This document shows positions 1-64,000 of a DNA stretch of 64,000 bases, in pieces (the first letter of the stretch is position 1; the number at the start of each line of letters is the position of its first letter). Source of the stretch: Actinomyces israelii DSM 43320. GTDB lineage: Bacteria; Actinomycetota; Actinomycetes; Actinomycetales; Actinomycetaceae. Where the stretch lies: contig NZ_JONS01000001.1 of NCBI RefSeq assembly GCF_000711965.1, positions 124,001 to 188,000 on the forward strand, read 5' to 3'. The notes beneath the pieces are model-generated. The model was not told the origin of the DNA. It was given only the letters and a program-made list of their open reading frames with translations, and did not search any database. A program made the position numbers and the translations under genes.

Positions 1-612
1 GTGGTGGGTCGCCATGAGCATCAGCGGCGCCCCCGGTCCGGAGATGATATCGGTCAGGGCGGCCAGCAGCTGCTCGCGGCCGCCGACGTCGAGGCCCGCG
101 GCGGGCTCGTCCAGGATGAGGAGCTCGGGGTCGGGCATGAGCGCGCGGGCGATCTCGACCCGCTTGCGCTCCCCGGAGGACAGGGTGGCCCAGGCGCGCC
201 CGGCCAGCTCGCCGGCGCCGAGCGCATCCAGCAGGGCGCGTGCGCGCTCGATGTCGAACTCGTCGTACGCCTCGCGCCACACGCCGATGCGCCCGTAGGA
301 GGCGGACAGCACGATGCTCAGCACGGGCTCTCCCCCCAGGACCCGGCCGGCCAGGGCCGAGGAGCACAGGCCGATGCGGGGATGGAGCTCGGAGACGTCC
401 ACGCGCCCCATCCGCTCGCCCAGGACCTCGACCGTCCCCGAGGAGGGGAACAGGCGCGCCGCGGCGATGCGGCAGACGGTGGTCTTCCCGGCCCCGTTGG
501 GCCCCAGCAGCACCCAGTGCTGCCCCTCCTCGACGCCCCAGCTCATGTGGGCGAGGATCTGCGTGGTCCCACGGTGGAGCGAGACGTCGTCGAGGCGGAG
601 CACGGTGGTCAT
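1..612 (-). CDS. ABC transporter ATP-binding protein, 3' end cut by window edge
   Basis: The 204 visible codons encode an ABC ATPase. Walker A (GPNGAGKTT) is at about residues 37-45, the signature region LSSGERKRVEIARAL near 150, and Walker B with D-loop (LLILDEPAAGLD) near 172. An H-loop candidate (MLMATHH) lies at the window edge, so only the C-terminal part is missing. It resembles stand-alone molybdate/iron-type ATPases of the ModF/YlmA kind, but the substrate cannot be named and no permease is visible. The ATG at 612 was chosen because TAGGGT lies 7 nt upstream with no ribosome-binding site between, the leaderless pattern seen at many genes here. Family certain, substrate unknown. Confidence 0.88.
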   Translation of the reverse strand, partial: MTTVLRLDDVSLHRGTTQILAHMSWGVEEGQHWVLLGPNGAGKTTVCRIAAARLFPSSGTVEVLGERMGRVDVSELHPRIGLCSSALAGRVLGGEPVLSIVLSASYGRIGVWREAYDEFDIERARALLDALGAGELAGRAWATLSSGERKRVEIARALMPDPELLILDEPAAGLDVGGREQLLAALTDIISGPGAPLMLMATHH

Positions 613-619
613 GGGCCCT

Positions 620-625
620 ACCCTA
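620..625 (-). promoter_or_regulatory. Leaderless promoter -10 (TAGGGT) of the ABC ATPase gene
   Basis: TAGGGT ends 7 nt before the ATG at 612. That distance puts the transcription start at or next to the start codon, and no Shine-Dalgarno sequence is present. No clear -35 box is seen. Confidence 0.5.
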
Positions 626-698
626 TCGTGCAAGGGTGACTTGAGTCCCACGTCCACGGCCGCAGACTGTCGCGGGGCACGGTCGCCGCCGCAGCGGC

Positions 699-704
699 TA
701 GGGT
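699..704 (+). promoter_or_regulatory. Leaderless promoter -10 (TAGGGT) for the 713 gene
   Basis: TAGGGT is followed by 8 nt and then the GTG at 713; there is no ribosome-binding site. The start codon was selected on this basis. Confidence 0.45.
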
Positions 705-712
705 GCAGCGCC

Positions 713-1432
713 GTGAGCCTCTTCGACCTGCCCGCATCCGTCGTCCTGGCCCTGTGGGCGCCTCTGCCCTCCTCCCGCGGCACCGCCGTCGTCGAGGGCC
801 CCGACGGCGCTCATGAGGTCGATGACTCGGCCTCCCCGTGGGGGCTGGGGCGGCTGCCGCTGGAGCGGTGGCTGACGGCCTTCGGCTCGCTGGGGCGGGC
901 CTGCGCGGCGCTCGTCTCCCCCGCCGATCCGCTGCCCGGCCTGGCCGCCGCCGTCGACGCCGGCGAGTGCGTCCTGCTCGAGGCGACCACCGGCCGCAGG
1001 GTGCTGCTCATCCCGGAGGGGGCCGGCACGAGCGCGGTGTGGCGGGCCGAGGAGCTGCTGACTCCTCCGCCTCCGCTCGACGCCGGGCAGGCCCGCCGGG
1101 ACGTCCACGCGGCCACGCAGGAGGCGATCGACGCCCTCACCGAGCTGGACCTCGCCCGCGAGCGCCCCGACCTCGCCGACACCCTCACCGACCTGGTGAC
1201 CGCGGTGATCGACCCGCGCCTCCTCCCGCCGTCCCTGGACGCCAGGCGCCGCACCCTGCTGGAGCGCTCGCTGCGGCTGGCGGCGATCTGCGAGCTGGCC
1301 CTGGCCGACGACGGCGCCTCGGCGACGGCCCTCCAGGCCGGGCGCCGCGCGCAGGTGCTGCGCCCGCTGCTGACGACGGCGCGCCGCGGGGTCGCGGCCG
1401 CGACCGAGTGGTGGGGGCCGCGGCAGTCGTGA
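713..1432 (+). CDS. Conserved hypothetical protein, 239 aa
   Basis: The protein has no motif I recognise. It is rich in Ala, Leu and Arg, has no signal peptide or membrane segment, and its C-terminal half (about residues 120-235) looks helical with many Arg/Leu/Ala heptads. The start is the GTG at 713, which has TAGGGT eight nt upstream; the frame stays open further left but enters the divergent ABC gene. It is divergent from the ABC ATPase and convergent with glgA. The protein is probably cytosolic, and no function is proposed. That the gene is real rests on frame length, codon use and a promoter-like start. Confidence 0.65.
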   Translation: MSLFDLPASVVLALWAPLPSSRGTAVVEGPDGAHEVDDSASPWGLGRLPLERWLTAFGSLGRACAALVSPADPLPGLAAAVDAGECVLLEATTGRRVLLIPEGAGTSAVWRAEELLTPPPPLDAGQARRDVHAATQEAIDALTELDLARERPDLADTLTDLVTAVIDPRLLPPSLDARRRTLLERSLRLAAICELALADDGASATALQAGRRAQVLRPLLTTARRGVAAATEWWGPRQS

Positions 1433-1457
1433 CGACGGCGGCGGCCCCCTGCCGCGG
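1418..1457. terminator. Possible bidirectional hairpin between convergent genes
   Basis: CCGCGGCAG (1418-1426) pairs with CTGCCGCGG (1449-1457) over a 22-nt loop. The left arm overlaps the end of the upstream gene and there is no T-run, so terminator function is only suggested by the convergent context. Confidence 0.3.
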
Positions 1458-1465
1458 GACCGGGC

Positions 1466-2695
1466 TCAGCCGTTGTCCAGGGCCCAGCGGTAGACCTCCA
1501 TGGTCCGCTCGGCGATCGCCGTCCAGGCGAAGTGCTCCTCCACCCGCTTGCGGGAGGCGGCCCCCATCTTCTTGGCCTTGGCCTCGTCGGTGGCCACCGC
1601 GGCCAGGCGCTCGGCGAGGTCGGTCACGAAGCGCTCGGGGTCGATCGGCGTGCCGGTTCCGTCCTGCACCTGGTCGATGGGGACCAGCAGGCCGGTCTCG
1701 CCGTCGACGATGACGTCCGGGATGCCGCCGGTGGCCGAGCCGACCACGGGCAGCCCCATGGCCATGGCCTCCAGGTTGACGATGCCCAGGGGCTCGTAGA
1801 CCGACGGGCACACGAAGACGTCGGAGGCGCCCAGGATGGCCTGGAGCTGGCGGTGCGGGAGCATCTCCTCAATGAGGATGACGCCGGTGCGCTTGGCCTG
1901 GAGGCCGGCCACGAGGGAGTCGACCTCGGCCTTGATCTCCGCGGTGTCGGGGGCGCCAGCGCACAGGACGACCTGGATCTCGGCGGGCAACTTCTCGACG
2001 GCCCGCAGCAGGTGGGGCAGGCCCTTCTGGCGGGTGATGCGCCCGACGAAGACCACCGTGGGCCGGGAGGTGTCGATGCCGTAGTGCTCCAGGACCTTCT
2101 GGCTGTCCGCCTCCCAGTCGGCGTCGGTGGGCCGGGCCCAGGCGTCCAGGTCGATGCCGTTGTGGACGACCTTGACCCGCTCGGGGTCGACCTGCGGGTA
2201 GGAGCGCAGGATGTCCTCGCGCATGCCGCGGGAGACGGCGATGACGGCGGTCGCCCCCTCGTAGGCCTGGCGCTCCGCCCAGGAGGACAGGGCGTAGCCG
2301 CCGCCGAGCTGCTCGGCCTTCCACGGGCGCATCGGCTCCAGGGAGTGGGCGGACAGGATGTGCGGGATGCTGTAGAGCAGACCGGACAGGTGCCCGGCCA
2401 GGTTGGCGTACCAGGTGTGGGAGTGGACGATGTCGGCGCCCTCGACGCCGGGGACCATCTCCAGGTCGACGCCGAAGGTCTTCAGGGCCGCGTTGGCGCC
2501 GTCGAGCTCGGCGACCTCCGGGTAGCCGATCACGCCCGGGTCCGCGCCCTCGGTGCCGGGCTCGCGGGGTCCGCCGAAGGCGTGCACGCGCACGTCGGCC
2601 AGCGGGCGGAGCACCTTGGCCAGCTCGTTGACGTGGACTCCGGCCCCGCCGTAGATGAAGGGTGGGTATTCCTTGGTCAGCAGGTCGACCCTCAT
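1466..2695 (-). CDS. glgA: Actinobacterial GlgA-type GT4 glycosyltransferase (glycogen synthase / GlgM-like)
   Basis: This 409-aa GT-B glycosyltransferase opens with LTKEYPPFIYGGAGVHV, the actinobacterial GlgA signature that binds the sugar nucleotide. The C-terminal Rossmann domain carries VFVGRITRQKGL near residue 210 and the GT4 E-x7-E region EPLGIVNLEAMAMGLPVV near 310. Bacterial glgA acts on ADP-glucose. The mycobacterial member of this subfamily was reassigned as GlgM, which makes maltose-1-phosphate from ADP-glucose and glucose-1-phosphate, so either role is possible. It is divergent from glgC, which makes ADP-glucose. The ATG at 2695 is the natural start; the frame is open upstream but the extension has no homology-like content. 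Confidence 0.93.
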   Translation of the reverse strand: MRVDLLTKEYPPFIYGGAGVHVNELAKVLRPLADVRVHAFGGPREPGTEGADPGVIGYPEVAELDGANAALKTFGVDLEMVPGVEGADIVHSHTWYANLAGHLSGLLYSIPHILSAHSLEPMRPWKAEQLGGGYALSSWAERQAYEGATAVIAVSRGMREDILRSYPQVDPERVKVVHNGIDLDAWARPTDADWEADSQKVLEHYGIDTSRPTVVFVGRITRQKGLPHLLRAVEKLPAEIQVVLCAGAPDTAEIKAEVDSLVAGLQAKRTGVILIEEMLPHRQLQAILGASDVFVCPSVYEPLGIVNLEAMAMGLPVVGSATGGIPDVIVDGETGLLVPIDQVQDGTGTPIDPERFVTDLAERLAAVATDEAKAKKMGAASRKRVEEHFAWTAIAERTMEVYRWALDNG

Positions 2696-2999
2696 GGGTT
2701 GCGTCTCCTCGCTCGCGCCCCTGCGCGCTGTGTGAATCTGGTGGCTGGTCCGGGGTGGGGCGGGCTCGCGGAACGTGAGCCGTCCCACGTCCGACGGTAT
2801 CGGCTTTGCGCCGCCGATGGGGCGGTTTGCGCCATTCGATACCCGTGCCGCGCCGCGCCGGCCGCCGGGCAGGGCCTTCGACCGCCGCTCGGCCCCCGGC
2901 GGCTCCCGGCCCGGGCCCGCGGTCCGCTCCTCGGGAAACATGTGAGGAACATCGTGCGATTCGCCCCACAGGGTGGCTCGGGTCACGTAAGGTGGCCCC
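2696..2999. other. glgA-glgC divergent intergenic region
   Basis: About 300 nt separate the divergent starts. The glgC -10 (TAAGGT) lies at its right end. Upstream of glgA, an A/G-rich patch (AGGAGACG, on the minus strand near 2703-2710) can serve as its ribosome-binding site. No operator or repeat is recognised in the rest. Confidence 0.5.
2988..2993 (+). promoter_or_regulatory. Leaderless promoter -10 (TAAGGT) of glgC
   Basis: TAAGGT is followed by exactly 6 nt and the ATG at 3000, with no Shine-Dalgarno sequence; this fits transcription starting at the A of the start codon. Confidence 0.55.
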
Positions 3000-4244
3000 A
3001 TGGCTTCCCCTCGTGTTCTTGCAATCATTCTCGCCGGCGGCGAAGGCAAGCGCCTCATGCCCTTGACGGTCGACCGCGCCAAACCGGCCGTGCCCTTCGG
3101 CGGGATCTATCGCCTCATCGACTTCTCACTGTCGAACATGATCAACTCCGGCTTCCTCAAGGCCGTGGTGCTGACCCAGTACAAGTCGCACTCGCTGGAC
3201 CGCCACATCTCCAAGACCTGGCGCATGTCGGACATGCTGGGCAACTACATCGCCCCGGTGCCCGCCCAGCAGCGTGTGGGCAAGCACTGGTTCCTGGGGT
3301 CCGCCGACGCCATCTACCAGTCGCTGAACCTGCTCGACGACGAGCGGCCCGACTACGTCGTCATCACCGGCGCGGACAACATCTACCGCATGGACTTCTC
3401 CCAGATGCTGGACCACCACATCGCCTCGGGCCTGCCGTGCACCGTGGCGGGCATCCGCCAGCCGCGCTCCCTGGCGGACCAGTTCGGCGTGATCGAGACC
3501 GACCCCGAGGACCGCAGGAAGATCAAGGCCTTCGTCGAGAAGCCCAAGGACACCCCGGGCCTGCCCGACTCCCCCGACGAGATCCTGGCCTCCATGGGCA
3601 ACTACATCATGGACGCCGACGCCCTCTCGCAGGCCGTGACGGTCGACGCCGCCGACGAGGACTCCAAGCACGACATGGGCGGCAACATCGTCCCGTGGTT
3701 CGTGGGCCAGGGCTCCGCCGGCGTCTACGACTTCAAGGACAACGACGTCCCCGGCGCCACCGACCGGGACCGCGACTACTGGCGCGACGTGGGCACGGTG
3801 GACGCCTTCTACGAGGCCCACCAGGACCTGATCTCGGTCACCCCGGTGTTCAACCTGTACAACGACCGGTGGCCGCTGTTCGCCGGCTACACGAACTCCA
3901 TGCCTCCGGCCAAGTTCGTCTACGGGCACCACGAGCGCCTCGGCCACGCAGTCGACTCGATCGTCTCCCCCGGCGTCATCGTGTCCGGCGGCGAGGTCAT
4001 CTCCTCGGTGCTGTCCCCGGGCGTGCGGGTGAACTCCTGGTCCTCGGTGCGCGAGTCCGTCCTCATGGACGGGGTCAACGTCGGGCGCAACACGGTCGTC
4101 AGCCGCGCCATCCTCGACAAGTACGTGGTCGTCGAGGAGGGCGCCATGGTCGGCATCGACGCCGAGCGCGACCGCGAGCGCGGCTTCACCGTGACCGAGT
4201 CCGGCATCACCGTCGTGGCCAAGGGGCAGAAGGTCGCCCGCTGA
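3000..4244 (+). CDS. glgC: Glucose-1-phosphate adenylyltransferase (ADP-glucose pyrophosphorylase)
   Basis: The 414-aa enzyme makes ADP-glucose from ATP and glucose-1-phosphate, the committed step of glycogen and alpha-glucan synthesis. The N-terminal nucleotidyltransferase domain shows [12 protein letters not shown] at residues 12-23 and the activator/substrate region [15 protein letters not shown] just after. [13 protein letters not shown] near 265 and PPAKFVYG near 305 are typical of the family, and the C-terminus is a left-handed beta-helix with repeated hydrophobic hexads ([18 protein letters not shown]). Length matches actinobacterial GlgC. It is divergent from glgA, the same arrangement as in mycobacteria. 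A stem-loop and a dispersed repeat follow the stop codon. Confidence 0.96.
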
Positions 4245-4264
4245 CCGGCCCGCGAACCCGCCTG

Positions 4265-4304
4265 CGCCGCCGCCTCGGGCCGTCTCGGTACCGGGGCGGC
4301 GGCG
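4265..4304 (+). terminator. glgC: Stem-loop terminator candidate after glgC
   Basis: A 14-bp stem with one G-U pair (CGCCGCCGCCTCGG with CCGGGGCGGCGGCG) and a 12-nt loop starts 20 nt after the glgC stop. It is followed by TTCTGG rather than a T-run. Confidence 0.5.
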
Positions 4305-4322
4305 TTCTGGCCACCGCCCCCT

Positions 4323-4398
4323 TAGCCGAGATCGGTCGTATTCCGCACCGAGATCGGTTCACTTCCGCACCGAGATCGGTGCGGAAGTGAACCGGTCC
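4323..4398. repeat. Dispersed GCCGAGATCGGT repeat, copy 1, with a 19-bp perfect inverted repeat
   Basis: Three CGAGATCGGT cores are separated by CGTATTCCGC and TTCACTTCCGC. The last two modules form a perfect inverted repeat: CGGTTCACTTCCGCACCGA (4355-4373), GA, then its complement (4376-4394). Related elements lie at 21644, 31368, 32412, 46293 and 54807. It sits between glgC and serB; no coding role is evident. Confidence 0.8.
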
Positions 4399-4464
4399 CG
4401 ACGGAGGGGGCGGCCGCGCCCCGCTCCACTCAACCGGCCCCGCACCCCGCTGGAATCGGTCGTC

Positions 4465-4470
4465 TAGCAT
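4465..4470 (+). promoter_or_regulatory. serB: Leaderless promoter -10 (TAGCAT) of serB
   Basis: TAGCAT lies 6 nt before the ATG at 4477, with no ribosome-binding site in between. Confidence 0.55.
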
Positions 4471-4476
4471 CGGCCC

Positions 4477-5181
4477 ATGGCTGATGAGCAGACCGACAGG
4501 CAGCACGCTGCGGGCCCGCGGGTCTCCGGCACCCGGGCCGCGGGCCCCCTGGCCGGGCCCGGCCTGCTGGTCATGGACGTGGACTCCACGCTCATCGAGC
4601 AGGAGGTCATCGAGCTCATCGCCGAGCACGCGGGCACCCGCGGGCAGGTCGCCGAGATCACCGCGCGGGCGATGCGCGGGGAGCTGGACTTCGCCGCGTC
4701 CCTGCGCGAGCGCGTGGCCACCCTGGCCGGGCTTCCGCAGAAGGTCCTGTCTCAGGTCCGGGCCGAGGCGAGGCCGACCCGGGGGGCGAGGACGCTCATC
4801 AATACGCTGCACGCCCGCGGCTGCCGGGTGGGGGTCGTCTCGGGCGGCTTCGAGGAGGTCGTGGCGCCCCTGGCCGACCGTCTGGGGATCGATCACGTGG
4901 CGGCCAACCGTCTGGAGGCCTGCGACGGCGTGCTGACAGGCCGGGTGCTGGGACGGATCGTGGACCGGGAGGAGAAGGTTCGCCGCCTGCGCGCCTGGGC
5001 CGAGGCCGATGGCGTGCCCATGGAACGCGTCGTCGCCGTGGGGGACGGCGCCAATGACCTGGGCATGATCGCCGCGGCGGGCCTGGGGATCGCCTTCTGC
5101 GCCAAGCCGGTCGTCGTCGAGCAGGCCGACGCCGCCGTGCACGTGCGCGACCTGGCGGCCGTGCTCGACCTGCTGCCCTGA
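4477..5181 (+). CDS. serB: Phosphoserine phosphatase
   Basis: This 234-aa HAD hydrolase removes phosphate from O-phosphoserine, the last step of serine synthesis. HAD motif I is MDVDSTLIEQEVIEL (nucleophile Asp near residue 31), motif II SGGF near 124, and the distal motif GDGANDLGMIAAAGLGIAFCAKP near 190-212 matches SerB closely. The usual N-terminal ACT domain is absent; about 25 Ala/Gly/Arg-rich residues precede the HAD core instead. It converges on the SixA-like gene downstream. The start is supported by a leaderless-type promoter. Confidence 0.94.
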   Translation: MADEQTDRQHAAGPRVSGTRAAGPLAGPGLLVMDVDSTLIEQEVIELIAEHAGTRGQVAEITARAMRGELDFAASLRERVATLAGLPQKVLSQVRAEARPTRGARTLINTLHARGCRVGVVSGGFEEVVAPLADRLGIDHVAANRLEACDGVLTGRVLGRIVDREEKVRRLRAWAEADGVPMERVVAVGDGANDLGMIAAAGLGIAFCAKPVVVEQADAAVHVRDLAAVLDLLP

Positions 5182-5217
5182 AAAACCGGTGCCGCGGCGT
5201 CCGATCCTCGGCGCCTG

Positions 5218-5730
5218 TCAGCGCGGCGCGGTGACGATCTCGGTCAGGTGGGCCCCCTGGGGGGCGAGGTCCGTCCAGGGGCCCAGGACGGTGAGCATCA
5301 GCGCCGTGGCCGTGGGCACCCCGAAGGAGGCCTGGGCGGCCAGGTCGTCGTCAGCGTCGTGAAGCATGTGGGCCAGGATCGAGACCGTGGGCTCGTGGCC
5401 GACGAGGACCACCGTGCTCGTGGCCTCGGGCAGCGGAGTCAGCAGATCGAGGATCTTCAAGGCTCCGTTGTGGTAGATCTCCGGCTCGACGCGGATCTCG
5501 GCCGGTTCAAGACGCTGCTGCACGGGGCGGGCGGTCTGCCTGGCGCGCGCGGCGGGCGACACGAGCAGGAGGTCGAGATGGCCCAGGCGCCTGCCCAGTG
5601 AGCGGGCCAGCCTGTCCGCCAGCGTGCGGCCCTTGGAGGTCAGCGGGCGCTCGAGGTCGGTGGGCGCGTCATGGGACGCCTTGGAGTGGCGGACCAGGAC
5701 CAGGGTCTTCCCGAGCTTCTCAGTCGTCAC
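5218..5730 (-). CDS. SixA-like histidine phosphatase family protein
   Basis: The 170-aa protein belongs to the histidine phosphatase (phosphoglycerate mutase-like) superfamily, SixA group. The catalytic RHG-type motif appears as LVRHSKASH at residues 12-20 (RHS rather than RHG, as in SixA and its actinobacterial relatives). The second catalytic His is in LVGHEPTVS near 113. SixA dephosphorylates phosphohistidine in E. coli; the target here is unknown. It is convergent with serB and reads from a GTG at 5730 that has TAGGGT 6 nt upstream. Confidence 0.85.
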   Translation of the reverse strand: MTTEKLGKTLVLVRHSKASHDAPTDLERPLTSKGRTLADRLARSLGRRLGHLDLLLVSPAARARQTARPVQQRLEPAEIRVEPEIYHNGALKILDLLTPLPEATSTVVLVGHEPTVSILAHMLHDADDDLAAQASFGVPTATALMLTVLGPWTDLAPQGAHLTEIVTAPR

Positions 5731-5736
5731 ACCGCA

Positions 5737-5742
5737 ACCCTA
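5737..5742 (-). promoter_or_regulatory. Leaderless promoter -10 (TAGGGT) of the SixA-like gene
   Basis: TAGGGT, 6 nt, then GTG at 5730; no Shine-Dalgarno sequence. Confidence 0.55.
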
Positions 5743-5861
5743 CGGCACGCACGCGGCCCGTGCGACGTCAGCCGGCGTGCCCCGCGCCTCACAACCGTCT
5801 TGCGAGCGCGGCCCGTCCCGCGGCGGACGGGAGCCGCGCCCTCCCGCGGGCGCCTCGGCGC

Positions 5862-6593
5862 TCAGCGCCCCATGCCCATGCCGCCGTCGACGCCCAGGAC
5901 GGTGCCGGTGACGTAGGAGGCCTCCGACGAGGCCAGGAAGAGGATGGGGGCGACAACCTCCCGGGGCGCCGCCAGACGCCCCATGGGGATGGCGGCCAGG
6001 TGCGCGGCGCGCGCCTCTTGGGACAGTCCCGCGGTCATGCCGGTGTCCACGAAGCCGGGCGCGACGGCGTTGACGCCCACCCCGCGGGAGGCGACCTCGC
6101 GGGCGAGGGCCCGCGTCAGCCCCTCGACCCCGCCCTTGGAGGCGGCGTAAGCGGCCTGCCCAGTGCCGCCGCGGGCCGCGACGACGGAGGAGACCAGCAC
6201 GATGCGGCCGCGCCGGGCGCGCAGCATGTCCGGCAGGACGGCGGAGGCGGAGGTGAAGGCGGCGGTGAGGTTGACCGCGATCGTGTCGGCCCACACCGGT
6301 TCAGGGCTGCGGATGGCCAGGGCGTCGCGGCTGGCTCCGGCGCACGCCACGAGGACCTCGATCGGGCCGTGCAGCATGCGGGCGCGCGCCACCGCCCGCC
6401 GCAGGGCGGAGGTATCGGTCACATCGACGCTCATGCCCACGACGCCGTCGGGCGCGTCGCCGGAGCGGGACAGGCCGGCCACCCGCTCCCCGGCAGCGGC
6501 GAAGGCGGCCGCGACGGCGCGGCCGATTCCCCGCGACGCCCCGGTGACCAGGACCGATCGGGCGCTCGACGGCGAGGCGTGCGGGATGCTCAC
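5862..6593 (-). CDS. fabG: FabG-like 3-oxoacyl-ACP reductase (short-chain dehydrogenase)
   Basis: This 243-aa SDR oxidoreductase has the NADPH-binding TGASRGIGRAVA at residues 15-26, the catalytic Ser in VLVSSVVA, and YxxxK as YAASKGG near 151-155. The C-terminal half has APGFVDTGM and ends with GVDGGMGM, typical of FabG. It would reduce 3-oxoacyl-ACP in fatty-acid synthesis, although stand-alone SDRs can use other substrates. Two GTG codons (6599 and 6593) are possible; 6593 fits the TAGGCT hexamer located 7 nt away, while 6599 would overlap it. It is divergent from dusB. Confidence 0.88.
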   Translation of the reverse strand: MSIPHASPSSARSVLVTGASRGIGRAVAAAFAAAGERVAGLSRSGDAPDGVVGMSVDVTDTSALRRAVARARMLHGPIEVLVACAGASRDALAIRSPEPVWADTIAVNLTAAFTSASAVLPDMLRARRGRIVLVSSVVAARGGTGQAAYAASKGGVEGLTRALAREVASRGVGVNAVAPGFVDTGMTAGLSQEARAAHLAAIPMGRLAAPREVVAPILFLASSEASYVTGTVLGVDGGMGMGR

Positions 6594-6600
6594 GGGCACA

Positions 6601-6606
6601 AGCCTA
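6601..6606 (-). promoter_or_regulatory. fabG: Leaderless promoter -10 (TAGGCT) of fabG
   Basis: TAGGCT, 7 nt, GTG at 6593. It decides between two in-frame GTG codons. Confidence 0.55.
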
Positions 6607-6656
6607 CGAGACGCCCCACGGCCCGCGGCGCGCGCCGTCCCGCGCCGGCCGTGTGC

Positions 6657-6662
6657 CAGCAT
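6657..6662 (+). promoter_or_regulatory. Possible leaderless promoter -10 (CAGCAT) of dusB
   Basis: CAGCAT lies 6 nt before the GTG at 6669. It differs from the TAGCAT seen at serB at one key position, so support is weaker. Confidence 0.3.
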
Positions 6663-6668
6663 GGCCCG

Positions 6669-7976
6669 GTGACCCTCGAGACCTCCGCCGCCCCGCCCCC
6701 CGCGCCGTCCGACGGGGGCCGGGCGGGCGCTGCGCCGCTGCGCATCGGTCCGATCGAGGTCGCCACGCCCGTCGAGCTCGCCCCGATGGCGGGGGTGACC
6801 AACGCGTCCTTCCGGCGCCTGTGCCGCCTGGCGGGAGAGTCCGCGCTGCCCGCCGCGCTGCGCCCCGCGCACGACGGCGCGGTGCCGGCTGCGGGCGGGG
6901 GCCTGATCGCGCCCGCGGGCCTGTACGCCACCGAGATGGTCACGACGCGCGCCCTGGTGGAGCGCAACGAGAAGACCCTGGCCATGGTGCGCTCCGACCC
7001 CGGCGAGCGGGTGCGCTCCATCCAGCTCTACGGGGTCGACCCGGCGGTCGCGGGCGCAGCGGTGCGGATCCTGGTCGAGGAGGACCTGGCCGACCACATC
7101 GACCTGAACTTCGGCTGCCCGGCGCCCAAGGTCACGCGCAGGGGCGGGGGCGCGGCCCTGCCGTGGAAGAGGGACCTGCTGGCGGCGATCCTGCGCGAGA
7201 CCGTGCGCGCCGGCGAGCGGGCCGTGCGGGCGGCCCGCCGCGAGCGCGCCGTGCCGGTGACCGTCAAGACCCGCATCGGCATCGACGAGGACCACGAGAC
7301 CTTCCTGGATGTCGCGCGCGCGGCGGAGGACGCCGGCGTGGCGGCGATCGCCCTGCACGGCCGCACGGCCCGCCAGCACTACGCGGGCAGGGCGAGGTGG
7401 GAGGCGATCGCCAGGCTCAAGGAGGCCACGAGCCTGCCGGTGCTCGGCAACGGGGACATCTGGACCGGGGACGATGCGCTGGAGATGATGCGCGCCACCG
7501 GCTGCGACGGCGTCGTGGTGGGGCGCGGCTGCCAGGGGCGCCCGTGGCTCTTCGCGGACATTGTGGCCGCCCTCCACGGCTCGACGGCGCGCACCCGCCC
7601 CGACCTGGACGAGGTCATCGCCGTCGTCGAGGAGCACGGGCGGCTGCTGGCCGCCGAGATGGGCGAGGAGCGGGGCGTGCGGGACCTGCGCAAGCACGTG
7701 GGCTGGTACCTCAGGGGCTACCCCGTGGGCGGGCGGGCGCGCGACGATCTCGTGCACGTGAGCACACTGGCGGGCCTGCACGAGGCGCTGGCGGCGATGC
7801 GCGCCCGGCTGCCCGAGGCGGTGCCCTACCCGGGCGAGACGGTCGAGGGGCCCCGCGGCCGGGCCGGCTCGCCCAGGCGCCCGCACCTGCCCGACGGCTG
7901 GCTCGACTCCCCCTGTCTCAGCGAGGAGCACAGGCGGCTCCTGCTGGATGCGGAGTCGGACGCCTCCGGGGGCTGA
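6669..7976 (+). CDS. dusB: tRNA-dihydrouridine synthase, DusB type
   Basis: This 435-aa flavoenzyme reduces uridines in the tRNA D-loop. It has the TIM-barrel FMN-binding segment APMAGVTNASFRRLC near residue 38, catalytic NFGCPAPKVTRRGGGAAL with the active-site Cys near 150, HGRTARQHY near 235, and FMN-phosphate motifs GNGDIW and GRGCQGRPW near 265-295. A roughly 30-residue insertion after SFRRLCRLAGE (Ala/Pro-rich, LPAALRPAHDGAV) is longer than in typical DusB, and the protein exceeds the usual 320-390 aa. The GTG at 6669 is the first plausible start after the divergent fabG promoter. Confidence 0.93.
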   Translation: MTLETSAAPPPAPSDGGRAGAAPLRIGPIEVATPVELAPMAGVTNASFRRLCRLAGESALPAALRPAHDGAVPAAGGGLIAPAGLYATEMVTTRALVERNEKTLAMVRSDPGERVRSIQLYGVDPAVAGAAVRILVEEDLADHIDLNFGCPAPKVTRRGGGAALPWKRDLLAAILRETVRAGERAVRAARRERAVPVTVKTRIGIDEDHETFLDVARAAEDAGVAAIALHGRTARQHYAGRARWEAIARLKEATSLPVLGNGDIWTGDDALEMMRATGCDGVVVGRGCQGRPWLFADIVAALHGSTARTRPDLDEVIAVVEEHGRLLAAEMGEERGVRDLRKHVGWYLRGYPVGGRARDDLVHVSTLAGLHEALAAMRARLPEAVPYPGETVEGPRGRAGSPRRPHLPDGWLDSPCLSEEHRRLLLDAESDASGG

Positions 7977-8007
7977 GCCCCGTCCCCGGCGCCCTCCCGG
8001 CGTCCTG

Positions 8008-9354
8008 TCAGCGCCCGGCCCCGGGGTACGGGGAGCGCGCCCGGTGGCGGGCCCGCCGCGGGGCGGGCTCGGCGACGTCGTCCACCGGGGTCGTGCGGCA
8101 CAGGAGCGCGGCGACCGCCGTGGTCGCCGGGATCGCCAGCACCAGTCCGATGGAGGACACCAGCGTGCGGACGATCTCCTCGGCGATCTCGCCCGAGAGC
8201 ACGGTGTCGATCATAGAGCGGTCGATGAGCGAGGCCGCCAGGATGAGCGGCAGCGCGGTCCCCGCGTAGGCGAAGGCGAGGGTGTAGACGGTCGAGGCGA
8301 TGTGGTCGCGCCCGATGCGCATGCCGCCGGTGAACAGGCGCACCCGGCTGAGCGCCGGGTTGGCGGCGTGCAGCTCCCACACGGCCGAGGCCTGGGTGAT
8401 GGTGACGTCGTTGAGCACGCCGAGGCCGGCGATGACCATGCCGCAGGTCAGCAGCGCCCGCAGGCTCAGCCCCGGCACGGCCGCGGCCAGGGTCACCGAG
8501 GTCTCCTCGGTCGCCCCCGTCAGGTTGGCCGCCCCCACGCCCCACAGGGACAGCGCGACGGTGATGACCACGCCCACGATCGTGCCCAGCAGGGCGGTGG
8601 TCGTGCGCACCGAGACGCCGTGGGCGATGTAGACCGCCAGCAGCATCATGGCGCTGGCGCCCACCAGCGTCACCCACATGGGCGAGGCGAGGTCCAGCAG
8701 GGCGGGGATCATGAAGAACACGAGCACCGCCGTCGCCAGGACCAGGCCCAGGGCGCTGAGGATGCCCTTGCGGCCGGCCACGGCCACCACCAGCACGAGG
8801 TAGACGACCGCCAGCCCCAGCACGGGGGTCTGGCGCTGGTAGTCCACGAACACGTAGGGCGTGCCCGAGGTCACGGCGGCCGGGGTGTACATGACGCGCA
8901 TCCCGTCGCCGACGTCGGCGGCGCTCATGGACTCGGCGGGCACGTGGACCGGCAGGACGAGGCCCTTGCCCTTGCCCGAGGTGATGCGGGCGCACACCGC
9001 GTCGGTGAGCAGCCCTCCCGTGGAGGCGTCGCCCAGCGACTGGACCGCCCCCTGGCAGTCGGCGACCGACTTGGAGGTGATGGTGGCGGTCTCCAGGCTG
9101 GTCCCCTCCGCCCCGAAGGGCTGGGAGCCGACCAGCGAGCTCTTCCCGGGCCACAGCACCACCAGGCCGACGAGGGTGGCGATAATGATGGGGACGACGA
9201 TCGCGGTCAGCACGATCCGCGCACGCCGCCGCTCGTGCGCGGGCACGGCCACGTCGCCGTGGCTGTGGCCATGGGAAGACGTGGAGGAATGGGGGTGATG
9301 GGCCGGGGTCGTGTGCGCTGAGGATGGGGGCACGGGAGTCTCCTCGCTCGTCAT
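8008..9354 (-). CDS. YibE/F family multi-pass membrane protein
   Basis: The 448-aa protein has one N-terminal membrane segment (residues about 30-55, IVLTAIVVPIIIATLVGLVVLW). It then has an extracytoplasmic domain of about 120 residues and seven or more hydrophobic segments from about 170 to 410. The segment LNDVTITQASAVWEL matches the YibE/F family hallmark. The N-terminus is His/Ser-rich (HTTPAHHPHSSTSSHGHSHG), which could bind metal. Function is unknown in the family. It converges on dusB and is upstream of glyS in the same direction. The ATG at 9354 was preferred over an open extension. Confidence 0.82.
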   Translation of the reverse strand: MTSEETPVPPSSAHTTPAHHPHSSTSSHGHSHGDVAVPAHERRRARIVLTAIVVPIIIATLVGLVVLWPGKSSLVGSQPFGAEGTSLETATITSKSVADCQGAVQSLGDASTGGLLTDAVCARITSGKGKGLVLPVHVPAESMSAADVGDGMRVMYTPAAVTSGTPYVFVDYQRQTPVLGLAVVYLVLVVAVAGRKGILSALGLVLATAVLVFFMIPALLDLASPMWVTLVGASAMMLLAVYIAHGVSVRTTTALLGTIVGVVITVALSLWGVGAANLTGATEETSVTLAAAVPGLSLRALLTCGMVIAGLGVLNDVTITQASAVWELHAANPALSRVRLFTGGMRIGRDHIASTVYTLAFAYAGTALPLILAASLIDRSMIDTVLSGEIAEEIVRTLVSSIGLVLAIPATTAVAALLCRTTPVDDVAEPAPRRARHRARSPYPGAGR

Positions 9355-9509
9355 GGGTCCATGATGGTCCGAACCGCGGGCGCGCACGCGGAGCAACGCG
9401 GAGGCGGGACGGAGGCGCAGCGGCGAAGCGGGTCAGCGGGCGGCGCCGTGGCCCTGCGGGGACCGGGGCGCCAGGGCCGCGGACGGGTCGGCGCCGTCCC
9501 GGGCCGGCG

Positions 9510-10901
<1,392 letters not shown>

Positions 10902-11080
10902 CGTAGTGTCTCCTGATGTCGTCGTTGTCCGCACCTGGTTGGTGGGAACGAGTCGGGAACGAACTGGGAAAGAATACGGCCATCCTACGGCCGCGGCCGC
11001 CCCGCTCCTCGGACGGGCGGCCGGAGGCGTCTTCGAGTCTGACGCGTCACACTCGGATCCGCGGCGACAGCACAGCTTGA

Positions 11081-11095
11081 CGAGAATCATTATCG
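11081..11095 (+). promoter_or_regulatory. Zur box upstream of znuA
   Basis: CGAGAATCATTATCG is a near-palindrome matching the actinobacterial Zur operator core (AAATCATTTT-like). It ends 8 nt before the first ATG of znuA and overlaps the likely -10, so zinc-loaded Zur from the same cluster would block transcription. Confidence 0.72.
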
Positions 11096-11103
11096 CCTTG
11101 ACA

Positions 11104-12123
11104 ATGGCGCTCATGAACGTTCCCGTCGCCCGCCGCGTCCTGTCCGCTGTCGCCGCAGCAGCACTGGGCCTGTCCCTGACCGCCTGCTCGGCCCTGTCCC
11201 CGGAGTCCTCCGGCTCCGGCGCCCCGAAGGACGCCTCGGGCGCCCTGTCGGTGTCGGTCTCCTTCTACCCGATCCAGTACCTGACCGAGACCATCGGCGG
11301 CGACCACGTCAGCGTCACCAGCCTGACGCCCACCAACGCCGAGCCCCACGACTACGACCTGTCCGGCAAGGAGGTCATCTCCACCCTGGAGGGCTCCTCC
11401 CTGGTCGCCTACGTCTCGGGCTTCCAGCCCTCGCTCGACAAGGCGGTCAGCCAGGTCAACGGCCCGACGGTGGTCGACCTGTCCGACAAGGTCGACCTCC
11501 GGCACCACGAGGGCGTCGAGGACGAGGACGAGCACGGAGACGAGGCCACCGGCGGCGCCACCGGCGAGGCCGGCCACGAGGGCCACGCGGGCCACGACCA
11601 TGATGCGGGATCCCTCGACCCGCACTTCTGGCTCGACCCGGTCCGCATGAAGTCCGCCGCCACCGCCATCGAGGAGGCCCTGGCCGCCGCCGACCCCGAC
11701 AACGCCGACGACTACAAGACCAACCTCGACTCCCTGACCTCCACCCTCGACGGGCTGGACTCCTCCTACCAGGGCGGCCTCACCCAGTGCGAGCGCAAGA
11801 CCTTCATCACCTCCCACGCCGCCTTCGGCTACCTCGCCGACCGCTACGGGCTCACCCAGGTCTCCATCTCCGGCATCGATCCCGAGTCCGAGCCGAGCGC
11901 CGCCGAGATCGCCGCGGCCAAGAAGGCTGTCAAGGACACCGGCTCCACCACGATCTTCACCGAGGAGCTCCTGTCCACCGAGGTCGCCGACACGGTCGCC
12001 GGCGAGACCGGCGCCACCACCGCCGTTCTCAGCCCGATCGAGTCCGCTCCGGAAGGCGCTGACTACGCCGGCGCCATGTCCAACAACCTTGAGGCGCTGC
12101 GCACGGCGCTGGCCTGCAAGTGA
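11104..12123 (+). CDS. znuA: Zinc ABC transporter substrate-binding lipoprotein
   Basis: The 339-aa protein captures zinc outside the membrane. It has a lipoprotein signal peptide ending in SLTACS near residue 28 and a cluster A-I binding-protein fold ([17 protein letters not shown]). A His/Asp/Glu loop at about residues 138-175 ([10 protein letters not shown], then LDPHFWLDP) is the zinc-sensing/binding insert of Znu[16 protein letters not shown] near 233 supplies another metal-ligand His. Two ATGs compete (11104 and 11113), neither with a ribosome-binding site; 11104 fits a leaderless start. Manganese is an alternative substrate, but the His-rich loop, Zur box and zur gene favour zinc. Confidence 0.93.
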
Positions 12124-12148
12124 CGTCTCCGCGCAGGGCAGGGAACCC

Positions 12149-13144
12149 ATGACCTCCGATCCTCCCTCCGCCTCTGGCGGGGATGAGCGGACGACGCCGT
12201 CCGGGCGGGGCCGGGCGGCGTCGTCCGCGCGCCCGGGCGGGGCCCCGACAGCGGGCGGCGCCGGGGCCCGGCCCACCGGCTCCGCCCCGGCGCCGCCCGT
12301 CGTCGTGACCGGCCTGTCGGTCGTGCTCGGCTCGGCCCTCATCCTCTCCGGCATCGACCTGACCGTGGCCGGCGGCGAGTCGGTGGCGCTTCTGGGCGCC
12401 AACGGCTCGGGCAAGTCGACCCTGGTCAAGGCGATCCTCGGCCTCAACCCGATCCGCACGGGCAGCGTGCGCCTGTTCGGCCACGACGTCGAGCACCGCT
12501 CGCGCGTGCCCTGGAACCGGATCGGCTACGTGCCCCAGCGCGTCGCAGCCGCCTCCGGCGTGCCCGCAACCGCCCTGGAGGTCGTGCGCTCAGGACTGCT
12601 GGGCCCGCGCCGCCCCTTCGCCGACCGCGGCCGGCGCGCCCACGAGCGGGCGATGGCTGCTCTGGAGTCCGTCGGGCTGGCCCACCGCGCCCGCGACCAC
12701 GTCCAGGTCTTCTCCGGGGGCCAGGCCCAGCGCGTCCTCATCGCCCGCGCCCTCGTGCGGGACCCGGAGCTGCTCGTCCTCGACGAGCCCCTGGCCGGCA
12801 TCGACCGCGATTCGCGCCGGGCCCTCGCCGAGATCCTCACCTCACTGCACGAGACGGGACTCACGCTCATCACCGTGCTGCACGAGATGGGCGAGCTGAG
12901 CGACGTCGTCAGGCGCGCCGTCGTCCTGGACGAGGGGCGGGTCTCCTTCGACGGCCCCGCCCGCGACCTCGCCCCCCTGCGGCACGACCCCGCCCGGCAC
13001 GACGTCGTGGGCCACGACCGCCTCGACGACTGCGAGCACGGGCACCCGCACGGCCGGGCCGCGCCCGTGGTCCACCACGCGCCGACGCTCACCACCCGCG
13101 TCCCCTCGCCCCCCGGATCCGAACGCCGCGGAGAGCGCCCATGA
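12149..13144 (+). CDS. znuC: Zinc ABC transporter ATP-binding protein
   Basis: The 331-aa ATPase of the zinc importer has Walker A GANGSGKSTLVKAILGL near residue 87, the Q-loop in YVPQRV near 130, signature FSGGQAQRVLIARAL near 190, and Walker B LLVLDEPLAGID near 210. About 50 Gly/Ala/Pro-rich residues precede the domain, and a His/Asp-rich tail (RHDPARHDVVGHDRLDDCEH) follows, longer than in most ZnuC and possibly metal-binding. Its stop overlaps the znuB start (ATGA), so the two are translationally coupled. Confidence 0.93.
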   Translation: MTSDPPSASGGDERTTPSGRGRAASSARPGGAPTAGGAGARPTGSAPAPPVVVTGLSVVLGSALILSGIDLTVAGGESVALLGANGSGKSTLVKAILGLNPIRTGSVRLFGHDVEHRSRVPWNRIGYVPQRVAAASGVPATALEVVRSGLLGPRRPFADRGRRAHERAMAALESVGLAHRARDHVQVFSGGQAQRVLIARALVRDPELLVLDEPLAGIDRDSRRALAEILTSLHETGLTLITVLHEMGELSDVVRRAVVLDEGRVSFDGPARDLAPLRHDPARHDVVGHDRLDDCEHGHPHGRAAPVVHHAPTLTTRVPSPPGSERRGERP

Positions 13145-14106
13145 GCGACCTGTTCGCCGCCTACAGCGAGATGCTCCAGAGCCCGCTCATGCAGCGCGCG
13201 CTCATCGTCGCCGTCCTCGTGGGGCTGTCCGCCCCCGTCATCGGCACCTACCTCGTCCAGCGCGGGCTCGCCCTCCTGGGCGACGGCATCGGCCACATCG
13301 CGCTGACCGGCGTGGCCCTGGGCTGGATCGCCGGCGCAGCGGCCAATGTCTCCCCGCACGACGCCTGGGCGGTCCCCGGCGCGATCGTCGTCAGCGTCCT
13401 CGGCGCGATCCTCATCGAGCTCATCCGCTCCTACGGGCGGACCCGCGGCGATGTCGCCCTGGCCATCCTGTTCTACGGCGGCATCGCCGGCGGCGTCATC
13501 CTCATCAAGATCGCGGGAGGCACGACCACCAACCTCACCAGCTACCTCTTCGGGTCGATCGTCACCGTCTCCGTGTCCGACGCCTGGTTCACCATTGTTC
13601 TGGCCGCCGTCATCCTGCTCGTGGGGCTCGGCCTGCGGGGCCCCCTGTTCGCCCTGTGCCACGACGAGGAGTTCACCCGCTCCATCGGCCTGCCCACCGG
13701 CGTGCTCAATGTGACCATCGCCGTGGTCGCCGCCCTGACCGTCTCGGTGTCCATGCGGGTGGTGGGCGCGCTGCTGGTCTCCGCGGTCATGATCGTGCCG
13801 GTCGCCACCGCCCAGCTGCTGTCCCGCTCCTTCGTCGTGACCATGCGGCTGTCCATGGGGATCGGCGTCGTCGTCTGCGTGACCGGCCTGCTGATCACCT
13901 ACGTGGTGTCGGCGTCCTCGGGCGCCATGATCGTGGTCCTGCTCGTCGGCCTGTACGCTGTGGTGGCGGTGACGACCGCCCTGGTCCACCTGCTGGTGCG
14001 CCTGTGGGCACGCCTGCGGCCCGCGCCGGCACGCCCGCTGCCGCCATCGGCCCCGCCCGCCCCGGCCCGGGGGCCGTCCGGCGCAGACCGCCCGACCAAC
14101 CGATGA
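13141..14106 (+). CDS. znuB: Zinc ABC transporter permease
   Basis: The 321-aa ABC-3 family permease has eight or so hydrophobic helices between residues 20 and 285. The motif ISLALLGDGIGHIALTGVALGW-like stretch (seen as LALLGDGIGHIALTGVA near 43-59) is the family hallmark, as is VVGALLVSAVMIVPVATAQLL near 200. The last 40 residues are a Pro/Ala/Arg-rich cytoplasmic tail. It follows znuC with a 4-nt overlap and precedes zur by 24 nt, forming the operon znuA-znuC-znuB-zur. Confidence 0.94.
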   Translation: MSDLFAAYSEMLQSPLMQRALIVAVLVGLSAPVIGTYLVQRGLALLGDGIGHIALTGVALGWIAGAAANVSPHDAWAVPGAIVVSVLGAILIELIRSYGRTRGDVALAILFYGGIAGGVILIKIAGGTTTNLTSYLFGSIVTVSVSDAWFTIVLAAVILLVGLGLRGPLFALCHDEEFTRSIGLPTGVLNVTIAVVAALTVSVSMRVVGALLVSAVMIVPVATAQLLSRSFVVTMRLSMGIGVVVCVTGLLITYVVSASSGAMIVVLLVGLYAVVAVTTALVHLLVRLWARLRPAPARPLPPSAPPAPARGPSGADRPTNR

Positions 14107-14130
14107 GGCCCCGGCACAGGAGGCACAGTC

Positions 14131-14580
14131 ATGACCATGACCCGCAGCACCGCAGGCTCCACCGCGGCGCGCCCCAGGGCGACCTGGCAGCGCGCGGCGG
14201 TGGCCGACATCCTTCAGCGCACGGAGGAGTTCCGCTCCGCCCAGCAGATACACGCCGCCCTGGAGGCCGAGGGCACCAGGGTGGGGCTGGCCACGGTCTA
14301 CCGTAACCTGACGGCCATGGCCGAGGCCGGCGAGGTGGACCAGGTGCGCAACGCCGAGGGCGAGACGCTCTACCGGCGCTGCCACAGGCCCGAGCACCAC
14401 CACCACATCGTGTGCCGCTCCTGCGGCCGCACGGTCGAGGTCAGCGGGGGCGAGCTGGAGGACTGGATCACCTCCGTCTCCGCCGCCCACGGCTTCACCC
14501 AGATGGAGCACACGGCGGAGTTCTTCGGGCTGTGCTCCAGCTGCTCGACCGAGCCCGGCGCCGGCCGGGCCGAGAAGTAG
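14131..14580 (+). CDS. zur: Fur-family zinc uptake regulator Zur
   Basis: The 149-aa repressor has the Fur winged helix (QIHAALEAEGTRVGLATVYRNLTAMAEAGEVD, residues about 37-70) and the metal-site segment HRPEHHHHIVCRSCG near 90-104. A second CxxC (GLCSSCS) near the C-terminus completes the structural zinc site. The HHHH and two CxxC motifs are typical of Zur rather than Fur. It is preceded by a good ribosome-binding site (AGGAGG, 8 nt) and is last in the zinc operon, so it is probably autoregulated through the Zur box at 11081. Confidence 0.93.
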   Translation: MTMTRSTAGSTAARPRATWQRAAVADILQRTEEFRSAQQIHAALEAEGTRVGLATVYRNLTAMAEAGEVDQVRNAEGETLYRRCHRPEHHHHIVCRSCGRTVEVSGGELEDWITSVSAAHGFTQMEHTAEFFGLCSSCSTEPGAGRAEK

Positions 14581-14623
14581 GCCGCCGCCCCGCGAGCCGC
14601 GGTCGAGGCCGCGTCGCCGCGCG

Positions 14624-15439
14624 TCAGGCGCCGGCGACCCGGTCGACGGCGCCGCCGAAGCGCCGGTCGCGGCTCGCGTAGGCCTGGCAGGCCCGCCACA
14701 GCTGGGTCCGGTCGAACTCCGGCCAGGGCAGGGGCGAGAAGTACAGCTCGGCGTAGGCCGCCTCCCACATGAGGAAGTTGCTCGTGCGCTGCTCCCCGCC
14801 GGTGCGGATCAGCAGGTCCACGTCGCGCATGGCGGGCGAGTAGAGGTGGCGCTGGACGGTGCGCTCGCTCACCGCCGAGGCCTTGAGGCGCCCGGCGGCC
14901 GCCTCCTCGGCAATGGCGCGGGCGGCGTCGGCGATCTCGGCCCTCCCACCGTAGTTCAGGCACATGTTGAGCACGAGGGCCTCGTTGCCCGCGGTGATGC
15001 GCTCGGAGCGGCGCACCTCGGACAGGACCGACTTCCACAGGCGGGGCTCGCGCCCCACCCAGTTGACGCGCACGCCCCAGGCGAGCAGGTCGTCGGTCTG
15101 TGCGCGCAGCACCTGCCGGGTGAAGCCCATGAGGAAGCGGACCTCGGCCGGCGAGCGCCTCCAGTTCTCGGTGGAGAAGGCGTAGACGCTCAGCTCCTCG
15201 ATCCCGATCTCGACGGCGCCGGCGATGACGTCCATCATGGTCGTCTCCCCCACGCGGTGCCCCTCGGTGCGGGCCAGGCCGCGCGCGTTGGCCCAGCGCC
15301 CGTTGCCGTCCATGACGCAGGCGACGTGGGCGGGAACCGCCTGGGCCGGCAGGTCCGGCGGGGTCAGGCCCGGCCGGTGCAGGGCGACACGGCCGCCGGA
15401 GGGCGCCGGGTCCGGCGCGGTGGAAGGCTGATCGGTCAC
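14624..15439 (-). CDS. uppS: Isoprenyl transferase (undecaprenyl/decaprenyl diphosphate synthase)
   Basis: The 271-aa cis-prenyltransferase extends farnesyl diphosphate with isopentenyl diphosphate to make the lipid carrier for cell-wall synthesis. Conserved region I is VMDGNGRWANARGL near 42-55. Region III is VYAFSTENWRRSPAEV near 93-108, and the C-terminal RTGGEQRTSNFLMWEAAYAE carries the Arg residues that hold IPP. It starts at a GTG one nt after the recO stop, so the pair is cotranscribed. recO-uppS linkage is also seen in mycobacteria. Confidence 0.95.
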   Translation of the reverse strand: MTDQPSTAPDPAPSGGRVALHRPGLTPPDLPAQAVPAHVACVMDGNGRWANARGLARTEGHRVGETTMMDVIAGAVEIGIEELSVYAFSTENWRRSPAEVRFLMGFTRQVLRAQTDDLLAWGVRVNWVGREPRLWKSVLSEVRRSERITAGNEALVLNMCLNYGGRAEIADAARAIAEEAAAGRLKASAVSERTVQRHLYSPAMRDVDLLIRTGGEQRTSNFLMWEAAYAELYFSPLPWPEFDRTQLWRACQAYASRDRRFGGAVDRVAGA

Positions 15440-15440
15440 A

Positions 15441-16190
15441 TCAGGCCCTTTCGACGAGGGAGAGGGAGCGCAGACGGCGCTCCAGGTGCCAGGTCAAGTA
15501 TGCCGACACGATCCCGGAGGCCTGGGCGCGCTCCCGCCCGCCGGAGGCGTCGGCCACGCCCCAGTCGCCGCTCAGCAGCGCGCCGAGCAGCGCCATGGCG
15601 GCGGGCTCGACGTCGACGGAGCCCGCGGGCCGGCAGACGGCGCACACCGCCCCGCCCGTCTGGACGTGGAAGGCGGCGTGCGGCCCGGGGGCGCCGCAGC
15701 GGGCGCAGTCGTAGCACGACGGCGCCCACCCGGCCAGGGCCAGGGCGCGCAGCAGGTAGGAGTCCAGGACGAGCCCCGGCGCGTGGCGCCTGCGGGCGAG
15801 GGCGGACAGGGCCCCGTAGAGCAGGAGGTGCTGCTGGGGGGAGTCGGTGGTGCCCAGGTCGCCGTCGTCCTGCGTGAGCCGCTCGGCCGTCTCGACCATG
15901 GTGGAGGCGCAGGTGAACACGGCGTAGTCGCCCATGATGGCGCGCGCGAAGGGGTGCAGCGTCTCGACCTGGGCGACCACGTCCAGGCTGCGCCCGCGGT
16001 GGAGCTGGACGTCGATCATGGAGAAGGGCTCCAGGCGCGCGCCGAAGCGCGAGGTCGTGCGGCGCACTCCCCTGGCGACGGCGCGCACCTGCCCGTGGGA
16101 GCGGGTGAGCATGACGACGATGCGGTCGGCCTCCCCCAGCCTGTAGGTGCGCAGGACGACGGCCTCGTCCCGGTAGAGCCTGCTCGTCAT
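15441..16190 (-). CDS. recO: DNA repair protein RecO
   Basis: The 249-aa RecO loads RecA in the RecFOR recombination pathway. The N-terminal OB fold begins [20 protein letters not shown], and [18 protein letters not shown] is the conserved DNA-binding region. A Cys4 zinc site is visible as CYDCARCG and CAVC at about 173-196. The ATG at 16190 lies 35 nt after the leuA stop. It forms an operon with leuA upstream and uppS downstream. Confidence 0.95.
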
Positions 16191-16225
16191 CGGGCGCCCC
16201 CGCCCCGCACCCCGGTCGAGCCCCC

Positions 16226-18176
<1,951 letters not shown>

Positions 18177-18182
18177 ACACTA
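18177..18182 (-). promoter_or_regulatory. Leaderless promoter -10 (TAGTGT) of the leuA leader
   Basis: TAGTGT, 7 nt, then the GTG of the leader peptide at 18169; it would drive leuL-leuA-recO-uppS. Confidence 0.55.
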
Positions 18183-18304
18183 CCGCACGACGCGGCGCGC
18201 GTCAGGACGCGCCGCCCCGCGGGCCGGTGCCCGCCGACCGGGCGGGCGCACGGACGAGGGGCGGGCGCGGTGCGGATGAGCACAAGAAGTAGCGAACCTC
18301 TTCG

Positions 18305-18345
18305 CCAACTTGTAGCATAAGTACTATATATAATGGCAGGACTAC
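18305..18345 (+). promoter_or_regulatory. AT-rich promoter/operator of the ABC exporter operon
   Basis: An unusually AT-rich island (TAGCATAAGTACTATATATAATGG at its core, given here in pieces: TAGCATAAGTAC, TATATATAAT) contains a consensus TATAAT at 18329-18334. AAGTACTAT forms a short dyad that may bind the XRE regulator encoded at the end of the operon. No well-spaced -35 is seen. Confidence 0.5.
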
Positions 18346-18370
18346 TGAGGAGATACTGAGGAGGTTCAGA

Positions 18371-19222
18371 TTGCCCGTCATCACTACAGAGAACCTCGAG
18401 TTCTCCTACGGGGCGGAGCCGGTCCTGCGGGGCCTGACCCTGTCGGTCGAGGCCGGCGAGGTCGTCTGCCTGCTGGGCCCCAACGGGGTCGGCAAGACGA
18501 CCCTGGTGGAGAACCTGCTGGGCTCCCTGGCCCCCACCGCCGGCTCGGTCCGGGTCCTGGGGACCGACCCGCGCCGGGCGGGCGCAGCCTTCTGGGCGCG
18601 CGTGGGCCTGGTCCAGCAGAACTGGACCGACCACGCCAAGTGGCGGGTCACCGACCAGCTGGAGTGGATCCGCGCCATGCAGCTGACCGCCTCCCCCGGC
18701 GCCATGAGCGTCGCCGAGGCGCTCGACGCCGTCGGGCTGGCCGGCAAGGCGGCCTCCCGCCTGTCCCGCCTGTCGGGCGGGCAGCGGCGCACCATCGACT
18801 TCGCGGCGGCATTCATGGCCCGCCCCGAGCTCCTCGTCCTCGACGAGCCGACCACGGGCCTGGACCCGGCCTCCAAGACCCACCTGCACGACCTCATCCT
18901 CCAGCACGTCGACGACGACAACGCCACCGTCCTCATGACCACCCACGACCTGGCCGAGGCCGAGCGCATCACCTCGCGCGTGCTCATTATGAGCCGGGGG
19001 CGCGTCGTCGCCGACGGCTCGGTGACCGAGCTGCGCGAGCGCCTGAGCCACGACGCCGAGGTCACCTGGGTCCAGGACGGCGAGCACCACGTCCACGCCA
19101 CCGCCGCCCCCGAGCGCTTCCTGGCCCAGCTCGACCTGGGCGCCATCACCGGTCTCACCGTCACCCGCCCCACCCTGGAGGAGACCTACCTCGCCCTGGT
19201 GAGCAAGGAGGAGCAGTCATGA
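18371..19222 (+). CDS. ABC transporter ATP-binding protein (drug-exporter type)
   Basis: The 283-aa ATPase has Walker A LLGPNGVGKTTLVENLLG at about 36-53, signature LSGGQRRTIDFAAAFM near 137, Walker B LLVLDEPTTGLDPASK near 157 and H-loop MTTHDLAEAERI near 190. It is of the DrrA/CcmA-like exporter group. The start is a TTG at 18371 set by a strong GAGGAGGT five nt upstream; the purine tract CTGAGGAG occurs twice in tandem just before it. It overlaps the permease gene by 4 nt (ATGA). Substrate unknown; the trailing XRE regulator suggests an inducible exporter. Confidence 0.9.
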   Translation: MPVITTENLEFSYGAEPVLRGLTLSVEAGEVVCLLGPNGVGKTTLVENLLGSLAPTAGSVRVLGTDPRRAGAAFWARVGLVQQNWTDHAKWRVTDQLEWIRAMQLTASPGAMSVAEALDAVGLAGKAASRLSRLSGGQRRTIDFAAAFMARPELLVLDEPTTGLDPASKTHLHDLILQHVDDDNATVLMTTHDLAEAERITSRVLIMSRGRVVADGSVTELRERLSHDAEVTWVQDGEHHVHATAAPERFLAQLDLGAITGLTVTRPTLEETYLALVSKEEQS

Positions 19223-20058
19223 GTATGCGCACCGTCCCCGCGATCCTGCGTGCGGCCGCCCGTCAGGCGGCCGGCGACCTGCGGCCGGTCATCCTGGGGA
19301 CGGGGGCCGTCTCGCTGCTGCTCGCAATCGTCCCCGTCATCCTGGTCGGCAGGCTCAGCGACGGGGCCGTCGACGCGCGCACGGCGTTCGGCCCCATGCT
19401 CGTCGCCGGCAGCATCGGCGCGTTCGGCTGCTTCGCCACCATGCAGATCCTCGGGGAGACCTACACCGACCGCGTCGGCGGCGCCCTGCTGCGGGTGCGG
19501 ATCCTGCCCCACGGCCCCCTGACGTGGGCGATCGGCAAAGCCGCCTCCACCATTGTGCAGACCATTGTGATCCAGGCGGCCATGCTCGTCGGAATGATGG
19601 TCTTCGTCACCGCCCTGCCCGTGAACGCGCCCCAGGTCCTGACCTGCCTGCCGCTCATCGCACTGTCCGCCGTCGCCGCGGCCCCCCTGGGCTTCCTCGC
19701 GGGCGCCCTGGTCCGGGGCGTCTACAGCATGATGGTCGCCTACCTGGTCGTCTTCGCCCTCGTCGTCACCAGCGGCTCCTTCTTCCCCCTGGCCTGGCTG
19801 CCGGGCTGGGCCCGGGGGGTCCAGCTCGTCCTGCCCACGTACTGGTCGGGGCACCTGACCCGGTGGGCGCTGGCGGGCGACCCCGCCTGGGAGGTCGGCG
19901 GCGCCTTCGCCCCGGCCCTGGCCGCAGGAGTCCTGGCGGCCTGGGCCGTCGTCGGCTTCGCGGCGGCGCCCGCGGTCATCCGCCGCTCCTTCCGCAGGGA
20001 GAGCATCGGCGCCCTGTCCCGCATGCAGTCCACCATCCGCTCGCAGTCGGGCCTGTGA
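19219..20058 (+). CDS. ABC-2 type permease
   Basis: The 279-aa membrane protein has six hydrophobic segments (about residues 28-50, 60-80, 105-130, 140-165, 172-195, 235-260), matching ABC-2 export permeases. SGSFFPLAWLPGWARGVQLVLPTYW near 180-205 is the typical loop before the last helix. It is translationally coupled to the ATPase upstream and to the XRE gene downstream (TGATG overlap), so the three work as one export unit with its own regulator. Confidence 0.88.
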   Translation: MSMRTVPAILRAAARQAAGDLRPVILGTGAVSLLLAIVPVILVGRLSDGAVDARTAFGPMLVAGSIGAFGCFATMQILGETYTDRVGGALLRVRILPHGPLTWAIGKAASTIVQTIVIQAAMLVGMMVFVTALPVNAPQVLTCLPLIALSAVAAAPLGFLAGALVRGVYSMMVAYLVVFALVVTSGSFFPLAWLPGWARGVQLVLPTYWSGHLTRWALAGDPAWEVGGAFAPALAAGVLAAWAVVGFAAAPAVIRRSFRRESIGALSRMQSTIRSQSGL

Positions 20059-20282
20059 TGGCCGGGGAGAGCATCCACAACCGGATCGCCGTCCTGCGCG
20101 CCGACCGCAGGGTCAGCCGCCGCGAGCTGGCCGAGGCGCTGGGCGTGCACTACCAGACGGTGGGCTACCTGGAGCGCGGAGAGTACGCCCCCTCCCTCCA
20201 CCTGGCGCTGCGCATCGCCCGGTACTTCGACGTGCCCGTGGAGTCGGTGTTCTCCCTGGAGGAGTTCCCCCGCCTGAGGTGA
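20058..20282 (+). CDS. Small XRE-family transcriptional regulator
   Basis: The 74-aa protein is almost entirely a Cro/CI helix-turn-helix: IAVLRADRRVSRRELAEALGVHYQTVGYLERGEYAPSLHLAL is split here as IAVLRADRRVSRRELAEALG and VHYQTVGYLERGEYAPSL. It ends with the YFDVPVESVFSLEEF tail common to short XRE regulators (YgzD/PadR-neighbour type). It has no effector domain. Its start overlaps the permease stop by one base. It probably controls its own operon, with the AT-rich dyad at 18305-18345 as a candidate site. Confidence 0.88.
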   Translation: MAGESIHNRIAVLRADRRVSRRELAEALGVHYQTVGYLERGEYAPSLHLALRIARYFDVPVESVFSLEEFPRLR

Positions 20283-20340
20283 GACGGGGGCCGGGGCTCG
20301 CACCGGCCCGACGGTCAGGCCGGGTGCCGGCGGCCCGCCG

Positions 20341-21432
20341 TCAGCCCAGGTGCGCGTTCCCCCAGTGCCGCAGTCGCCGTTCCACGGGATGCTCGACGAA
20401 GCGGTAGAGGGCCCACGCCGTCGCCAGGGCCGCCGCGAAGACCACCGGGTACTACCAGAGGTTCTCCACGGACATGGGCCGGAGCCCGACAGCGCCGCTC
20501 ACCGCGTACATGACGGTGGCGTGCACGAGGTAGAAGGCGAAGGACCACGTCCCCAGGGTCACCAGGACCCGGTGGCGCAGCCAGGACCGCCTCCGGGCGA
20601 GGTCGTTGTTGGCGACCCCGAGGATGGTCAGCGCGAAGAGGACCGCGAGAATCTGCAGCTCCAGGTTCCGGGCCCAGACGGACCAGGGATCCGCCCACCC
20701 GTAGCAGCGGGAGAGCGCGGACCAGGTGACGAAGACGGCAATGGTCGTGTACCCCATCCAGGGGCGGATCCGCCTGCCGGCGCCGAGCTGGACGAGGCGG
20801 GCCACCACCATGCCCATGACGAACTCCTCAAGGCGGGCCACGGGGATGGGCAGGTCGGCCAGGAGGCCCGAGGGGTCGCGGATCACGACGACGCGATGGA
20901 GCACGACGACGGCGGTGACGGCGCCCAGGGCGAGCAGAGCCCCGCGCCGCGAGACCCGGACCAGCAGGCGGCTCAGCCAGGGGTGGAGGGCGTAGAAGAA
21001 GGCCTCGACGCCGAGCGTCCAGGCGGCCGGGTTGCCGGAGAAGAGGATGCTCGGCTCCTTGAACCAGCTCTGGAGCAGCGTCAGGGACAGCAGCAGCGGC
21101 ACGACGGCGAAGGGCTTGACCCAGAACTGGCTGGGATCCGGCGTCACTGACGTCACTGAGTAGAACACGGGGACCGCCACGAGCAGGGCGAGGACGTGGG
21201 CCGGGTAGATGCGGGCGAAGCGCCGCCAGTAGAAGTTGGCGACCGTCGTGCCCGAGATGCCGGCGGACCAGGTGAGCACGAAGCCGGAGAGCAGGAAGAA
21301 GAAGGCGACGCCGTGGTTGCCGAAACGTGCGACGGCTCCGAGGCCGGGCACGGGCGCGAAGCTCATCATGTGGTAGCAGAAGACGGCGAACGCCGCCCAC
21401 CAGCGCAAGCCGGTCAGCGAGTCCAGGCGCAT
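20341..21432 (-). pseudogene. Acyltransferase 3 family membrane protein, interrupted by an amber codon
   Basis: The gene encodes an integral-membrane acyltransferase (OafA/WecH type) that would O-acylate surface sugars. LDSLTGLRWWAAFAVFCYHM at the N-terminus carries the catalytic His, and GNHGVAFFFLLSGFVLTWS and NFYWRRFARIYPAH follow. About ten hydrophobic segments are visible. A TAG at 20452-20454 stops translation after VENLW. The same frame then continues for 36 codons with YPVVFAAALATAWALYRFVE and HPVERRL, the expected last helix and family C-terminus, and ends at a TGA at 20341-20343. A single TGG to TAG change explains it. An alternative GTG start exists at 21468. Confidence 0.82.
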
Positions 21433-21643
21433 CACACCGGCCTGACGGGGAGGTAGGCAGGGGACCACGCGGGAAGAGCAGCCATGCCCCAGAGACTACA
21501 CAGCCGGCGCCCATGGGCTGACTCGGCCGGGAGGCGCGGCCTATGGGCGCAGACTCCAGATGGCTGGTCCCGGGCGGTGCCGGTTCTGTCCGACCCTCGT
21601 GGCCGCGCCGCCGGGGCGCGCCTGCGGCGCCCGGCAGGTACCC

Positions 21644-21686
21644 CGAACCGGTCTGGAGCCGGTGACCTACCGATCTCGGCGAAGGG
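21644..21686. repeat. Dispersed GCCGAGATCGGT repeat, copy 2 (minus orientation)
   Basis: CGAACCGGTCTGGAGCCGG, a short diverged gap, then ACCGATCTCGGCGAA. It is the reverse complement of the distal half of the copies at 31368 and 32412. It lies between the acyltransferase remnant and the putA terminator. Confidence 0.7.
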
Positions 21687-21704
21687 GCCTGCGGGCGCGG
21701 GGCC

Positions 21705-21733
21705 GGGCGGCGCGGGCCGGCCCCGCGCCGCCC
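21705..21733 (-). terminator. putA: Strong hairpin terminator candidate after putA
   Basis: GGGCGGCGCGGG (21705-21716) pairs perfectly with CCCGCGCCGCCC (21722-21733) across a 5-nt loop, ending directly at the putA stop codon. There is no T-run, as is common in high-GC genomes. Confidence 0.55.
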
Positions 21734-24700
21734 TCAGAGCAGCCCGGCGGCCAGGTCGAGCGGCGTGCCGAAGCGGTGGTTGGTGACCGCGACCGCCTGC
21801 TCGTGCAGGAAGGGCAGCAGCTCGGAGTGCGGGCAGGTCGTCACGGCCCCCGTGTACAGGGCGACGTCGGGGCTGCCGCCGGTGAGGCGACTCGCCTCCC
21901 GCCACCGGCAGGCAGCGGTCTGCTCACGCGGCCCCAGCACGCGCACGCGCAGCCCGAGCGCCTCGGAGGCCGCCAGGTCCGCCAGGCGTGCGCTCCACAC
22001 GCCCGGCGCCTCGACATCCACCTCGACATTGGCGGCGGCCAGCGCGCTCGCCAGCTCGGCCGGGAGCCTGTCCGCCACGGACAGGCTCACGAAGGCGCCC
22101 GCACGCACGCCGGCCGCCACGACGCGCACCAGGTCGGCGGGGTGGGTGCCGCCCGCGGCCCGCACGACGACGGGCGTGGGCCGGTAGCGCAGCACGTTGC
22201 GCTCGCAGACCAGGCCGGTGACGTCCCGGCTCGCGCCGTACTGGGACCGCCACGCCTCGGCGTCGGCCACGAGCGCGCGGCGCAGCTCGGTCATGTCGCG
22301 ACGCTCCAGGTGGGTGCGCACGGCGTCGTAGAGGGCGGACACGCGCGCGTCCAGGGTGGACACCAGGTCGTGGTGGCCCTCGTAGGCCTCCTCGTGGTTC
22401 CGGCCGGCGGCCGGAACGACCTCGCCCAGCCCGAGCAGGTAGGACGGCCCGCCGGCCTTGGTCGTCGACCCGATCGCCGAGCGCTTCCAGCCCCCGAAGG
22501 GCTGGCGTCGCACGATCGCGCCGGTGATGCCGCGGTTGACGTAGAGGTTCCCGGCCTCGACCGAGTCCAGCCAGACCGCGAGCTCGTCGGCGTCAAGCGT
22601 GTGCAGCCCCGAGGTCAGGCCGTAGTCGACGGCGTTGACGGCGTCGATGGCCTCCTGGAGAGTCTCCACCCGCATGACGCCCAGCACCGGGGCGAAGTAC
22701 TCGGTCAGGTGGAACTCGCTGCCGGGGACGACACCGGCGCGGATGCCGGGGCGCCACAGGCCGTCGCCCAGATCCCGCGGAGTCAGCACCCAGTGCTCGC
22801 CGGCTCCCAGCGTCGTCAGGCCGTGCAGCGCCTTCTCGTCGTCGGGGACGACGACGGGGCCGACCTGGGAGTCCAGGTGCTCGGGGCCGCGCACCCGCAG
22901 GGAGGAGGTCGCGTCCACCAGCTGGCGGGCGATGCGCTCCGAGGTCCCGGCCGAGCCGACCAGGATGAGCAGGGAGCTCGCCGAGCACTTCTGTCCGGCG
23001 TGGGCGAAGGCGGAGGCCACCACGTCGCGCACGGCGAGATCCGGATCGGCCGAAGGCGTGACAATAATGGCGTTCTTGCCGCTGGTCTCCCCCAGCAGGC
23101 GCATGTCCGGCCTCCAGGAGCGGAAGAGCCGCGCGGTGTCGTAGGAGCCGGTGAGCACCACGCGGCCCACCTGCTCGTGGGTCACCAGGTGGCGCGAGAC
23201 CTCGCCGTCCTCCAGCGGGGCGAGGACCACGAGGTCCTCCGGCAGGCCGGCGTCGTGGAAGGCGCGCACGAGCTCGGCGGCGCAGCGCTTGGCGGGCGGA
23301 GCCGGCTTGAGGATGACGGCGCTGCCCGCGGCCAGGGCGGCCGCCACTCCCCCGGTGGGGATCGCCAGGGGGAAGTTCCACGGCGAGGCGACCACGGTCA
23401 GGTCCACCGGCGCGAAGCGGGCGCCGGTCATGTGCTCCGGGTCGTGCAGCAGCAGGGAGGCCTCGGCGTAGTGGCGGCAGAAGTCGATGGCCTCGCTGAC
23501 CTCGGGATCGGACTGGTCGATGGTCTTGCCCGCCTCGGAGGCGGCGACCTCGATGAGCTCGTGGCGGCGGGCCTCCAGGACGTCCCCGACCCGGTTCAGG
23601 ACGACGGCGCGCTCGTCGGGGTCGCGCCCCTGCCAGGCCGCGGCGGCGGCCGCGGTCGCCCTCACGACCGCGTCGCACCTCGCGACGGTTCCCATGCGGG
23701 CGGCGCCCGCCTCGACCTGGGCGGCGCCCCTCTCGGAGGCCGGCACGGCGGCGGCGATGTCGCGGGCCCACCGGCGGTTGGCGGCCAGCGAGGGGTCCGA
23801 GTCCGGTGTCGAGACGAAAGGACGCCGAATGCGCTCGGCCGAGGCGGTGGCGGTCGGGACGCCCGCCTCGCGCTCGGCGAGCCGGTCCTGGGAGCGGTTG
23901 GGGGCCGGCGCGGGCGCGGCGGGGTCGAGGTCGGCCAGAGCGGCCAGGAAGCGCCCCTCCTCACGGGCGAAGACGGCCTCGTCGGCGGCCAGGTCGAAGA
24001 CGCCCGACATGAAGTTCTCGGGGGCGGCGTTCTCCTCCAGACGTCGCACGAGGTAGGAGATGGCGACGTCGAACTCGCCCGGGTCGACCACGGGCACGTA
24101 CAGCAGAAGGTGGCCCGTCTCATGGCGCACGACCTCCTGCAGGCCGGTGGCCATGCCCGCGAGCATCTCGAACTCGACGTCGTCCGCCACGCCCCGGGCC
24201 TCCCGCAGCTCGTGGGCGAAGGCGATGTCGAACAGGTTCTGCCCCGCCACCCCCAGACGGATGGCGCGGGTGCGCTCGGGGGTCATGGCCCAGGAGAGGA
24301 TGCGCTTGTAGCTCGTGTCCGTGGCTTGCTTGGTCGGCCAGGTGGTCAGCTCCCAGCCGTGGATCTCGGCGTCCACCCGCTCCATGGACAGGTTGGCGCC
24401 CTTGACCACGCGCACCTTGATGCGCGACCCGCCGGCGTCCACGCGGGCGGTCGCCCAGGCCTGGAGACGCTCCATGGCGGCCAGGGAGTCCGGCAGGTAG
24501 GCCTGCAGCACGATGCCGGCCTCGTAGCCGGTCAGGTCCTCCTGGTCGAGGATGGCGGTGAACACCGCGATGGTCAGGTCGAGGTCCTTGTAGTCCTCCA
24601 TGTCGAGGTTGAGGAAGGTGCCGTGGTCGCGGGCCAGGCGGTACAGCGGGGAGAGCACCTCCACGCCGTGGGCGACGACCTCCTCGAAGCCCCAGGGGTT

Positions 24701-25300
24701 GTGCGGGCCGGTGACGGCCGAGACCTTGACCGACACGTAGTCGACGTCCTCGCGGGCCACGAGGCGGGAGACCTCCGCCAGCCGGCGGGAGGCCTCCCTG
24801 TCCCCCAGGACGGCCTCGCCCAGAAGGTTGACATTGAGACGGTTGCCGCCGGTGCGCAGCCGGGCCAGGGCGGGGCCCAGCCCCCGGTCGGTGGCGTCCA
24901 CGACGAGGTCGCCGACGATCTCGCGGAAGACGCGCCGGGCCACGGTGGTCACCGAGCGGGGCGCCAGGCGGGTCGCCCGGCCTCCCAGGCCCATGGCCGC
25001 GGCCAGGGAGCGCGGCAGGAAGTCGGTGCGCCCAGCGGCCAGCCGCGCCAGAGCATGACTGGCGACGTCGAGGTCGATGGGTCGCACGACGTCATCGACG
25101 AAGCGGGTTGTGAACCCCAGACCGTCCGGATCCGACAGGATGCGCGCCAGAAGCCGCGCTGTGCGGGGAACGGGCTGGGAGGCCGACTCGTCGGCCCAGC
25201 GGCGCGCGCGTGCGGCCGCCTTCTCACCGAGCTCCCACAGCTCCGCGGGGCAACGGCGCTCAGCGTCGCCGGGCAGGGGGTGATCGACGGTGGTTAACAT
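21734..25300 (-). CDS. putA: Bifunctional proline dehydrogenase / P5C dehydrogenase PutA
   Basis: The 1188-aa protein oxidises proline to glutamate in two steps. The FAD-dependent proline dehydrogenase barrel covers about residues 90-430 (DYVSVKVSAV, FLNLDMEDYKDLDLT, VVKGANLSMER). The NAD-dependent aldehyde dehydrogenase covers about 500-1000, with SPWNFPLAIPTGG, the catalytic Glu in LLGETSGKNAI and catalytic Cys in AHAGQKCSASS, then PFGGWKRSA near 930. A further 230-residue C-terminal part is conserved-looking but unassigned. There is no N-terminal ribbon-helix-helix DNA-binding domain, so it is not an autoregulator. AGGAG lies 9 nt before the ATG. It is monocistronic, with a strong hairpin at its end. 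Confidence 0.95.
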   Translation of the reverse strand: MLTTVDHPLPGDAERRCPAELWELGEKAAARARRWADESASQPVPRTARLLARILSDPDGLGFTTRFVDDVVRPIDLDVASHALARLAAGRTDFLPRSLAAAMGLGGRATRLAPRSVTTVARRVFREIVGDLVVDATDRGLGPALARLRTGGNRLNVNLLGEAVLGDREASRRLAEVSRLVAREDVDYVSVKVSAVTGPHNPWGFEEVVAHGVEVLSPLYRLARDHGTFLNLDMEDYKDLDLTIAVFTAILDQEDLTGYEAGIVLQAYLPDSLAAMERLQAWATARVDAGGSRIKVRVVKGANLSMERVDAEIHGWELTTWPTKQATDTSYKRILSWAMTPERTRAIRLGVAGQNLFDIAFAHELREARGVADDVEFEMLAGMATGLQEVVRHETGHLLLYVPVVDPGEFDVAISYLVRRLEENAAPENFMSGVFDLAADEAVFAREEGRFLAALADLDPAAPAPAPNRSQDRLAEREAGVPTATASAERIRRPFVSTPDSDPSLAANRRWARDIAAAVPASERGAAQVEAGAARMGTVARCDAVVRATAAAAAAWQGRDPDERAVVLNRVGDVLEARRHELIEVAASEAGKTIDQSDPEVSEAIDFCRHYAEASLLLHDPEHMTGARFAPVDLTVVASPWNFPLAIPTGGVAAALAAGSAVILKPAPPAKRCAAELVRAFHDAGLPEDLVVLAPLEDGEVSRHLVTHEQVGRVVLTGSYDTARLFRSWRPDMRLLGETSGKNAIIVTPSADPDLAVRDVVASAFAHAGQKCSASSLLILVGSAGTSERIARQLVDATSSLRVRGPEHLDSQVGPVVVPDDEKALHGLTTLGAGEHWVLTPRDLGDGLWRPGIRAGVVPGSEFHLTEYFAPVLGVMRVETLQEAIDAVNAVDYGLTSGLHTLDADELAVWLDSVEAGNLYVNRGITGAIVRRQPFGGWKRSAIGSTTKAGGPSYLLGLGEVVPAAGRNHEEAYEGHHDLVSTLDARVSALYDAVRTHLERRDMTELRRALVADAEAWRSQYGASRDVTGLVCERNVLRYRPTPVVVRAAGGTHPADLVRVVAAGVRAGAFVSLSVADRLPAELASALAAANVEVDVEAPGVWSARLADLAASEALGLRVRVLGPREQTAACRWREASRLTGGSPDVALYTGAVTTCPHSELLPFLHEQAVAVTNHRFGTPLDLAAGLL

Positions 25301-25507
25301 GCGTAGTGCTCCTGGCTCGGGGTACGAAACGCCTCTAAGTGTGCCCCATCCCGCACGCCCCGTGGGCGAAAAGTCCCAACTGGATGTCTGGTGCCGCGCT
25401 GCGGGGAGGCTGTGCGGGGAGTGCGCGCCGGCACGGACGACGGCGGTCCCGTACCGGTCCCGTACTGGTTCCGCCCGCCGGAGACGGCTCGGCGCGGGGG
25501 CGGGGAC

Positions 25508-27304
25508 TCAGTACAGGAGCGGGAACAGGCCCCAGTACGCCAGGGCCGTCAGAAGAACGGCCGTCCCGCACAGGGCGGAGCCGAGGACGCAGCCCGCGGG
25601 CACCGTGAGCCAGCGGCCGCCCTCCTCGCGGTCGTGCCGCATGTGCCCGCGCATGAGCCAGACGCGCTGGACGAGCCTGACGTACAGGACGACGGTGCCC
25701 AGGGCGACGACCTGGGCGAGCATCCAGCCGCCGTAGGAGACCAGGTAGTTGGTGCGGTAGCTCGTCGCCAGCGAGACCACCTCTGCGATGTAGGCGAGGT
25801 ACAGCACCCAGGCCGCCACAATGCTCAGGCTCAGCGAGACCGTCCAGCGCCCGATCGGATCGGGCAGGTGGAGGCCGCGCCGGTCGCGCAGCCTGGGCGC
25901 CTGGCCGGCCGCCCACAGGAGCCCGGCCAGGGCGAGCAGGCCGAAGCCCACGACGAAGGCGGCGAGCATGAGATCGCCCGAGGCGTACCAGCGGGTCGGG
26001 TCGGGAGTGCGCGCCCAGTAGGCCTGGCTCGGGGCGGCTCCGGCGACGTGCGGGGCCGCGTCGGCGGTGGCGGGCAGCCCGGTCACCCAGCGGGCGAGGT
26101 CGCGGGCGACGCCGGGGGCGAGGTCGCCGTCGGTGCTGCTGCCGAGCTTGAGCCCGTGGTTGGCGCCGTCGTAGTAGCGCACGGTCAGCGCGGCGCCGCC
26201 GGAGTGCAGGGCCTGCCGCGCCGTCGTCGGCCCCTGGACCAGCGGCATGGAGGCGTCGGCCGTTCCGTAGAGCATGAGGACGGGGACGGTGATCCTCTCC
26301 AGGTAGGGCACGGAGTCGAAATCGGCGTACTCGAAGCCGCCCCCCGGAACCCGGGTGGAGCCCAGCAGCCGCGGGATGAGGACGAGCATGGGCTCGGGCA
26401 CGCCGACATTGCGCATGTAGGAGTCCATGGCCAGCGCCATCTGCTCGCGCAGCGGCACCACCGGGGCGCTGGCCATCACGAGGAAGGCGATGCGCTCGTC
26501 GTCGGCGGTGAGCACCGCCCCGGGGATGGCGCCCTCGGACTCGGCGTAGAGGCCCACCCGCGTCGGGTCCACGCCGTTAAGCGCGATCAGGTAGTCCACG
26601 CTGCGCTGGTAGTCGGCGGCCATGGCCTGGTAGTCGCGGGAAGTCAGCGAGTAGTCCTCCATGGGCTTGGAGGGCACGAGGGTCGTGACGCCGGCGGAGG
26701 ACAGCGCCTCCGCCTGACCGGCGAAGCCCCGGAGGTCATGGGTTCCCGCGCCGTGCAGGAAGACCACGCCGGGCGTGGTGGCGGTGACGCCGACGGGGCG
26801 GCGCAGGAGGGCGGGGACCTGCTCGCCGTCGGCCTGGGTGATGGTCACCGTGGAGGCCTCGATGCGATAGGTGCCGGTCGCGGGCGTGGTCGCCTCACCA
26901 CCGATGGCGGTGTCGGCGGTGGGGAGGGCCGGCGGCTCGGTGAGGGGCTCGGGCGACCAGCGCGGACCCGCGAGGGTGCCCACGAGGCTCAGGGCCAGCA
27001 CGGTCACGACGACGGTCCCCGAGGTGCGGTGGTCGGCCGAGACGGCCACGACCAGGGCGCCCAGGCCCAGGGTCGCCAGGATCTCCCAGATCGTCTGGCC
27101 GTCCGCGCCCAGGAGGGCCAGGGCGAGCGCGGCCGCCAGCACCGCCAGAAGGCCCAGGGCGGTGCGCCGCCGCTCGGTGCGCCACAGGCGCGACCCGAGC
27201 GCGAGCGAGCGCCGCGGGAGGGCGCGCGCCCAGGCCCAGCCCGACCGCACCTGGGCGAGGGTCGGGTGGGCCGGCTCCCCCCTGGGACGAGGACGAGGAG
27301 GCAC
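25508..27304 (-). CDS. Membrane-anchored alpha/beta hydrolase
   Basis: The 598-aa protein starts with two or three hydrophobic helices (about 50-110). An alpha/beta hydrolase domain follows at about 150-425: VVFLHGAGTHD (oxyanion region), nucleophile elbow LYAESEGAIPG near 255, acid in LMLYGTADASMPL near 345, and His in DGANHGLKLG near 385. It ends with four more membrane helices at about 455-590. The catalytic domain resembles dienelactone-hydrolase/prolyl-oligopeptidase-like esterases; the substrate is unknown. It begins at a GTG 3 nt after the era stop, so it is the last gene of the phoH-ybeY-CBS-era operon. Confidence 0.82.
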   Translation of the reverse strand: MPPRPRPRGEPAHPTLAQVRSGWAWARALPRRSLALGSRLWRTERRRTALGLLAVLAAALALALLGADGQTIWEILATLGLGALVVAVSADHRTSGTVVVTVLALSLVGTLAGPRWSPEPLTEPPALPTADTAIGGEATTPATGTYRIEASTVTITQADGEQVPALLRRPVGVTATTPGVVFLHGAGTHDLRGFAGQAEALSSAGVTTLVPSKPMEDYSLTSRDYQAMAADYQRSVDYLIALNGVDPTRVGLYAESEGAIPGAVLTADDERIAFLVMASAPVVPLREQMALAMDSYMRNVGVPEPMLVLIPRLLGSTRVPGGGFEYADFDSVPYLERITVPVLMLYGTADASMPLVQGPTTARQALHSGGAALTVRYYDGANHGLKLGSSTDGDLAPGVARDLARWVTGLPATADAAPHVAGAAPSQAYWARTPDPTRWYASGDLMLAAFVVGFGLLALAGLLWAAGQAPRLRDRRGLHLPDPIGRWTVSLSLSIVAAWVLYLAYIAEVVSLATSYRTNYLVSYGGWMLAQVVALGTVVLYVRLVQRVWLMRGHMRHDREEGGRWLTVPAGCVLGSALCGTAVLLTALAYWGLFPLLY

Positions 27305-27307
27305 AGG

Positions 27308-28390
27308 TCAGAAGCCCAGCTTGGCCAGGGCCTTGGGGTCGGACTGCCAGTCCTTGGCGGTCCGCACATGCAGGTCGAGGTAGACCTTCCGCCCCACCAG
27401 CTTCTCAATGCCCCGGCGCGCCGTGATACCGATCTCCTTGAGGCGGGATCCTCCCCTGCCGATGATGATGGCCTTCTGGGAGTCGCGCTCGACGACGAGG
27501 CTCACCCGCACCTGGAGGCGGGCGCCCGCGCCCTTGACGCGCGAACCGGTGGTGTCCGTGGTCGGGTCCAGGATCTCGTCGACGACGACGGCCAGGGAGT
27601 GGGGCAGCTCCTCGCGCACGCCCTCCAGGGCGGCCTCGCGGACGAGCTCGCCGATCATGACCGCCTGCGGCTCGTCGGTGATCTCGCCGGTGGGGTACAG
27701 CGGCGGGGAGGGCGGCAGGTGGGAGACGAGGACACCGGTCAGGACGTCGACCTGCTCGCCGCGCCTGGCGGAGACGGGGACGATGTCGGCCCACTCGCCG
27801 AGCCGGTCGACGGCCAGGAGCTGGGCGGCGACCGCGGCCCTGGAGACGGTGTCGGTCTTGGTGACCACGACGACGACGGGGGTGCGCGTCTCGGCCAGGT
27901 CGCGGGCGATGAAACGGTCGCCGGGGCCGATCTTCTCGTTGGCCGGGACGCAGAAGGCGATGACATCGACGTCGGCGAGGGTCTCGCGCACCAGGTTGTT
28001 GAGGCGCTTGCCGAGCAGGGTCCGGGGGCGGTGCAGGCCGGGGGTGTCGACCAGCACCAGCTGGGAGTCGTCGCGGTGGACGACGCCGCGCACATTGTGG
28101 CGGGTGGTCTGGGGGCGCCCGGAGGTGATGGCGACCTTGGCGCCGACCAGGGCGTTGGTCAGCGTGGACTTGCCGGCGTTGGGGCGCCCGACCAGGCAGG
28201 CGAAGCCCGCGCGGAAGCCCTCGGGGATCTCGGGGGCGACGATCTCGGCGCGGGCCTCGCCGTCGGGGCCCGCGAGGCCCCCCGGGGCGCCGGGGCCGTC
28301 CGTGGGCTCGGCGTCGCCGGGGAAGCGGAAGGGCGTGTCGGGCGTGTCGGACGTGTCGGACGTGTCGGATGTGTCGGATGTGTTGGTCAT
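27308..28390 (-). CDS. era: GTPase Era
   Basis: The 360-aa ribosome-assembly GTPase binds the 3' end of 16S rRNA. The G domain has G1 GRPNAGKSTLTNAL near 68, G3 DTPGLH near 118 and G4 TKTD near 185. The KH domain has IIIGRGGSRLKEIGITARRG near 310. The protein is about 60 residues longer than usual at the N-terminus because of a Ser-Asp-Thr repeat (TSDTSDTSDTSDT) and an acidic linker. That repeat is encoded by a 9-bp tandem repeat starting at codon 4. It is followed closely by the hydrolase gene and lies 9 nt after the CBS-protein stop. Confidence 0.95.
   Translation of the reverse strand: MTNTSDTSDTSDTSDTPDTPFRFPGDAEPTDGPGAPGGLAGPDGEARAEIVAPEIPEGFRAGFACLVGRPNAGKSTLTNALVGAKVAITSGRPQTTRHNVRGVVHRDDSQLVLVDTPGLHRPRTLLGKRLNNLVRETLADVDVIAFCVPANEKIGPGDRFIARDLAETRTPVVVVVTKTDTVSRAAVAAQLLAVDRLGEWADIVPVSARRGEQVDVLTGVLVSHLPPSPPLYPTGEITDEPQAVMIGELVREAALEGVREELPHSLAVVVDEILDPTTDTTGSRVKGAGARLQVRVSLVVERDSQKAIIIGRGGSRLKEIGITARRGIEKLVGRKVYLDLHVRTAKDWQSDPKALAKLGF
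28335..28385. repeat. era: 9-bp tandem repeat in the start of era
   Basis: The unit GTGTCGGAC (or GTGTCGGAT) occurs about five times with minor variants and encodes Ser-Asp-Thr triplets just after the start codon. The length keeps the frame in units of three residues. Confidence 0.75.
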
Positions 28391-28399
28391 GGGCGGTCC

Positions 28400-29680
28400 T
28401 CACTCGTGGTGGTCGGCGGGCTCGGGGGTGCGGCTGGCGATGAGGGTGGCGACCTGGCGGCGCCTGCCGACGGCCTCCTCGGCGACCAGGTCGACGCCCT
28501 GGGCGCTGCCGCGGGCGCCGGGCAGGGGGACGCGGCCGATGGCCTTGGTGAGCAGGCCGCCCGCGGTGTCGACGTCGTCGTCATCGATCTCCAGGTCGAA
28601 CAGCTCGCCGAGCGCGTCCAGGCCCAGGCGCACGGGCACGCGGTAGCGCCCCTGCCCCAGGTCCTCGACCTCGGGCTCGGCGTGGTCGTGCTCGTCGGTG
28701 AGATCGCCGACGACCTCCTCCAGGAGGTCCTCCATGGTGACCAGCCCGGCCGTGCCCCCGTACTCGTCGACGGCCAGGACCATGTGGACGTGGTCGGTCT
28801 GCATCTCGCGCAGCAGGTCGTCGGCGAGCTTGGTCTCGGGGATCCAGAGGGCCTCGCGGGTGAAGGAGGACACGGGGCGCATCTCGTGCTCGGGGTGGTC
28901 GGACAGGCGCCGCAGGACGTCCTTGAGGTAGAGGATGCCGCGCACGTCGTCGGCGTCCTCCCCCACCACGGGCACGCGCGAGTAGCCGGAGCGCACGAAC
29001 AGGCGCATCGCCGCGGAGGCCGTCTTGTCGGCGTCGATCGTCACCATGTCGGGGCGGGGCACCATGACCTCGCGCACGAGGGTCTGGCCGAGCTCGACGA
29101 CGCTGCGCATCATCTCGCGGTCCTCGTCCTCAATGGTCTCGGCCTCGCCGATCTCGTCGATCATCTCGCGCAGGTCCTCAGTGACCTCGGCGCGCGCCTC
29201 GGCGTCGGTCAGGGCGGACGAGCGACCGTAGTGGGACTCGATCCAGCGCCACGGGGCGCCCAGGGCGTCGACCTTGAGCAGCGCCCCGGCCAGGATGAGA
29301 AGGGTGCCGTCGGGGTTGCGGCGCCCCACCGAGCGCGGCGAGAAGCCGACGACCAGGCCGAGCAGGACGATATTGAGCACGACGGCGACCACCAGCACCT
29401 GCCACCACCGGCTCAGCAGGCCGGAGACGGCCAGGGTCAGCAGGACGGCGGCGAGCATGTCGACGGCGACGCGGATGGGGGCGACGGAGCCGAGCACCTG
29501 GCCGCGCCTCTCGGCCAGGGCCAGGACCCTGCCCGCCCCGCGGCGCCCGTCCTCGACGAGGTCCTCTGCGGCGGCGCGGGTCATGCGCGTCAGGGCCGCC
29601 TCCCCGGCGGACAGCAGGGCGCCGAAGACGAGGACGACGACGGCCAGGACGACCAGGAGGGCGACGGGCGTGCCGGTCAC
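28400..29680 (-). CDS. Hemolysin-family CBS-domain membrane protein (CorC/HlyC type)
   Basis: The 426-aa protein has an N-terminal CNNM/DUF21 transmembrane domain (segments at about 5-25, 60-80, 90-115). A CBS pair follows at about 200-325 ([38 protein letters not shown]), and then a C-terminal CorC/HlyC domain with [14 protein letters not shown]. Relatives are implicated in magnesium or cobalt handling. The GTG start at 29680 overlaps the ybeY stop as GTGA. It is in the conserved order phoH-ybeY-corC-era. Confidence 0.92.
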
Positions 29681-30131
29681 TGTCCCCGCTCCGCGAGGAA
29701 GGTCAGGAGCAGGGTGCGCTGCAGGTCGAACATCTCCTTCTTCTCCTGCGGCTCGGCGTGGTCGTAGCCCAGGAGGTGGAGGATCCCGTGGGTGGTCAGC
29801 AGGAGCATCTCCTCGACGGCGGAGTGGCCCGCCTCGATGGCCTGCTTGGCGGCGACCTGCGGGCACAGCACGATGTCGCCCAGGGTCCCGGCCGGCGTCT
29901 CGTTGTCCACGGTGCCGGGACGCAGCTCGTCCATGGGGAAGCTCATGACGTCGGTGGGGCCGGGCAGCTCGAGCCAGCGCATGTGCAGCTCTGCCATGGG
30001 CTCGGGGTCCACGAACAGGATGTTCAGCTCGGCCAGCGGGTTGACGTGCAGGGCGCGCAGGACGTGGTCGGCCAGCGCGGCGAACTCGGTGCCGTCGATG
30101 ACGGTCTGGGTCTCGTTGAGGACCTCGGTGC

Positions 30132-30135
<4 letters not shown>
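29677..30135 (-). CDS. ybeY: Endoribonuclease YbeY (rRNA maturation factor)
   Basis: The 152-aa metalloprotein processes the 3' end of 16S rRNA. The zinc-binding signature [16 protein letters not shown] at about 116-131 has the three metal His residues. [12 protein letters not shown] near 59-70 is the second family motif. The GTG start overlaps the phoH stop by four bases (GTGA), and the stop overlaps the CBS-protein start, so the three genes are translationally coupled. Confidence 0.96.
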
Positions 30136-31316
<1,181 letters not shown>

Positions 31317-31324
31317 TGCCCTTG

Positions 31325-31330
31325 ATCCTA
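31325..31330 (-). promoter_or_regulatory. phoH: Leaderless promoter -10 (TAGGAT) of phoH operon
   Basis: TAGGAT, 8 nt, ATG at 31316. The upstream octamer CAATCATC is identical to that before the HIT gene -10 at 54771. Confidence 0.5.
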
Positions 31331-31367
31331 GATGATTGATTCCGAGCGTCCGGGCCCGCGGCTCCCT

Positions 31368-31429
31368 TTCGCCGAGATCGGTGGAGACCCGCGCCGAGAT
31401 CGGTTCACTTCCGGCTCGAGACCGGTTCG
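31368..31429. repeat. Dispersed GCCGAGATCGGT repeat, copy 3
   Basis: Two GCCGAGATCGGT cores separated by GGAGACCCGC, followed by TCACTTCCGG and CTCGAGACCGGTTCG. This appears to be the full-length arrangement of the family. It lies between phoH and the EamA gene. Confidence 0.8.
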
Positions 31430-31469
31430 AGGCACCCGCAGGGCGCCGGGGTCCTGCGGCCCGCCCTGT

Positions 31470-32339
31470 TCAGAGGGCGAGGGCGACTGTTCCCGCCACG
31501 AGGACGGCCAGGCCGAGCAGCGCCCGGACGCCCACGTGCTCGCGCAGGACGAGGACCGAGAAGGCCACGGAGACCAGGACGCTGAGCTTGTCGATGGGGA
31601 CGACGACGCTGGCGGGCCCGTCCTGGAGGGCGCGGAAGTAGCACAGCCAGGAGGCGCAGGTGGCCAGGCCCGACAGCAGGATCCAGGTCATCTCGCCGCG
31701 CGGCACGCGGGTGGCGCTCCCGAGCCGTCCGGCGACGCCGACCATGGCCCAGGCCATGACCAGGACGACTCCTGTGCGGATGGCGGTGCCGAGGTCGGAG
31801 GGCACCGCGGCGATACCGATCTTGCCGAGGATCGCGGTGAGGGCCGCGAACAGGGCGGCACCGAGCGCGTACAGCAGCCACCCGCCGCCTCCGGCCAGCG
31901 CCCGCGGCAGGGCGCGCAGGTCCTCGGCGCGCAGCATGAGGAGCGTGCCGATGGTGACCAGGACCAGCCCGACGGCGCCGAGGGCGCTCAGGCCCTCCCC
32001 CAGGAGCAGCACGGCCATGATCACCGTGAGGACCGTGCTCATCTTGTCGACGGGGGCGACCCTGCTGACGTCCCCGAGCTGGAGCGCCTTGAAGTAGCAC
32101 AGCCAGGAGGCGCCGGTGGCCAGGCCCGACAGAACCAGGTAGGCGAGGCTGCGGGCGTCGACCTGCCCGAGCTCGCGGATCGAGCCGCTGAGCAGGGTCA
32201 TGCCCCAGGCGCCGACGAGGACGACGGGCGTGCGCAGGGCGGTGGCGAGGGTGGAGTCGGTGGTGCGCACGCCCTGCTTGGCCAGGACGGCGGTCAGCCC
32301 GGCGAACAGGGCGGAGGCGCAGGCGAACAGGAGCCACAC
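31470..32339 (-). CDS. EamA/DMT-family transporter
   Basis: The 289-aa membrane protein has ten predicted helices in two internally repeated EamA halves. Both halves contain the same sentence: GLATGASWLCYFKALQLGDVS near residue 72 and GLATCASWLCYFRALQDGPAS near 215. Each is followed by V.P.DK.S and a long hydrophobic helix. The family exports metabolites, and the substrate is unknown. The GTG start has TACCGT 7 nt upstream. It stands alone in its direction between two dispersed repeats. Confidence 0.88.
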   Translation of the reverse strand: MWLLFACASALFAGLTAVLAKQGVRTTDSTLATALRTPVVLVGAWGMTLLSGSIRELGQVDARSLAYLVLSGLATGASWLCYFKALQLGDVSRVAPVDKMSTVLTVIMAVLLLGEGLSALGAVGLVLVTIGTLLMLRAEDLRALPRALAGGGGWLLYALGAALFAALTAILGKIGIAAVPSDLGTAIRTGVVLVMAWAMVGVAGRLGSATRVPRGEMTWILLSGLATCASWLCYFRALQDGPASVVVPIDKLSVLVSVAFSVLVLREHVGVRALLGLAVLVAGTVALAL

Positions 32340-32346
32340 GGATGCG

Positions 32347-32352
32347 ACGGTA
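32347..32352 (-). promoter_or_regulatory. Leaderless promoter -10 (TACCGT) of the EamA gene
   Basis: TACCGT, 7 nt, GTG at 32339; no ribosome-binding site. Confidence 0.45.
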
Positions 32353-32411
32353 GTCGTGAGGGGCCACCGCGACCAGGGGTGTCAGATCGAGGCGCCTGGG
32401 AGGCCGCCCAT

Positions 32412-32483
32412 GTTCGCCGAGATCGGTCGTATTCGGTCGTATTCCGCGTCGAGATCGGTCACTTCCGGCTCGAGACCGGTTCG
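32412..32483. repeat. Dispersed GCCGAGATCGGT repeat, copy 4
   Basis: GCCGAGATCGGT, then CGTATTCGGT and CGTATTCCGC in tandem, a second core TCGAGATCGGT, CACTTCCGG and CTCGAGACCGGTTCG. It shares the distal half with copy 3 and the CGTATTCCGC spacer with copy 1. Confidence 0.8.
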
Positions 32484-32607
32484 CGGGGTCGGGCGGCCGC
32501 CGGGTGGCCTCCCAGCCGGTTCTCCATGATCTCCTGGAGACCGGCCCCGGCAGCACCCAACACACAGCCCGACCCCCTCGCTGTGGCGTCCCAGAGCACG
32601 AGACACC

Positions 32608-32696
32608 GCCTGCCCCCCATGGGCGGGGGTTCCGGAACAAAGGCAAAAAGGACGCCGAGGACGCCAAGGCCTGCCCCCCATGGGCGGGGGTTCCGG
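32608..32696. CRISPR. Two-repeat CRISPR-like element, type I-E-like dimensions
   Basis: A 28-bp sequence occurs twice without mismatch at 32608-32635 and 32669-32696, separated by 33 bp (period 61). It begins GCCTGCCCCCCATGG and ends GCGGGGGTTCCGG. Each repeat has a CCCCC/GGGGG hairpin around a short loop and an ending like type I-E repeats. No third repeat was found at the expected spacing on either side, and no cas gene is in the window. It may be a remnant array, a stray pair, or another short duplication. Confidence 0.45.
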
Positions 32697-32745
32697 GATC
32701 GAACCCGGGGCTCGAGCTCAGGAGGCCTCGGCGGCCCTGGGAGCC

Positions 32746-33264
32746 TCACGCTGCGCTTGTGATCGCCGCATCGACCCTGCCCGTCAGCCTGTACATGAGG
32801 TTCAGGTTCGCAAGCAGCCCCGCGCCGATCACGATCGTGAGGACCGCCAGCAGCGGCCAGTTGACGGTGAACATTATGAGCATGGCGCCCAGCACCACGA
32901 TGACCAGCGGAGACGTCAACACGGCGGTCCGGCTGCCCGGCGCCCACCCGGGGAAGACGAGCGCCTCGCGGATATGGGCGAGCAGATGCAGCGCGTAGGC
33001 GATGAACGTGGCCGCCACCACCTCGATCGAGCCCAGAAGAGTCCCGACCAGCAGGATGAGGCTCGAGACGATGAGCTCCTCGCAGATCATCGCCGATATG
33101 AGCTCGGTGGACGGATAGCGGTGCGCTCCCGCGACGAACATCTCCGACCTGTAGCGGTCGTCGCCCGAGTGCTTGTCGATATATCGGCGGATGAAGACGA
33201 TCTCGTCGAACTCGTGCACCATGAACAGCACGATCGTGACAAACGCGAATCCGCCAACACCCAT
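32746..33264 (-). CDS. HXXEE-domain-like membrane protein
   Basis: The 172-aa protein has about five hydrophobic segments. FMVHEFDEIVFIRRY at residues 14-28 resembles the H-x-x-E/D-E motif of the HXXEE family, and MICEELIVSSLILL and AYALHLLAHIREAL supply further conserved-looking His and Glu in membrane helices. Such clustered acidic and His residues suggest a membrane metalloenzyme, but no activity is established. The ATG at 33264 has AGGGGGG upstream. GC content is somewhat lower than its neighbours, which may mark recent transfer. Confidence 0.6.
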   Translation of the reverse strand: MGVGGFAFVTIVLFMVHEFDEIVFIRRYIDKHSGDDRYRSEMFVAGAHRYPSTELISAMICEELIVSSLILLVGTLLGSIEVVAATFIAYALHLLAHIREALVFPGWAPGSRTAVLTSPLVIVVLGAMLIMFTVNWPLLAVLTIVIGAGLLANLNLMYRLTGRVDAAITSAA

Positions 33265-33352
33265 CGCGCCCCCCCTGCCCCGGCGCCGCCGCAGGATGCC
33301 GACTCGCGGCGGAGCCGATGGCCACGGTACCACGCCGGGCAGGGGCCCGGCC

Positions 33353-34099
33353 TCAGCGGGCTCTGCGCGGCACGGTAAGGGCCGCTACGGCGAGGACCGC
33401 GAGCCCGGCGGCCGCCAGAAGGGCCAGGTCCGCGGAGAAGTCCGCCGTCGGCGTCTCGTTGGCGGCCAGCTCGCCTACGGCGTCGACGGCCCAGCTCATG
33501 GGCAGGACGTTGCTGCACAGCTCCAGGACGCGGGGCAGCTGGTCGCGGGCGACGAGCAGCCCGCACAGGAAGATCTGCGGGCCGACGACCACAGGCATGA
33601 ACTGGACGGCCTGGAACTCGGTGCGGGCGAAGGCCGAGACGAACAGGCCCATGGCCACCCCCAGGAAGCCGTCAATAAGGGCGGTCAGAATGACCCAGGC
33701 CCAGGAGGCGGCGATCTCGACGTCGAGGAACCAGGCGGCCACCGCGCACAGGATGAGGGACTGCCCCACGACGGTGGCGGTGAAGGCGGTGGCGTAGCCG
33801 AGGAGGAGGTCCGCGCGGTGCAGGGGCGTGGTCCACAGGCGCTCCAGGGTGCCGGAGCCGCGCTCGCGCAGCATGGTGACGCTGGTGACGAGGAACATGA
33901 CGATCATGGGGAGGACCGCCATCATGGACACGGCAATGCGGTTGAACAGCGCGCCGGCGCCGGGGTAGTCGTAGTAGACGAAGTACAGCAGGGTGAGCAG
34001 GGCGGTGGGCACGGCCATGATCAGGGCGAGGGTGCGCCGGTCGGCAACCAGCTGTGCCAGCACGCGGCGGACGGTGGCGGCGTAGGTGCGGGCGTTCAT
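33353..34099 (-). CDS. ABC-2 type permease (drug/antibiotic exporter type)
   Basis: The 248-aa permease has six membrane segments (about 22-42, 60-80, 103-128, 137-162, 172-190, 222-242). LRERGSGTLERLWTTPLHRADLLLGY near 80-105 (conserved ABC-2 cytoplasmic segment RERGTLE) marks the ABC2_membrane family. Its start overlaps the ATPase stop (ATGA), so they form one exporter. The TetR gene precedes them in the same direction. Confidence 0.9.
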   Translation of the reverse strand: MNARTYAATVRRVLAQLVADRRTLALIMAVPTALLTLLYFVYYDYPGAGALFNRIAVSMMAVLPMIVMFLVTSVTMLRERGSGTLERLWTTPLHRADLLLGYATAFTATVVGQSLILCAVAAWFLDVEIAASWAWVILTALIDGFLGVAMGLFVSAFARTEFQAVQFMPVVVGPQIFLCGLLVARDQLPRVLELCSNVLPMSWAVDAVGELAANETPTADFSADLALLAAAGLAVLAVAALTVPRRAR

Positions 34100-34890
34100 C
34101 GGGCGCCCTCCTTCTCGGACTCGCGGATGACGGTGAGGAAGGCCTCGTCGAGGGTCTCGACCCCGGTGCGCTCCAGGAGCGCGGAGGCGGTGGTCGTGTC
34201 GAGCAGGTTCCCGTCCCTCATGAGCAGGACGCAGTCGCAGCGGAAGGCCTCGTCCATGACGTGGCTGGAGACCAGGAGCGTGGCGCCCTGGGAGGCCAGG
34301 GCGTGGAAGGTGGCCCACAGGTCCTCGCGGGTCAGGGGGTCCAGGCCGACGGTGGGCTCGTCGAGGACGAGGAGCTCGGGCCCGGCCACCAGGGCGCAGG
34401 CCAGCGACACCCGGTTGGCCTCGCCGCCCGAGTAGGTGCCGACCGGCCGGTCGGCGAGGGACGCGAGTCCCACCGTCTCCAGGACCTCGTCGATGGCTCG
34501 GGCGCGGGAGCCGGCCAGCGAGGCGAAGTAGCGCAGGTTCTGCCGGGCGGTGAGGTCCTTGTAGACGGCGGCCTCCTGGGTGACGTAGCCGATGCGGTCC
34601 CGCACCGCCGGGGCACCGGGCTCGGCGCCGAGAACGGCGACCTCGCCGTCGTAGCGCTGGACGCCGACGAGCACGCGCATGAGGGTGGTCTTGCCGCAGC
34701 CGGAGGGGCCGAGCAGGCCGGTGATGGTGCCGGTGGGCAGGGCGAAGGCCAGCCCGTGCAGGATCTCGCTGCCGCTGCGCCTCACACGCAGGTCGCAGAC
34801 ACGGACCGCCGGGTCTGCCGGGGAGGCGGGGCCGCGATCGGCCGGCGACAACATGATGGAGAGCGGGGAGCCGCTCACGTTTTTCATCAT
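34096..34890 (-). CDS. ABC transporter ATP-binding protein (exporter)
   Basis: The 264-aa ATPase has Walker A LLGPSGCGKTTLMRVLVG near 58-75, Q-loop YVTQEAAVY near 105, signature YSGGEANRVSLACALV near 152 and Walker B LLVLDEPTVGLDPLTR near 173. The start is the first of two ATGs (34890, 34887): TATATT lies 6 nt upstream and the region contains a 16-bp palindrome, so transcription and translation probably begin together under operator control. It pairs with the permease downstream; substrate unknown. Confidence 0.9.
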   Translation of the reverse strand: MMKNVSGSPLSIMLSPADRGPASPADPAVRVCDLRVRRSGSEILHGLAFALPTGTITGLLGPSGCGKTTLMRVLVGVQRYDGEVAVLGAEPGAPAVRDRIGYVTQEAAVYKDLTARQNLRYFASLAGSRARAIDEVLETVGLASLADRPVGTYSGGEANRVSLACALVAGPELLVLDEPTVGLDPLTREDLWATFHALASQGATLLVSSHVMDEAFRCDCVLLMRDGNLLDTTTASALLERTGVETLDEAFLTVIRESEKEGAR

Positions 34891-34902
34891 GTGATGAATA
34901 TA
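34883..34902 (-). promoter_or_regulatory. Leaderless promoter with a 16-bp palindromic operator
   Basis: TTCATCA-TG-TGATGAA (34883-34898) is a perfect palindrome with 7-bp arms. It covers the start codon and overlaps the -10 hexamer TATATT (34897-34902), which is 6 nt from the ATG at 34890. The TetR protein encoded 55 nt upstream is the obvious candidate ligand. Confidence 0.6.
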
Positions 34903-34945
34903 GGGCGCGGGCGGCGCCACGTTCAAGGCCGTCGCGGAAGATCAC

Positions 34946-35548
34946 TCAGCCGGCCAGGTCGCCGGTCATGTAGCGCTGGACGGTCGGGCCGACGGCGGCG
35001 GCCAGCACCTCCGCGTCCGCGGTGCGCACGGCTTCCAGCCGCGCCACCCATCGTGCGACTCCGAGGCCGACCAGCTGGCTCACGACCAGCTGAGCGCGCA
35101 GGTCCGCCTGGTCGGGCGCCGCACGCGCCACCACCGGGGTCACCAGGCCGGCCAGGAGCATGGCGCGGATCCGGGACATGATCGCCTCGTCCCCCAGCGC
35201 GGCACGGACGACCGCGGCGAAGCGCTCCCCTCCCAGGTCGTCCCACTGGATGACGAACAGCCGGACCAGGGCCTCGCCCTGCTTGGAGTCGGGAAGGTTG
35301 CGCACGCCGTCGATCAGCGCGGCCGCGTCCAGCTCCTGACCCTCCGGACTCGCCAGGATCGCGGCGGTGAAGAGCTGGGCGCGCCCGGGGAAGTAGTGGT
35401 GCACCAGGGCGGGGTCGACGCCGGCGTCGCGGGCGATCCCGCGCAGGGACGTGGAGTACCCGTCGCGGGCGAAGGCGGTGCGGGCAGCCGCAAGGATCGC
35501 CTCGCGCGCGTCCGGGCTGCCGGCGGGCCGGCGTCCGCGCGGAGTCAT
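34946..35548 (-). CDS. TetR-family transcriptional regulator
   Basis: The 200-aa repressor has the TetR helix-turn-helix at about 15-60 (AREAILAAARTAFARDGYST, then LRGIARDAGVDPALVHHYFP). The C-terminal ligand domain contains ALGDEAIMSRIRAMLLAGLV, typical of the TetR_C_17 (SACE_7040-like) group. A strong AGGAGGT lies 5 nt before the ATG. It precedes the ABC exporter genes by 55 nt and probably represses them through the palindrome at 34883. Confidence 0.9.
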   Translation of the reverse strand: MTPRGRRPAGSPDAREAILAAARTAFARDGYSTSLRGIARDAGVDPALVHHYFPGRAQLFTAAILASPEGQELDAAALIDGVRNLPDSKQGEALVRLFVIQWDDLGGERFAAVVRAALGDEAIMSRIRAMLLAGLVTPVVARAAPDQADLRAQLVVSQLVGLGVARWVARLEAVRTADAEVLAAAVGPTVQRYMTGDLAG

Positions 35549-35609
35549 GCCGCACCTCCTGGTCCGAGGAGACCAGCAGAAGAGCCGGCTGCTGGGATCG
35601 CCCGCATCA

Positions 35610-36173
35610 TCAGGCCGTTGAGGGCATGCCGGGCGCCTCGGACAGCTCCGGGCGGCGCCGGCGACGCTGCTCCAGCAGCATGAGGGCGAGCTGCGGGCCC
35701 GTCACCTTGAGCATGTCCGCACTGATCGGGCCGACGGGCGTGCCCATGCCGTGGTTGAGCCGATTCATCCGACGAGCCGTCGGCTTCATATGGTCCCAGG
35801 CCCACTGCTCATCGGCCCAGAGAACCGCAACAAGGTCATTGAGCGCCACTCTGACCGGCTGGAAGCCCAAAGTCTGCTCCCACGGGATGAGGCCGACCGA
35901 CAGACCCGAGGTGTTGTCCCAGATGCCGCGGTCGTCGACGACCAGGGCCGGACGAGTCAGCATGCGCGCGCCCAGGAACCCGAAGAAGCCGAAGACGAGG
36001 ATCGCCACGACTCCTATGACCGTGAGCTCAAGGGACCTGAGGCCGGTGGACTGGGACGTCAGGCCCATGATGAGCAGAACGATGCCGGCGATCACGAAGC
36101 AGGCGGACCCGACGACCTGGAAGACTGCGCGCCCCTTCTTGCGGGGAAGACGAAGAGCAGGAAGACTCGACAT
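35610..36173 (-). CDS. STM3941-like small membrane protein
   Basis: The 187-aa protein has two membrane segments (about 20-40, VGSACFVIAGIVLLIMGL; and 47-70, ELTVIGVVAILVFGFFGFLG). A cytoplasmic domain follows with VDDRGIWDNTSGLSVGLIPWEQ and an ending rich in Arg (LEQRRRRRPEL). This two-helix plus PH-like domain layout fits the STM3941 family, whose function is unknown. The ATG at 36173 has a GGGGGAG patch upstream. It is divergent from the CPBP gene. Confidence 0.55.
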   Translation of the reverse strand: MSSLPALRLPRKKGRAVFQVVGSACFVIAGIVLLIMGLTSQSTGLRSLELTVIGVVAILVFGFFGFLGARMLTRPALVVDDRGIWDNTSGLSVGLIPWEQTLGFQPVRVALNDLVAVLWADEQWAWDHMKPTARRMNRLNHGMGTPVGPISADMLKVTGPQLALMLLEQRRRRRPELSEAPGMPSTA

Positions 36174-36319
36174 GCCCGCATTCTCCCCCACCCTGGGACC
36201 ACCCCACCACAGGATGGTGGGATCGAACACATTCTGAAGGGCCCCGGAGCCCAGGGGACGGGGCGCCTCTGGCAGCGCCAGCGCAGAGCGGCAGCGGGAC
36301 CACGGGACCCTGTCGGGGC

Positions 36320-36325
36320 TATGGT
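36320..36325 (+). promoter_or_regulatory. Promoter -10 (TATGGT) of the CPBP gene
   Basis: TATGGT lies 40 nt before the ATG at 36366. Here there is room for a leader and a Shine-Dalgarno sequence (GGAGGT, 36351-36356, 9 nt before the ATG), so this gene is not leaderless. Confidence 0.4.
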
Positions 36326-36365
36326 GGACGACGATGGCCCGGCCCCGACTGGAGGTACTCCGCCC

Positions 36366-37301
36366 ATGGATGCGACCGCCCCTGGCACCGTGCAATGGCG
36401 AGCGGTCGGCCTGTTCGTCATGGTGGCGATGGGGGCCGCCTTCGTGCTGGACGCGGCCTGCGCAGCAACAGGCGGCCTGGGGACGCCCCTGGCGCAGGCC
36501 CTCATGTCCGTCCGCATGTTCTCCCCCGCGCTGGCCTCATGGGTCGTCTGCCGCTTCGTCACCGGCCGGCCCTGGCCGCGAGCCGTGGCTCTGCGGCGCG
36601 ACTCGTCGAGCAGGGGCGGCTGGGGCCGCGTGCTGACTTCGGCGCTCATAGGGGTGGCCGTGGTCCTGGTCGCGACTGCGGCCTGCCTGACGGTGGCGAT
36701 CATGGCGGGGTGGCTGGAGGTCGACTGGTCAATGGGCGGCCTCATGGCGCAGACGTCGGCGAAGGCCCCGGAAAGGCCGTTGCCGCCGGCAGGAGTCCTC
36801 CTGCCGGCCCTGGCTGTCCAGACCGTCGTCGGCGGGTGCACGATCAATGCCGCCCTGGCCCTCGGCGAGGAGACGGGATGGCGCGGGTGGCTCCTCGGCG
36901 CACTGGCCCCGCTGGGGCCGTGGCGGGCCGTGGCACTCACGGGTGCGGTGTGGGGCCTGTGGCACGCGCCGCTGATCGTCATGGGCTATGAGTACGCGTC
37001 CCAGATCCCGGCGGTCGCAGGCATCGGACTGTTCACTCTCTTCTGCATGGGACTCGGCACGCTGCTGGCCTGGCTGCGGACGAGATCGGGGAGCATCCTG
37101 CCCGCGGCGATCACGCACGGAACACTCAACGCTTGCGCGCTCTTCCCCATGAATCTGCTTGCCCCGGGGCACACCTGGCGCACGGTCACATCGAGCATTG
37201 TGGGGCTGCCCGGGGTTCTTCTCTTCGCCATCGTGGCAATAGCGCTGCTGAGCACCGGGCGCGTCAATGTGGCGCCGAGGGGGAAGGCCACCGAGAGCTG
37301 A
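36366..37301 (+). CDS. CPBP-family intramembrane metalloprotease (CAAX protease-like)
   Basis: The 311-aa membrane protein has about eight helices. The Abi/CPBP active-site motifs are present: EETGWRGWLLG near 177 (EExxxR), a His in WGLWHAPLIV near 206, and ITHGTLNACALFP near 255. Bacterial members are linked to peptide maturation or self-immunity, but the substrate here is unknown. It has its own promoter and ribosome-binding site and is followed by a long gene-free stretch. Confidence 0.87.
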   Translation: MDATAPGTVQWRAVGLFVMVAMGAAFVLDAACAATGGLGTPLAQALMSVRMFSPALASWVVCRFVTGRPWPRAVALRRDSSSRGGWGRVLTSALIGVAVVLVATAACLTVAIMAGWLEVDWSMGGLMAQTSAKAPERPLPPAGVLLPALAVQTVVGGCTINAALALGEETGWRGWLLGALAPLGPWRAVALTGAVWGLWHAPLIVMGYEYASQIPAVAGIGLFTLFCMGLGTLLAWLRTRSGSILPAAITHGTLNACALFPMNLLAPGHTWRTVTSSIVGLPGVLLFAIVAIALLSTGRVNVAPRGKATES

Positions 37302-38037
37302 CGCGTCCGCGCACCGGCGCGCAGAGCGTCCCGCCCGAGCTCGCCATCGAGCGCGGCCTGCGGGCCCGGGCGCGCCCGGGGACTACTTGTCACCGGCCCG
37401 CCGTGGACTAGTGGACTAAGAGTCTCAGAAGTCTCAGCCCCTGCCGCCTCGAAGTCGTCGACACCGCGGGTGGCCAGAGCACAGCGCCGTGAGCGGGCGG
37501 CAGCAGCGACGGGAGAGCCCGTAAGACGACGGGCGGCAACGCCGGCCGTAGCCCTCTCCTCCGATATCAGTTACAGCAAACGATATCGTCGGCTCGGCTT
37601 CGACGCGGGGAACGCGGGAAGATTGAGAGTGACGTGGCCCGCGGTGCCGGGTTGTCTCTCCCGGCCCGCGGGCCCTTGTCGTCGAGGGGCTCCGCTCCCG
37701 TGTTCCCAGTCGGGGGAGCCCCCTCCTTCGCCAGAGCGATCGACCCCGGGCTCCCTTAGACCCCGGGCCATCTCGGAGGAGGGCCGGTCACCGGGTTCCC
37801 CAACCCTCGTGACCCTCTCCGTCCGGCGGCACACACTATGCAACCTGCTGGACCTGGACATCCGCCCCCGCTCAGCCTGTGAAGATGATGAGAGCGCCGA
37901 GAGCCGGCCCCGGGCCGGGGACAGCGCCCCGTCGGCGCATTCGCGGAAAGCCGGGCGCGGCCGGTACCGTGAGCGCGCCAACGTCCTCCCCCGCGCCCGG
38001 GAGGGCCTGCATCTCACCACCGATCCGAAAGGCCGCC
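37302..38037. other. 736-nt region with no recognised gene
   Basis: Open frames exist on both strands, but all are Arg/Ser/Pro-rich shadows without motif or start signal. Visible signals are GTGGACTA twice in tandem (37403-37418), AGTCTCAG twice (about 37421-37437), and an inverted repeat CGATATC-13 nt-GATATCG at 37562-37588 in a locally AT-richer patch. Near the right end TACCGT (37965-37970) could be the promoter of the Imm51 gene. The stretch may be the remains of a lost gene. Confidence 0.5.
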
Positions 38038-38376
38038 ATGACGACCACGCCCGACTTCATCCGCCTGCTCGACTTCGAGGACGGGATCACCTCCTGCTTC
38101 TTCTACGCCGCCGAGCCCGTCACGGCCGGCGTCGTCGAGTCCCTCGGTCATGAGCCCAACGGGTACTTCTGGGAGGGGGTCGTGCGCAGGCTCGTCGAGA
38201 AGGGCGAGCTCGACGAGCCGGACGCCGATCCCGAGGGCGGCATGTTCTGCGCCCGCGGGCCGCGCCCCGCCATGGAGCGGCTCGCCCAGGCCCTCACCCC
38301 CTACCTCACCGACTCGCGGGCCATCACCGCCCTGGTGACGGAGGCCGACGCCGAAGGGTTCGACTTCGACGACTGA
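38038..38376 (+). CDS. Imm51-family immunity protein
   Basis: The 112-aa acidic protein shows the Imm51 pattern: LLDFEDGITSCFFYA at the N-terminus, HEPNGYFWEGVVRRLVEKG near 38-56 (the GNGYDW-like motif), and DPEGGMFCARGPRPAMERLA near 64-83 (the FDPEAGMFCAYG-like motif). Imm51 proteins protect cells from polymorphic toxins. No toxin gene is next to it. An A/G-rich GAAAGG lies 7 nt before the ATG. It is the first of three immunity-type genes in 2 kb. Confidence 0.78.
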   Translation: MTTTPDFIRLLDFEDGITSCFFYAAEPVTAGVVESLGHEPNGYFWEGVVRRLVEKGELDEPDADPEGGMFCARGPRPAMERLAQALTPYLTDSRAITALVTEADAEGFDFDD

Positions 38377-38498
38377 GACCGGCGGGGACGGGCGCCGTCC
38401 GCTCCCGCTGGAACCTGGGAAGAGTCAGGGCCCGTGGTCCATGAGCATCTCTGAGCATCTCCAGCGTCTCTGTGCGGGGCTCGGCCCCGGCGCCAGGC

Positions 38499-39244
38499 TC
38501 AGCGCTCGTCCTCGTCGTCCTCGTCGTCCTCGTCATCGTCCCCGGCGAACACACCGACCACGCCGAGGTCGATGTGCAGTCCCACGGGAGCGCCCTCGGC
38601 GTCGCGGGTGAGCAGGACCGGGTAGGCGCCGTCGCCCCAGCCCGAGTGCGACAGGACGACGTTCTCTCCGTCCCCAGCCAGCGGCATGACGATATTGGCT
38701 GCCCCCGCCCGGTAGTGCTCGGAGGAGTCCATGAGGCTGAACCAGGACCCGGGCTCCCCGGAGTCGAAGATGTCGTCGTACCAGTCGGCGCCGTCCTCCT
38801 TCGCGGGCATGGCGGCGGGGACGGCCTCGTGATCGACGAAGGCGACTGTGCCCGAGTCGACGCCCACGCCCCAGTCCGGCCCAGAGGCCACCTGCGCCTC
38901 CTCCACGGCGACCGGCTCGCCATCACCCAGCACGAGGGACAGGTACGCCTCGCGCTCATGGGAGCCGTCCTGCTCCTTGGAGACGTCAGCGATCGTGACC
39001 CCGACAGGGTAGTCGCCGGGCTCGACGTCGAAGACCGGGCCGTCCCCCAAGCAGCAGAAGGGGTCGCAGGCCTCAATGCGCCCCGAGGGCGCGTGCAGCA
39101 CCCCGAGGTCGACAACTGTCAGGCCCACCGTGTCCGGGGAAAGGAGTCGGCGTCCTCCGCAGCGAAGGGACTGGGGACCGGCCCGGAGACAAGGGCGAAG
39201 AAGTCGCCCTCATTGGCGCCGTTGTTGGTGTCGATATCACTCAT
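38499..39244 (-). pseudogene. DUF4241 family protein, frameshifted near the N-terminus
   Basis: The main frame (38499-39128) encodes the DUF4241 body: LGVLHAPSGRIEACDPFCCL, then YPVGVTIADV and VDSGTVAFVDHEAVPA. It ends in an acidic DDDEDDEDDEDE tail. Its real start appears to be the ATG at 39244, preceded by TAGGAT 7 nt away; that frame reads MSDIDTNNGANEGDFF to SFPRTRWA and stops. Restoring one C in the CCCC run (GGGG on the + strand at 39136-39139) joins the two as SFPPDTVGLTVVDLGV. DUF4241 genes often lie with polymorphic-toxin immunity genes. A sequencing error in the run is possible. Confidence 0.72.
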
Positions 39245-39251
39245 GCGCGTC

Positions 39252-39257
39252 ATCCTA
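39252..39257 (-). promoter_or_regulatory. Leaderless promoter -10 (TAGGAT) of the DUF4241 gene
   Basis: TAGGAT, 7 nt, ATG at 39244. It supports the start upstream of the frameshift. Confidence 0.5.
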
Positions 39258-39299
39258 GACAGGGCGCGCAGACGCATGCGGCGAAACGGTCTCGGCGCC

Positions 39300-39305
39300 T
39301 ATGCT
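39300..39305 (+). promoter_or_regulatory. Promoter -10 (TATGCT) of the SUKH gene
   Basis: TATGCT lies 33 nt before the ATG at 39339; GAAAGG precedes the ATG by 7 nt, so a short leader with a ribosome-binding site is likely. Confidence 0.4.
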
Positions 39306-39338
39306 GACGGCACGCGCCGCCGTCCCGAAAGGTCCTGC

Positions 39339-39944
39339 ATGCCAGTGCCGCACCCGCCCGCCGGAGTCCCGCCCACGGCCGACGGCGCCGCGCCGCCGTC
39401 CGTGCGGCGCCGCACCGGCTCCTTCACCGCCGAGGACCTCGACGGCCTGTGGTCCGACGACGTGCGCGACGCACAGACGCGGCCCGAGCCGGCCCCTTCC
39501 GACGAGCTCGTCGCCGAGGTGGAGGAGGTCCTCGGCTACCGCCTGCCCGACGCCTACGTCGAGCTGTGCCGCCTGCACAACGGCGGCGGCCTGCGACGCG
39601 GCTGCTTCCCCGTCGAGGCGCCGACCTCCTGGGCCGAGGACCACGTCGCCGTCTCCCGGATCGCCCCGATCGGGATGTCCCTGGAGGACTCTCTCGCCGG
39701 GGAGAGCGGCTCGCGCTTCATGATCGAGGAGTGGGGGTACCCGCAGATCGGCGTCGTGTTCGGCGCCTGCCCCAGCGCGGGCCACGACGTCGTTATGCTC
39801 GACTACTCCGAGTGCGGCCCCCGGGGCGAGCCGCGCGTGGTCCACGTCGACCAGGAGCGCGACTACCGCGCAACCGTGCTCGCCCCCGACTTCGCGACCT
39901 TCATCAGGGGACTGCTTACCGCCGAGGCCCTTGAGGCCTCCTGA
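39339..39944 (+). CDS. SMI1/KNR4 (SUKH) family immunity-type protein
   Basis: The 201-aa protein has the SUKH-1 core: VEEVLGYRLPDAYVELCRLHNGGG near 65-88 (the LP.dY..l...NGG signature), then FMIEEWGYPQIGVVFG near 130 and HDVVMLDYSECGPRGEPRVV near 155, and VLAPDFATFIRGLL at the end. SUKH proteins commonly act as immunity proteins against nucleic-acid-targeting toxins. It is divergent from the DUF4241 gene and the third such gene in the cluster. No cognate toxin is visible. Confidence 0.87.
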   Translation: MPVPHPPAGVPPTADGAAPPSVRRRTGSFTAEDLDGLWSDDVRDAQTRPEPAPSDELVAEVEEVLGYRLPDAYVELCRLHNGGGLRRGCFPVEAPTSWAEDHVAVSRIAPIGMSLEDSLAGESGSRFMIEEWGYPQIGVVFGACPSAGHDVVMLDYSECGPRGEPRVVHVDQERDYRATVLAPDFATFIRGLLTAEALEAS

Positions 39945-40029
39945 CGGACGCCAGCGGCCGCCCCGGCGCGGCCCGCGCCGCCCTCGTCGTCGGCGAGTGT
40001 GCCGCCCGCCACGCCGAGGCCGACGGCTG

Positions 40030-40836
40030 TCAGCCCCACAGGCCGGCGCGCTGCGCCAGGACCGCGAGGGCGAGCGGCCCGGCTGAGGCGGTGCGCAGAA
40101 TGTGCGGGCCCAGCCGCACCGCGACCGCGCCGGCGTCCCGGAGCGCCGTCGTCTCCGCCTCGCTGATGCCGCCCTCAGGGCCGACGACGACGGCCGCCAC
40201 CGGCCGTCCGCCCGCGCCCGGCTCGGGCAGGCCCGCCCCGCCGATGGGCGTCGTCGCCGCCTCGTGGAGGACGAGCACCGCTCCCCCGGCCAGCGTCGTC
40301 TCGCGCACCCATCGGGTGAGAGCGCGCGTGGAGCGCGGCTCCCCCACCTGCGGCACACGGGCGCGGCGGGCCTGCTTGGCGGCCTCGCGGGCGGTCGCCT
40401 GCCACCGGGCCCGCCCCTTGGCGGCCTTCGGGCCCCTCCACACCGACACGCACCGCTCGGCCTGCCAGGGCACTACCGTCTCGACCCCGACCCCGGTGGC
40501 GGTCTGGACGGCCTGCTCGTCGCGGCCCCCCTTGGCCAGGGCCTGCACCAGGGTCAGGCGCAGTGGCGGCGGCGTCTCGGCAATGCGCTCGATCACCCTT
40601 ACCGCCAGGCGATCCCTGTGCCCGCCCTCGCCAACCGCGGACGCCGCCTCGCACACCAGCCGCAGCCCGGCGCCGTCGACCAGGTCCACCCGCTCCCCTG
40701 CCCGCAGCCGTCGCACCGTCACGGCGTGGCGGGCCTCGGGGCCGGTCAGGGTCAGCGTCTCGCCGGGGCGGGCCGCGTCCGCGCCGCCGGCGGGCTCAAG
40801 CGTGTCGGGGGTCAGGATGAAGACGGGGGCGCTCAC
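40030..40836 (-). CDS. rsmE: 16S rRNA (uracil-1498-N3)-methyltransferase RsmE
   Basis: The 268-aa SPOUT methyltransferase has an N-terminal PUA-like domain (TLTGPEARHAVTVRRLRAGE near 30-48) and the trefoil-knot SAM site AVVVGPEGGISEAE near 215-228 with RLGPHILRTASAGPLAL near 240-256. KGGRDEQAVQTATGVGVETV near 100-120 is the family helix. It usually follows dnaJ in Actinobacteria; here 1.9 kb of other genes lie between. The GTG start has TAGGCT 6 nt upstream. Confidence 0.94.
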   Translation of the reverse strand: MSAPVFILTPDTLEPAGGADAARPGETLTLTGPEARHAVTVRRLRAGERVDLVDGAGLRLVCEAASAVGEGGHRDRLAVRVIERIAETPPPLRLTLVQALAKGGRDEQAVQTATGVGVETVVPWQAERCVSVWRGPKAAKGRARWQATAREAAKQARRARVPQVGEPRSTRALTRWVRETTLAGGAVLVLHEAATTPIGGAGLPEPGAGGRPVAAVVVGPEGGISEAETTALRDAGAVAVRLGPHILRTASAGPLALAVLAQRAGLWG

Positions 40837-40842
40837 CCGGTC

Positions 40843-40848
40843 AGCCTA
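40843..40848 (-). promoter_or_regulatory. rsmE: Leaderless promoter -10 (TAGGCT) of rsmE
   Basis: TAGGCT, 6 nt, GTG at 40836. That rsmE has its own promoter fits its separation from dnaJ. Confidence 0.55.
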
Positions 40849-40899
40849 CGGTCGCCGCGAGACCCGCAGGAACCGGCACAGCCGCCGGCGCGCCGGTGC

Positions 40900-40905
40900 T
40901 AGCGT
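40900..40905 (+). promoter_or_regulatory. Leaderless promoter -10 (TAGCGT) of the YggS gene
   Basis: TAGCGT, 7 nt, ATG at 40913. It is back to back with the rsmE promoter (51 nt apart). Confidence 0.5.
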
Positions 40906-40912
40906 CGAGGGC

Positions 40913-41740
40913 ATGACCGAGCCGCAGCCGCTTCCCGACCGGGCGCCCTCCCCCGCGCCGTCCGAGCCCGCACCCGGGTTCACCACCGCCGTCACCGTGG
41001 AGGACTTCCGCCGCAACCTGGCGGCCGTGCGCGCCCGGCTCGCCTCCGCCGCCGAGCGCGCCGGGCGCGACGCCGCCGAGATCCGCCTGCTGCCGGTGTC
41101 CAAGACCGTCCCCGAGGAGCGGCTGCGCGTCGCCCACGCCGCCGGCATCACCCAGATGGGCGAGAACAAGGTCCAGGAGGCCAGGCGCAAGGCCGCGGCC
41201 CTGGCGGATCTGGGCATCCACTGGGCCGTCATCGGGCACCTGCAGACCAACAAGGCGAAGGACGTGGCGGCCTTCGCCGACGAGTTCCAGGCCCTGGACT
41301 CCCTGCGCGTGGCCGAGACCCTCGACCGGCGCCTGCAGGCGGCGGGGCGGGGCCTGGACGTCTACGTGCAGGTCAACTCCTCGGGCGAGGCCTCCAAGTT
41401 CGGCCTCGAGCCCGCCGATGTGCCCGCTTTCCTTCAGGCGCTGCCCGCCTTCTCCTCGCTGCGGGTTCGCGGGCTCATGACGCTGGCCGCCCACACCGAG
41501 GACCGGGCGCGCATCCGCGAGTGCTTCCGGACCATGCGCGACCTGCGCGACGCCGGGCTCCAGGCCGGCACGGTCGGCGACGGGCAGCTGTCCATGGGCA
41601 TGAGCGGGGACTTCGAGCTCGCCATCGAGGGCGGCTCGACCTGCGTGCGCGTCGGCCAGGCGATCTTCGGGCCGCGCCCGACCCCCGACTCCCACTACTG
41701 GCCCGAGGCCGGTGCCGCGGAGGCGGCTCCGGGGGCCTGA
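40913..41740 (+). CDS. YggS-family pyridoxal phosphate homeostasis protein
   Basis: The 275-aa protein is a PLP-binding alanine-racemase-like TIM barrel (PLPBP/YggS). RLLPVSKTVPEERLRVAH near 58-75 carries the PLP lysine, MGENKVQEARRKAAAL near 82-97 follows, HWAVIGHLQTNKAKDV near 103-118 is diagnostic, and LSMGMSGDFELAIEGGSTCVRVG near 226-248 is the phosphate-binding end. It buffers PLP and has no catalytic function. It is divergent from rsmE. In many Actinobacteria yggS sits in the division cluster, so its place here is atypical. Confidence 0.94.
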   Translation: MTEPQPLPDRAPSPAPSEPAPGFTTAVTVEDFRRNLAAVRARLASAAERAGRDAAEIRLLPVSKTVPEERLRVAHAAGITQMGENKVQEARRKAAALADLGIHWAVIGHLQTNKAKDVAAFADEFQALDSLRVAETLDRRLQAAGRGLDVYVQVNSSGEASKFGLEPADVPAFLQALPAFSSLRVRGLMTLAAHTEDRARIRECFRTMRDLRDAGLQAGTVGDGQLSMGMSGDFELAIEGGSTCVRVGQAIFGPRPTPDSHYWPEAGAAEAAPGA

Positions 41741-42024
41741 GGGCCGTCCGGCCCGGCCGACTTCACGGGCACGACGCCCAGTGCGACTGTGGCCGCTCCC
41801 ATCACGAGCCCGCAGACCCTGCCGGAAGAGCCGACGGGAGCCGCCAGCAGGGCGCCCACGACGCAGGTCCCGACGCTGGTGCCGAGCTGCCGGGCGGAGG
41901 TCATGACGGCGCCGACGCGGCCGGGCGGGGCGCCTGGGACCGCCGCCGTGGTGAGCGTCGCCGCCGTGCTCGCCGAGACCGCGGCGACGCCGAAGGCGGC
42001 CATGAGCGCCAGGCTCGCGGGGGC
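41695..42024 (-). pseudogene. MFS transporter remnant (C-terminal end only)
   Basis: About 110 codons encode the last two helices of a DHA2/DHA1-type drug exporter: GRVGAVMTSARQLGTSVGTCVVGALLAA is split as PPGRVGAVMTSARQLGTSVG and TCVVGALLAA, followed by VCGLVMGAATVALGVVPV. The N-terminal 80 percent is missing. Further upstream the frame is low-complexity Arg/Ser sequence antisense to the LysR fragment. The stop codon lies inside the 3' end of yggS. Confidence 0.72.
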
Positions 42025-42643
42025 GGCCGCGGCGGTCGGCGCGCGCCTGGAGCTGCGGGTGGGCGCCATCGCCTCGCTCACCGCGATCGACCTCTGCGCC
42101 CTGCTCGAGCGCGTTCGCCTCGCCCACCCGAACCCGTCGGTCACGGTCGTCCAGAAGGCCACCGACAAGATGATCGGGGACGTGCGCGACGGCCGCCTCG
42201 ACCTGACGATCGTGGACACCGCCCGCCCCTCGGACCCTGCGCTCGAGTCGGTGACGGTCTGCGAGGAGGCCTTCTGCCTCACCGGCCCGGCGCTGCCGCC
42301 CGGGCCCGTCGCACCGGCCGAGGTCGACGGGCGCGCCTGGGTCGCGCTGCGCCGCGGAACCCGGCTCCGCGGGGTCTTCGACCGGCTCATGGCGGATCAG
42401 CACCTGGTCCCCGTGGTCGCTGCGGAGGTCGGCGACATCCGGCTGCTGGCCCGGCTGAGCGCGGCCGGCTTCGGCAACGCCGTCCTCCCGGCGCCCATGG
42501 TCCTTCACCGCCCGTCCGCCCCCATACCCTCAACGGTCCTGCCGCCCCGCACGATCCGGGCCGTGCACCGCTCCCGTCACGGCAACGCCGCGCTGAGCAC
42601 CTGCCTGAGCGCCCTGAGCGACAGCGCGGCCCTGGCCGGCTGA
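42023..42643 (+). pseudogene. LysR-type regulator remnant (effector domain only)
   Basis: About 200 codons encode the periplasmic-binding-like effector domain: ARLELRVGAIASLTAIDLCA, then VRDGRLDLTIVDTARPSDPA, WVALRRGTRLRGVFDRLM and AAGFGNAVLPAPMVL. The N-terminal winged helix-turn-helix is absent, so it cannot bind DNA as encoded. It is joined head to head with the MFS fragment at 42004-42037. Confidence 0.75.
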
Positions 42644-42700
42644 GCGCCGCGACCGCGGCTCCCCGGGGCCTGCTCCCCGGGCGAGGGTGCCGACCGGGGC

Positions 42701-42726
42701 GCGGGGAGGCCTGCGCCCCTCCCCGC
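42701..42726 (-). terminator. dnaJ: Hairpin terminator candidate after dnaJ
   Basis: GCGGGGAGG pairs with CCTCCCCGC across an 8-nt loop, 2 nt after the dnaJ stop. A second hairpin (CCCGGGG with CCCCGGG) lies 20 nt further, near 42662-42681. Confidence 0.5.
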
Positions 42727-42728
42727 CC

Positions 42729-43856
42729 TCAGCGGCGCCTGGACTTGCCCTTGAGCTTGCCCAGCAGGGTCTCGTCGCGGGCGGGCACGTAGCCGTCCTC
42801 GCCGCGCAGGGAGGCGAGCTCGGCGAGCAGCCGGCGCTGGCGGTCATCGAGCCTGGTGGGCGTCTCCACGACGATCTGCACGTGCAGGTCGCCGCGGCCG
42901 GAGCGCCGCAGGCGCCCGACGCCCAGGCCCGAGAGGACCACCTCGTCCCCGTTCTGGGTGCCGGCCTTGACCGACACGGTGCGCTCGCCGTCCAGGGTGG
43001 ACAGCGGGAAGCTCGCCCCCAGCGCCGCCGCGGTCATGGGCACGCGCAGCTCGGTGTACAGGTCGTCGCCGCTGCGCGAGAGGGCCTCGTCGCGCGTCTC
43101 GTGGATCTCGACGTACAGGTCGCCGTTGGGCCCGCCGGCCGGACCGGCCTCCCCGCGCCCGGACATGCGGATGCGGGTGCCCGTGGACACCCCGGCCGGG
43201 ACGTTGACGTCGATGGTGGTGCGCACGCGCCTGCGGCCCTCGCCGTCGCAGTCGCGGCACGGGGAGGCGATGACGGTGCCGAAGCCCTGGCAGCGCGGGC
43301 ACGGCGAGGAGGTCACGACATCGCCCAGGAAGGAGCGCTGCACGCGCTGGACGGAGCCCCGCCCGTTGCACTCCGGGCAGGTCACGGGCCTGGTGCCCTC
43401 GGCGCAGCACGTGCCGTCGCAGGTCTCGCAGGTGACGTAGGTGTCGACGGCCAGGGTCTTGGTCGCCCCGAAGGCGATGTCGGCCAGGTCCACCTCGAGG
43501 GCCACGAGGGAGTCCTGGCCCCGGCGCGCCCGGGAGGCCGGGCCGCGCGAGGCTCCGCCGCCGAAGAAGGCCTGCTGGAGGAAGTCCCCGAAGCCGCCCA
43601 GGTCCGAGGCGGTGAAGCCGCCCGGCCCGAAGCCGCCGCCCCCGTGCACGGCGTCCTCTCCGCCGAGGTCGTACATCTGGCGCTTGTCGGAGTCCGAGAG
43701 GACCTCGTAGGCGGCGTTGACGGCCTTGAACTCGTCCTCGTGGCCGGGGCCGGCCACATCGGGGTGCAGCTTGCGGGCCTTCTTCTTGTAGGCGCGCTTG
43801 ATCTCGTCGGTGGTGGCCTGACGGCTCACGCCGAGAACCTTGTAGTAGTCGCTCAC
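42729..43856 (-). CDS. dnaJ: Chaperone DnaJ
   Basis: The 375-aa DnaJ (DnaJ2 of Actinobacteria) stimulates DnaK. The J domain has DYYKVLGVSRQATTDEIKRA and the HPD tripeptide in KLHPDVAGPG near 31. A Gly/Phe-rich linker (GGGGFGPGGFTASDLGGFG) follows. Four zinc motifs are CETCDGTC, CPECNGRG, CPRCQGFG and CRDCDGEG at about 145-210; the first lacks the usual final Gly. It is downstream of hrcA and likely cotranscribed under CIRCE control. Confidence 0.95.
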   Translation of the reverse strand: MSDYYKVLGVSRQATTDEIKRAYKKKARKLHPDVAGPGHEDEFKAVNAAYEVLSDSDKRQMYDLGGEDAVHGGGGFGPGGFTASDLGGFGDFLQQAFFGGGASRGPASRARRGQDSLVALEVDLADIAFGATKTLAVDTYVTCETCDGTCCAEGTRPVTCPECNGRGSVQRVQRSFLGDVVTSSPCPRCQGFGTVIASPCRDCDGEGRRRVRTTIDVNVPAGVSTGTRIRMSGRGEAGPAGGPNGDLYVEIHETRDEALSRSGDDLYTELRVPMTAAALGASFPLSTLDGERTVSVKAGTQNGDEVVLSGLGVGRLRRSGRGDLHVQIVVETPTRLDDRQRRLLAELASLRGEDGYVPARDETLLGKLKGKSRRR

Positions 43857-43973
43857 GCTTGGTCGTGCTCTCTGGTCGGTGGTGGAACAGGTGCCGGACG
43901 GTCTCCGGCCGGGGCGGGGGCCGCGGCCGGAGGAAGGTACGGGCAGCGCTCTGGGACGCGTCTCATGGGGCTG

Positions 43974-45035
43974 TCATGCAGAGTCGTCGTTGTCGGTCAG
44001 GAACCGGGACAGGTAGCGGGCCACGGCCCGCACTGCCGCCATGGCGGCGGGGTAGTCCATGCGGGTGGGGCCGATGACGCCCAGGTGCGCGACGACCTCC
44101 CCGTCCCCCGCCCCGTAGGAGGCGGTCACGACCGAGGCCTCGGCCAGGGCGTCGTCGTGGTTCTCGCTGCCGATGGACACCCGCATGCCCGCATTCGCCC
44201 GCGGGCGCGACAGCCCCGAGGCGGCGTCCTCGGCGAACAGGCGCAGCAGCACCACCTGCTCCTCGACGGCGTCCAGCAGCGGGCCGAGCGAGGAGAAGTC
44301 GAGGGTGGAGCGGGCCAGGTTGGCGGTCCCGGCCACGACAATGCGCTCCTCGCCGTCGGGACGCAGCGCCTCGATGAGCTCGTCGGCCACGGCGGTGAGC
44401 AGGAGCCGCTCCTCCTCGGGCGCACGCTCGGCCAGCGAGGTCAGGATGGGGACGACGTCGGCGGCGATGCGGCCCGCCAGGGCGGCGTTGACGCGGGTGC
44501 GCAGGGACTCCAGGACCAGCGGGTCGACCAGGCGCCCGGCGGGCACGGAGACCGTGCGCTGCTCGACGCGCCCGGTATCGGTGATGATGACCAGCAGCAC
44601 GCGCGTGGGCCCCAGGGCGACGAGCTCGAGGTGGCGCAGGGCGGTGCGCCGCAGGCTGGGGTACTCCACGACGGCGAGCTGGCCGGTGAGCTGGGCGAGC
44701 GCCCGCACGGTGCGGGCTACGACCTGCTCCAGGTCGACGGCGCCCGACAGCAGGGCGGTGATGGCGCGGCGCTCGGGTCCGGACAGGGGCTTGACGCGGG
44801 CGACCTCGTCGACGAAGAGCCGGTAGCCCTTCTCGGTGGGGACGCGTCCGGCGCTCGTGTGCGGCTGGTGGATGTAGCCCTCGTCCTCCAGGGCGGCCAT
44901 GTCGTTGCGGATCGTGGCCGGGGAGACGCCGAGCCGGTAGCGCTCGGCCAGGGCCCGCGAGCCGACGGGCTCACGGGTGCGCACGTAGTCGGTGACGATG
45001 GCGGAGAGGACCCTCAGGCGGCGGTCGTCGGCCAT
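43974..45035 (-). CDS. hrcA: Heat-inducible transcription repressor HrcA
   Basis: The 353-aa repressor binds CIRCE operators of heat-shock genes. The N-terminal winged helix has VGSRALAERYRLGVSPATIR and NDMAALEDEGYIHQPHTSAG at about 24-63. RVPTEKGYRLFVDEV follows. The remaining GAF-like domain and C-terminus match HrcA in length. The ATG at 45035 has AAAGGAG 8 nt upstream. It lies 60 nt downstream of a CIRCE-like element, so it is autoregulated and carries dnaJ with it. Confidence 0.95.
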   Translation of the reverse strand: MADDRRLRVLSAIVTDYVRTREPVGSRALAERYRLGVSPATIRNDMAALEDEGYIHQPHTSAGRVPTEKGYRLFVDEVARVKPLSGPERRAITALLSGAVDLEQVVARTVRALAQLTGQLAVVEYPSLRRTALRHLELVALGPTRVLLVIITDTGRVEQRTVSVPAGRLVDPLVLESLRTRVNAALAGRIAADVVPILTSLAERAPEEERLLLTAVADELIEALRPDGEERIVVAGTANLARSTLDFSSLGPLLDAVEEQVVLLRLFAEDAASGLSRPRANAGMRVSIGSENHDDALAEASVVTASYGAGDGEVVAHLGVIGPTRMDYPAAMAAVRAVARYLSRFLTDNDDSA

Positions 45036-45094
45036 GGTCGTGCTCCTTTCCTCGTCGGCGGCCGCGGTGCTGGTAGGTGCTGGTGACCGGCTGG

Positions 45095-45121
45095 TTAGCA
45101 CTCACGGGGTGTGAGTGCCAT
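45095..45121. promoter_or_regulatory. CIRCE operator upstream of hrcA
   Basis: TTAGCACTC, 9 nt, GAGTGCCAT. The left arm matches the CIRCE consensus exactly; the right arm (consensus GAGTGCTAA) has three changes. Spacing is the canonical 9 nt. The HrcA repressor encoded next to it should bind here. Confidence 0.85.
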
Positions 45122-45171
45122 CCTACGCCGGGGCCCGGCGGGTCAGTCGCCCCGTTGGCGTGAGGTTCCCC

Positions 45172-45177
45172 TACCGT
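45172..45177 (+). promoter_or_regulatory. Leaderless promoter -10 (TACCGT) of the DUF3097 gene
   Basis: TACCGT, 7 nt, GTG at 45185. Confidence 0.5.
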
Positions 45178-45184
45178 GCCCAGG

Positions 45185-46252
45185 GTGAACGCAATGCCCT
45201 ACCGCTCCCGCCCCGCCCCCGGCTCGACCGTCGAGCGCCGCAAGGCCCTGCGCGCCCAGGCGGCCGCCGCCGGACGGGCCGCCGGCTCGCGCCCCGGGAA
45301 GCGGCTCCCGGCGGCCGCGGAGCCCGCCACTCCGCCCTCGGGGCCCTCGCGGCCGTCGAGCACGGACCGCTACGGGGGCGACGTGCTGGCCGCCGACCCG
45401 CACCGGGTGGGGCCGCACGCGACGCGCCCCGAGTCGGCGCACGTGGCCGTCGAGCGCGGCATGGTCCTGGAGGACCGGGAGAGCGGGTTCGTGGGGGCGG
45501 CGGTGTCCGTGGAGAAGTCCGGGGGACGCCACGTCGTCGTCCTGGAGGACCGCAGGGGCGTGCGCCGCGGCTTCCCCCTGGGCGGCGGCTTCTGGCTGGA
45601 GGGGCGCCCCGTGATCCTCGATCCGCCGCGACCGCGCCCCCGGGCCCCCCGGGGGCCGGTCAGCGCCGGCGGGCGCAGGCTCACGGCGTCGGGCTCATAC
45701 GCCGTGGAGGGCGACAGGGCGAGAGTGGCCCGGGCCTCGCGCATCTGGGTGGAGGGCAGGCACGACGCCGAGCTGGTCGAGAAGGTGTGGGGAGACGACC
45801 TGCGCCACGAGGGTGTCGTCGTCCTCATGCTCGACGGCGTGGACAACCTCCAGGAGGTCATGGCCGGCTTCGGCCCCGGCCCTGAGCGGCGCGCCGGCGT
45901 GCTCGTGGACCACCTCGTGGCCGGGTCCAAGGAGTCGCGGATCGCCCAGCGCGTGCGGGCCATGCCCGGCGGCGAGAACGTGCTGGTGCTGGGCCACCCG
46001 TACGTGGACGTGTGGCAGGCGGTCAAGCCCGAGCGCGTGGGGCTGAAGGCGTGGCCCCGGGTGCCGCGGGGAACCGACATCAAGCGCGGCACCCTCGAGA
46101 CGCTCGGCTGGCCGCACGCCACCCAGGCGGACGTGGCCCGCGGCTGGCAGCGGATCCTGGCGACGGTGCGCACCTACAAGGACCTCGAGCCGAACCTGCT
46201 GGGGCGCATGGAGGAGCTCATCGACTTCGTCACCGCGCCGGGTACCCGCTGA
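45185..46252 (+). CDS. DUF3097 family protein
   Basis: The 355-aa protein belongs to a family confined to Actinobacteria with no known function. RIWVEGRHDAELVEKVWGDD near 188-207 is Toprim-like (E-x-D pattern), and VVVLMLDGVDNLQEVM, VLVDHLVAGSKESRIAQRV and VLVLGHPYVDVWQAVKP follow with the DxD-like acidic pattern of Toprim folds. It may therefore act on nucleic acid, an inference only. The first 60 residues are Arg/Ala/Pro-rich. It is divergent from hrcA; the gene is next to hrcA/dnaJ in other Actinobacteria as well. Confidence 0.82.
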   Translation: MNAMPYRSRPAPGSTVERRKALRAQAAAAGRAAGSRPGKRLPAAAEPATPPSGPSRPSSTDRYGGDVLAADPHRVGPHATRPESAHVAVERGMVLEDRESGFVGAAVSVEKSGGRHVVVLEDRRGVRRGFPLGGGFWLEGRPVILDPPRPRPRAPRGPVSAGGRRLTASGSYAVEGDRARVARASRIWVEGRHDAELVEKVWGDDLRHEGVVVLMLDGVDNLQEVMAGFGPGPERRAGVLVDHLVAGSKESRIAQRVRAMPGGENVLVLGHPYVDVWQAVKPERVGLKAWPRVPRGTDIKRGTLETLGWPHATQADVARGWQRILATVRTYKDLEPNLLGRMEELIDFVTAPGTR

Positions 46253-46292
46253 CGCCCCGCCCCGAGCCCGGCACACAGCCGGCCGCCCCCTC

Positions 46293-46314
46293 TTGCCGAG
46301 ATCGGTTCACTTTC
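46293..46314. repeat. Dispersed GCCGAGATCGGT repeat, copy 5 (partial)
   Basis: TTGCCGAGATCGGTTCACTTT: one core and the TTCACTT module only. It lies between the DUF3097 gene and the lipoprotein esterase. Confidence 0.6.
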
Positions 46315-46409
46315 ACAGGAGATGCACAAGAACCTCATCGGCAGCCCATGTGGAGCCGCGCGACGCTTCTCGCATCCGGGAACCACCCGGCTCGCGGAAA
46401 GGATCGATC

Positions 46410-47957
46410 ATGCTCGTGTCACGCCGTCTTCTCCTGCGCGCCGCCCCCCTGGCCGCGGCCCTCGGGCCGCTGGCCGCCTGCTCCTCCGGCACCGCGTCGG
46501 ACCCGCATTCATCGGTCGGACCGGCGCCCGCCTCGCTCGTGCTCGACACCGCCGCCTGGAGCCACGACGCCGACAACGACGTCTACTACCAGCTCGGCCT
46601 GAGCTACGTGACGGCGCCGCAGGACACGGCCCACGAGACGCTCGGCATCTTCGTCCCGGGCGCCTACTTGTCGGCCGTCGACAACAAGGCCGCGGTGCGC
46701 TACCTGCGGTACAACGCCGCCGGCCTGCCGGGGGACGTGGAACGGGTCTTCGTCTTCGGGCACTCCGGGGGCGGCGCCCAGTCCGCCGTCATGGGTGCCT
46801 CGGGCGACTCCGCGCTGTACACGCCCTACCTGGAGGCCCTCGGGGCGGCGACGGCGGGCGCCGACGGCGGGCCCCTGTCCGACGCGATCGCCGGCGCCAT
46901 GTGCTGGTGCCCCATCACCAGCCTGAACGAGGCCAGCGCCGCCTACGAGTGGAACATGGGCCAGTTCTCCTCCGAGGGCGCTCGGGCCCCGGGCACCTGG
47001 ACCGAGGCCTACTCCAAGGACCTGGCCGCCGCCTACGCCGGGCACGTCAACGCCATGGGCCTGACCGACGCCGCGGGAACCGCACTGAGCCTGGAGGCCT
47101 CCGGAACCGGCGTCTACCTCAAGGGCAGCTACTACGACCACCTCGTCGGAGTCGTCACCGACTCCCTCAACGCCTTCCTCGCGGCCACCGAGTTCCCCTA
47201 CACGCCCGACGCGACCCAGATGGCCGGCATGGGCGGCGGGGCGCCGGGCGGCCCCGACGGCGGAGCCCCGCCCAGCGGCGGCGGGCCCTCGGGCGGCCAG
47301 GGCCCCGGCTCGTCGCAGCCGGCCGACGCCACGACCTACGCCACCGTCGAGGACTACATCGCCTCGCTCAACGCCGGCACCCAGTGGGTCGCCTACGACT
47401 CGACGACGAAGACGGCGACGATCACCGGGCTGGCGGACTTCGTGACCAGCCAGAAGAGCCCGAGCAAGGACGTGGGCGCCCTGGACGGCGTCGACCGCGG
47501 GCAGACCGAGAACACGGTGCTCGGCGTCGGGCAGGAGACCCGGCACTTCTCGCGGGTCTCGCGCGACGTCCTGGCCGCCAAGGAGTCGGGGTACGCGTCC
47601 CTGACGGGATGGTCGTCGGACTACGGCTCGGCCTCCTACGACTCGGACTTCACCACGGCCGACGGTCTCGGCGTCGATGTGCTGACCCGCGAGCAGATGT
47701 ACAACCCCATGCACTTCCTGGGCTCCGGCGCGGGCGCCGGAAGCTCGACCGTGGCCCCCAGCTGGCGCATCCGCACCGGCATACAGCAGGGCGACACGGC
47801 CAGCACCGTCGAGGTCAACCTGGCGCTCGCCCTTGCCGCCGCCGGGCACGACGTCGACTTCGCGACGGTGTGGGGGCGGGGCCACACCATGGCGGAGGTC
47901 ACCGGCTCGGGCGAGGCCAGCTTCATCGCCTGGCTGGGCGAGGCCGCGGCCGGCTGA
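46410..47957 (+). CDS. Lipoprotein alpha/beta hydrolase, subtype-B tannase-like, with an apparent internal deletion
   Basis: The 515-aa exported lipoprotein begins MLVSRRLLLRAAPLAAALG and has a lipobox ending LAACSS near residue 25. NDVYYQLGLSYVTAP, ETLGIFVPGAYL and KAAVRYLRYNAAGLPGDVER match subtype-B tannases, and the nucleophile lies in FGHSGGGAQSAVMG near 119. MCWCPITSLNEASAAYEWNM follows, and a His in GRGHTMAEV near 495 completes a triad candidate. Family members have some 60-80 residues between VPGAYL and KAAVRYL; here only SAVDN separates them. A Gly/Pro/Ser-rich linker at about 270-305 splits the catalytic domain. GGAAAGGA precedes the ATG. Substrate unknown. Confidence 0.75.
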   Translation: MLVSRRLLLRAAPLAAALGPLAACSSGTASDPHSSVGPAPASLVLDTAAWSHDADNDVYYQLGLSYVTAPQDTAHETLGIFVPGAYLSAVDNKAAVRYLRYNAAGLPGDVERVFVFGHSGGGAQSAVMGASGDSALYTPYLEALGAATAGADGGPLSDAIAGAMCWCPITSLNEASAAYEWNMGQFSSEGARAPGTWTEAYSKDLAAAYAGHVNAMGLTDAAGTALSLEASGTGVYLKGSYYDHLVGVVTDSLNAFLAATEFPYTPDATQMAGMGGGAPGGPDGGAPPSGGGPSGGQGPGSSQPADATTYATVEDYIASLNAGTQWVAYDSTTKTATITGLADFVTSQKSPSKDVGALDGVDRGQTENTVLGVGQETRHFSRVSRDVLAAKESGYASLTGWSSDYGSASYDSDFTTADGLGVDVLTREQMYNPMHFLGSGAGAGSSTVAPSWRIRTGIQQGDTASTVEVNLALALAAAGHDVDFATVWGRGHTMAEVTGSGEASFIAWLGEAAAG

Positions 47958-48038
47958 GGCGGGACGAGGTGTAAGGGGAACCGGCTTCCCCCGGGCCCGG
48001 CATGTCCAGCTCCGGGACGAACGCCGCGATCACGCCCC

Positions 48039-48075
48039 GAGGCGCCGGCGCCCCCTTCGCCCCGGCAGGCGCCTC
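48039..48075. terminator. Possible hairpin between convergent genes
   Basis: GAGGCGCC and GGCGCCTC pair across about 21 nt; the right arm touches the stop codon of the antiporter gene. There is no T-run. Confidence 0.3.
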
Positions 48076-49477
48076 AGCTGTCGACGAGCGCCAGGCGCCG
48101 CCCGGCGAGGGCCAGACGCACGTCGTTGGCCAGCAGCGCCACCGCCCCGAGCCCGCCGATCGCCTTGACCCACACGGGCTCGGCGATGAACAGGCACACC
48201 ATCACCGCCAGGACCGGCACGAGATGGGTCAGGGCCCGCACCACGTACCCGCCGAAGGAGGGCATCTCGACGCCCCGGGAGTCGGCCACCGACTTGACCA
48301 TGAAGTTCGGGCCGTTGCCGATGTAGGTGATCGCCCCGCACAGCACCGCGCCCAGCGAGATCGACACGAGGTAGGCCTCGGGCACTCCGGCAATCGTGGC
48401 GCCGCCGGGGTGGGCCACCCGCCCGGCCATCTCGAAGAAGGTCACGTAGGTCGGGGCGTTGTCCAGCACGGAGGACAGGCCCCCGGTGAAGACGAAGAAC
48501 GTGATCCGGTTCAGGGGCAGAGAGCCGGCAACATCGTCGAGGTAGTGCAGGGCCGGGATCATGGTCAGGAAGATGCCGATGAACAGGGTGGCGACCTCGG
48601 CGATCGGCCCCCACTCGAACTGATTGTCCTCGAAGCGCGCCCGCTTGTCGCCCAGGGCGTAGGAGGCTCCGGCCGCCGCGAGCATAATGATCTCGCGCAG
48701 CGGCACCCAGTCCATGGCGGTGGCGTGCCCGGCCTCGATGGCCTCTGCGTCGACGGAGGGGACGAAGGCCACGGCCAGGATGATGACGAGGAACCAGATG
48801 AAGTTGGTGGCGCCGCGCAGGCCCAGCGGCTCGATCGCGGTGCGGTCCAGGCGGACGGAGGCGGCGGGCTCCTGCGCGTGGTAGTAGGTGTCCAGGGCGA
48901 AGTAGCCGGCCAGCAGCATCGCGTTGACGAACAGCCACTCGGGCAGCAGGTGGAAGGTCCAGGTGAAGGGCACACCTCGCAGGAACCCGAGGAAGAGGGG
49001 AGGGTCGCCCAGGGGCGTGAGCAGGCCGCCGCAGTTGGCGACGACGAAGATCGTGAACAGCACCGTGTGGACCCGGTAGCGGCGCTCGGCGTTGGTGTTG
49101 AGCAGCGGGCGGATCAGCAGCATGGCCGCCCCGGTGGTCCCCACGAAGCTGGCCAGGACAGCGCCGATGGCCAGGAACATCGTGTTGTTGCGCGGGGTGG
49201 CCTCGATGTCGCCCTTGAGGAAGATTCCGCCGGAGACGATGAACAGGGCCAGGAGCAGGGCGATGAACTGCCCGTACTCGACGGCGGCGGCGAACACGAT
49301 CTCCCAGCCCCCGGCGATCCACATCCATGCGGCCACGGGCAGGCCGAGCACCAGGGCGATGGTGAGCTGGCTGGAGCGCCTCTCCCACCAGTGCGTCGTG
49401 GCGGGCACGAGCGGAAGCACCGCGATGCTGGCGAGCATCATGGCGAAGGGCAGAACGGACCACCACTGCAGATGCAC
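48074..49477 (-). CDS. NhaD-like sodium:proton antiporter (ion transporter superfamily)
   Basis: The 467-aa membrane protein has twelve or so helices. VSGGIFLKGDIEATPRNNTM near 80-100 and NCGGLLTPLGDPPLFLGFLR near 145-165 form the first re-entrant hairpin, and NAPTYVTFFEMAG near 320 and GNGPNFMVKSVADSRGVEMPSF near 375-396 form the second; both are typical of the UIT3/NhaD-type CitMHS-like antiporters. It should exchange Na+ for H+ and help in pH or salt balance. It is a single gene, convergent with the esterase. Confidence 0.88.
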   Translation of the reverse strand: MHLQWWSVLPFAMMLASIAVLPLVPATTHWWERRSSQLTIALVLGLPVAAWMWIAGGWEIVFAAAVEYGQFIALLLALFIVSGGIFLKGDIEATPRNNTMFLAIGAVLASFVGTTGAAMLLIRPLLNTNAERRYRVHTVLFTIFVVANCGGLLTPLGDPPLFLGFLRGVPFTWTFHLLPEWLFVNAMLLAGYFALDTYYHAQEPAASVRLDRTAIEPLGLRGATNFIWFLVIILAVAFVPSVDAEAIEAGHATAMDWVPLREIIMLAAAGASYALGDKRARFEDNQFEWGPIAEVATLFIGIFLTMIPALHYLDDVAGSLPLNRITFFVFTGGLSSVLDNAPTYVTFFEMAGRVAHPGGATIAGVPEAYLVSISLGAVLCGAITYIGNGPNFMVKSVADSRGVEMPSFGGYVVRALTHLVPVLAVMVCLFIAEPVWVKAIGGLGAVALLANDVRLALAGRRLALVDS

Positions 49478-49575
49478 GGTGAACTCCTCATGTCGGGGGC
49501 GCTGTGCCCACTCACCTTACGTCGGCCGGCGCTGCGCCGCCCGGGTCGTCCGGCCGGCACCGGTGCGCTCAGGGC

Positions 49576-50199
49576 TCAACGGGCCCAGCGCGCCGCATCT
49601 CGGCCCTGGATGCGCAGACAGGCGTAGCCGCTCATCAAGAACACCAGGGGGACAGTCACGACCCACCCGATGATGGTGGCCAACACGCTCAGGAAGGAGG
49701 TCAGGAGAGCCTGACCGAAATTCGGGAAGGTCACGAAGTCCGAGAAGGCGGCGCGCCTGCCCGAGGCGACGACCAGGCAGACATGAGCCACGACAATCGG
49801 GGCTAGCAGATTGGCGATAATGCCGACGGGCGTGCCCCAGGTGAAGCCATAGCCGTGCTCCTCGCCATTCACCGTGTACTCGAAGTGCGCGCCGGCTCCC
49901 CGCAGGACCGTCCAGATGCCGAAACCCGCCAGCAGCACGACCGGGTCCGTCTTGACGGCGTCCCACGCCCAGGACAGGGCGCCGCCGATCGACAGTGGCA
50001 GGCGCGCCGGACCGCCCGGCGCGGTGCCGTAAGCGGCATCGCCGGGGACTCCGTAGGCGGCGCCGGGGTACGGCGGCATCCCGCCACCGGCACCCGGCTG
50101 CTGACCGTAGCCCGGCTGCTGGCCGTAGCCGCCACCGGGCTGCTGCGAACCGTCGTCGAACTGCGGGTTGCCTGGAATGTCGGTGGCCATGGGGCTCAT
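49576..50199 (-). CDS. Hypothetical membrane protein with a Gly/Gln/Pro-rich N-terminus
   Basis: The 207-aa protein starts with a disordered, repeated region (GGGYGQQPGYGQQPGAGGG at about 23-41). Three to four membrane segments follow: PVVLLAGFGIWTVLRG near 87, GIIANLLAPIVVAHVCLVVA near 126, and LLTSFLSVLATIIGWVVTVP near 165-184. YGQQPG repeats with a membrane domain are common in actinobacterial proteins of unknown function. Two ATGs (50199, 50190) are possible; TATGAC lies 5 nt before the first. The function is unknown. Confidence 0.7.
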   Translation of the reverse strand: MSPMATDIPGNPQFDDGSQQPGGGYGQQPGYGQQPGAGGGMPPYPGAAYGVPGDAAYGTAPGGPARLPLSIGGALSWAWDAVKTDPVVLLAGFGIWTVLRGAGAHFEYTVNGEEHGYGFTWGTPVGIIANLLAPIVVAHVCLVVASGRRAAFSDFVTFPNFGQALLTSFLSVLATIIGWVVTVPLVFLMSGYACLRIQGRDAARWAR

Positions 50200-50291
50200 A
50201 CTGAGTCATAGGGGGACTCATCTCAATGTCAAACGCCGATAGCGCTGCGGTCCACCCGATACCGGCAGGCCCTCACAACCGGTGCAGCCGT

Positions 50292-50885
50292 TCAGAACTC
50301 GCCGGCCATCCTGATCAGGCGCACCCCGGAGTCGTTGATCTGCGCATCGTGGATCACGCGGAAGCCGGCGCGCTCGTAGAAGGGGATATTGCGCGGATTC
50401 GTCGTCTCCAGCCAGCGGGTCCCCGGGCCTCTGCCGAGCGCGGGCGCCAGGAGGCGGGATCCCACCCCACGGCCCTGCATGTCGGGCACGACCGCGAGCA
50501 TGGCCAGATAGTCCCCCTCGACCCGGGGAGCGCCGTCCCGTGCGGCGCGCATTCCGCTGCGGGAGGCCCGAGCCGTCGGCCCGTCCATGAGGATCTCGGC
50601 AAGGTCGTCCATGGCGGGCAGCGTGTCCGGACGGGTCAGGTCGGGATCCAGCCACAGGGCGGCGCCGACGACGTCGCCGCCCGTGAGCGCGACATGAGCG
50701 GTCGAGGCTGCGACCATCCAGTCGATCTGGGGCGCGAGGTAGAGCGCGATCCGGCTCAGGCGCCGCTCCTCGGGCTCGCGTCCGCGGGGGAAGAACCAGG
50801 CGAAGAGCGGGTCTCCGGCCAAGGCGCGTGCCAGCACGGTCCGAATGGCCGGGACCTGCGCCGGCCCGGCGCGCCGAACGTCCAT
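50292..50885 (-). CDS. GNAT-family N-acetyltransferase
   Basis: The 197-aa enzyme has the GNAT fold: the acetyl-CoA motif A is LAMLAVVPDMQGRGVGSRLL near 129-148, and NIPFYERAGFRVIHDAQI near 167-184 is motif B. PLFAWFFPRGREPEERRLSR near 27-46 resembles the N-terminal of plant-pathogen and actinobacterial GNATs acting on small molecules. The substrate is unknown. The ATG has TAGCGT 6 nt upstream and no ribosome-binding site. Confidence 0.88.
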   Translation of the reverse strand: MDVRRAGPAQVPAIRTVLARALAGDPLFAWFFPRGREPEERRLSRIALYLAPQIDWMVAASTAHVALTGGDVVGAALWLDPDLTRPDTLPAMDDLAEILMDGPTARASRSGMRAARDGAPRVEGDYLAMLAVVPDMQGRGVGSRLLAPALGRGPGTRWLETTNPRNIPFYERAGFRVIHDAQINDSGVRLIRMAGEF

Positions 50886-50891
50886 GGGCTC

Positions 50892-50897
50892 ACGCTA
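50892..50897 (-). promoter_or_regulatory. Leaderless promoter -10 (TAGCGT) of the GNAT gene
   Basis: TAGCGT, 6 nt, ATG at 50885. Confidence 0.55.
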
Positions 50898-51023
50898 CCG
50901 GGGCGCGCGGCCCTGCTCCGGGATCACCGAGCCAGGACAGCCGGGGCGTCGTCCTGCTCCCGGGCGATTGAGCCCGGGAGCTCGTCTCCGTCTCCCAAGG
51001 TCAGCGCCACACCGACCGACAGA

Positions 51024-51055
51024 CAAGTGTGAATTACATCACTTCGATTGTATGC
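51024..51055. other. AT-rich patch with a short dyad after leuS
   Basis: AAGTGTGAATTACATCACTT (51025-51044) has AAGTG/CACTT arms and is followed by TCGATTGTATG. In a genome this GC-rich it stands out. It lies downstream of leuS and upstream of the GNAT gene, both read to the left; it may be an operator or promoter element, but nothing proves it. Confidence 0.35.
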
Positions 51056-51070
51056 CGCGGCGGGCGCCGT

Positions 51071-54037
51071 TCACTCCGTGACGACGCTGACCAGCTTCGG
51101 CGCCTTGACGATCACCTTGCGCACGCCGCGCCCGTTCAGGGCGCGCACGACGCCGGGGGCCGCCAGGGCGAGCCTCTCCAGCTCCGCCCCGGAGATGTCC
51201 GGGGCGACCTCCAGCCGGTCGCGGACCTTGCCCTTGACCTGGACCACGCAGGTGACGGCCTCGGCGGCCAGCAGGGACTCGTCCTCGACCGCGGGGAAGG
51301 CCTCATGGGCGAGCGAGCGCTCGTGGCCCAGGCGCGCCCAGATCTCCTCGGCGATGTGCGGGGCGACCGGCGCCGTCATGAGGGTGAGGGCCTCGACGGC
51401 CTCGCGCGGCACCCGCGCCAGTCCCGTCAGGTGGTTGTTCAGCACGATGAGCTTGGCGATGGCGGTGTTGAGGCGCATGGCCTCGTAGTCGCCGCGCACG
51501 CCCACGACCGTGCGGGCCACCAGGCGGGCCGTGGCACGGTCGGCCGGGTCGTCCACCACCGTGACCTCACCGGTGGCCTCATCGACCACGTTGCGCCACA
51601 GGCGCTGCAGGAAGCGCTGGGCCCCGGCCACGGCGCGGGTGTCCCAGGGGCGGTCCTGGTCGAGCGGCCCCATGCTCATCTCGTAGACGCGGAAGGTGTC
51701 CGCGCCATAGGCGGAGTACATGTCGTCGGGGGTGACGATGTTCTTCAGGGACTTGCCCATCTTGCCGTACTCGCGCCGGACGCCGCGCCCCCGCCAGGTG
51801 AAGGTCGGCTCGCCGCCGGCGTCGTCCGGCCCCTCCTCGACCTCCTCGGCGGGCACGTACTGGCCGCGCTCGTCCTTGTAGGCGTAGGCCTGGATGTAGC
51901 CCTGGTTGAACAGGCGGTGGTAGGGCTCGGAGGAGGACACCACGCCCAGGTCGAACAGGACCTTGTGCCAGAACCGGGAGTACAGCAGGTGCAGGACCGC
52001 GTGCTCCACGCCGCCCACGTACAGGTCGGTGCCGCCGGAGGTGTTGCCGTTCTCGGGGCGCGGCCCCATCCAGTAGGCCTCGTTGACCGGATCGACCAGG
52101 GCGTCCCGGTCGGCGGGGTCGATGTAGCGCAGCTCGTACCAGCACGAGCCCGCCCAGTTGGGCATCGTGTTGGTCTCGCGGCGGTACGTCTTGAGGCCCT
52201 CCCCCAGGTCGAGCTCGACCTCCACCCAGTCGGCGGCCCCGCCCAGGGGCGGCTCGGGGCTGGAGGCGGCGTCGTCGGGGTCGTAGGAGCGCGGCGAGTA
52301 GTCCGTGACCTCCGGCAGCTCGACCGGCAGCATGGACTCCGGCAGCGCGTGGACGCCGCCGGCCTCGTCCCACACGACGGGGAAGGGCTCGCCCCAGTAG
52401 CGCTGGCGGCTGAAGAGCCAGTCGCGCAGGCGGTAGGTGACCGCGGCGCGTCCGGCGCCCTTGGACTCCAGCCAGGCGGTCATGGCGGCCGTGGCCTCGC
52501 CCTTGGACTTCCCGTCCAGGCTGATCTCGTCGTTGGCGCAGTCCACGGCGACGCCGTCACCCGTGTAGGCGCCCCTGGACAGGTCCACGCCGCGGGGGTC
52601 GTCCGCGGGGCCGATCGTCTGGACGATGTCGAGGTCGTACTTCCGGGCGAAGGCCCAGTCGCGCTCGTCGTGAGCGGGCACCGCCATAATGGCGCCGGTG
52701 CCGTAGCCCATGAGGACGTAGTCGGCCACGAAGATCGGCACCCGCCGCCCGTTGACCGGATTGATGCCGAACAGGCCCGTGAACACGCCGGTCTTGGCGC
52801 GGTCCTCGGCGGTGCGCTCGGCCTCGGTGGCCGCCGCGGCCCGGGCGCGGTAGGCGGCCACGGCCCCGGCGGGCGTGGCGCGGCCGCCCGTCCACGCCTC
52901 GCGGGCGCCCTCGGGCCAGGCGGCGGGGACGGTCAGGGCGGCCGCGTCGTCGTCGACCGGGGCGCCGAGCCGCCCGCCCAGCAGCGGGTGCTCGGGGGCC
53001 ACCACCATGAAGGTCGCGCCGAAGAGCGTGTCGGGGCGCGTGGTGTACACGCTCAGGTCCGCCACGGCGCAGCCGGCCTCCCGGGCGCCCTCGACGGCGA
53101 AGGTGACCTCCGCGCCCTCGGAGCGGCCGATCCAGTTGCGCTGCATGAGCTTGACCTTCTCGGGCCAGTCGACCGTGTCCAGGTCCTCGGCCAGGCGGTC
53201 GGCGTAGGCGGTGATGCGCATCATCCACTGGCGCAGGTTGCGCTTGAAGACCGGGTAGTTGCCCCTCTCGGAGCGGCCCTCGGCGGTGACCTCCTCGTTG
53301 GCCAGCACCGTGCCCAGGCCCGGGCACCAGTTGACCGGCGCGTCGGACACGTAGGCCAGGCGGAAGGAGTCGACGACGTCGGCCCGTTCGGCCTCGCCCA
53401 GGGAGGCCCAGTCGCGGCCGCCGGGGACGGCGACCTCGCCGGAGGCGAGCTTGTCGCGCAGCTCGTCAATGGGCCGGGCCGCCCCCGTGCCTCGCCCGTC
53501 GCGGCGCGGGGCGGCGGGGTCGAACCAGGAGCCGAAGATCTTCAGGAAGATCCACTGGGTCCACCGCACGTAGCCCGGGTCGATGGTCTGGATGGAGCGG
53601 CGCGGGTCGTGGGACAGGCCCAGGCGCCGCAGCTGGCGGCGCATGGTGGCGATATTGGCCTCGGTGGAGACGCGCGGGTGCTGGCCGGTGGCGACGGCGT
53701 ACTGCTCGGCGGGCAGGCCGAAGGCGTCGTAGCCCATGGTGTACAGGACGTTGCGCCCGGTCATGCGGGTGAAGCGGGCCACGACGTCGGTGGCGATGTA
53801 GCCCAGGGGGTGGCCCACGTGCAGGCCCTTGCCGCTGGGGTAGGGGAACATGTCGAGCAGGAAGAACTTCTCCTCCTCGGCGTCCGGCCCCGCCAGCGCT
53901 CCCACGGGGTTGTCGGAGTGGAAGGCGCCCTCGGCCTCCCAGCGGTCCTGCCAGGAGGTCTCGATGGTCTCGGCCAGGGCCGCCGTGTAGCGGAACGGCG
54001 TCGCGGACTCGCCCTGGGGGGTCTGGTTCTCCGTCAT
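51071..54037 (-). CDS. leuS: Leucyl-tRNA synthetase
   Basis: The 988-aa class I synthetase charges tRNA-Leu. The HIGH motif is in [20 protein letters not shown] near 66-85, the KMSKS motif is KMGKSLKN near 738, and the CP1 editing domain ([20 protein letters not shown], near 335-354) precedes it. A roughly 35-residue insertion ([18 protein letters not shown]) follows the KIFGSWFD segment, making it slightly longer than the family norm. It is the start of no obvious operon. Charged tRNA-Leu from this enzyme is what the leuA leader would sense. Confidence 0.96.
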
Positions 54038-54246
54038 CGAAGGAGCGCTCTCTTCCGTGGTGGTGCTTGGGTGCCTGCGGGTGCGCCGCCCCCGCCATGG
54101 AGAGGGCGGAGGCGGCCCGGCTGCCGCTCAGCCTATCGCTGGTTCTCGCCGCTTCTCCGCGCCGTCCGGGTGGCGGGCGCGAGGCGCCGGTCACTGTGAT
54201 CCCGGCGGGCCGCGCACCGGTGGCGGGCGGCACGGGCCGGGCGAGA

Positions 54247-54759
54247 TCAGGCGAGGGAGGGCGAGTCCATCCGCGCCGGCACGAACGCCCCCCACCCGTC
54301 CTCGCCCAGCCCCTGGCGCAGGCGGCCCATCGTCTCGTCGAGCTCGGCGCCGTCGGCGGGACGCGCCGAGGACGGGGCGATGTCTGCGGCCCGGTGCAGG
54401 GGGAGCACGTGGATGTGCAGGTGGGGCACGTCCAGCCCGAGGACGACGATGCCCGGGCGCACGGCGTCGAAGACCCGCACCTGGGCGGCGGCGATGCGCT
54501 TGGCCACCACCGACAGGTGGGCGATGGTGGGCTCGCTGGCGTCGATGTAGGACTCGTGCGCAATGCGCGGCACGACCAGGACGTGGCCGGGGGTCTGCGG
54601 CTCGATGGTGGCGAAGGCGACGCACACGTCGTCGGCCCACACGAAGCGCCCGGGGATGTCGCCGTTGATGATCTTGGTGAAGACCGAGGTCTCAGTGTTC
54701 TCAGTGGCCTCGGTGGCCTCAGTGTTCTTGGGGGTCTTGGGGGTCTTGGGGGCGGTCAT
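54247..54759 (-). CDS. HIT-family protein
   Basis: The 170-aa histidine-triad protein has SVFTKIINGDIPGRFVWADD near 25-44 and the triad motif VPHLHIHVLPLHR near 110-122; such proteins hydrolyse nucleoside phosphoramidates. The first 24 residues are a Lys/Thr/Glu/Asn repeat (PKTPKTPKN, TEATEATENTET) coded by short tandem DNA repeats. In mycobacteria a HIT gene lies near phoH; here it is 23 kb away. The ATG has TAGGCT 6 nt upstream. Confidence 0.93.
   Translation of the reverse strand: MTAPKTPKTPKNTEATEATENTETSVFTKIINGDIPGRFVWADDVCVAFATIEPQTPGHVLVVPRIAHESYIDASEPTIAHLSVVAKRIAAAQVRVFDAVRPGIVVLGLDVPHLHIHVLPLHRAADIAPSSARPADGAELDETMGRLRQGLGEDGWGAFVPARMDSPSLA
54690..54756. repeat. Tandem repeats in the start of the HIT gene
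   Basis: GTCTTGGGG units (three in tandem, 54726-54752) and CTCAGTGGC/CTCGGTGGC units encode Lys-Thr-Pro and Thr-Glu-Ala repeats directly after the start codon. Confidence 0.65.
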
Positions 54760-54765
54760 GGCGCC

Positions 54766-54771
54766 AGCCTA
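54766..54771 (-). promoter_or_regulatory. Leaderless promoter -10 (TAGGCT) of the HIT gene
   Basis: TAGGCT, 6 nt, ATG at 54759. The preceding CAATCATC equals that at the phoH promoter. Confidence 0.55.
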
Positions 54772-54805
54772 GATGATTGGTCTCGCAGCCCCGGCGGCGC
54801 TCCCG

Positions 54806-55609
54806 TCACTGATCTCGGCGCGGATGCCCACCGATCTCGGTGAGCGGCCGCGGGTTCTCCGCGCCGCCGGGGCCGGCCGCCGAGGCCAGCACCCACAGGT
54901 GGCCCACCGGCACGACCGCCTCGGCGCGCTCACGGGGAGGCTCCTCGTCCGCGCGCACGGCGCGCACCACCGTCGCCCTGCGGCGCTTCTCCCCCGCCGC
55001 GAAGGCCGACACGGTGCCCCGATCGATCACGGTCACCGTCGTGTCCAGGCCGATGCCGGCCAGAGCGAGATCGCGCAGGGTCTTGGAGCAGTCCTTGATA
55101 CGGCCCACGACGACGGTCCGCCCCACGGGCACGGTGTCGATGCTGCACAGCTCCGGCTGGACGACGCACCCGTCCGGGGCGGGGATCGGGTCGCCGTGCG
55201 GGTCCCGCGCAGGATGCCCCAGTGCGTCGTCGAGCGCCTCCAGGAGCCTGTCGGACACGGCGTGCTCGAGAACCTCGGCCTCGGCGTGGACCTCGTCCCA
55301 GCTCAGTCCCAGGCGCTCGACCAGGTAGGTCTCCAGAAGGCGGTGGCGGCGCACCATGCCGGTGGCCAGGCGCTGCCCGTCGGCCGACAGCGTGACGGCC
55401 TTGTAGGGCTCGTGCTCGAGCAGGCCCGCCTCGACCAGGCGCCCCACGTTCTCCGACGCCGTGGAGGGGGCGACCTTCATCCGCCGCGCCAGACCGGTGA
55501 TCGAGGCGCCCTTGCCGCCCCACTCCATGGCGGCCCACACCGCCTTGAGGTAGTCCTGGGTCACGGCGGAGGCCTCGGCCGGGGCATCGGCCTGGTTGAC
55601 GGGGCTCAT
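54806..55609 (-). CDS. DtxR-family metal-dependent regulator
   Basis: The 267-aa regulator has the DtxR winged helix (VTQDYLKAVWAAMEWGGKGA, then TGLARRMKVAPSTASENVGR) at about 16-57. The metal/dimer domain follows with HRLLETYLVERLGLSWDEVH near 89-108 and EVLEHAVSDRLLEALDDALG, and a C-terminal FeoA/SH3-like domain covers about 150-235. The retained His and Glu ligands suggest a Mn/Fe-responsive regulator of the MntR/IdeR type. The last 13 codons lie in dispersed-repeat sequence. Its ATG overlaps the VKOR stop (ATGA). Its target genes are not evident here. Confidence 0.9.
   Translation of the reverse strand: MSPVNQADAPAEASAVTQDYLKAVWAAMEWGGKGASITGLARRMKVAPSTASENVGRLVEAGLLEHEPYKAVTLSADGQRLATGMVRRHRLLETYLVERLGLSWDEVHAEAEVLEHAVSDRLLEALDDALGHPARDPHGDPIPAPDGCVVQPELCSIDTVPVGRTVVVGRIKDCSKTLRDLALAGIGLDTTVTVIDRGTVSAFAAGEKRRRATVVRAVRADEEPPRERAEAVVPVGHLWVLASAAGPGGAENPRPLTEIGGHPRRDQ
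54807..54846. repeat. Dispersed GCCGAGATCGGT repeat, copy 6, inside the end of the DtxR gene
   Basis: On the minus strand it reads ACCGAGATCGGTGGGCATCC then GCGCCGAGATCAGTGA: two cores with a 10-nt spacer like that of copy 3. It encodes the last residues TEIGGHPRRDQ and the stop codon of the DtxR protein. Confidence 0.7.
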
Positions 55610-56331
55610 GACAGCATCGCCATCCAGCCGTCCCAGAAGGCGACCACGACGGTGGCGATGACGGCCAGGTACATGGCGGCCGCGACCGGCCAGCGGGCCC
55701 TGTGCAGGCGCTCGGCCGCTGCGGGCGACAGGCCCAGGTGCCCGCGGCGGGCGGCCTCGCCCCAGGTGCCGGCGGCGATCGGGATCGTCACGGCCCAGAT
55801 GAGCATGCAGAAGGGGCACAGCCTGCCGAAGACGGTGATCGAGATGATCAGGAACCACACGACGAACCCGACGCCGCCGACGGTCCCCGCGGTCATGCCC
55901 CACCACACCCAGCGGGGCAGCCGCCCGCCGGAGGCGAGCAGGACTCCGGCGAACAGGAGCACCGCGAAGGCCATCGCCCCGATGAAGGAGTTGGGAACCC
56001 CCAGCAGGTTGCCCTGCCACACGTCCAGGGAGGCGCCGCAGGACACCAGCGGGCTGACATCGCACGACAGGCTCGCCAGCGGCTCCCTGATGAGCGCCAG
56101 CTCGCTGGACATGAGCTCCCAGGACGCCGCGATGCCGACGAGGGAGCCGACAACGAGCAGCCAGGCGTAGGAGCGCGCGGCCCCGGTGGCGGTGAGCCAC
56201 GCCGGCGCGCCGTCCTGGCCGGGATCCGCGGCGTCGGCGGCGCCGGGACCGCCGGGCTCCGCGGCAAGGTAGACCTCGAGCTCCTCCTCGCTCATGGCGT
56301 CGATCTCTGCCTCGGTGGGCACGTGCGTCAT
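55606..56331 (-). CDS. Vitamin K epoxide reductase (VKOR) family protein
   Basis: The 241-aa membrane protein reoxidises thiol-disulfide oxidoreductases in the actinobacterial envelope. Four to five helices are visible from about residue 50. The loop Cys pair is in CDVSPLVSCGASLDVW near 89-104, and the active site CPFC lies in FGRLCPFCMLIWAVT near 170. The N-terminus is acidic and cytoplasmic. A strong GAGGAGG lies before the ATG. The DtxR gene follows with a 4-nt overlap. No DsbA partner is adjacent. Confidence 0.92.
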   Translation of the reverse strand: MTHVPTEAEIDAMSEEELEVYLAAEPGGPGAADAADPGQDGAPAWLTATGAARSYAWLLVVGSLVGIAASWELMSSELALIREPLASLSCDVSPLVSCGASLDVWQGNLLGVPNSFIGAMAFAVLLFAGVLLASGGRLPRWVWWGMTAGTVGGVGFVVWFLIISITVFGRLCPFCMLIWAVTIPIAAGTWGEAARRGHLGLSPAAAERLHRARWPVAAAMYLAVIATVVVAFWDGWMAMLS

Positions 56332-56423
56332 CGGTGCCTCCTCGTGATCGGGTTCGTCTCTGTGGGTGCGTAGGTGCAGTGGAACGATGACCGCCTATTG
56401 TGCACCATCGTCCCGGCGGCGGC

Positions 56424-58226
56424 TCATCCCGTCGCGGGCGCGGGCTGCCAGGCCCCCACGGTCACCGAGGCGTCGGGGTGAAGCACCACCGCGCGCCAGG
56501 CGACCAGGCCGCCGTCGGAGTCGAAGGACAGCACGTGCAGGTAGGCGTCCTCGGTCACCCGCCCCACGGACGTGCCGCCCTTGCCGGCCCCGGAGACGAG
56601 CTGGGCGACGTCGAGATTCGCGCCCCGGGTCACGCTCATCCCCCGCTCCTGGTGAACGTGCCCGCCGATGAGCAGCGGGACGCAGCCGTCGTCGATGAGC
56701 GGGCCGAAGGTCGCCGGCTGGTGGATGAGGACGACGTCGGCCCCCTCGCCCCTGCCCGCGGCCTCGCAGGAGACGGTCGCCAGGCGCCGCCCGATGTCGG
56801 TGGCGCTCTCCTCGCCGCGCTGGAAGGTGCCCCCGGCCGGGGTGCGGTCCGGGTCGACGTCGCCGAGGACCCGCAGCCCGCCGACGTCCCGGACGCTGCC
56901 GTCGGTCACCGTCCAGCCGAGCGCCCGCAGGCGCTCGGCCGTGTAGGACGAGTCGTGGTTCCCGATCGTGGCCACCCGGGCGACGCCGCCCGGCACCGCG
57001 TTGTCCAGGGCGTCGACGCAGAACTGCTCGGGCTCCGAGCCGGTCATGGTCAGGTCGCCGTCGTCCATGTGGACGGTGGCGCCCGCCAGGGCGTCGAGCA
57101 GCCCGGCGAAGGCGGTGACGTCGAGGTTGCAGTGCAGGTCGGTCGTCAGGACCGCCGTGACGGCGCCCCGGCCGCGGGCGGGCCCGACCGTCGCGGTCGG
57201 CTGCGCGGAGGAGCCGGGCGCCGCGCCCGTCGACGGGGCCCGGGACGACGGCGTCCCGGCCGCCCCCGGGGACGCGGCGGCGGAGGCCGCCCGGGCGACC
57301 TCGTCGGCATCGACGGCGCCGCCGGCGGCCGTCACGTCCGCGACCCCATCGACCCGCTCGGAGGCGGCCCACGCGGCCCAGAGGTTGGCGTGGGCGGCGG
57401 CGTAGAAGGAGGTGTTGTCGGCCAGGAAGGCCGTGACCCGGCCGCCGTAGGCCTGGACGATGTCGCCGATGCGCCCGGAGACGCGCGCCTGCTCCAACGG
57501 GGTGCCCGCCAGGACCGGCAGACGGTTGCCGGTCACCGCCTGCGGGCGCAGGCCGGGCAGGAGCAGCGCCACGACGGTGACCGCGCCGGTGGCCGCCAGC
57601 AGGCTGGAGGCGGTGGCGTGGGCGAGGCCCCGGTGCACGGCGTCGCGCAGGCGCCCCCCGGTGGCCAGACGGCCGGCGGCCACCAGGCACAGCATGACCG
57701 ACTCCAGCAGCCCCGCCCGTCTCAGGGCGTCGTCGACCAGGGCCCGCAGGCCGCGCTCGATGGTGAGCTCGGGATGGGTGATCAGGGACATGTAGGCGGC
57801 GCCGTCGGAGCTCAGGGCCTCGCCGAGGGCGTCCTGTGAGCCGACGACGGGCTCTGCCTGTCCCGCGACCTCCCCCAGCACCACCCGCACCCCCAGGATC
57901 CCGGCAGGCGAGTCGAGGGCGACCTGCCCCAGGGGCCCCAGGTCGAGGCTGACGGTGGAGTCGAGGGTCGTCGACCACTGCGCCTGGTGGGGGCCGACGG
58001 GGCTGGAGGCCTCGGCCGTGACCACGCCGACGCACAGCGAGACCAGGCAGGTGACGGCGAGCAGCACAAGGGTGCGCGTGACCTTGCGGAAGCGGACCGT
58101 GCGGGCCGTCCACCACCGCGAGCAGGCCGCACGGCAGCCGCGCAGCAGCGCCCGGGGCGCGCCGGGCCCGCCGGGCGCCGTCGGCCGGCCGCGGTCCCGA
58201 CTCCGCGTCCACCGGGCCTCCGTCAT
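56424..58226 (-). CDS. Membrane-anchored metallophosphoesterase
   Basis: The 600-aa protein has an N-terminal membrane segment (TLVLLAVTCLVSLCVGVVT at about 50-68), a long extracytoplasmic part and a second segment near 205-225. A calcineurin-like phosphoesterase domain then covers about 350-570. Metal ligands are in LTTDLHCNL (DxH), MDDGDLTMTG (GD), IGNHDSSY (GNHD), LIHQPATFG and GGHVHQERG. An Ala/Pro/Ser-rich linker precedes the domain. It is probably a surface phosphatase or nuclease; substrate unknown. It starts 3 nt after the HAD phosphatase stop. Confidence 0.86.
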   Translation of the reverse strand: MTEARWTRSRDRGRPTAPGGPGAPRALLRGCRAACSRWWTARTVRFRKVTRTLVLLAVTCLVSLCVGVVTAEASSPVGPHQAQWSTTLDSTVSLDLGPLGQVALDSPAGILGVRVVLGEVAGQAEPVVGSQDALGEALSSDGAAYMSLITHPELTIERGLRALVDDALRRAGLLESVMLCLVAAGRLATGGRLRDAVHRGLAHATASSLLAATGAVTVVALLLPGLRPQAVTGNRLPVLAGTPLEQARVSGRIGDIVQAYGGRVTAFLADNTSFYAAAHANLWAAWAASERVDGVADVTAAGGAVDADEVARAASAAASPGAAGTPSSRAPSTGAAPGSSAQPTATVGPARGRGAVTAVLTTDLHCNLDVTAFAGLLDALAGATVHMDDGDLTMTGSEPEQFCVDALDNAVPGGVARVATIGNHDSSYTAERLRALGWTVTDGSVRDVGGLRVLGDVDPDRTPAGGTFQRGEESATDIGRRLATVSCEAAGRGEGADVVLIHQPATFGPLIDDGCVPLLIGGHVHQERGMSVTRGANLDVAQLVSGAGKGGTSVGRVTEDAYLHVLSFDSDGGLVAWRAVVLHPDASVTVGAWQPAPATG

Positions 58227-58229
58227 GGC

Positions 58230-59084
58230 TCAGGCCCGAGAGGAGCCGGCGATCCGGGCCGCCAGCGCGATGACGTAGTCGACGGTGTCCTCCCAGCCGG
58301 TCACGGCCCGGCAGGGCACGCCCAGGGCCTTGACGGGGTGGTCGTTGCCCTCGGCGTCGAGGCGATCGCCCACGAAGAGCATGTCGCCCAGGGGGATGCC
58401 GGTCTGCTCGGCCAGGTGGACCATGCCGTAGGCCTTGTCGACGCCCTTGGGGGTGATGTCCACGCTCGTGGACCCGCCCGAGCGGACCTCGAGCTCGGGC
58501 AGGCGCGCAGCGACGGCGTCCCGCAGCCGCCCCTTCTTCTCCCCCGTGGGGTCCCAGGCCTTCTTGGCGTCCAGCGGCGCCTCCTGACCGAGCGCCGAGA
58601 AGGTGATCTGAGAGCCGCGGTTCTCGAGGATCTCGCCCCAGGTCCGCTCCTCCCACAGACCCAGCCTGCGGGCCTCGGCCTCGACGATCGCGAAGCCCCT
58701 GTCGACCTGCGCGGGCGTGAAGTCGTGGGCGTAGACGAGCCTCCAGCCGTCGCTGCTGATGCCGTCGGCCGCAGCGGCCTGCGGAACATGGACGTAGTAG
58801 CGGGTGCCGCAGGTGGGCATGAGGTGGAGGCGGGAGAGCTGGTCGCCGGTGGCGTCCAGGTGGGCCAGGACCTGGTCGTGGAACTGGGTGAATCGCCCGC
58901 CGGAGATGACGCACACGGGTACGACGTCGAGCAGGGCGCGCAGCGCGGCGGCCATGGCGGCGGGCAGGGGCGACTTGGATGGGGCCAGGGTCTCGTCGAG
59001 GTCGAAGGCGACCAGCCGGGGGACGATGTCGTCCGGTGCGGTGGACAGGGCGTCGGGGGTGACGGCGTCGCGGGTGTCTGTCAT
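58230..59084 (-). CDS. HAD-superfamily (IIB, Cof/PMM-like) phosphatase
   Basis: The 284-aa hydrolase has motif I VAFDLDETLAPSKSPLP near 25-41, motif II CVISGGRF near 60, and motif III/IV in DITPKGVDKAYGMVHLAEQT and LFVGDRLDAEGNDHPVKALG near 210-255. This matches HAD-IIB enzymes annotated as sucrose-6-phosphate phosphatase or phosphomannomutase-like. The substrate is not certain. The ATG at 59084 was chosen; a GTG at 59102 is also possible. It is followed by the metallophosphoesterase with a 3-nt gap. Confidence 0.86.
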   Translation of the reverse strand: MTDTRDAVTPDALSTAPDDIVPRLVAFDLDETLAPSKSPLPAAMAAALRALLDVVPVCVISGGRFTQFHDQVLAHLDATGDQLSRLHLMPTCGTRYYVHVPQAAAADGISSDGWRLVYAHDFTPAQVDRGFAIVEAEARRLGLWEERTWGEILENRGSQITFSALGQEAPLDAKKAWDPTGEKKGRLRDAVAARLPELEVRSGGSTSVDITPKGVDKAYGMVHLAEQTGIPLGDMLFVGDRLDAEGNDHPVKALGVPCRAVTGWEDTVDYVIALAARIAGSSRA

Positions 59085-59180
59085 GGCGGCATTGTCTCGC
59101 ACGGGCGCGGCGGCGGGGAAGCCGTCGCGCCCGTGCCCGCCGGAGCGGGCCGGATGCGTGTCTGGACGACGCCGGTCGGC

Positions 59181-59366
59181 TCAGTCCTGGGCCTGCGGCG
59201 GGGCCCCGGGGTGGCGCAGGTGCTCGCGGGCGGCTGCGCGTGCCTGGGCGCGAGCGTCCCTGTCCTCGCGGCGCCCGCGCACGACCAGGGCGGTGACTGA
59301 GACGGCGAGACCGCCCCAGATGACAACGATGGCGACGAGCATGAGGGTGATCGCGGGACCGGTCAT
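59181..59366 (-). CDS. MetS-family small subunit of an NSS transporter
   Basis: The 61-aa protein is one membrane helix (TLMLVAIVVIWGGLAVSVTA at about 8-27) followed by a charged tail (RGRREDRDARAQARAAAREH). It directly follows the NSS transporter gene (1-nt gap), as in MetPS of Corynebacterium glutamicum, where MetS is needed for methionine/alanine uptake. It is easy to miss by length but well supported by context. Confidence 0.87.
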   Translation of the reverse strand: MTGPAITLMLVAIVVIWGGLAVSVTALVVRGRREDRDARAQARAAAREHLRHPGAPPQAQD

Positions 59367-59367
59367 C

Positions 59368-60930
59368 TCACTTCACCTCCTCGTAGGCGTCCAGGGCGAT
59401 GGGGGTGAAGTCGTCCACGGGCGTCCTCCAGGGGATCGCGGTCAGCACGGCGGTGACCACCGCCCCCGCGAAGAGCATGCCCCAGCCGAACACGGCCTCG
59501 AAGCCGCGGGAGTAGGTGTAGCCGTCGTGCGCGTAGGACCACACGGTCTGGATGAACATGTACCCCAGGAGCGCGGGCACGACGACCGCGGCCGTCACCC
59601 GCCACCACTCCCCCACCGCGCGGGTCTCGGAGACGACGTTGAGGTGACGCCGAAGGATCTTGAAACGGCGCAGGACCAGCCCCAGCCCGACGCACATGGT
59701 GATCGCGGAGGCCACGACGCCGATGTTGTTGATGTAGGCGTCCACGACGTCGAGGTCGTACAGGCCCGAGGACGTGCCGAACAGCACGAAGGACAGGGCC
59801 GCGCTGGGCAGGCCGCAGGCGAGGGTCGCCGTCACATTGGACCAGCCGAACTTCTCGGCGACCGCGGGCGCGACGACCTGGATGATGGAGATGAAGGAGG
59901 TCAGGCCCGCCAGCGTGAAGGAGGCGAAGAAGAGGAACCCGAAGAGCGGTCCGCCCGGCATCTGGGAGATGACGGTCGGGAAGGTCACGAAGGCGAGGGC
60001 CGGTCCCGTGATGCCCTCGAGCTCGCCGACCGAGACGTTCTGGACGTGCGCCATGAAGCCGAGGGTCGCGAACACGCCGATGCCGGCGAGCAGCTCGAAG
60101 GAGGAGTTGGCGAAGGCCGCCGTCAGCCCCGTGCCCACGAGGTTGGAACGGCGCTTGAGGTAGGAGGCGTAGGTCAGCATGATGCCGAAGCCGATGGACA
60201 GGGAGAAGAAGATCTGCCCGAAGGCGGCCATCCAGACCCGGTAGTCGCCCAGCTTGCCCCAGTCGGGGGTGAACAGGGTGTTGAGGCCGTCCGTGGCGCC
60301 GGGCAGGAGCATGGCGCGCACGACGAGTATGAGGAACATGACGACCAGGACGGGCAGGAAGATCCGGTTGGCGCGCTCGACGCCCTTGGACACGCCGCGC
60401 GCCACGACGTAGATCCCGTAGGCCCACACGAGCAGCAGCGGGATGATGACGCCGACGACCGGCTCGGCGGAGTAGGCGGGGGTACCGGCGTCGGAGATCT
60501 TGCCCAGGCCGATGTAGCTGCTGAAGAAGCCGGAGGCGTCATCGCCCCAGGCGGTCGTCAGGGCGAAGACCGTGTAGCGCAGGGCCCAGGCGACGACGAC
60601 GACGTAGTAGGTCATGATGATGAAGCAGACGACGACGTGCCACCAGCCCAGCCACTCGAACCGCCTGGATATGCGCCGGAAGACGGCCGGCGAGGATCCC
60701 CGGTAGCGGTGCCCCAGGGCGTAGTCGAGGAGGAGGACGGGCACGCCCACGGCCAGGAGGGCGACGATGTAGGGAATCATGAAGGCGCCGCCGCCGTTGG
60801 AGTAGGCGACGCCGGGGAAGCGCCAGATGTTTCCCAGGCCGATGGCCGAGCCGATGGCGGCCATCAGGAAGCCGAACTGGCCGCTCCACTGCTCGCGCGC
60901 GGGCGTCGAGGGCGTGGATGTGGAGGACAT
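59368..60930 (-). CDS. Sodium-dependent amino-acid transporter (NSS family, MetP-like)
   Basis: The 520-aa secondary transporter has twelve helices. The NSS signature is REQWSGQFGFLMAAIGSAIG followed by LGNIWRFPGVAYSNGGGAFM at about 12-51 (the Na+ and substrate site). WMAAFGQIFFSLSIGFGIML near 250-269 is TM6 and LAGLTSFISIIQVVAPAVAE near 340 is TM8. Together with the small MetS subunit it should import methionine or other neutral amino acids with sodium. It is divergent from deoD. Substrate inferred from the MetPS pairing. Confidence 0.91.
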   Translation of the reverse strand: MSSTSTPSTPAREQWSGQFGFLMAAIGSAIGLGNIWRFPGVAYSNGGGAFMIPYIVALLAVGVPVLLLDYALGHRYRGSSPAVFRRISRRFEWLGWWHVVVCFIIMTYYVVVVAWALRYTVFALTTAWGDDASGFFSSYIGLGKISDAGTPAYSAEPVVGVIIPLLLVWAYGIYVVARGVSKGVERANRIFLPVLVVMFLILVVRAMLLPGATDGLNTLFTPDWGKLGDYRVWMAAFGQIFFSLSIGFGIMLTYASYLKRRSNLVGTGLTAAFANSSFELLAGIGVFATLGFMAHVQNVSVGELEGITGPALAFVTFPTVISQMPGGPLFGFLFFASFTLAGLTSFISIIQVVAPAVAEKFGWSNVTATLACGLPSAALSFVLFGTSSGLYDLDVVDAYINNIGVVASAITMCVGLGLVLRRFKILRRHLNVVSETRAVGEWWRVTAAVVVPALLGYMFIQTVWSYAHDGYTYSRGFEAVFGWGMLFAGAVVTAVLTAIPWRTPVDDFTPIALDAYEEVK

Positions 60931-61158
60931 GGTGAAGCCCCTGTGCGTAATGGGTGGTCGTCTTGGGGGCGGCGCCGCGGGAACGGCGCCGCCGACCTGC
61001 GAGGCTGACGCAGAGACGCTGAACCAGCGAACCGTAACCCCGCTCACTGGCTGGTTCCCCGTCGTTCCACAATCCGGGACATCGGGCTGTGCCACACTGA
61101 TGCGCAGGGCGCCCGCAGCGGCGCGCCTTCCGCCCGTCTGACCGCCCCGGAGGACCCC

Positions 61159-61875
61159 ATGGCCACCGCCCACATCGCCGCCGAGCCCGGCGACTTCGCC
61201 CCCGCCGTCCTCATGCCCGGCGACCCCAGGCGCGCCCAGCGCATCGCCGAGTCTCTTCTGACCGAGCCGCGCCTGGTCACCGACGTGCGCGGGATGCTCG
61301 GCTTCACCGGCACCGTGGACGGCGAGCCGTTGAGTGTCATGGGCTCGGGCATGGGCCAGCCCTCCCTGGCCATCTACGCCACCGAGCTGTTCGCCCGCTT
61401 CGGCGTCGAGCGCATCATCCGCGTGGGCACTGCGGGCGGCATCAGCGAGCGGGTCGGGGTGGGCGACGTCGTCATCGCCACCGGTGCGCACACCGACTCC
61501 GCCATGAACCAGCTGCGCGTCCCGGGCATCAGCTTCTCGGCCGTCGCGGACTTCCACCTGGCCATGGCGGCCTACCGGGAGGCCGTCGCAGCCGGCATCG
61601 CCGAGCGGACCCACGTCGGCACGATCGCCTCCCGCGACCACTTCTACTTCACTCCCGAGGGCCAGACCGAGCGCCTGGCCGCCTACGGGACGCTGTGCGT
61701 GGAGATGGAGTCCGCGGTCCTGTACGCGGTGGCGGCCGAGTACAGCAGGCGGGCCCTGACGGTGCTCACCGTCTCGGACCACCTGCTCGACCACCGCGGC
61801 GACATGAGCGCCGCCGAGCGGGAGACGCGCTTCCAGGACTCCCTGCGCCTGGCCGTCGCAGCCGCGCTGAGCTGA
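61159..61875 (+). CDS. deoD: Purine-nucleoside phosphorylase, DeoD type
   Basis: The 238-aa enzyme cleaves purine nucleosides with phosphate. AVLMPGDPRRAQRIAESLL near 14-32 holds the phosphate Arg, MGSGMGQPSLAIYATELF near 60-77, IRVGTAGGI near 88, CVEMESAVLYAVA near 181-193 binds the ribose, and VLTVSDHLL near 205 has the catalytic Asp. Length and motifs fit the hexameric DeoD class. GGAGGA precedes the ATG. It is convergent with ppgK. Confidence 0.94.
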   Translation: MATAHIAAEPGDFAPAVLMPGDPRRAQRIAESLLTEPRLVTDVRGMLGFTGTVDGEPLSVMGSGMGQPSLAIYATELFARFGVERIIRVGTAGGISERVGVGDVVIATGAHTDSAMNQLRVPGISFSAVADFHLAMAAYREAVAAGIAERTHVGTIASRDHFYFTPEGQTERLAAYGTLCVEMESAVLYAVAAEYSRRALTVLTVSDHLLDHRGDMSAAERETRFQDSLRLAVAAALS

Positions 61876-61908
61876 GGGCGCCGGCCCGCGTCAGCGGGCG
61901 CGGGGCCG

Positions 61909-62667
61909 CTACTCGGCCCGGGAGGCCTGCCAGGCGGCGCCGACGATACCCGCGGTGTTGAGCAGGGCGGCGGGCACGATCGGGGCGCGCAGGTCGAGCA
62001 GCGGCAGGAACTTCTCGTGCTTCTTCGATACTCCCCCGCCGACGACGAACAGGTCCGGGCTGAAGAGCATCTCGACGTGGGAGTAGTAGCGCTGCAGCCG
62101 CTTGGCCCACTTCTTCCAGCTCAGGTCGTGGACCTCCTTCTGGTGGGAGGAGGCGCGGGTCTCGGCGTCGTGGCCGTCGATCTCCAGGTGCCCGAGCTCG
62201 GTGTTGGGCACGAGCGTGCCGTCCACGATGACGGCCGAGCCGATGCCGGTGCCCAGCGTGGTGACGATGACGGTACCGCGCACCCCCTTGGCCGCGCCGT
62301 AGGCGACCTCGGCCAGGCCGGCGGCGTCGGCGTCGTTGAGCGCGTATGAGCGCCTGCCCAGGACGTGCGTCATGAGCTCATTGACGTCGACGCCCTTCCA
62401 GGACTTGTCGAGGTTGGCGATGAAGGGGATGGTCCCGTGCACGATCGGAGCCGGGAAGGTGATGCCCACGGGCACGTCCTCCTCGACACCGAGCCTGTCG
62501 ATGATCGTGCGGCAGACCTTCGCGACCGCCTTGGGCGTGGAGGGCCGGGGGGTGTCGATGCGGACGCGCTCGCCCGCGAACTCGCCGGTCTCCAGGTCGA
62601 CGAGGGCGCCCTTGATACCCGATCCGCCGATGTCGATCCCGCATGCCATCCGGTTCGTCTGACTCAT
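61909..62667 (-). CDS. ppgK: Polyphosphate glucokinase
   Basis: The 252-aa ROK-fold kinase phosphorylates glucose with polyphosphate or ATP and is characteristic of Actinobacteria. The phosphate loop is CGIDIGGSGIKGALVDLETG at about 9-28, the substrate region LNDADAAGLAEVAYGA near 115-130 holds the catalytic Asp, and VIVTTLGTGIGSAVIVDG and NTELGHLEIDGHDAE follow. AGGAGG lies just before the ATG. It links to glycogen metabolism (glgA/glgC) through glucose-6-phosphate. Confidence 0.95.
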   Translation of the reverse strand: MSQTNRMACGIDIGGSGIKGALVDLETGEFAGERVRIDTPRPSTPKAVAKVCRTIIDRLGVEEDVPVGITFPAPIVHGTIPFIANLDKSWKGVDVNELMTHVLGRRSYALNDADAAGLAEVAYGAAKGVRGTVIVTTLGTGIGSAVIVDGTLVPNTELGHLEIDGHDAETRASSHQKEVHDLSWKKWAKRLQRYYSHVEMLFSPDLFVVGGGVSKKHEKFLPLLDLRAPIVPAALLNTAGIVGAAWQASRAE

Positions 62668-62758
62668 GACAGCCTCCTGAAGGTCTTCTGATCAGTGCGG
62701 TCCGAGGATATAGGAGGAGTCGGTGAGCCGGGGCCGGTTGGAGGCGGCTTCCGGGCTC

Positions 62759-64000
62759 TTACGGTGCGGTCGTGAACACTGTGGAGGGCACCCCGAGGCG
62801 GGCGCAGGTCTCCTCGCAGGCGTGGCAGGGGCCGATGGGCTCGCCCTGGGGGTGGGAGTGGATCTTCACCCGCGTGACGGTCTCGGGCAGCTCGTCGACG
62901 CCCTCCCTCTGCGCGGCGTCGGCGAGCATCTTGTAGGCGGCGTCGACCCTGTACTCCCAGCGGGCGAAGGGGCCGGCCCCGCAGATCGCATTGTCCAGCC
63001 AGGCCTCGTACCAGGCCAGGAAGCCGGGGGCCGCGAGCTGGAAGCCGTCGTCGCAGGCGCGCGAATCCAGCCACACGGTGCCGTCGGCGAGATTGAGGAC
63101 CCACTGGGCCCCGCAGCCGGCGTCGGCCAGGTACCACCACTCCTCGGCGAGGGGCCGGGGCTCGAGGCCGTAGCCGGGCCCCGCCCCGCCGGCGGCGACC
63201 GTGCTCAGGAACCAGGCCATGCCCTCCGGCAGCCCGAGGCTCGCGGCGCCGGGGTCCGTCTCTCCCAGCCGCATGCCGTGATGGCGGGCGCCGCACCAGC
63301 CGGCCTCGCTGGTCGGGTTGTCGGCGCAGGCGCGCAGCAGGTCGAGGGTGCGCTGCAGGCCGCCGCGGGTGAGGGTGGGGGCCGGCTCGATCGGAGTCAG
63401 CAGCGCCCACTCGCGCAGCATCCGCGTGCCGCCGGACTCCGGCGGGATGGTGTCGAGCACGGCACGGGCGGGCGGCCAGTCGGCCGCCCCGAGCTTGACC
63501 TCGGCCAGCGGCGTCGGGCCCGCCTCGAGGAAGCAGCCGAGCGCAACGACTTGGCCGGACCGCAGGGCGGGGACGGTTCCGCTGTCCAGCACCCGTGTTG
63601 TCAGGGCCCGGGGACCGCCCAGGCGCTGCCGGTAGACCGCCGCCTCCTCCGCCGAGCCGGTCCAGCGGTCGAGGTGGCCAACCGCGACGCGGTACCGCCG
63701 TCCGTCCAGGGCAGTCTCGAGCTGCTCGACATCCGGATCCTGAGTGCTGATGAGGTCGGGGCGGCCGATCCCGGTGAGCAGGACGGGTCCGAAGGCGCAG
63801 GCCCAGTTGCACCCGGCCAGTACGAGCGCGGACTGCGTGCTCGAGCCGTATCCGCTGGCGGTGACCAGGGCTCCCGACTCGCCGAGCGCGCCGCCTCTGA
63901 TGGTCAAGAAGATGAACACCCCGTAGGGCGGAGCGTCCTGGCACTCGTCGATGGAGCACTCGATGACGGGCAACCCCTCCCCGAGCTCCACGACCTGGGC
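62759..64000 (-). CDS. Hypothetical protein with a C-terminal PCxxC segment, 5' end cut by window edge
   Basis: At least 413 residues are visible and the frame stays open at the right edge, so the start is outside; a GTG at 63991 is the first in-window candidate. The middle part (about 315-340) has VWLDSRACDDGFQLAAPGFL followed by AWYEAWLDNAICG, which resembles the end of SUKH/SMI1-type domains. The C-terminus has RVKIHSHPQGEPIGPCHACE and ETCARLGVP, a PCxxC like that of toxin-type cytidine deaminases, but no clear HAE/CAE partner was found. No function is assigned. Confidence 0.6.
   Translation of the reverse strand, partial: AQVVELGEGLPVIECSIDECQDAPPYGVFIFLTIRGGALGESGALVTASGYGSSTQSALVLAGCNWACAFGPVLLTGIGRPDLISTQDPDVEQLETALDGRRYRVAVGHLDRWTGSAEEAAVYRQRLGGPRALTTRVLDSGTVPALRSGQVVALGCFLEAGPTPLAEVKLGAADWPPARAVLDTIPPESGGTRMLREWALLTPIEPAPTLTRGGLQRTLDLLRACADNPTSEAGWCGARHHGMRLGETDPGAASLGLPEGMAWFLSTVAAGGAGPGYGLEPRPLAEEWWYLADAGCGAQWVLNLADGTVWLDSRACDDGFQLAAPGFLAWYEAWLDNAICGAGPFARWEYRVDAAYKMLADAAQREGVDELPETVTRVKIHSHPQGEPIGPCHACEETCARLGVPSTVFTTAP

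Follow-up and report, generated by a model that had tools for sequence, protein, structure and literature searches.

The 64,000-nucleotide stretch of Actinomyces israelii DSM 43320 analysed here (the window) holds six short arrays of a 12-nt repeat core, all at or near gene borders (Table 1). Array 1 is flanked by a nucleotidyl-transferase ORF (3057-4244) and a HAD-hydrolase ORF (4477-5181), named after their Pfam families, which we take to be GlgC and SerB, respectively. Array 2 lies 54 nt from the 3' end of a proline dehydrogenase/aldehyde dehydrogenase ORF (21734-25300), array 3 upstream of PhoH (30132-31175), array 4 upstream of an EamA-family transporter (31470-32339) and array 5 43 nt past the stop codon of a DUF3097 gene (45185-46252), and array 6 contains the last codons and the stop of an iron-dependent-repressor-family ORF (54806-55609). 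Within the transporter gene itself, 31526-31676 and 31982-32132 are 73% identical and Pfam finds two stretches, which are probably its duplicated domain.

The first-pass annotation had placed six copies of a modular repeat in the window, in both orientations and always between genes or at a gene end. We found all six loci, with copies on the forward strand at 4326, 31372, 32417 and 46296 and on the reverse strand at 21669 and 54808-54840, and all are intergenic by the gene calls apart from the last, which runs into the 3' end of ORF 54806-55609. The 12-mer has six exact and five one-mismatch matches in the window; with up to two mismatches allowed, it matched 35 times against 15.4 expected, a number reached in 0 of 100 shuffles, confirming that the core is more frequent than in shuffled sequence. 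The module sequences proposed at the time are real, but they are parts of one tandem array of period 22 rather than separate modules: CGTATTCCGC, GGAGACCCGC and TTCACTTCCGG are linkers within the repeat, and CTCGAGACCGGTTCG is a degenerate final core. Likewise, what had been described as loss or gain of modules comes down mostly to whole units being added or lost; array 4 additionally has a duplicated piece of linker. In array 1, a C-rich proximal edge (CCCCTTA) is followed by the cores and then by an inverted closing half, and a 34-bp palindrome lies at 4358-4391, with 16-bp arms around GA.

Table 1 Coordinates of the arrays in the window and of two other repeats discussed in the text.
Feature	Position	Strand	Genome	Structure
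Array 1	4318..4410	+	G000	Cores 4325-4336, 4347-4358, 4369-4380; period 22
Array 2	21645..21687	-	G000	Good core 21669-21680; degenerate core 21647-21658; proximal edge CCCCTTCG
Array 3	31364..31430	+	G000	Cores 31371-31382, 31393-31404; degenerate core 31415-31426
Array 4	32412..32483	+	G000	Core 32416-32427; duplicated 10-nt linker piece; core 32448-32459; degenerate last core 32469-32480
Array 5	46288..46314	+	G000	Single core 46295-46306
Array 6	54807..54843	-	G000	Cores 54808-54819, 54830-54841
~120-bp MITE-like repeat	L033 2441-2561		G000	
~120-bp MITE-like repeat	L044 5373-5492		G000	
~120-bp MITE-like repeat	L031 1247-1366		G000	
~120-bp MITE-like repeat	L038 17715-17834		G000	
~120-bp MITE-like repeat	L038 18877-18996		G000	
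CACYAAGTCGNNN array near PhoH	L125		G022	
CACYAAGTCGNNN array near PhoH	L129		G045	
CACYAAGTCGNNN array near PhoH	L131		G020	
CACYAAGTCGNNN array near PhoH	L116		G023	
CACYAAGTCGNNN array near PhoH	L119		G024	
CACYAAGTCGNNN array near PhoH	L115		G027	
CACYAAGTCGNNN array near PhoH	L122		G028	

Copies are far from few elsewhere in the genome containing the window (G000, 4.03 Mb): the 11-mer CCGAGATCGGT occurs 341 times (180 + 161) against none for the reversed control, supporting the earlier proposal of a dispersed intergenic repeat family. We described the anatomy from the window and 20 further stretches of the same genome picked around listed copies, 355 kb in all. An array there starts with a C-rich edge (CCCcTTCG) and continues with cores GCCGAGATCGGT at intervals of 22 nt with linkers NNNNTTCCGN, the last core often being followed by TTC or TCG; the near-palindromic core ACCGA-GA-TCGGT and the 10-nt linker NNNNTTCCGN together give the period of 22. 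Of the 72 arrays of this sample, 17 have a single core, 41 two cores, 12 three, one four and one six. In alignment, their conservation extends about 10 nt ahead of the first core and for a few nucleotides beyond the last. With no spacing rule imposed, same-strand neighbouring cores lay exactly 22 apart in 62 of 68 cases (60 clusters), and neighbours were mostly direct repeats, both orientations being present in 8 of the 60 clusters. In blocks from nine genomes, 41 of 42 neighbours less than 70 apart were spaced at 22, 23 or 46, and one at 32. The linkers vary within this frame: among 83 units, selected for having the next core at 22, there were 40 different linkers. Two conserved blocks flank a variable 4-nt block: CGAGATCGGT, which the search itself largely imposed, and TTCCG, which it did not. 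Positions 13-16 of these units are variable and linker positions 18-21 (TCCG) are 94-100% conserved. Only 3 of 86 exact cores lay mostly inside called genes, in sampled DNA of which 81% was called coding by a home-made codon-usage caller.

Across 49 Actinomyces genomes, a tandem-pair pattern that left the centre and the linker free matched 25 to 504 times in 10 genomes, one to five times in 7 and not at all in 32, with no match of the reversed control in any of them; these counts are inflated where an array fits the quasi-palindromic pattern on both strands, and linker-specific patterns fix the strand. The boundary of the family is not sharp: G038 has only three tandem-pair matches yet 27 exact 11-mers, together with an array in which a related 23-nt unit is present three times, and the five matches in G011 and one in G025 are spaced 22 apart. 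Among named records, arrays are present in Actinomyces gerencseriae DSM 6844 and A. massiliensis 4401292. In an order-wide sample of 396 genomes, 7 of them from the genus, the other 389 had 0-2 matches each (26 in total, in 25 genomes), compared with six matches in five genomes for the reversed control. These matches exceed the control, but they are scattered singles and no repeat family.

The carriers divide into two clades by unit type. A 22-nt pattern with the TTCCG linker matched only G000 (221 matches), G009 (238) and G016 (329) among the 49 genomes, which we call clade A, and a 23-nt pattern with the TTACG linker was confined to the seven genomes of clade B, G010 (43), G023 (265), G024 (5), G027 (79), G028 (8), G034 (31) and G041 (105). 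No genome had both unit types, and the remaining genomes and the reversed control gave no match for either pattern. Clade B additionally has a 22-nt unit ending in TAACC; the two TAACC linkers of G016 are CGTAACCCG variants. The centre of the core varies too. GA was found in 143 of 151 cores in G000, in 33 of 36 in G016 and in both cores of 18 of the 21 listed pairs in G027, GG prevailed in G023 (24 of 34) and G041 (38 of 59), and GT occurred in 5 of 7 sampled cores of G024; because the array finder behind this census was restricted to partners at 22 or 23, the spacings it counted say nothing about whether spacing is kept. In G010, GA and GG were equally frequent (17 each, of 37), so the units of one species need not be entirely alike. 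A tree of one gene, PhoH, placed the carriers in two groups (three changes, weak backbone), with the non-carrier G031 inside group A; it covers 34 of the 49 genomes, 35 having had sequence and G028 having been dropped for a short match.

Comparing nine of the ten carriers around the window (G028 was left out), we found many arrays at the same gene ends in different species. An array lies upstream of PhoH in seven of the nine, the exceptions being G016 and G027, and G028 also has one; the unit at these PhoH ends differs in the other clade, and a relic in G009 still resembles the unit of the other clade. At the DUF3097 gene end, G009, G023 and G024 have three cores and G000 and G034 a single core, G016 and G010 have no array, and the block contains no orthologue of the gene in G041 or G027. 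G023 also has a decayed two-core array at the gene end matching that of array 4. Other places are occupied in one clade: the six clade-B genomes each have an array after Fur and the three clade-A genomes have none, and after the SerB-like gene an array is present in all five clade-B genomes whose block includes that gene (a single core in two of them) and absent from the three clade-A genomes. Of eight elements in the G000 block, three were common to another genome and five were unshared with any genome having the orthologous gene end. Overall, 18 of 40 cross-clade comparisons of gene ends were shared, against a mean of 2.6-3.0 and a maximum of 12 when arrays were redistributed among intergenic gaps (18 was reached in 0 of 2 x 2000 shuffles), and within clade B 46 of 57 were shared (shuffled mean 5.3, maximum 16 in 1000); genome pairs are not independent, so these shuffles measure an excess and not an exact probability. 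The other 22 cross-clade comparisons were unshared, and in the carrier G016 the 140 kb compared (C2:462401-602300) contained just one array, though the genome has 329 TTCCG-type pairs. Array density in G016 seems uneven along the chromosome, listed places on the + strand of C1 being frequent.

Unit number and unit type change even between closely similar genomes. G041 and G010 are 96% identical over 18 kb, and of 15 arrays queried from G041, 14 could be mapped to G010, where nine of the places have a recognisable array. One of these nine is identical and five differ by whole units; of the other three, one has about four partly decayed units against seven, one is decayed with the same number and one consists of the other unit type. 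Among the five G010 places with no recognisable array, two lack it (one has other sequence and one is shortened), two may be array remnants, and one cannot be judged because similarity ends before the array. Upstream of PhoH, G010, G041 and G023 have two, three and four cores, respectively, the G010 and G041 flanks being 97-98% identical. After Fur, all three have three cores, and the internal units differ between G010 and G041 despite 99% identical flanks. At one place, the array has opposite orientations in G023 and G010. In addition, repeat words around GGTCCAACG / GGTCCAAAC occur in intergenic DNA of G023 (C1:1941785-1941853, L167), where they lie beside an array, and of G010 (C9:286496-286562, L241), where they replace one.

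The inverted (G023/G010) and replaced (G041/G010) arrays fit replacement or re-insertion as well as strict inheritance, and bacterial interspersed repeats are often viewed as relics of mobile elements. The arrays could be tolerated selfish repeats of this sort, that is, a MITE-, BOX- or STAR-like non-autonomous element whose ends or whole would be copied by an enzyme into tolerant intergenic sites, and we consider this nearly as likely as the protein-binding reading that we prefer. A mobile element would explain the patchy abundance (10 of 49 species), the clade-specific unit expected of a burst, the replaced and inverted arrays at orthologous sites, the inward-facing array pairs that bracket some intergenic regions and the existence of compact palindromic versions; the positions common to both clades count against it unless they reflect insertion hot spots and long survival. 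Neither target-site duplications, at three aligned G041/G010 sites or in the G023/G010 comparison, nor clean insertion sites were recognised in these between-species comparisons. The specific suggestion of a REP-like element served by a TnpA-REP (Y1) transposase did not hold up: PF01797, the one transposase family sought, was found in 0 of 49 Actinomyces genomes and in 5 of 14 named genomes used as positive controls, and the anatomy is that of a direct-repeat array, which led us to reject REP/RAYT. An origin from phages, viruses or plasmids was likewise rejected, as two tandem patterns had no match in IMG/VR and plasmids and phages gave none with one 93-base query each at E up to 0.01. A composite element with a common interior was not recovered either, since flank comparison of paired arrays yielded only other inverted repeats (among 119 of 209 matching pairs).

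Other repeats lie close to the arrays. In G000, a MITE-like repeat about 120 bp long, whose ends TGTCCGTCAGAATGACATT...AATGTCATTCTGACGGACA are inverted, has several copies beside arrays or between paired ones (Table 1). An inverted repeat GGGAAAAGGTGGCTCCTACGCACTTTTAA around a short interior lies between two arrays (L040 5869-6004), with one diverged arm at L036 3045-3073. A different short-period array (CACYAAGTCGNNN; CACYAAGTCG) was considered as a sister family and rejected, with only 1-4 matches per genome at one place each (18 of 49 genomes); in the seven genomes given in Table 1 it occurs a few kilobases from PhoH.

Arrays tend to be polar with respect to the nearer gene. The C-rich edge rather than the distal one lay closer to a gene in 36 of 51 G000 arrays and in 32 of 39 arrays of the nine genomes (p = 7e-5), sets in which orthologues are not independent and the window arrays are counted twice, once in each. 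At 3' ends, this edge lay mostly -35 to +110 nt relative to the stop codon, and at 5' ends mostly 24-270 nt ahead of the called start, a distance that is approximate given the home-made gene caller. Between some convergent genes the array makes up nearly all intergenic DNA, for example after Fur in clade B; the corresponding DNA in clade-A orthologues is 33-70 nt long and has no array.

Such placement after stop codons would suit an RNA element, in which transcribed arrays fold from one core to the next into hairpins that stabilise or terminate transcripts. The first-pass annotation had raised an RNA hairpin, and there is a slight excess of stability over dinucleotide shuffles, with mean z-scores of -1.24 for the sense strand, -0.66 for the antisense strand and +0.17 for downstream control pieces (45 of 53 arrays). 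However, any direct repeat of an imperfect palindrome would fold in this way, the centre dinucleotide varies between species without compensation, arrays also lie upstream of genes and on both strands relative to them, and Rfam gave no match at arrays at the gathering threshold, all of which makes an RNA role improbable. Between tandem genes, 13 arrays were sense and 21 antisense, a split that gives no clear strand bias with respect to transcription and hence no indication that arrays act as simple terminators. Away from the arrays, the window contains an Rfam match to RF02928 Actinomyces-1 RNA (37723-37833, reverse strand, 101 bits).

The arrays form a genus-restricted, interspersed, intergenic family of fixed period, with many positions kept between species and clade-specific units. 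We prefer to read the cores as candidate protein-binding sites, which is compatible with these data; we infer binding because the palindromic arms enclose a free centre and the spacing is kept while the linker varies, and because we found no support for a Y1 transposase or for a role at the RNA level. The near-palindromic 12-bp cores (ACCGA-NN-TCGGT), which recur every 22 or 23 bp, about two helical turns, could each be bound by one dimer of a candidate sequence-specific protein, which would place adjacent dimers on the same face of the DNA. The resulting row of protein may serve as a boundary mark for a gene or its promoter, acting for instance as a polar roadblock to transcription or as a nucleoid anchor. 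Unequal exchange or slippage would alter array length, and gene conversion, or co-evolution with the protein, would keep units alike throughout a genome. Taken as a whole, a STAR/BOX-like array family, with cores bound by dimers of a putative protein, inherited in place and evolving in concert, is our leading interpretation, which we advance tentatively from sequence comparison.

A bolder version, which we regard as possible though rather doubtful, is that Actinomyces has an undescribed chromosome-wide system of which the arrays are the gene-border elements. In it, rows of a putative dimeric DNA-binding protein would act with polarity toward the gene they face, and the recognition unit would co-evolve with the protein, the arrays of a lineage changing in step while remaining at the same genes. 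Hundreds of short, mostly intergenic copies on both strands, with clade-specific sequence and sometimes in inverted pairs, might also be expected of recognition tags such as DNA-uptake sequences or recombination signals. Uptake tags, however, are single short words, far more numerous in Neisseria, and not arrays of fixed period with variable linkers, which leaves this the least probable of the readings considered.

With many positions shared across species and a unit specific to each clade, the pattern resembles a bacterial case of concerted evolution acting on hundreds of dispersed sites between genes. Two questions become testable, namely what homogenises short dispersed arrays and what binds them, and the arrays could serve as typing markers for Actinomyces. 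Among the papers listed by our literature searches we found no description of such an array family, a result that falls short of proving absence.

Several known systems resemble the arrays in part. CRISPR loci have longer repeats with unique spacers, whereas the Actinomyces core is 12 nt long and its 10-11-nt linkers come from a small set (40 kinds in 83 units). MIRU-VNTR of mycobacteria and STRR of cyanobacteria are, like the arrays, dispersed intergenic tandem repeats, but their unit lengths and sequences differ. REP/BIME elements are palindromic, mostly intergenic, present in more than 100 copies per genome and linked to tyrosine (Y1) transposases (PMC2817692); REPs alternate in orientation, whereas the Actinomyces cores are mostly direct and the 49 genomes of the genus have no Y1 transposase. 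BOX elements of Streptococcus pneumoniae are composite and intergenic, built of edge modules around tandem middle modules that vary in number, boxA and boxC being modules of about 50 nt and the ends having a reported similarity to an insertion sequence (PMC3049150). The Actinomyces arrays are also composite, with edges and a variable number of tandem middle units, but their conserved edges reach no more than about 10 nt, their unit measures 22/23 nt, they have no end modules of about 50 nt, and no link to an insertion sequence came to notice in the course of the analysis.

STAR elements of Staphylococcus are interspersed intergenic direct repeats, up to seven per locus, that vary by whole repeats; they have a 14-bp GC-rich motif and spacers of at least 40 bp, with 32-39 loci per S. 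aureus genome and no dominant spacer across loci (PMC3532100). Their locations are reported not to be conserved between species, their abundance does not track species phylogeny, and their function and dispersal are unknown (PMC3532100). The Actinomyces arrays share with them a dispersed intergenic placement and direct repeats, several per locus, in numbers that vary between relatives by whole repeats, as well as an abundance out of line with species phylogeny. They differ in their palindromic core, 22/23-bp period and 341 cores in one genome, and by inspection the proper STAR motif TNTGTTGNGGCCC is not the same as the Actinomyces core ACCGANNTCGGT. Whereas STAR loci are reported as neither shared between species nor homogenised across loci, the Actinomyces arrays depart from them on both points, sharing many positions between species and having a linker type exclusive to each clade. 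STAR elements are the closest described kind.
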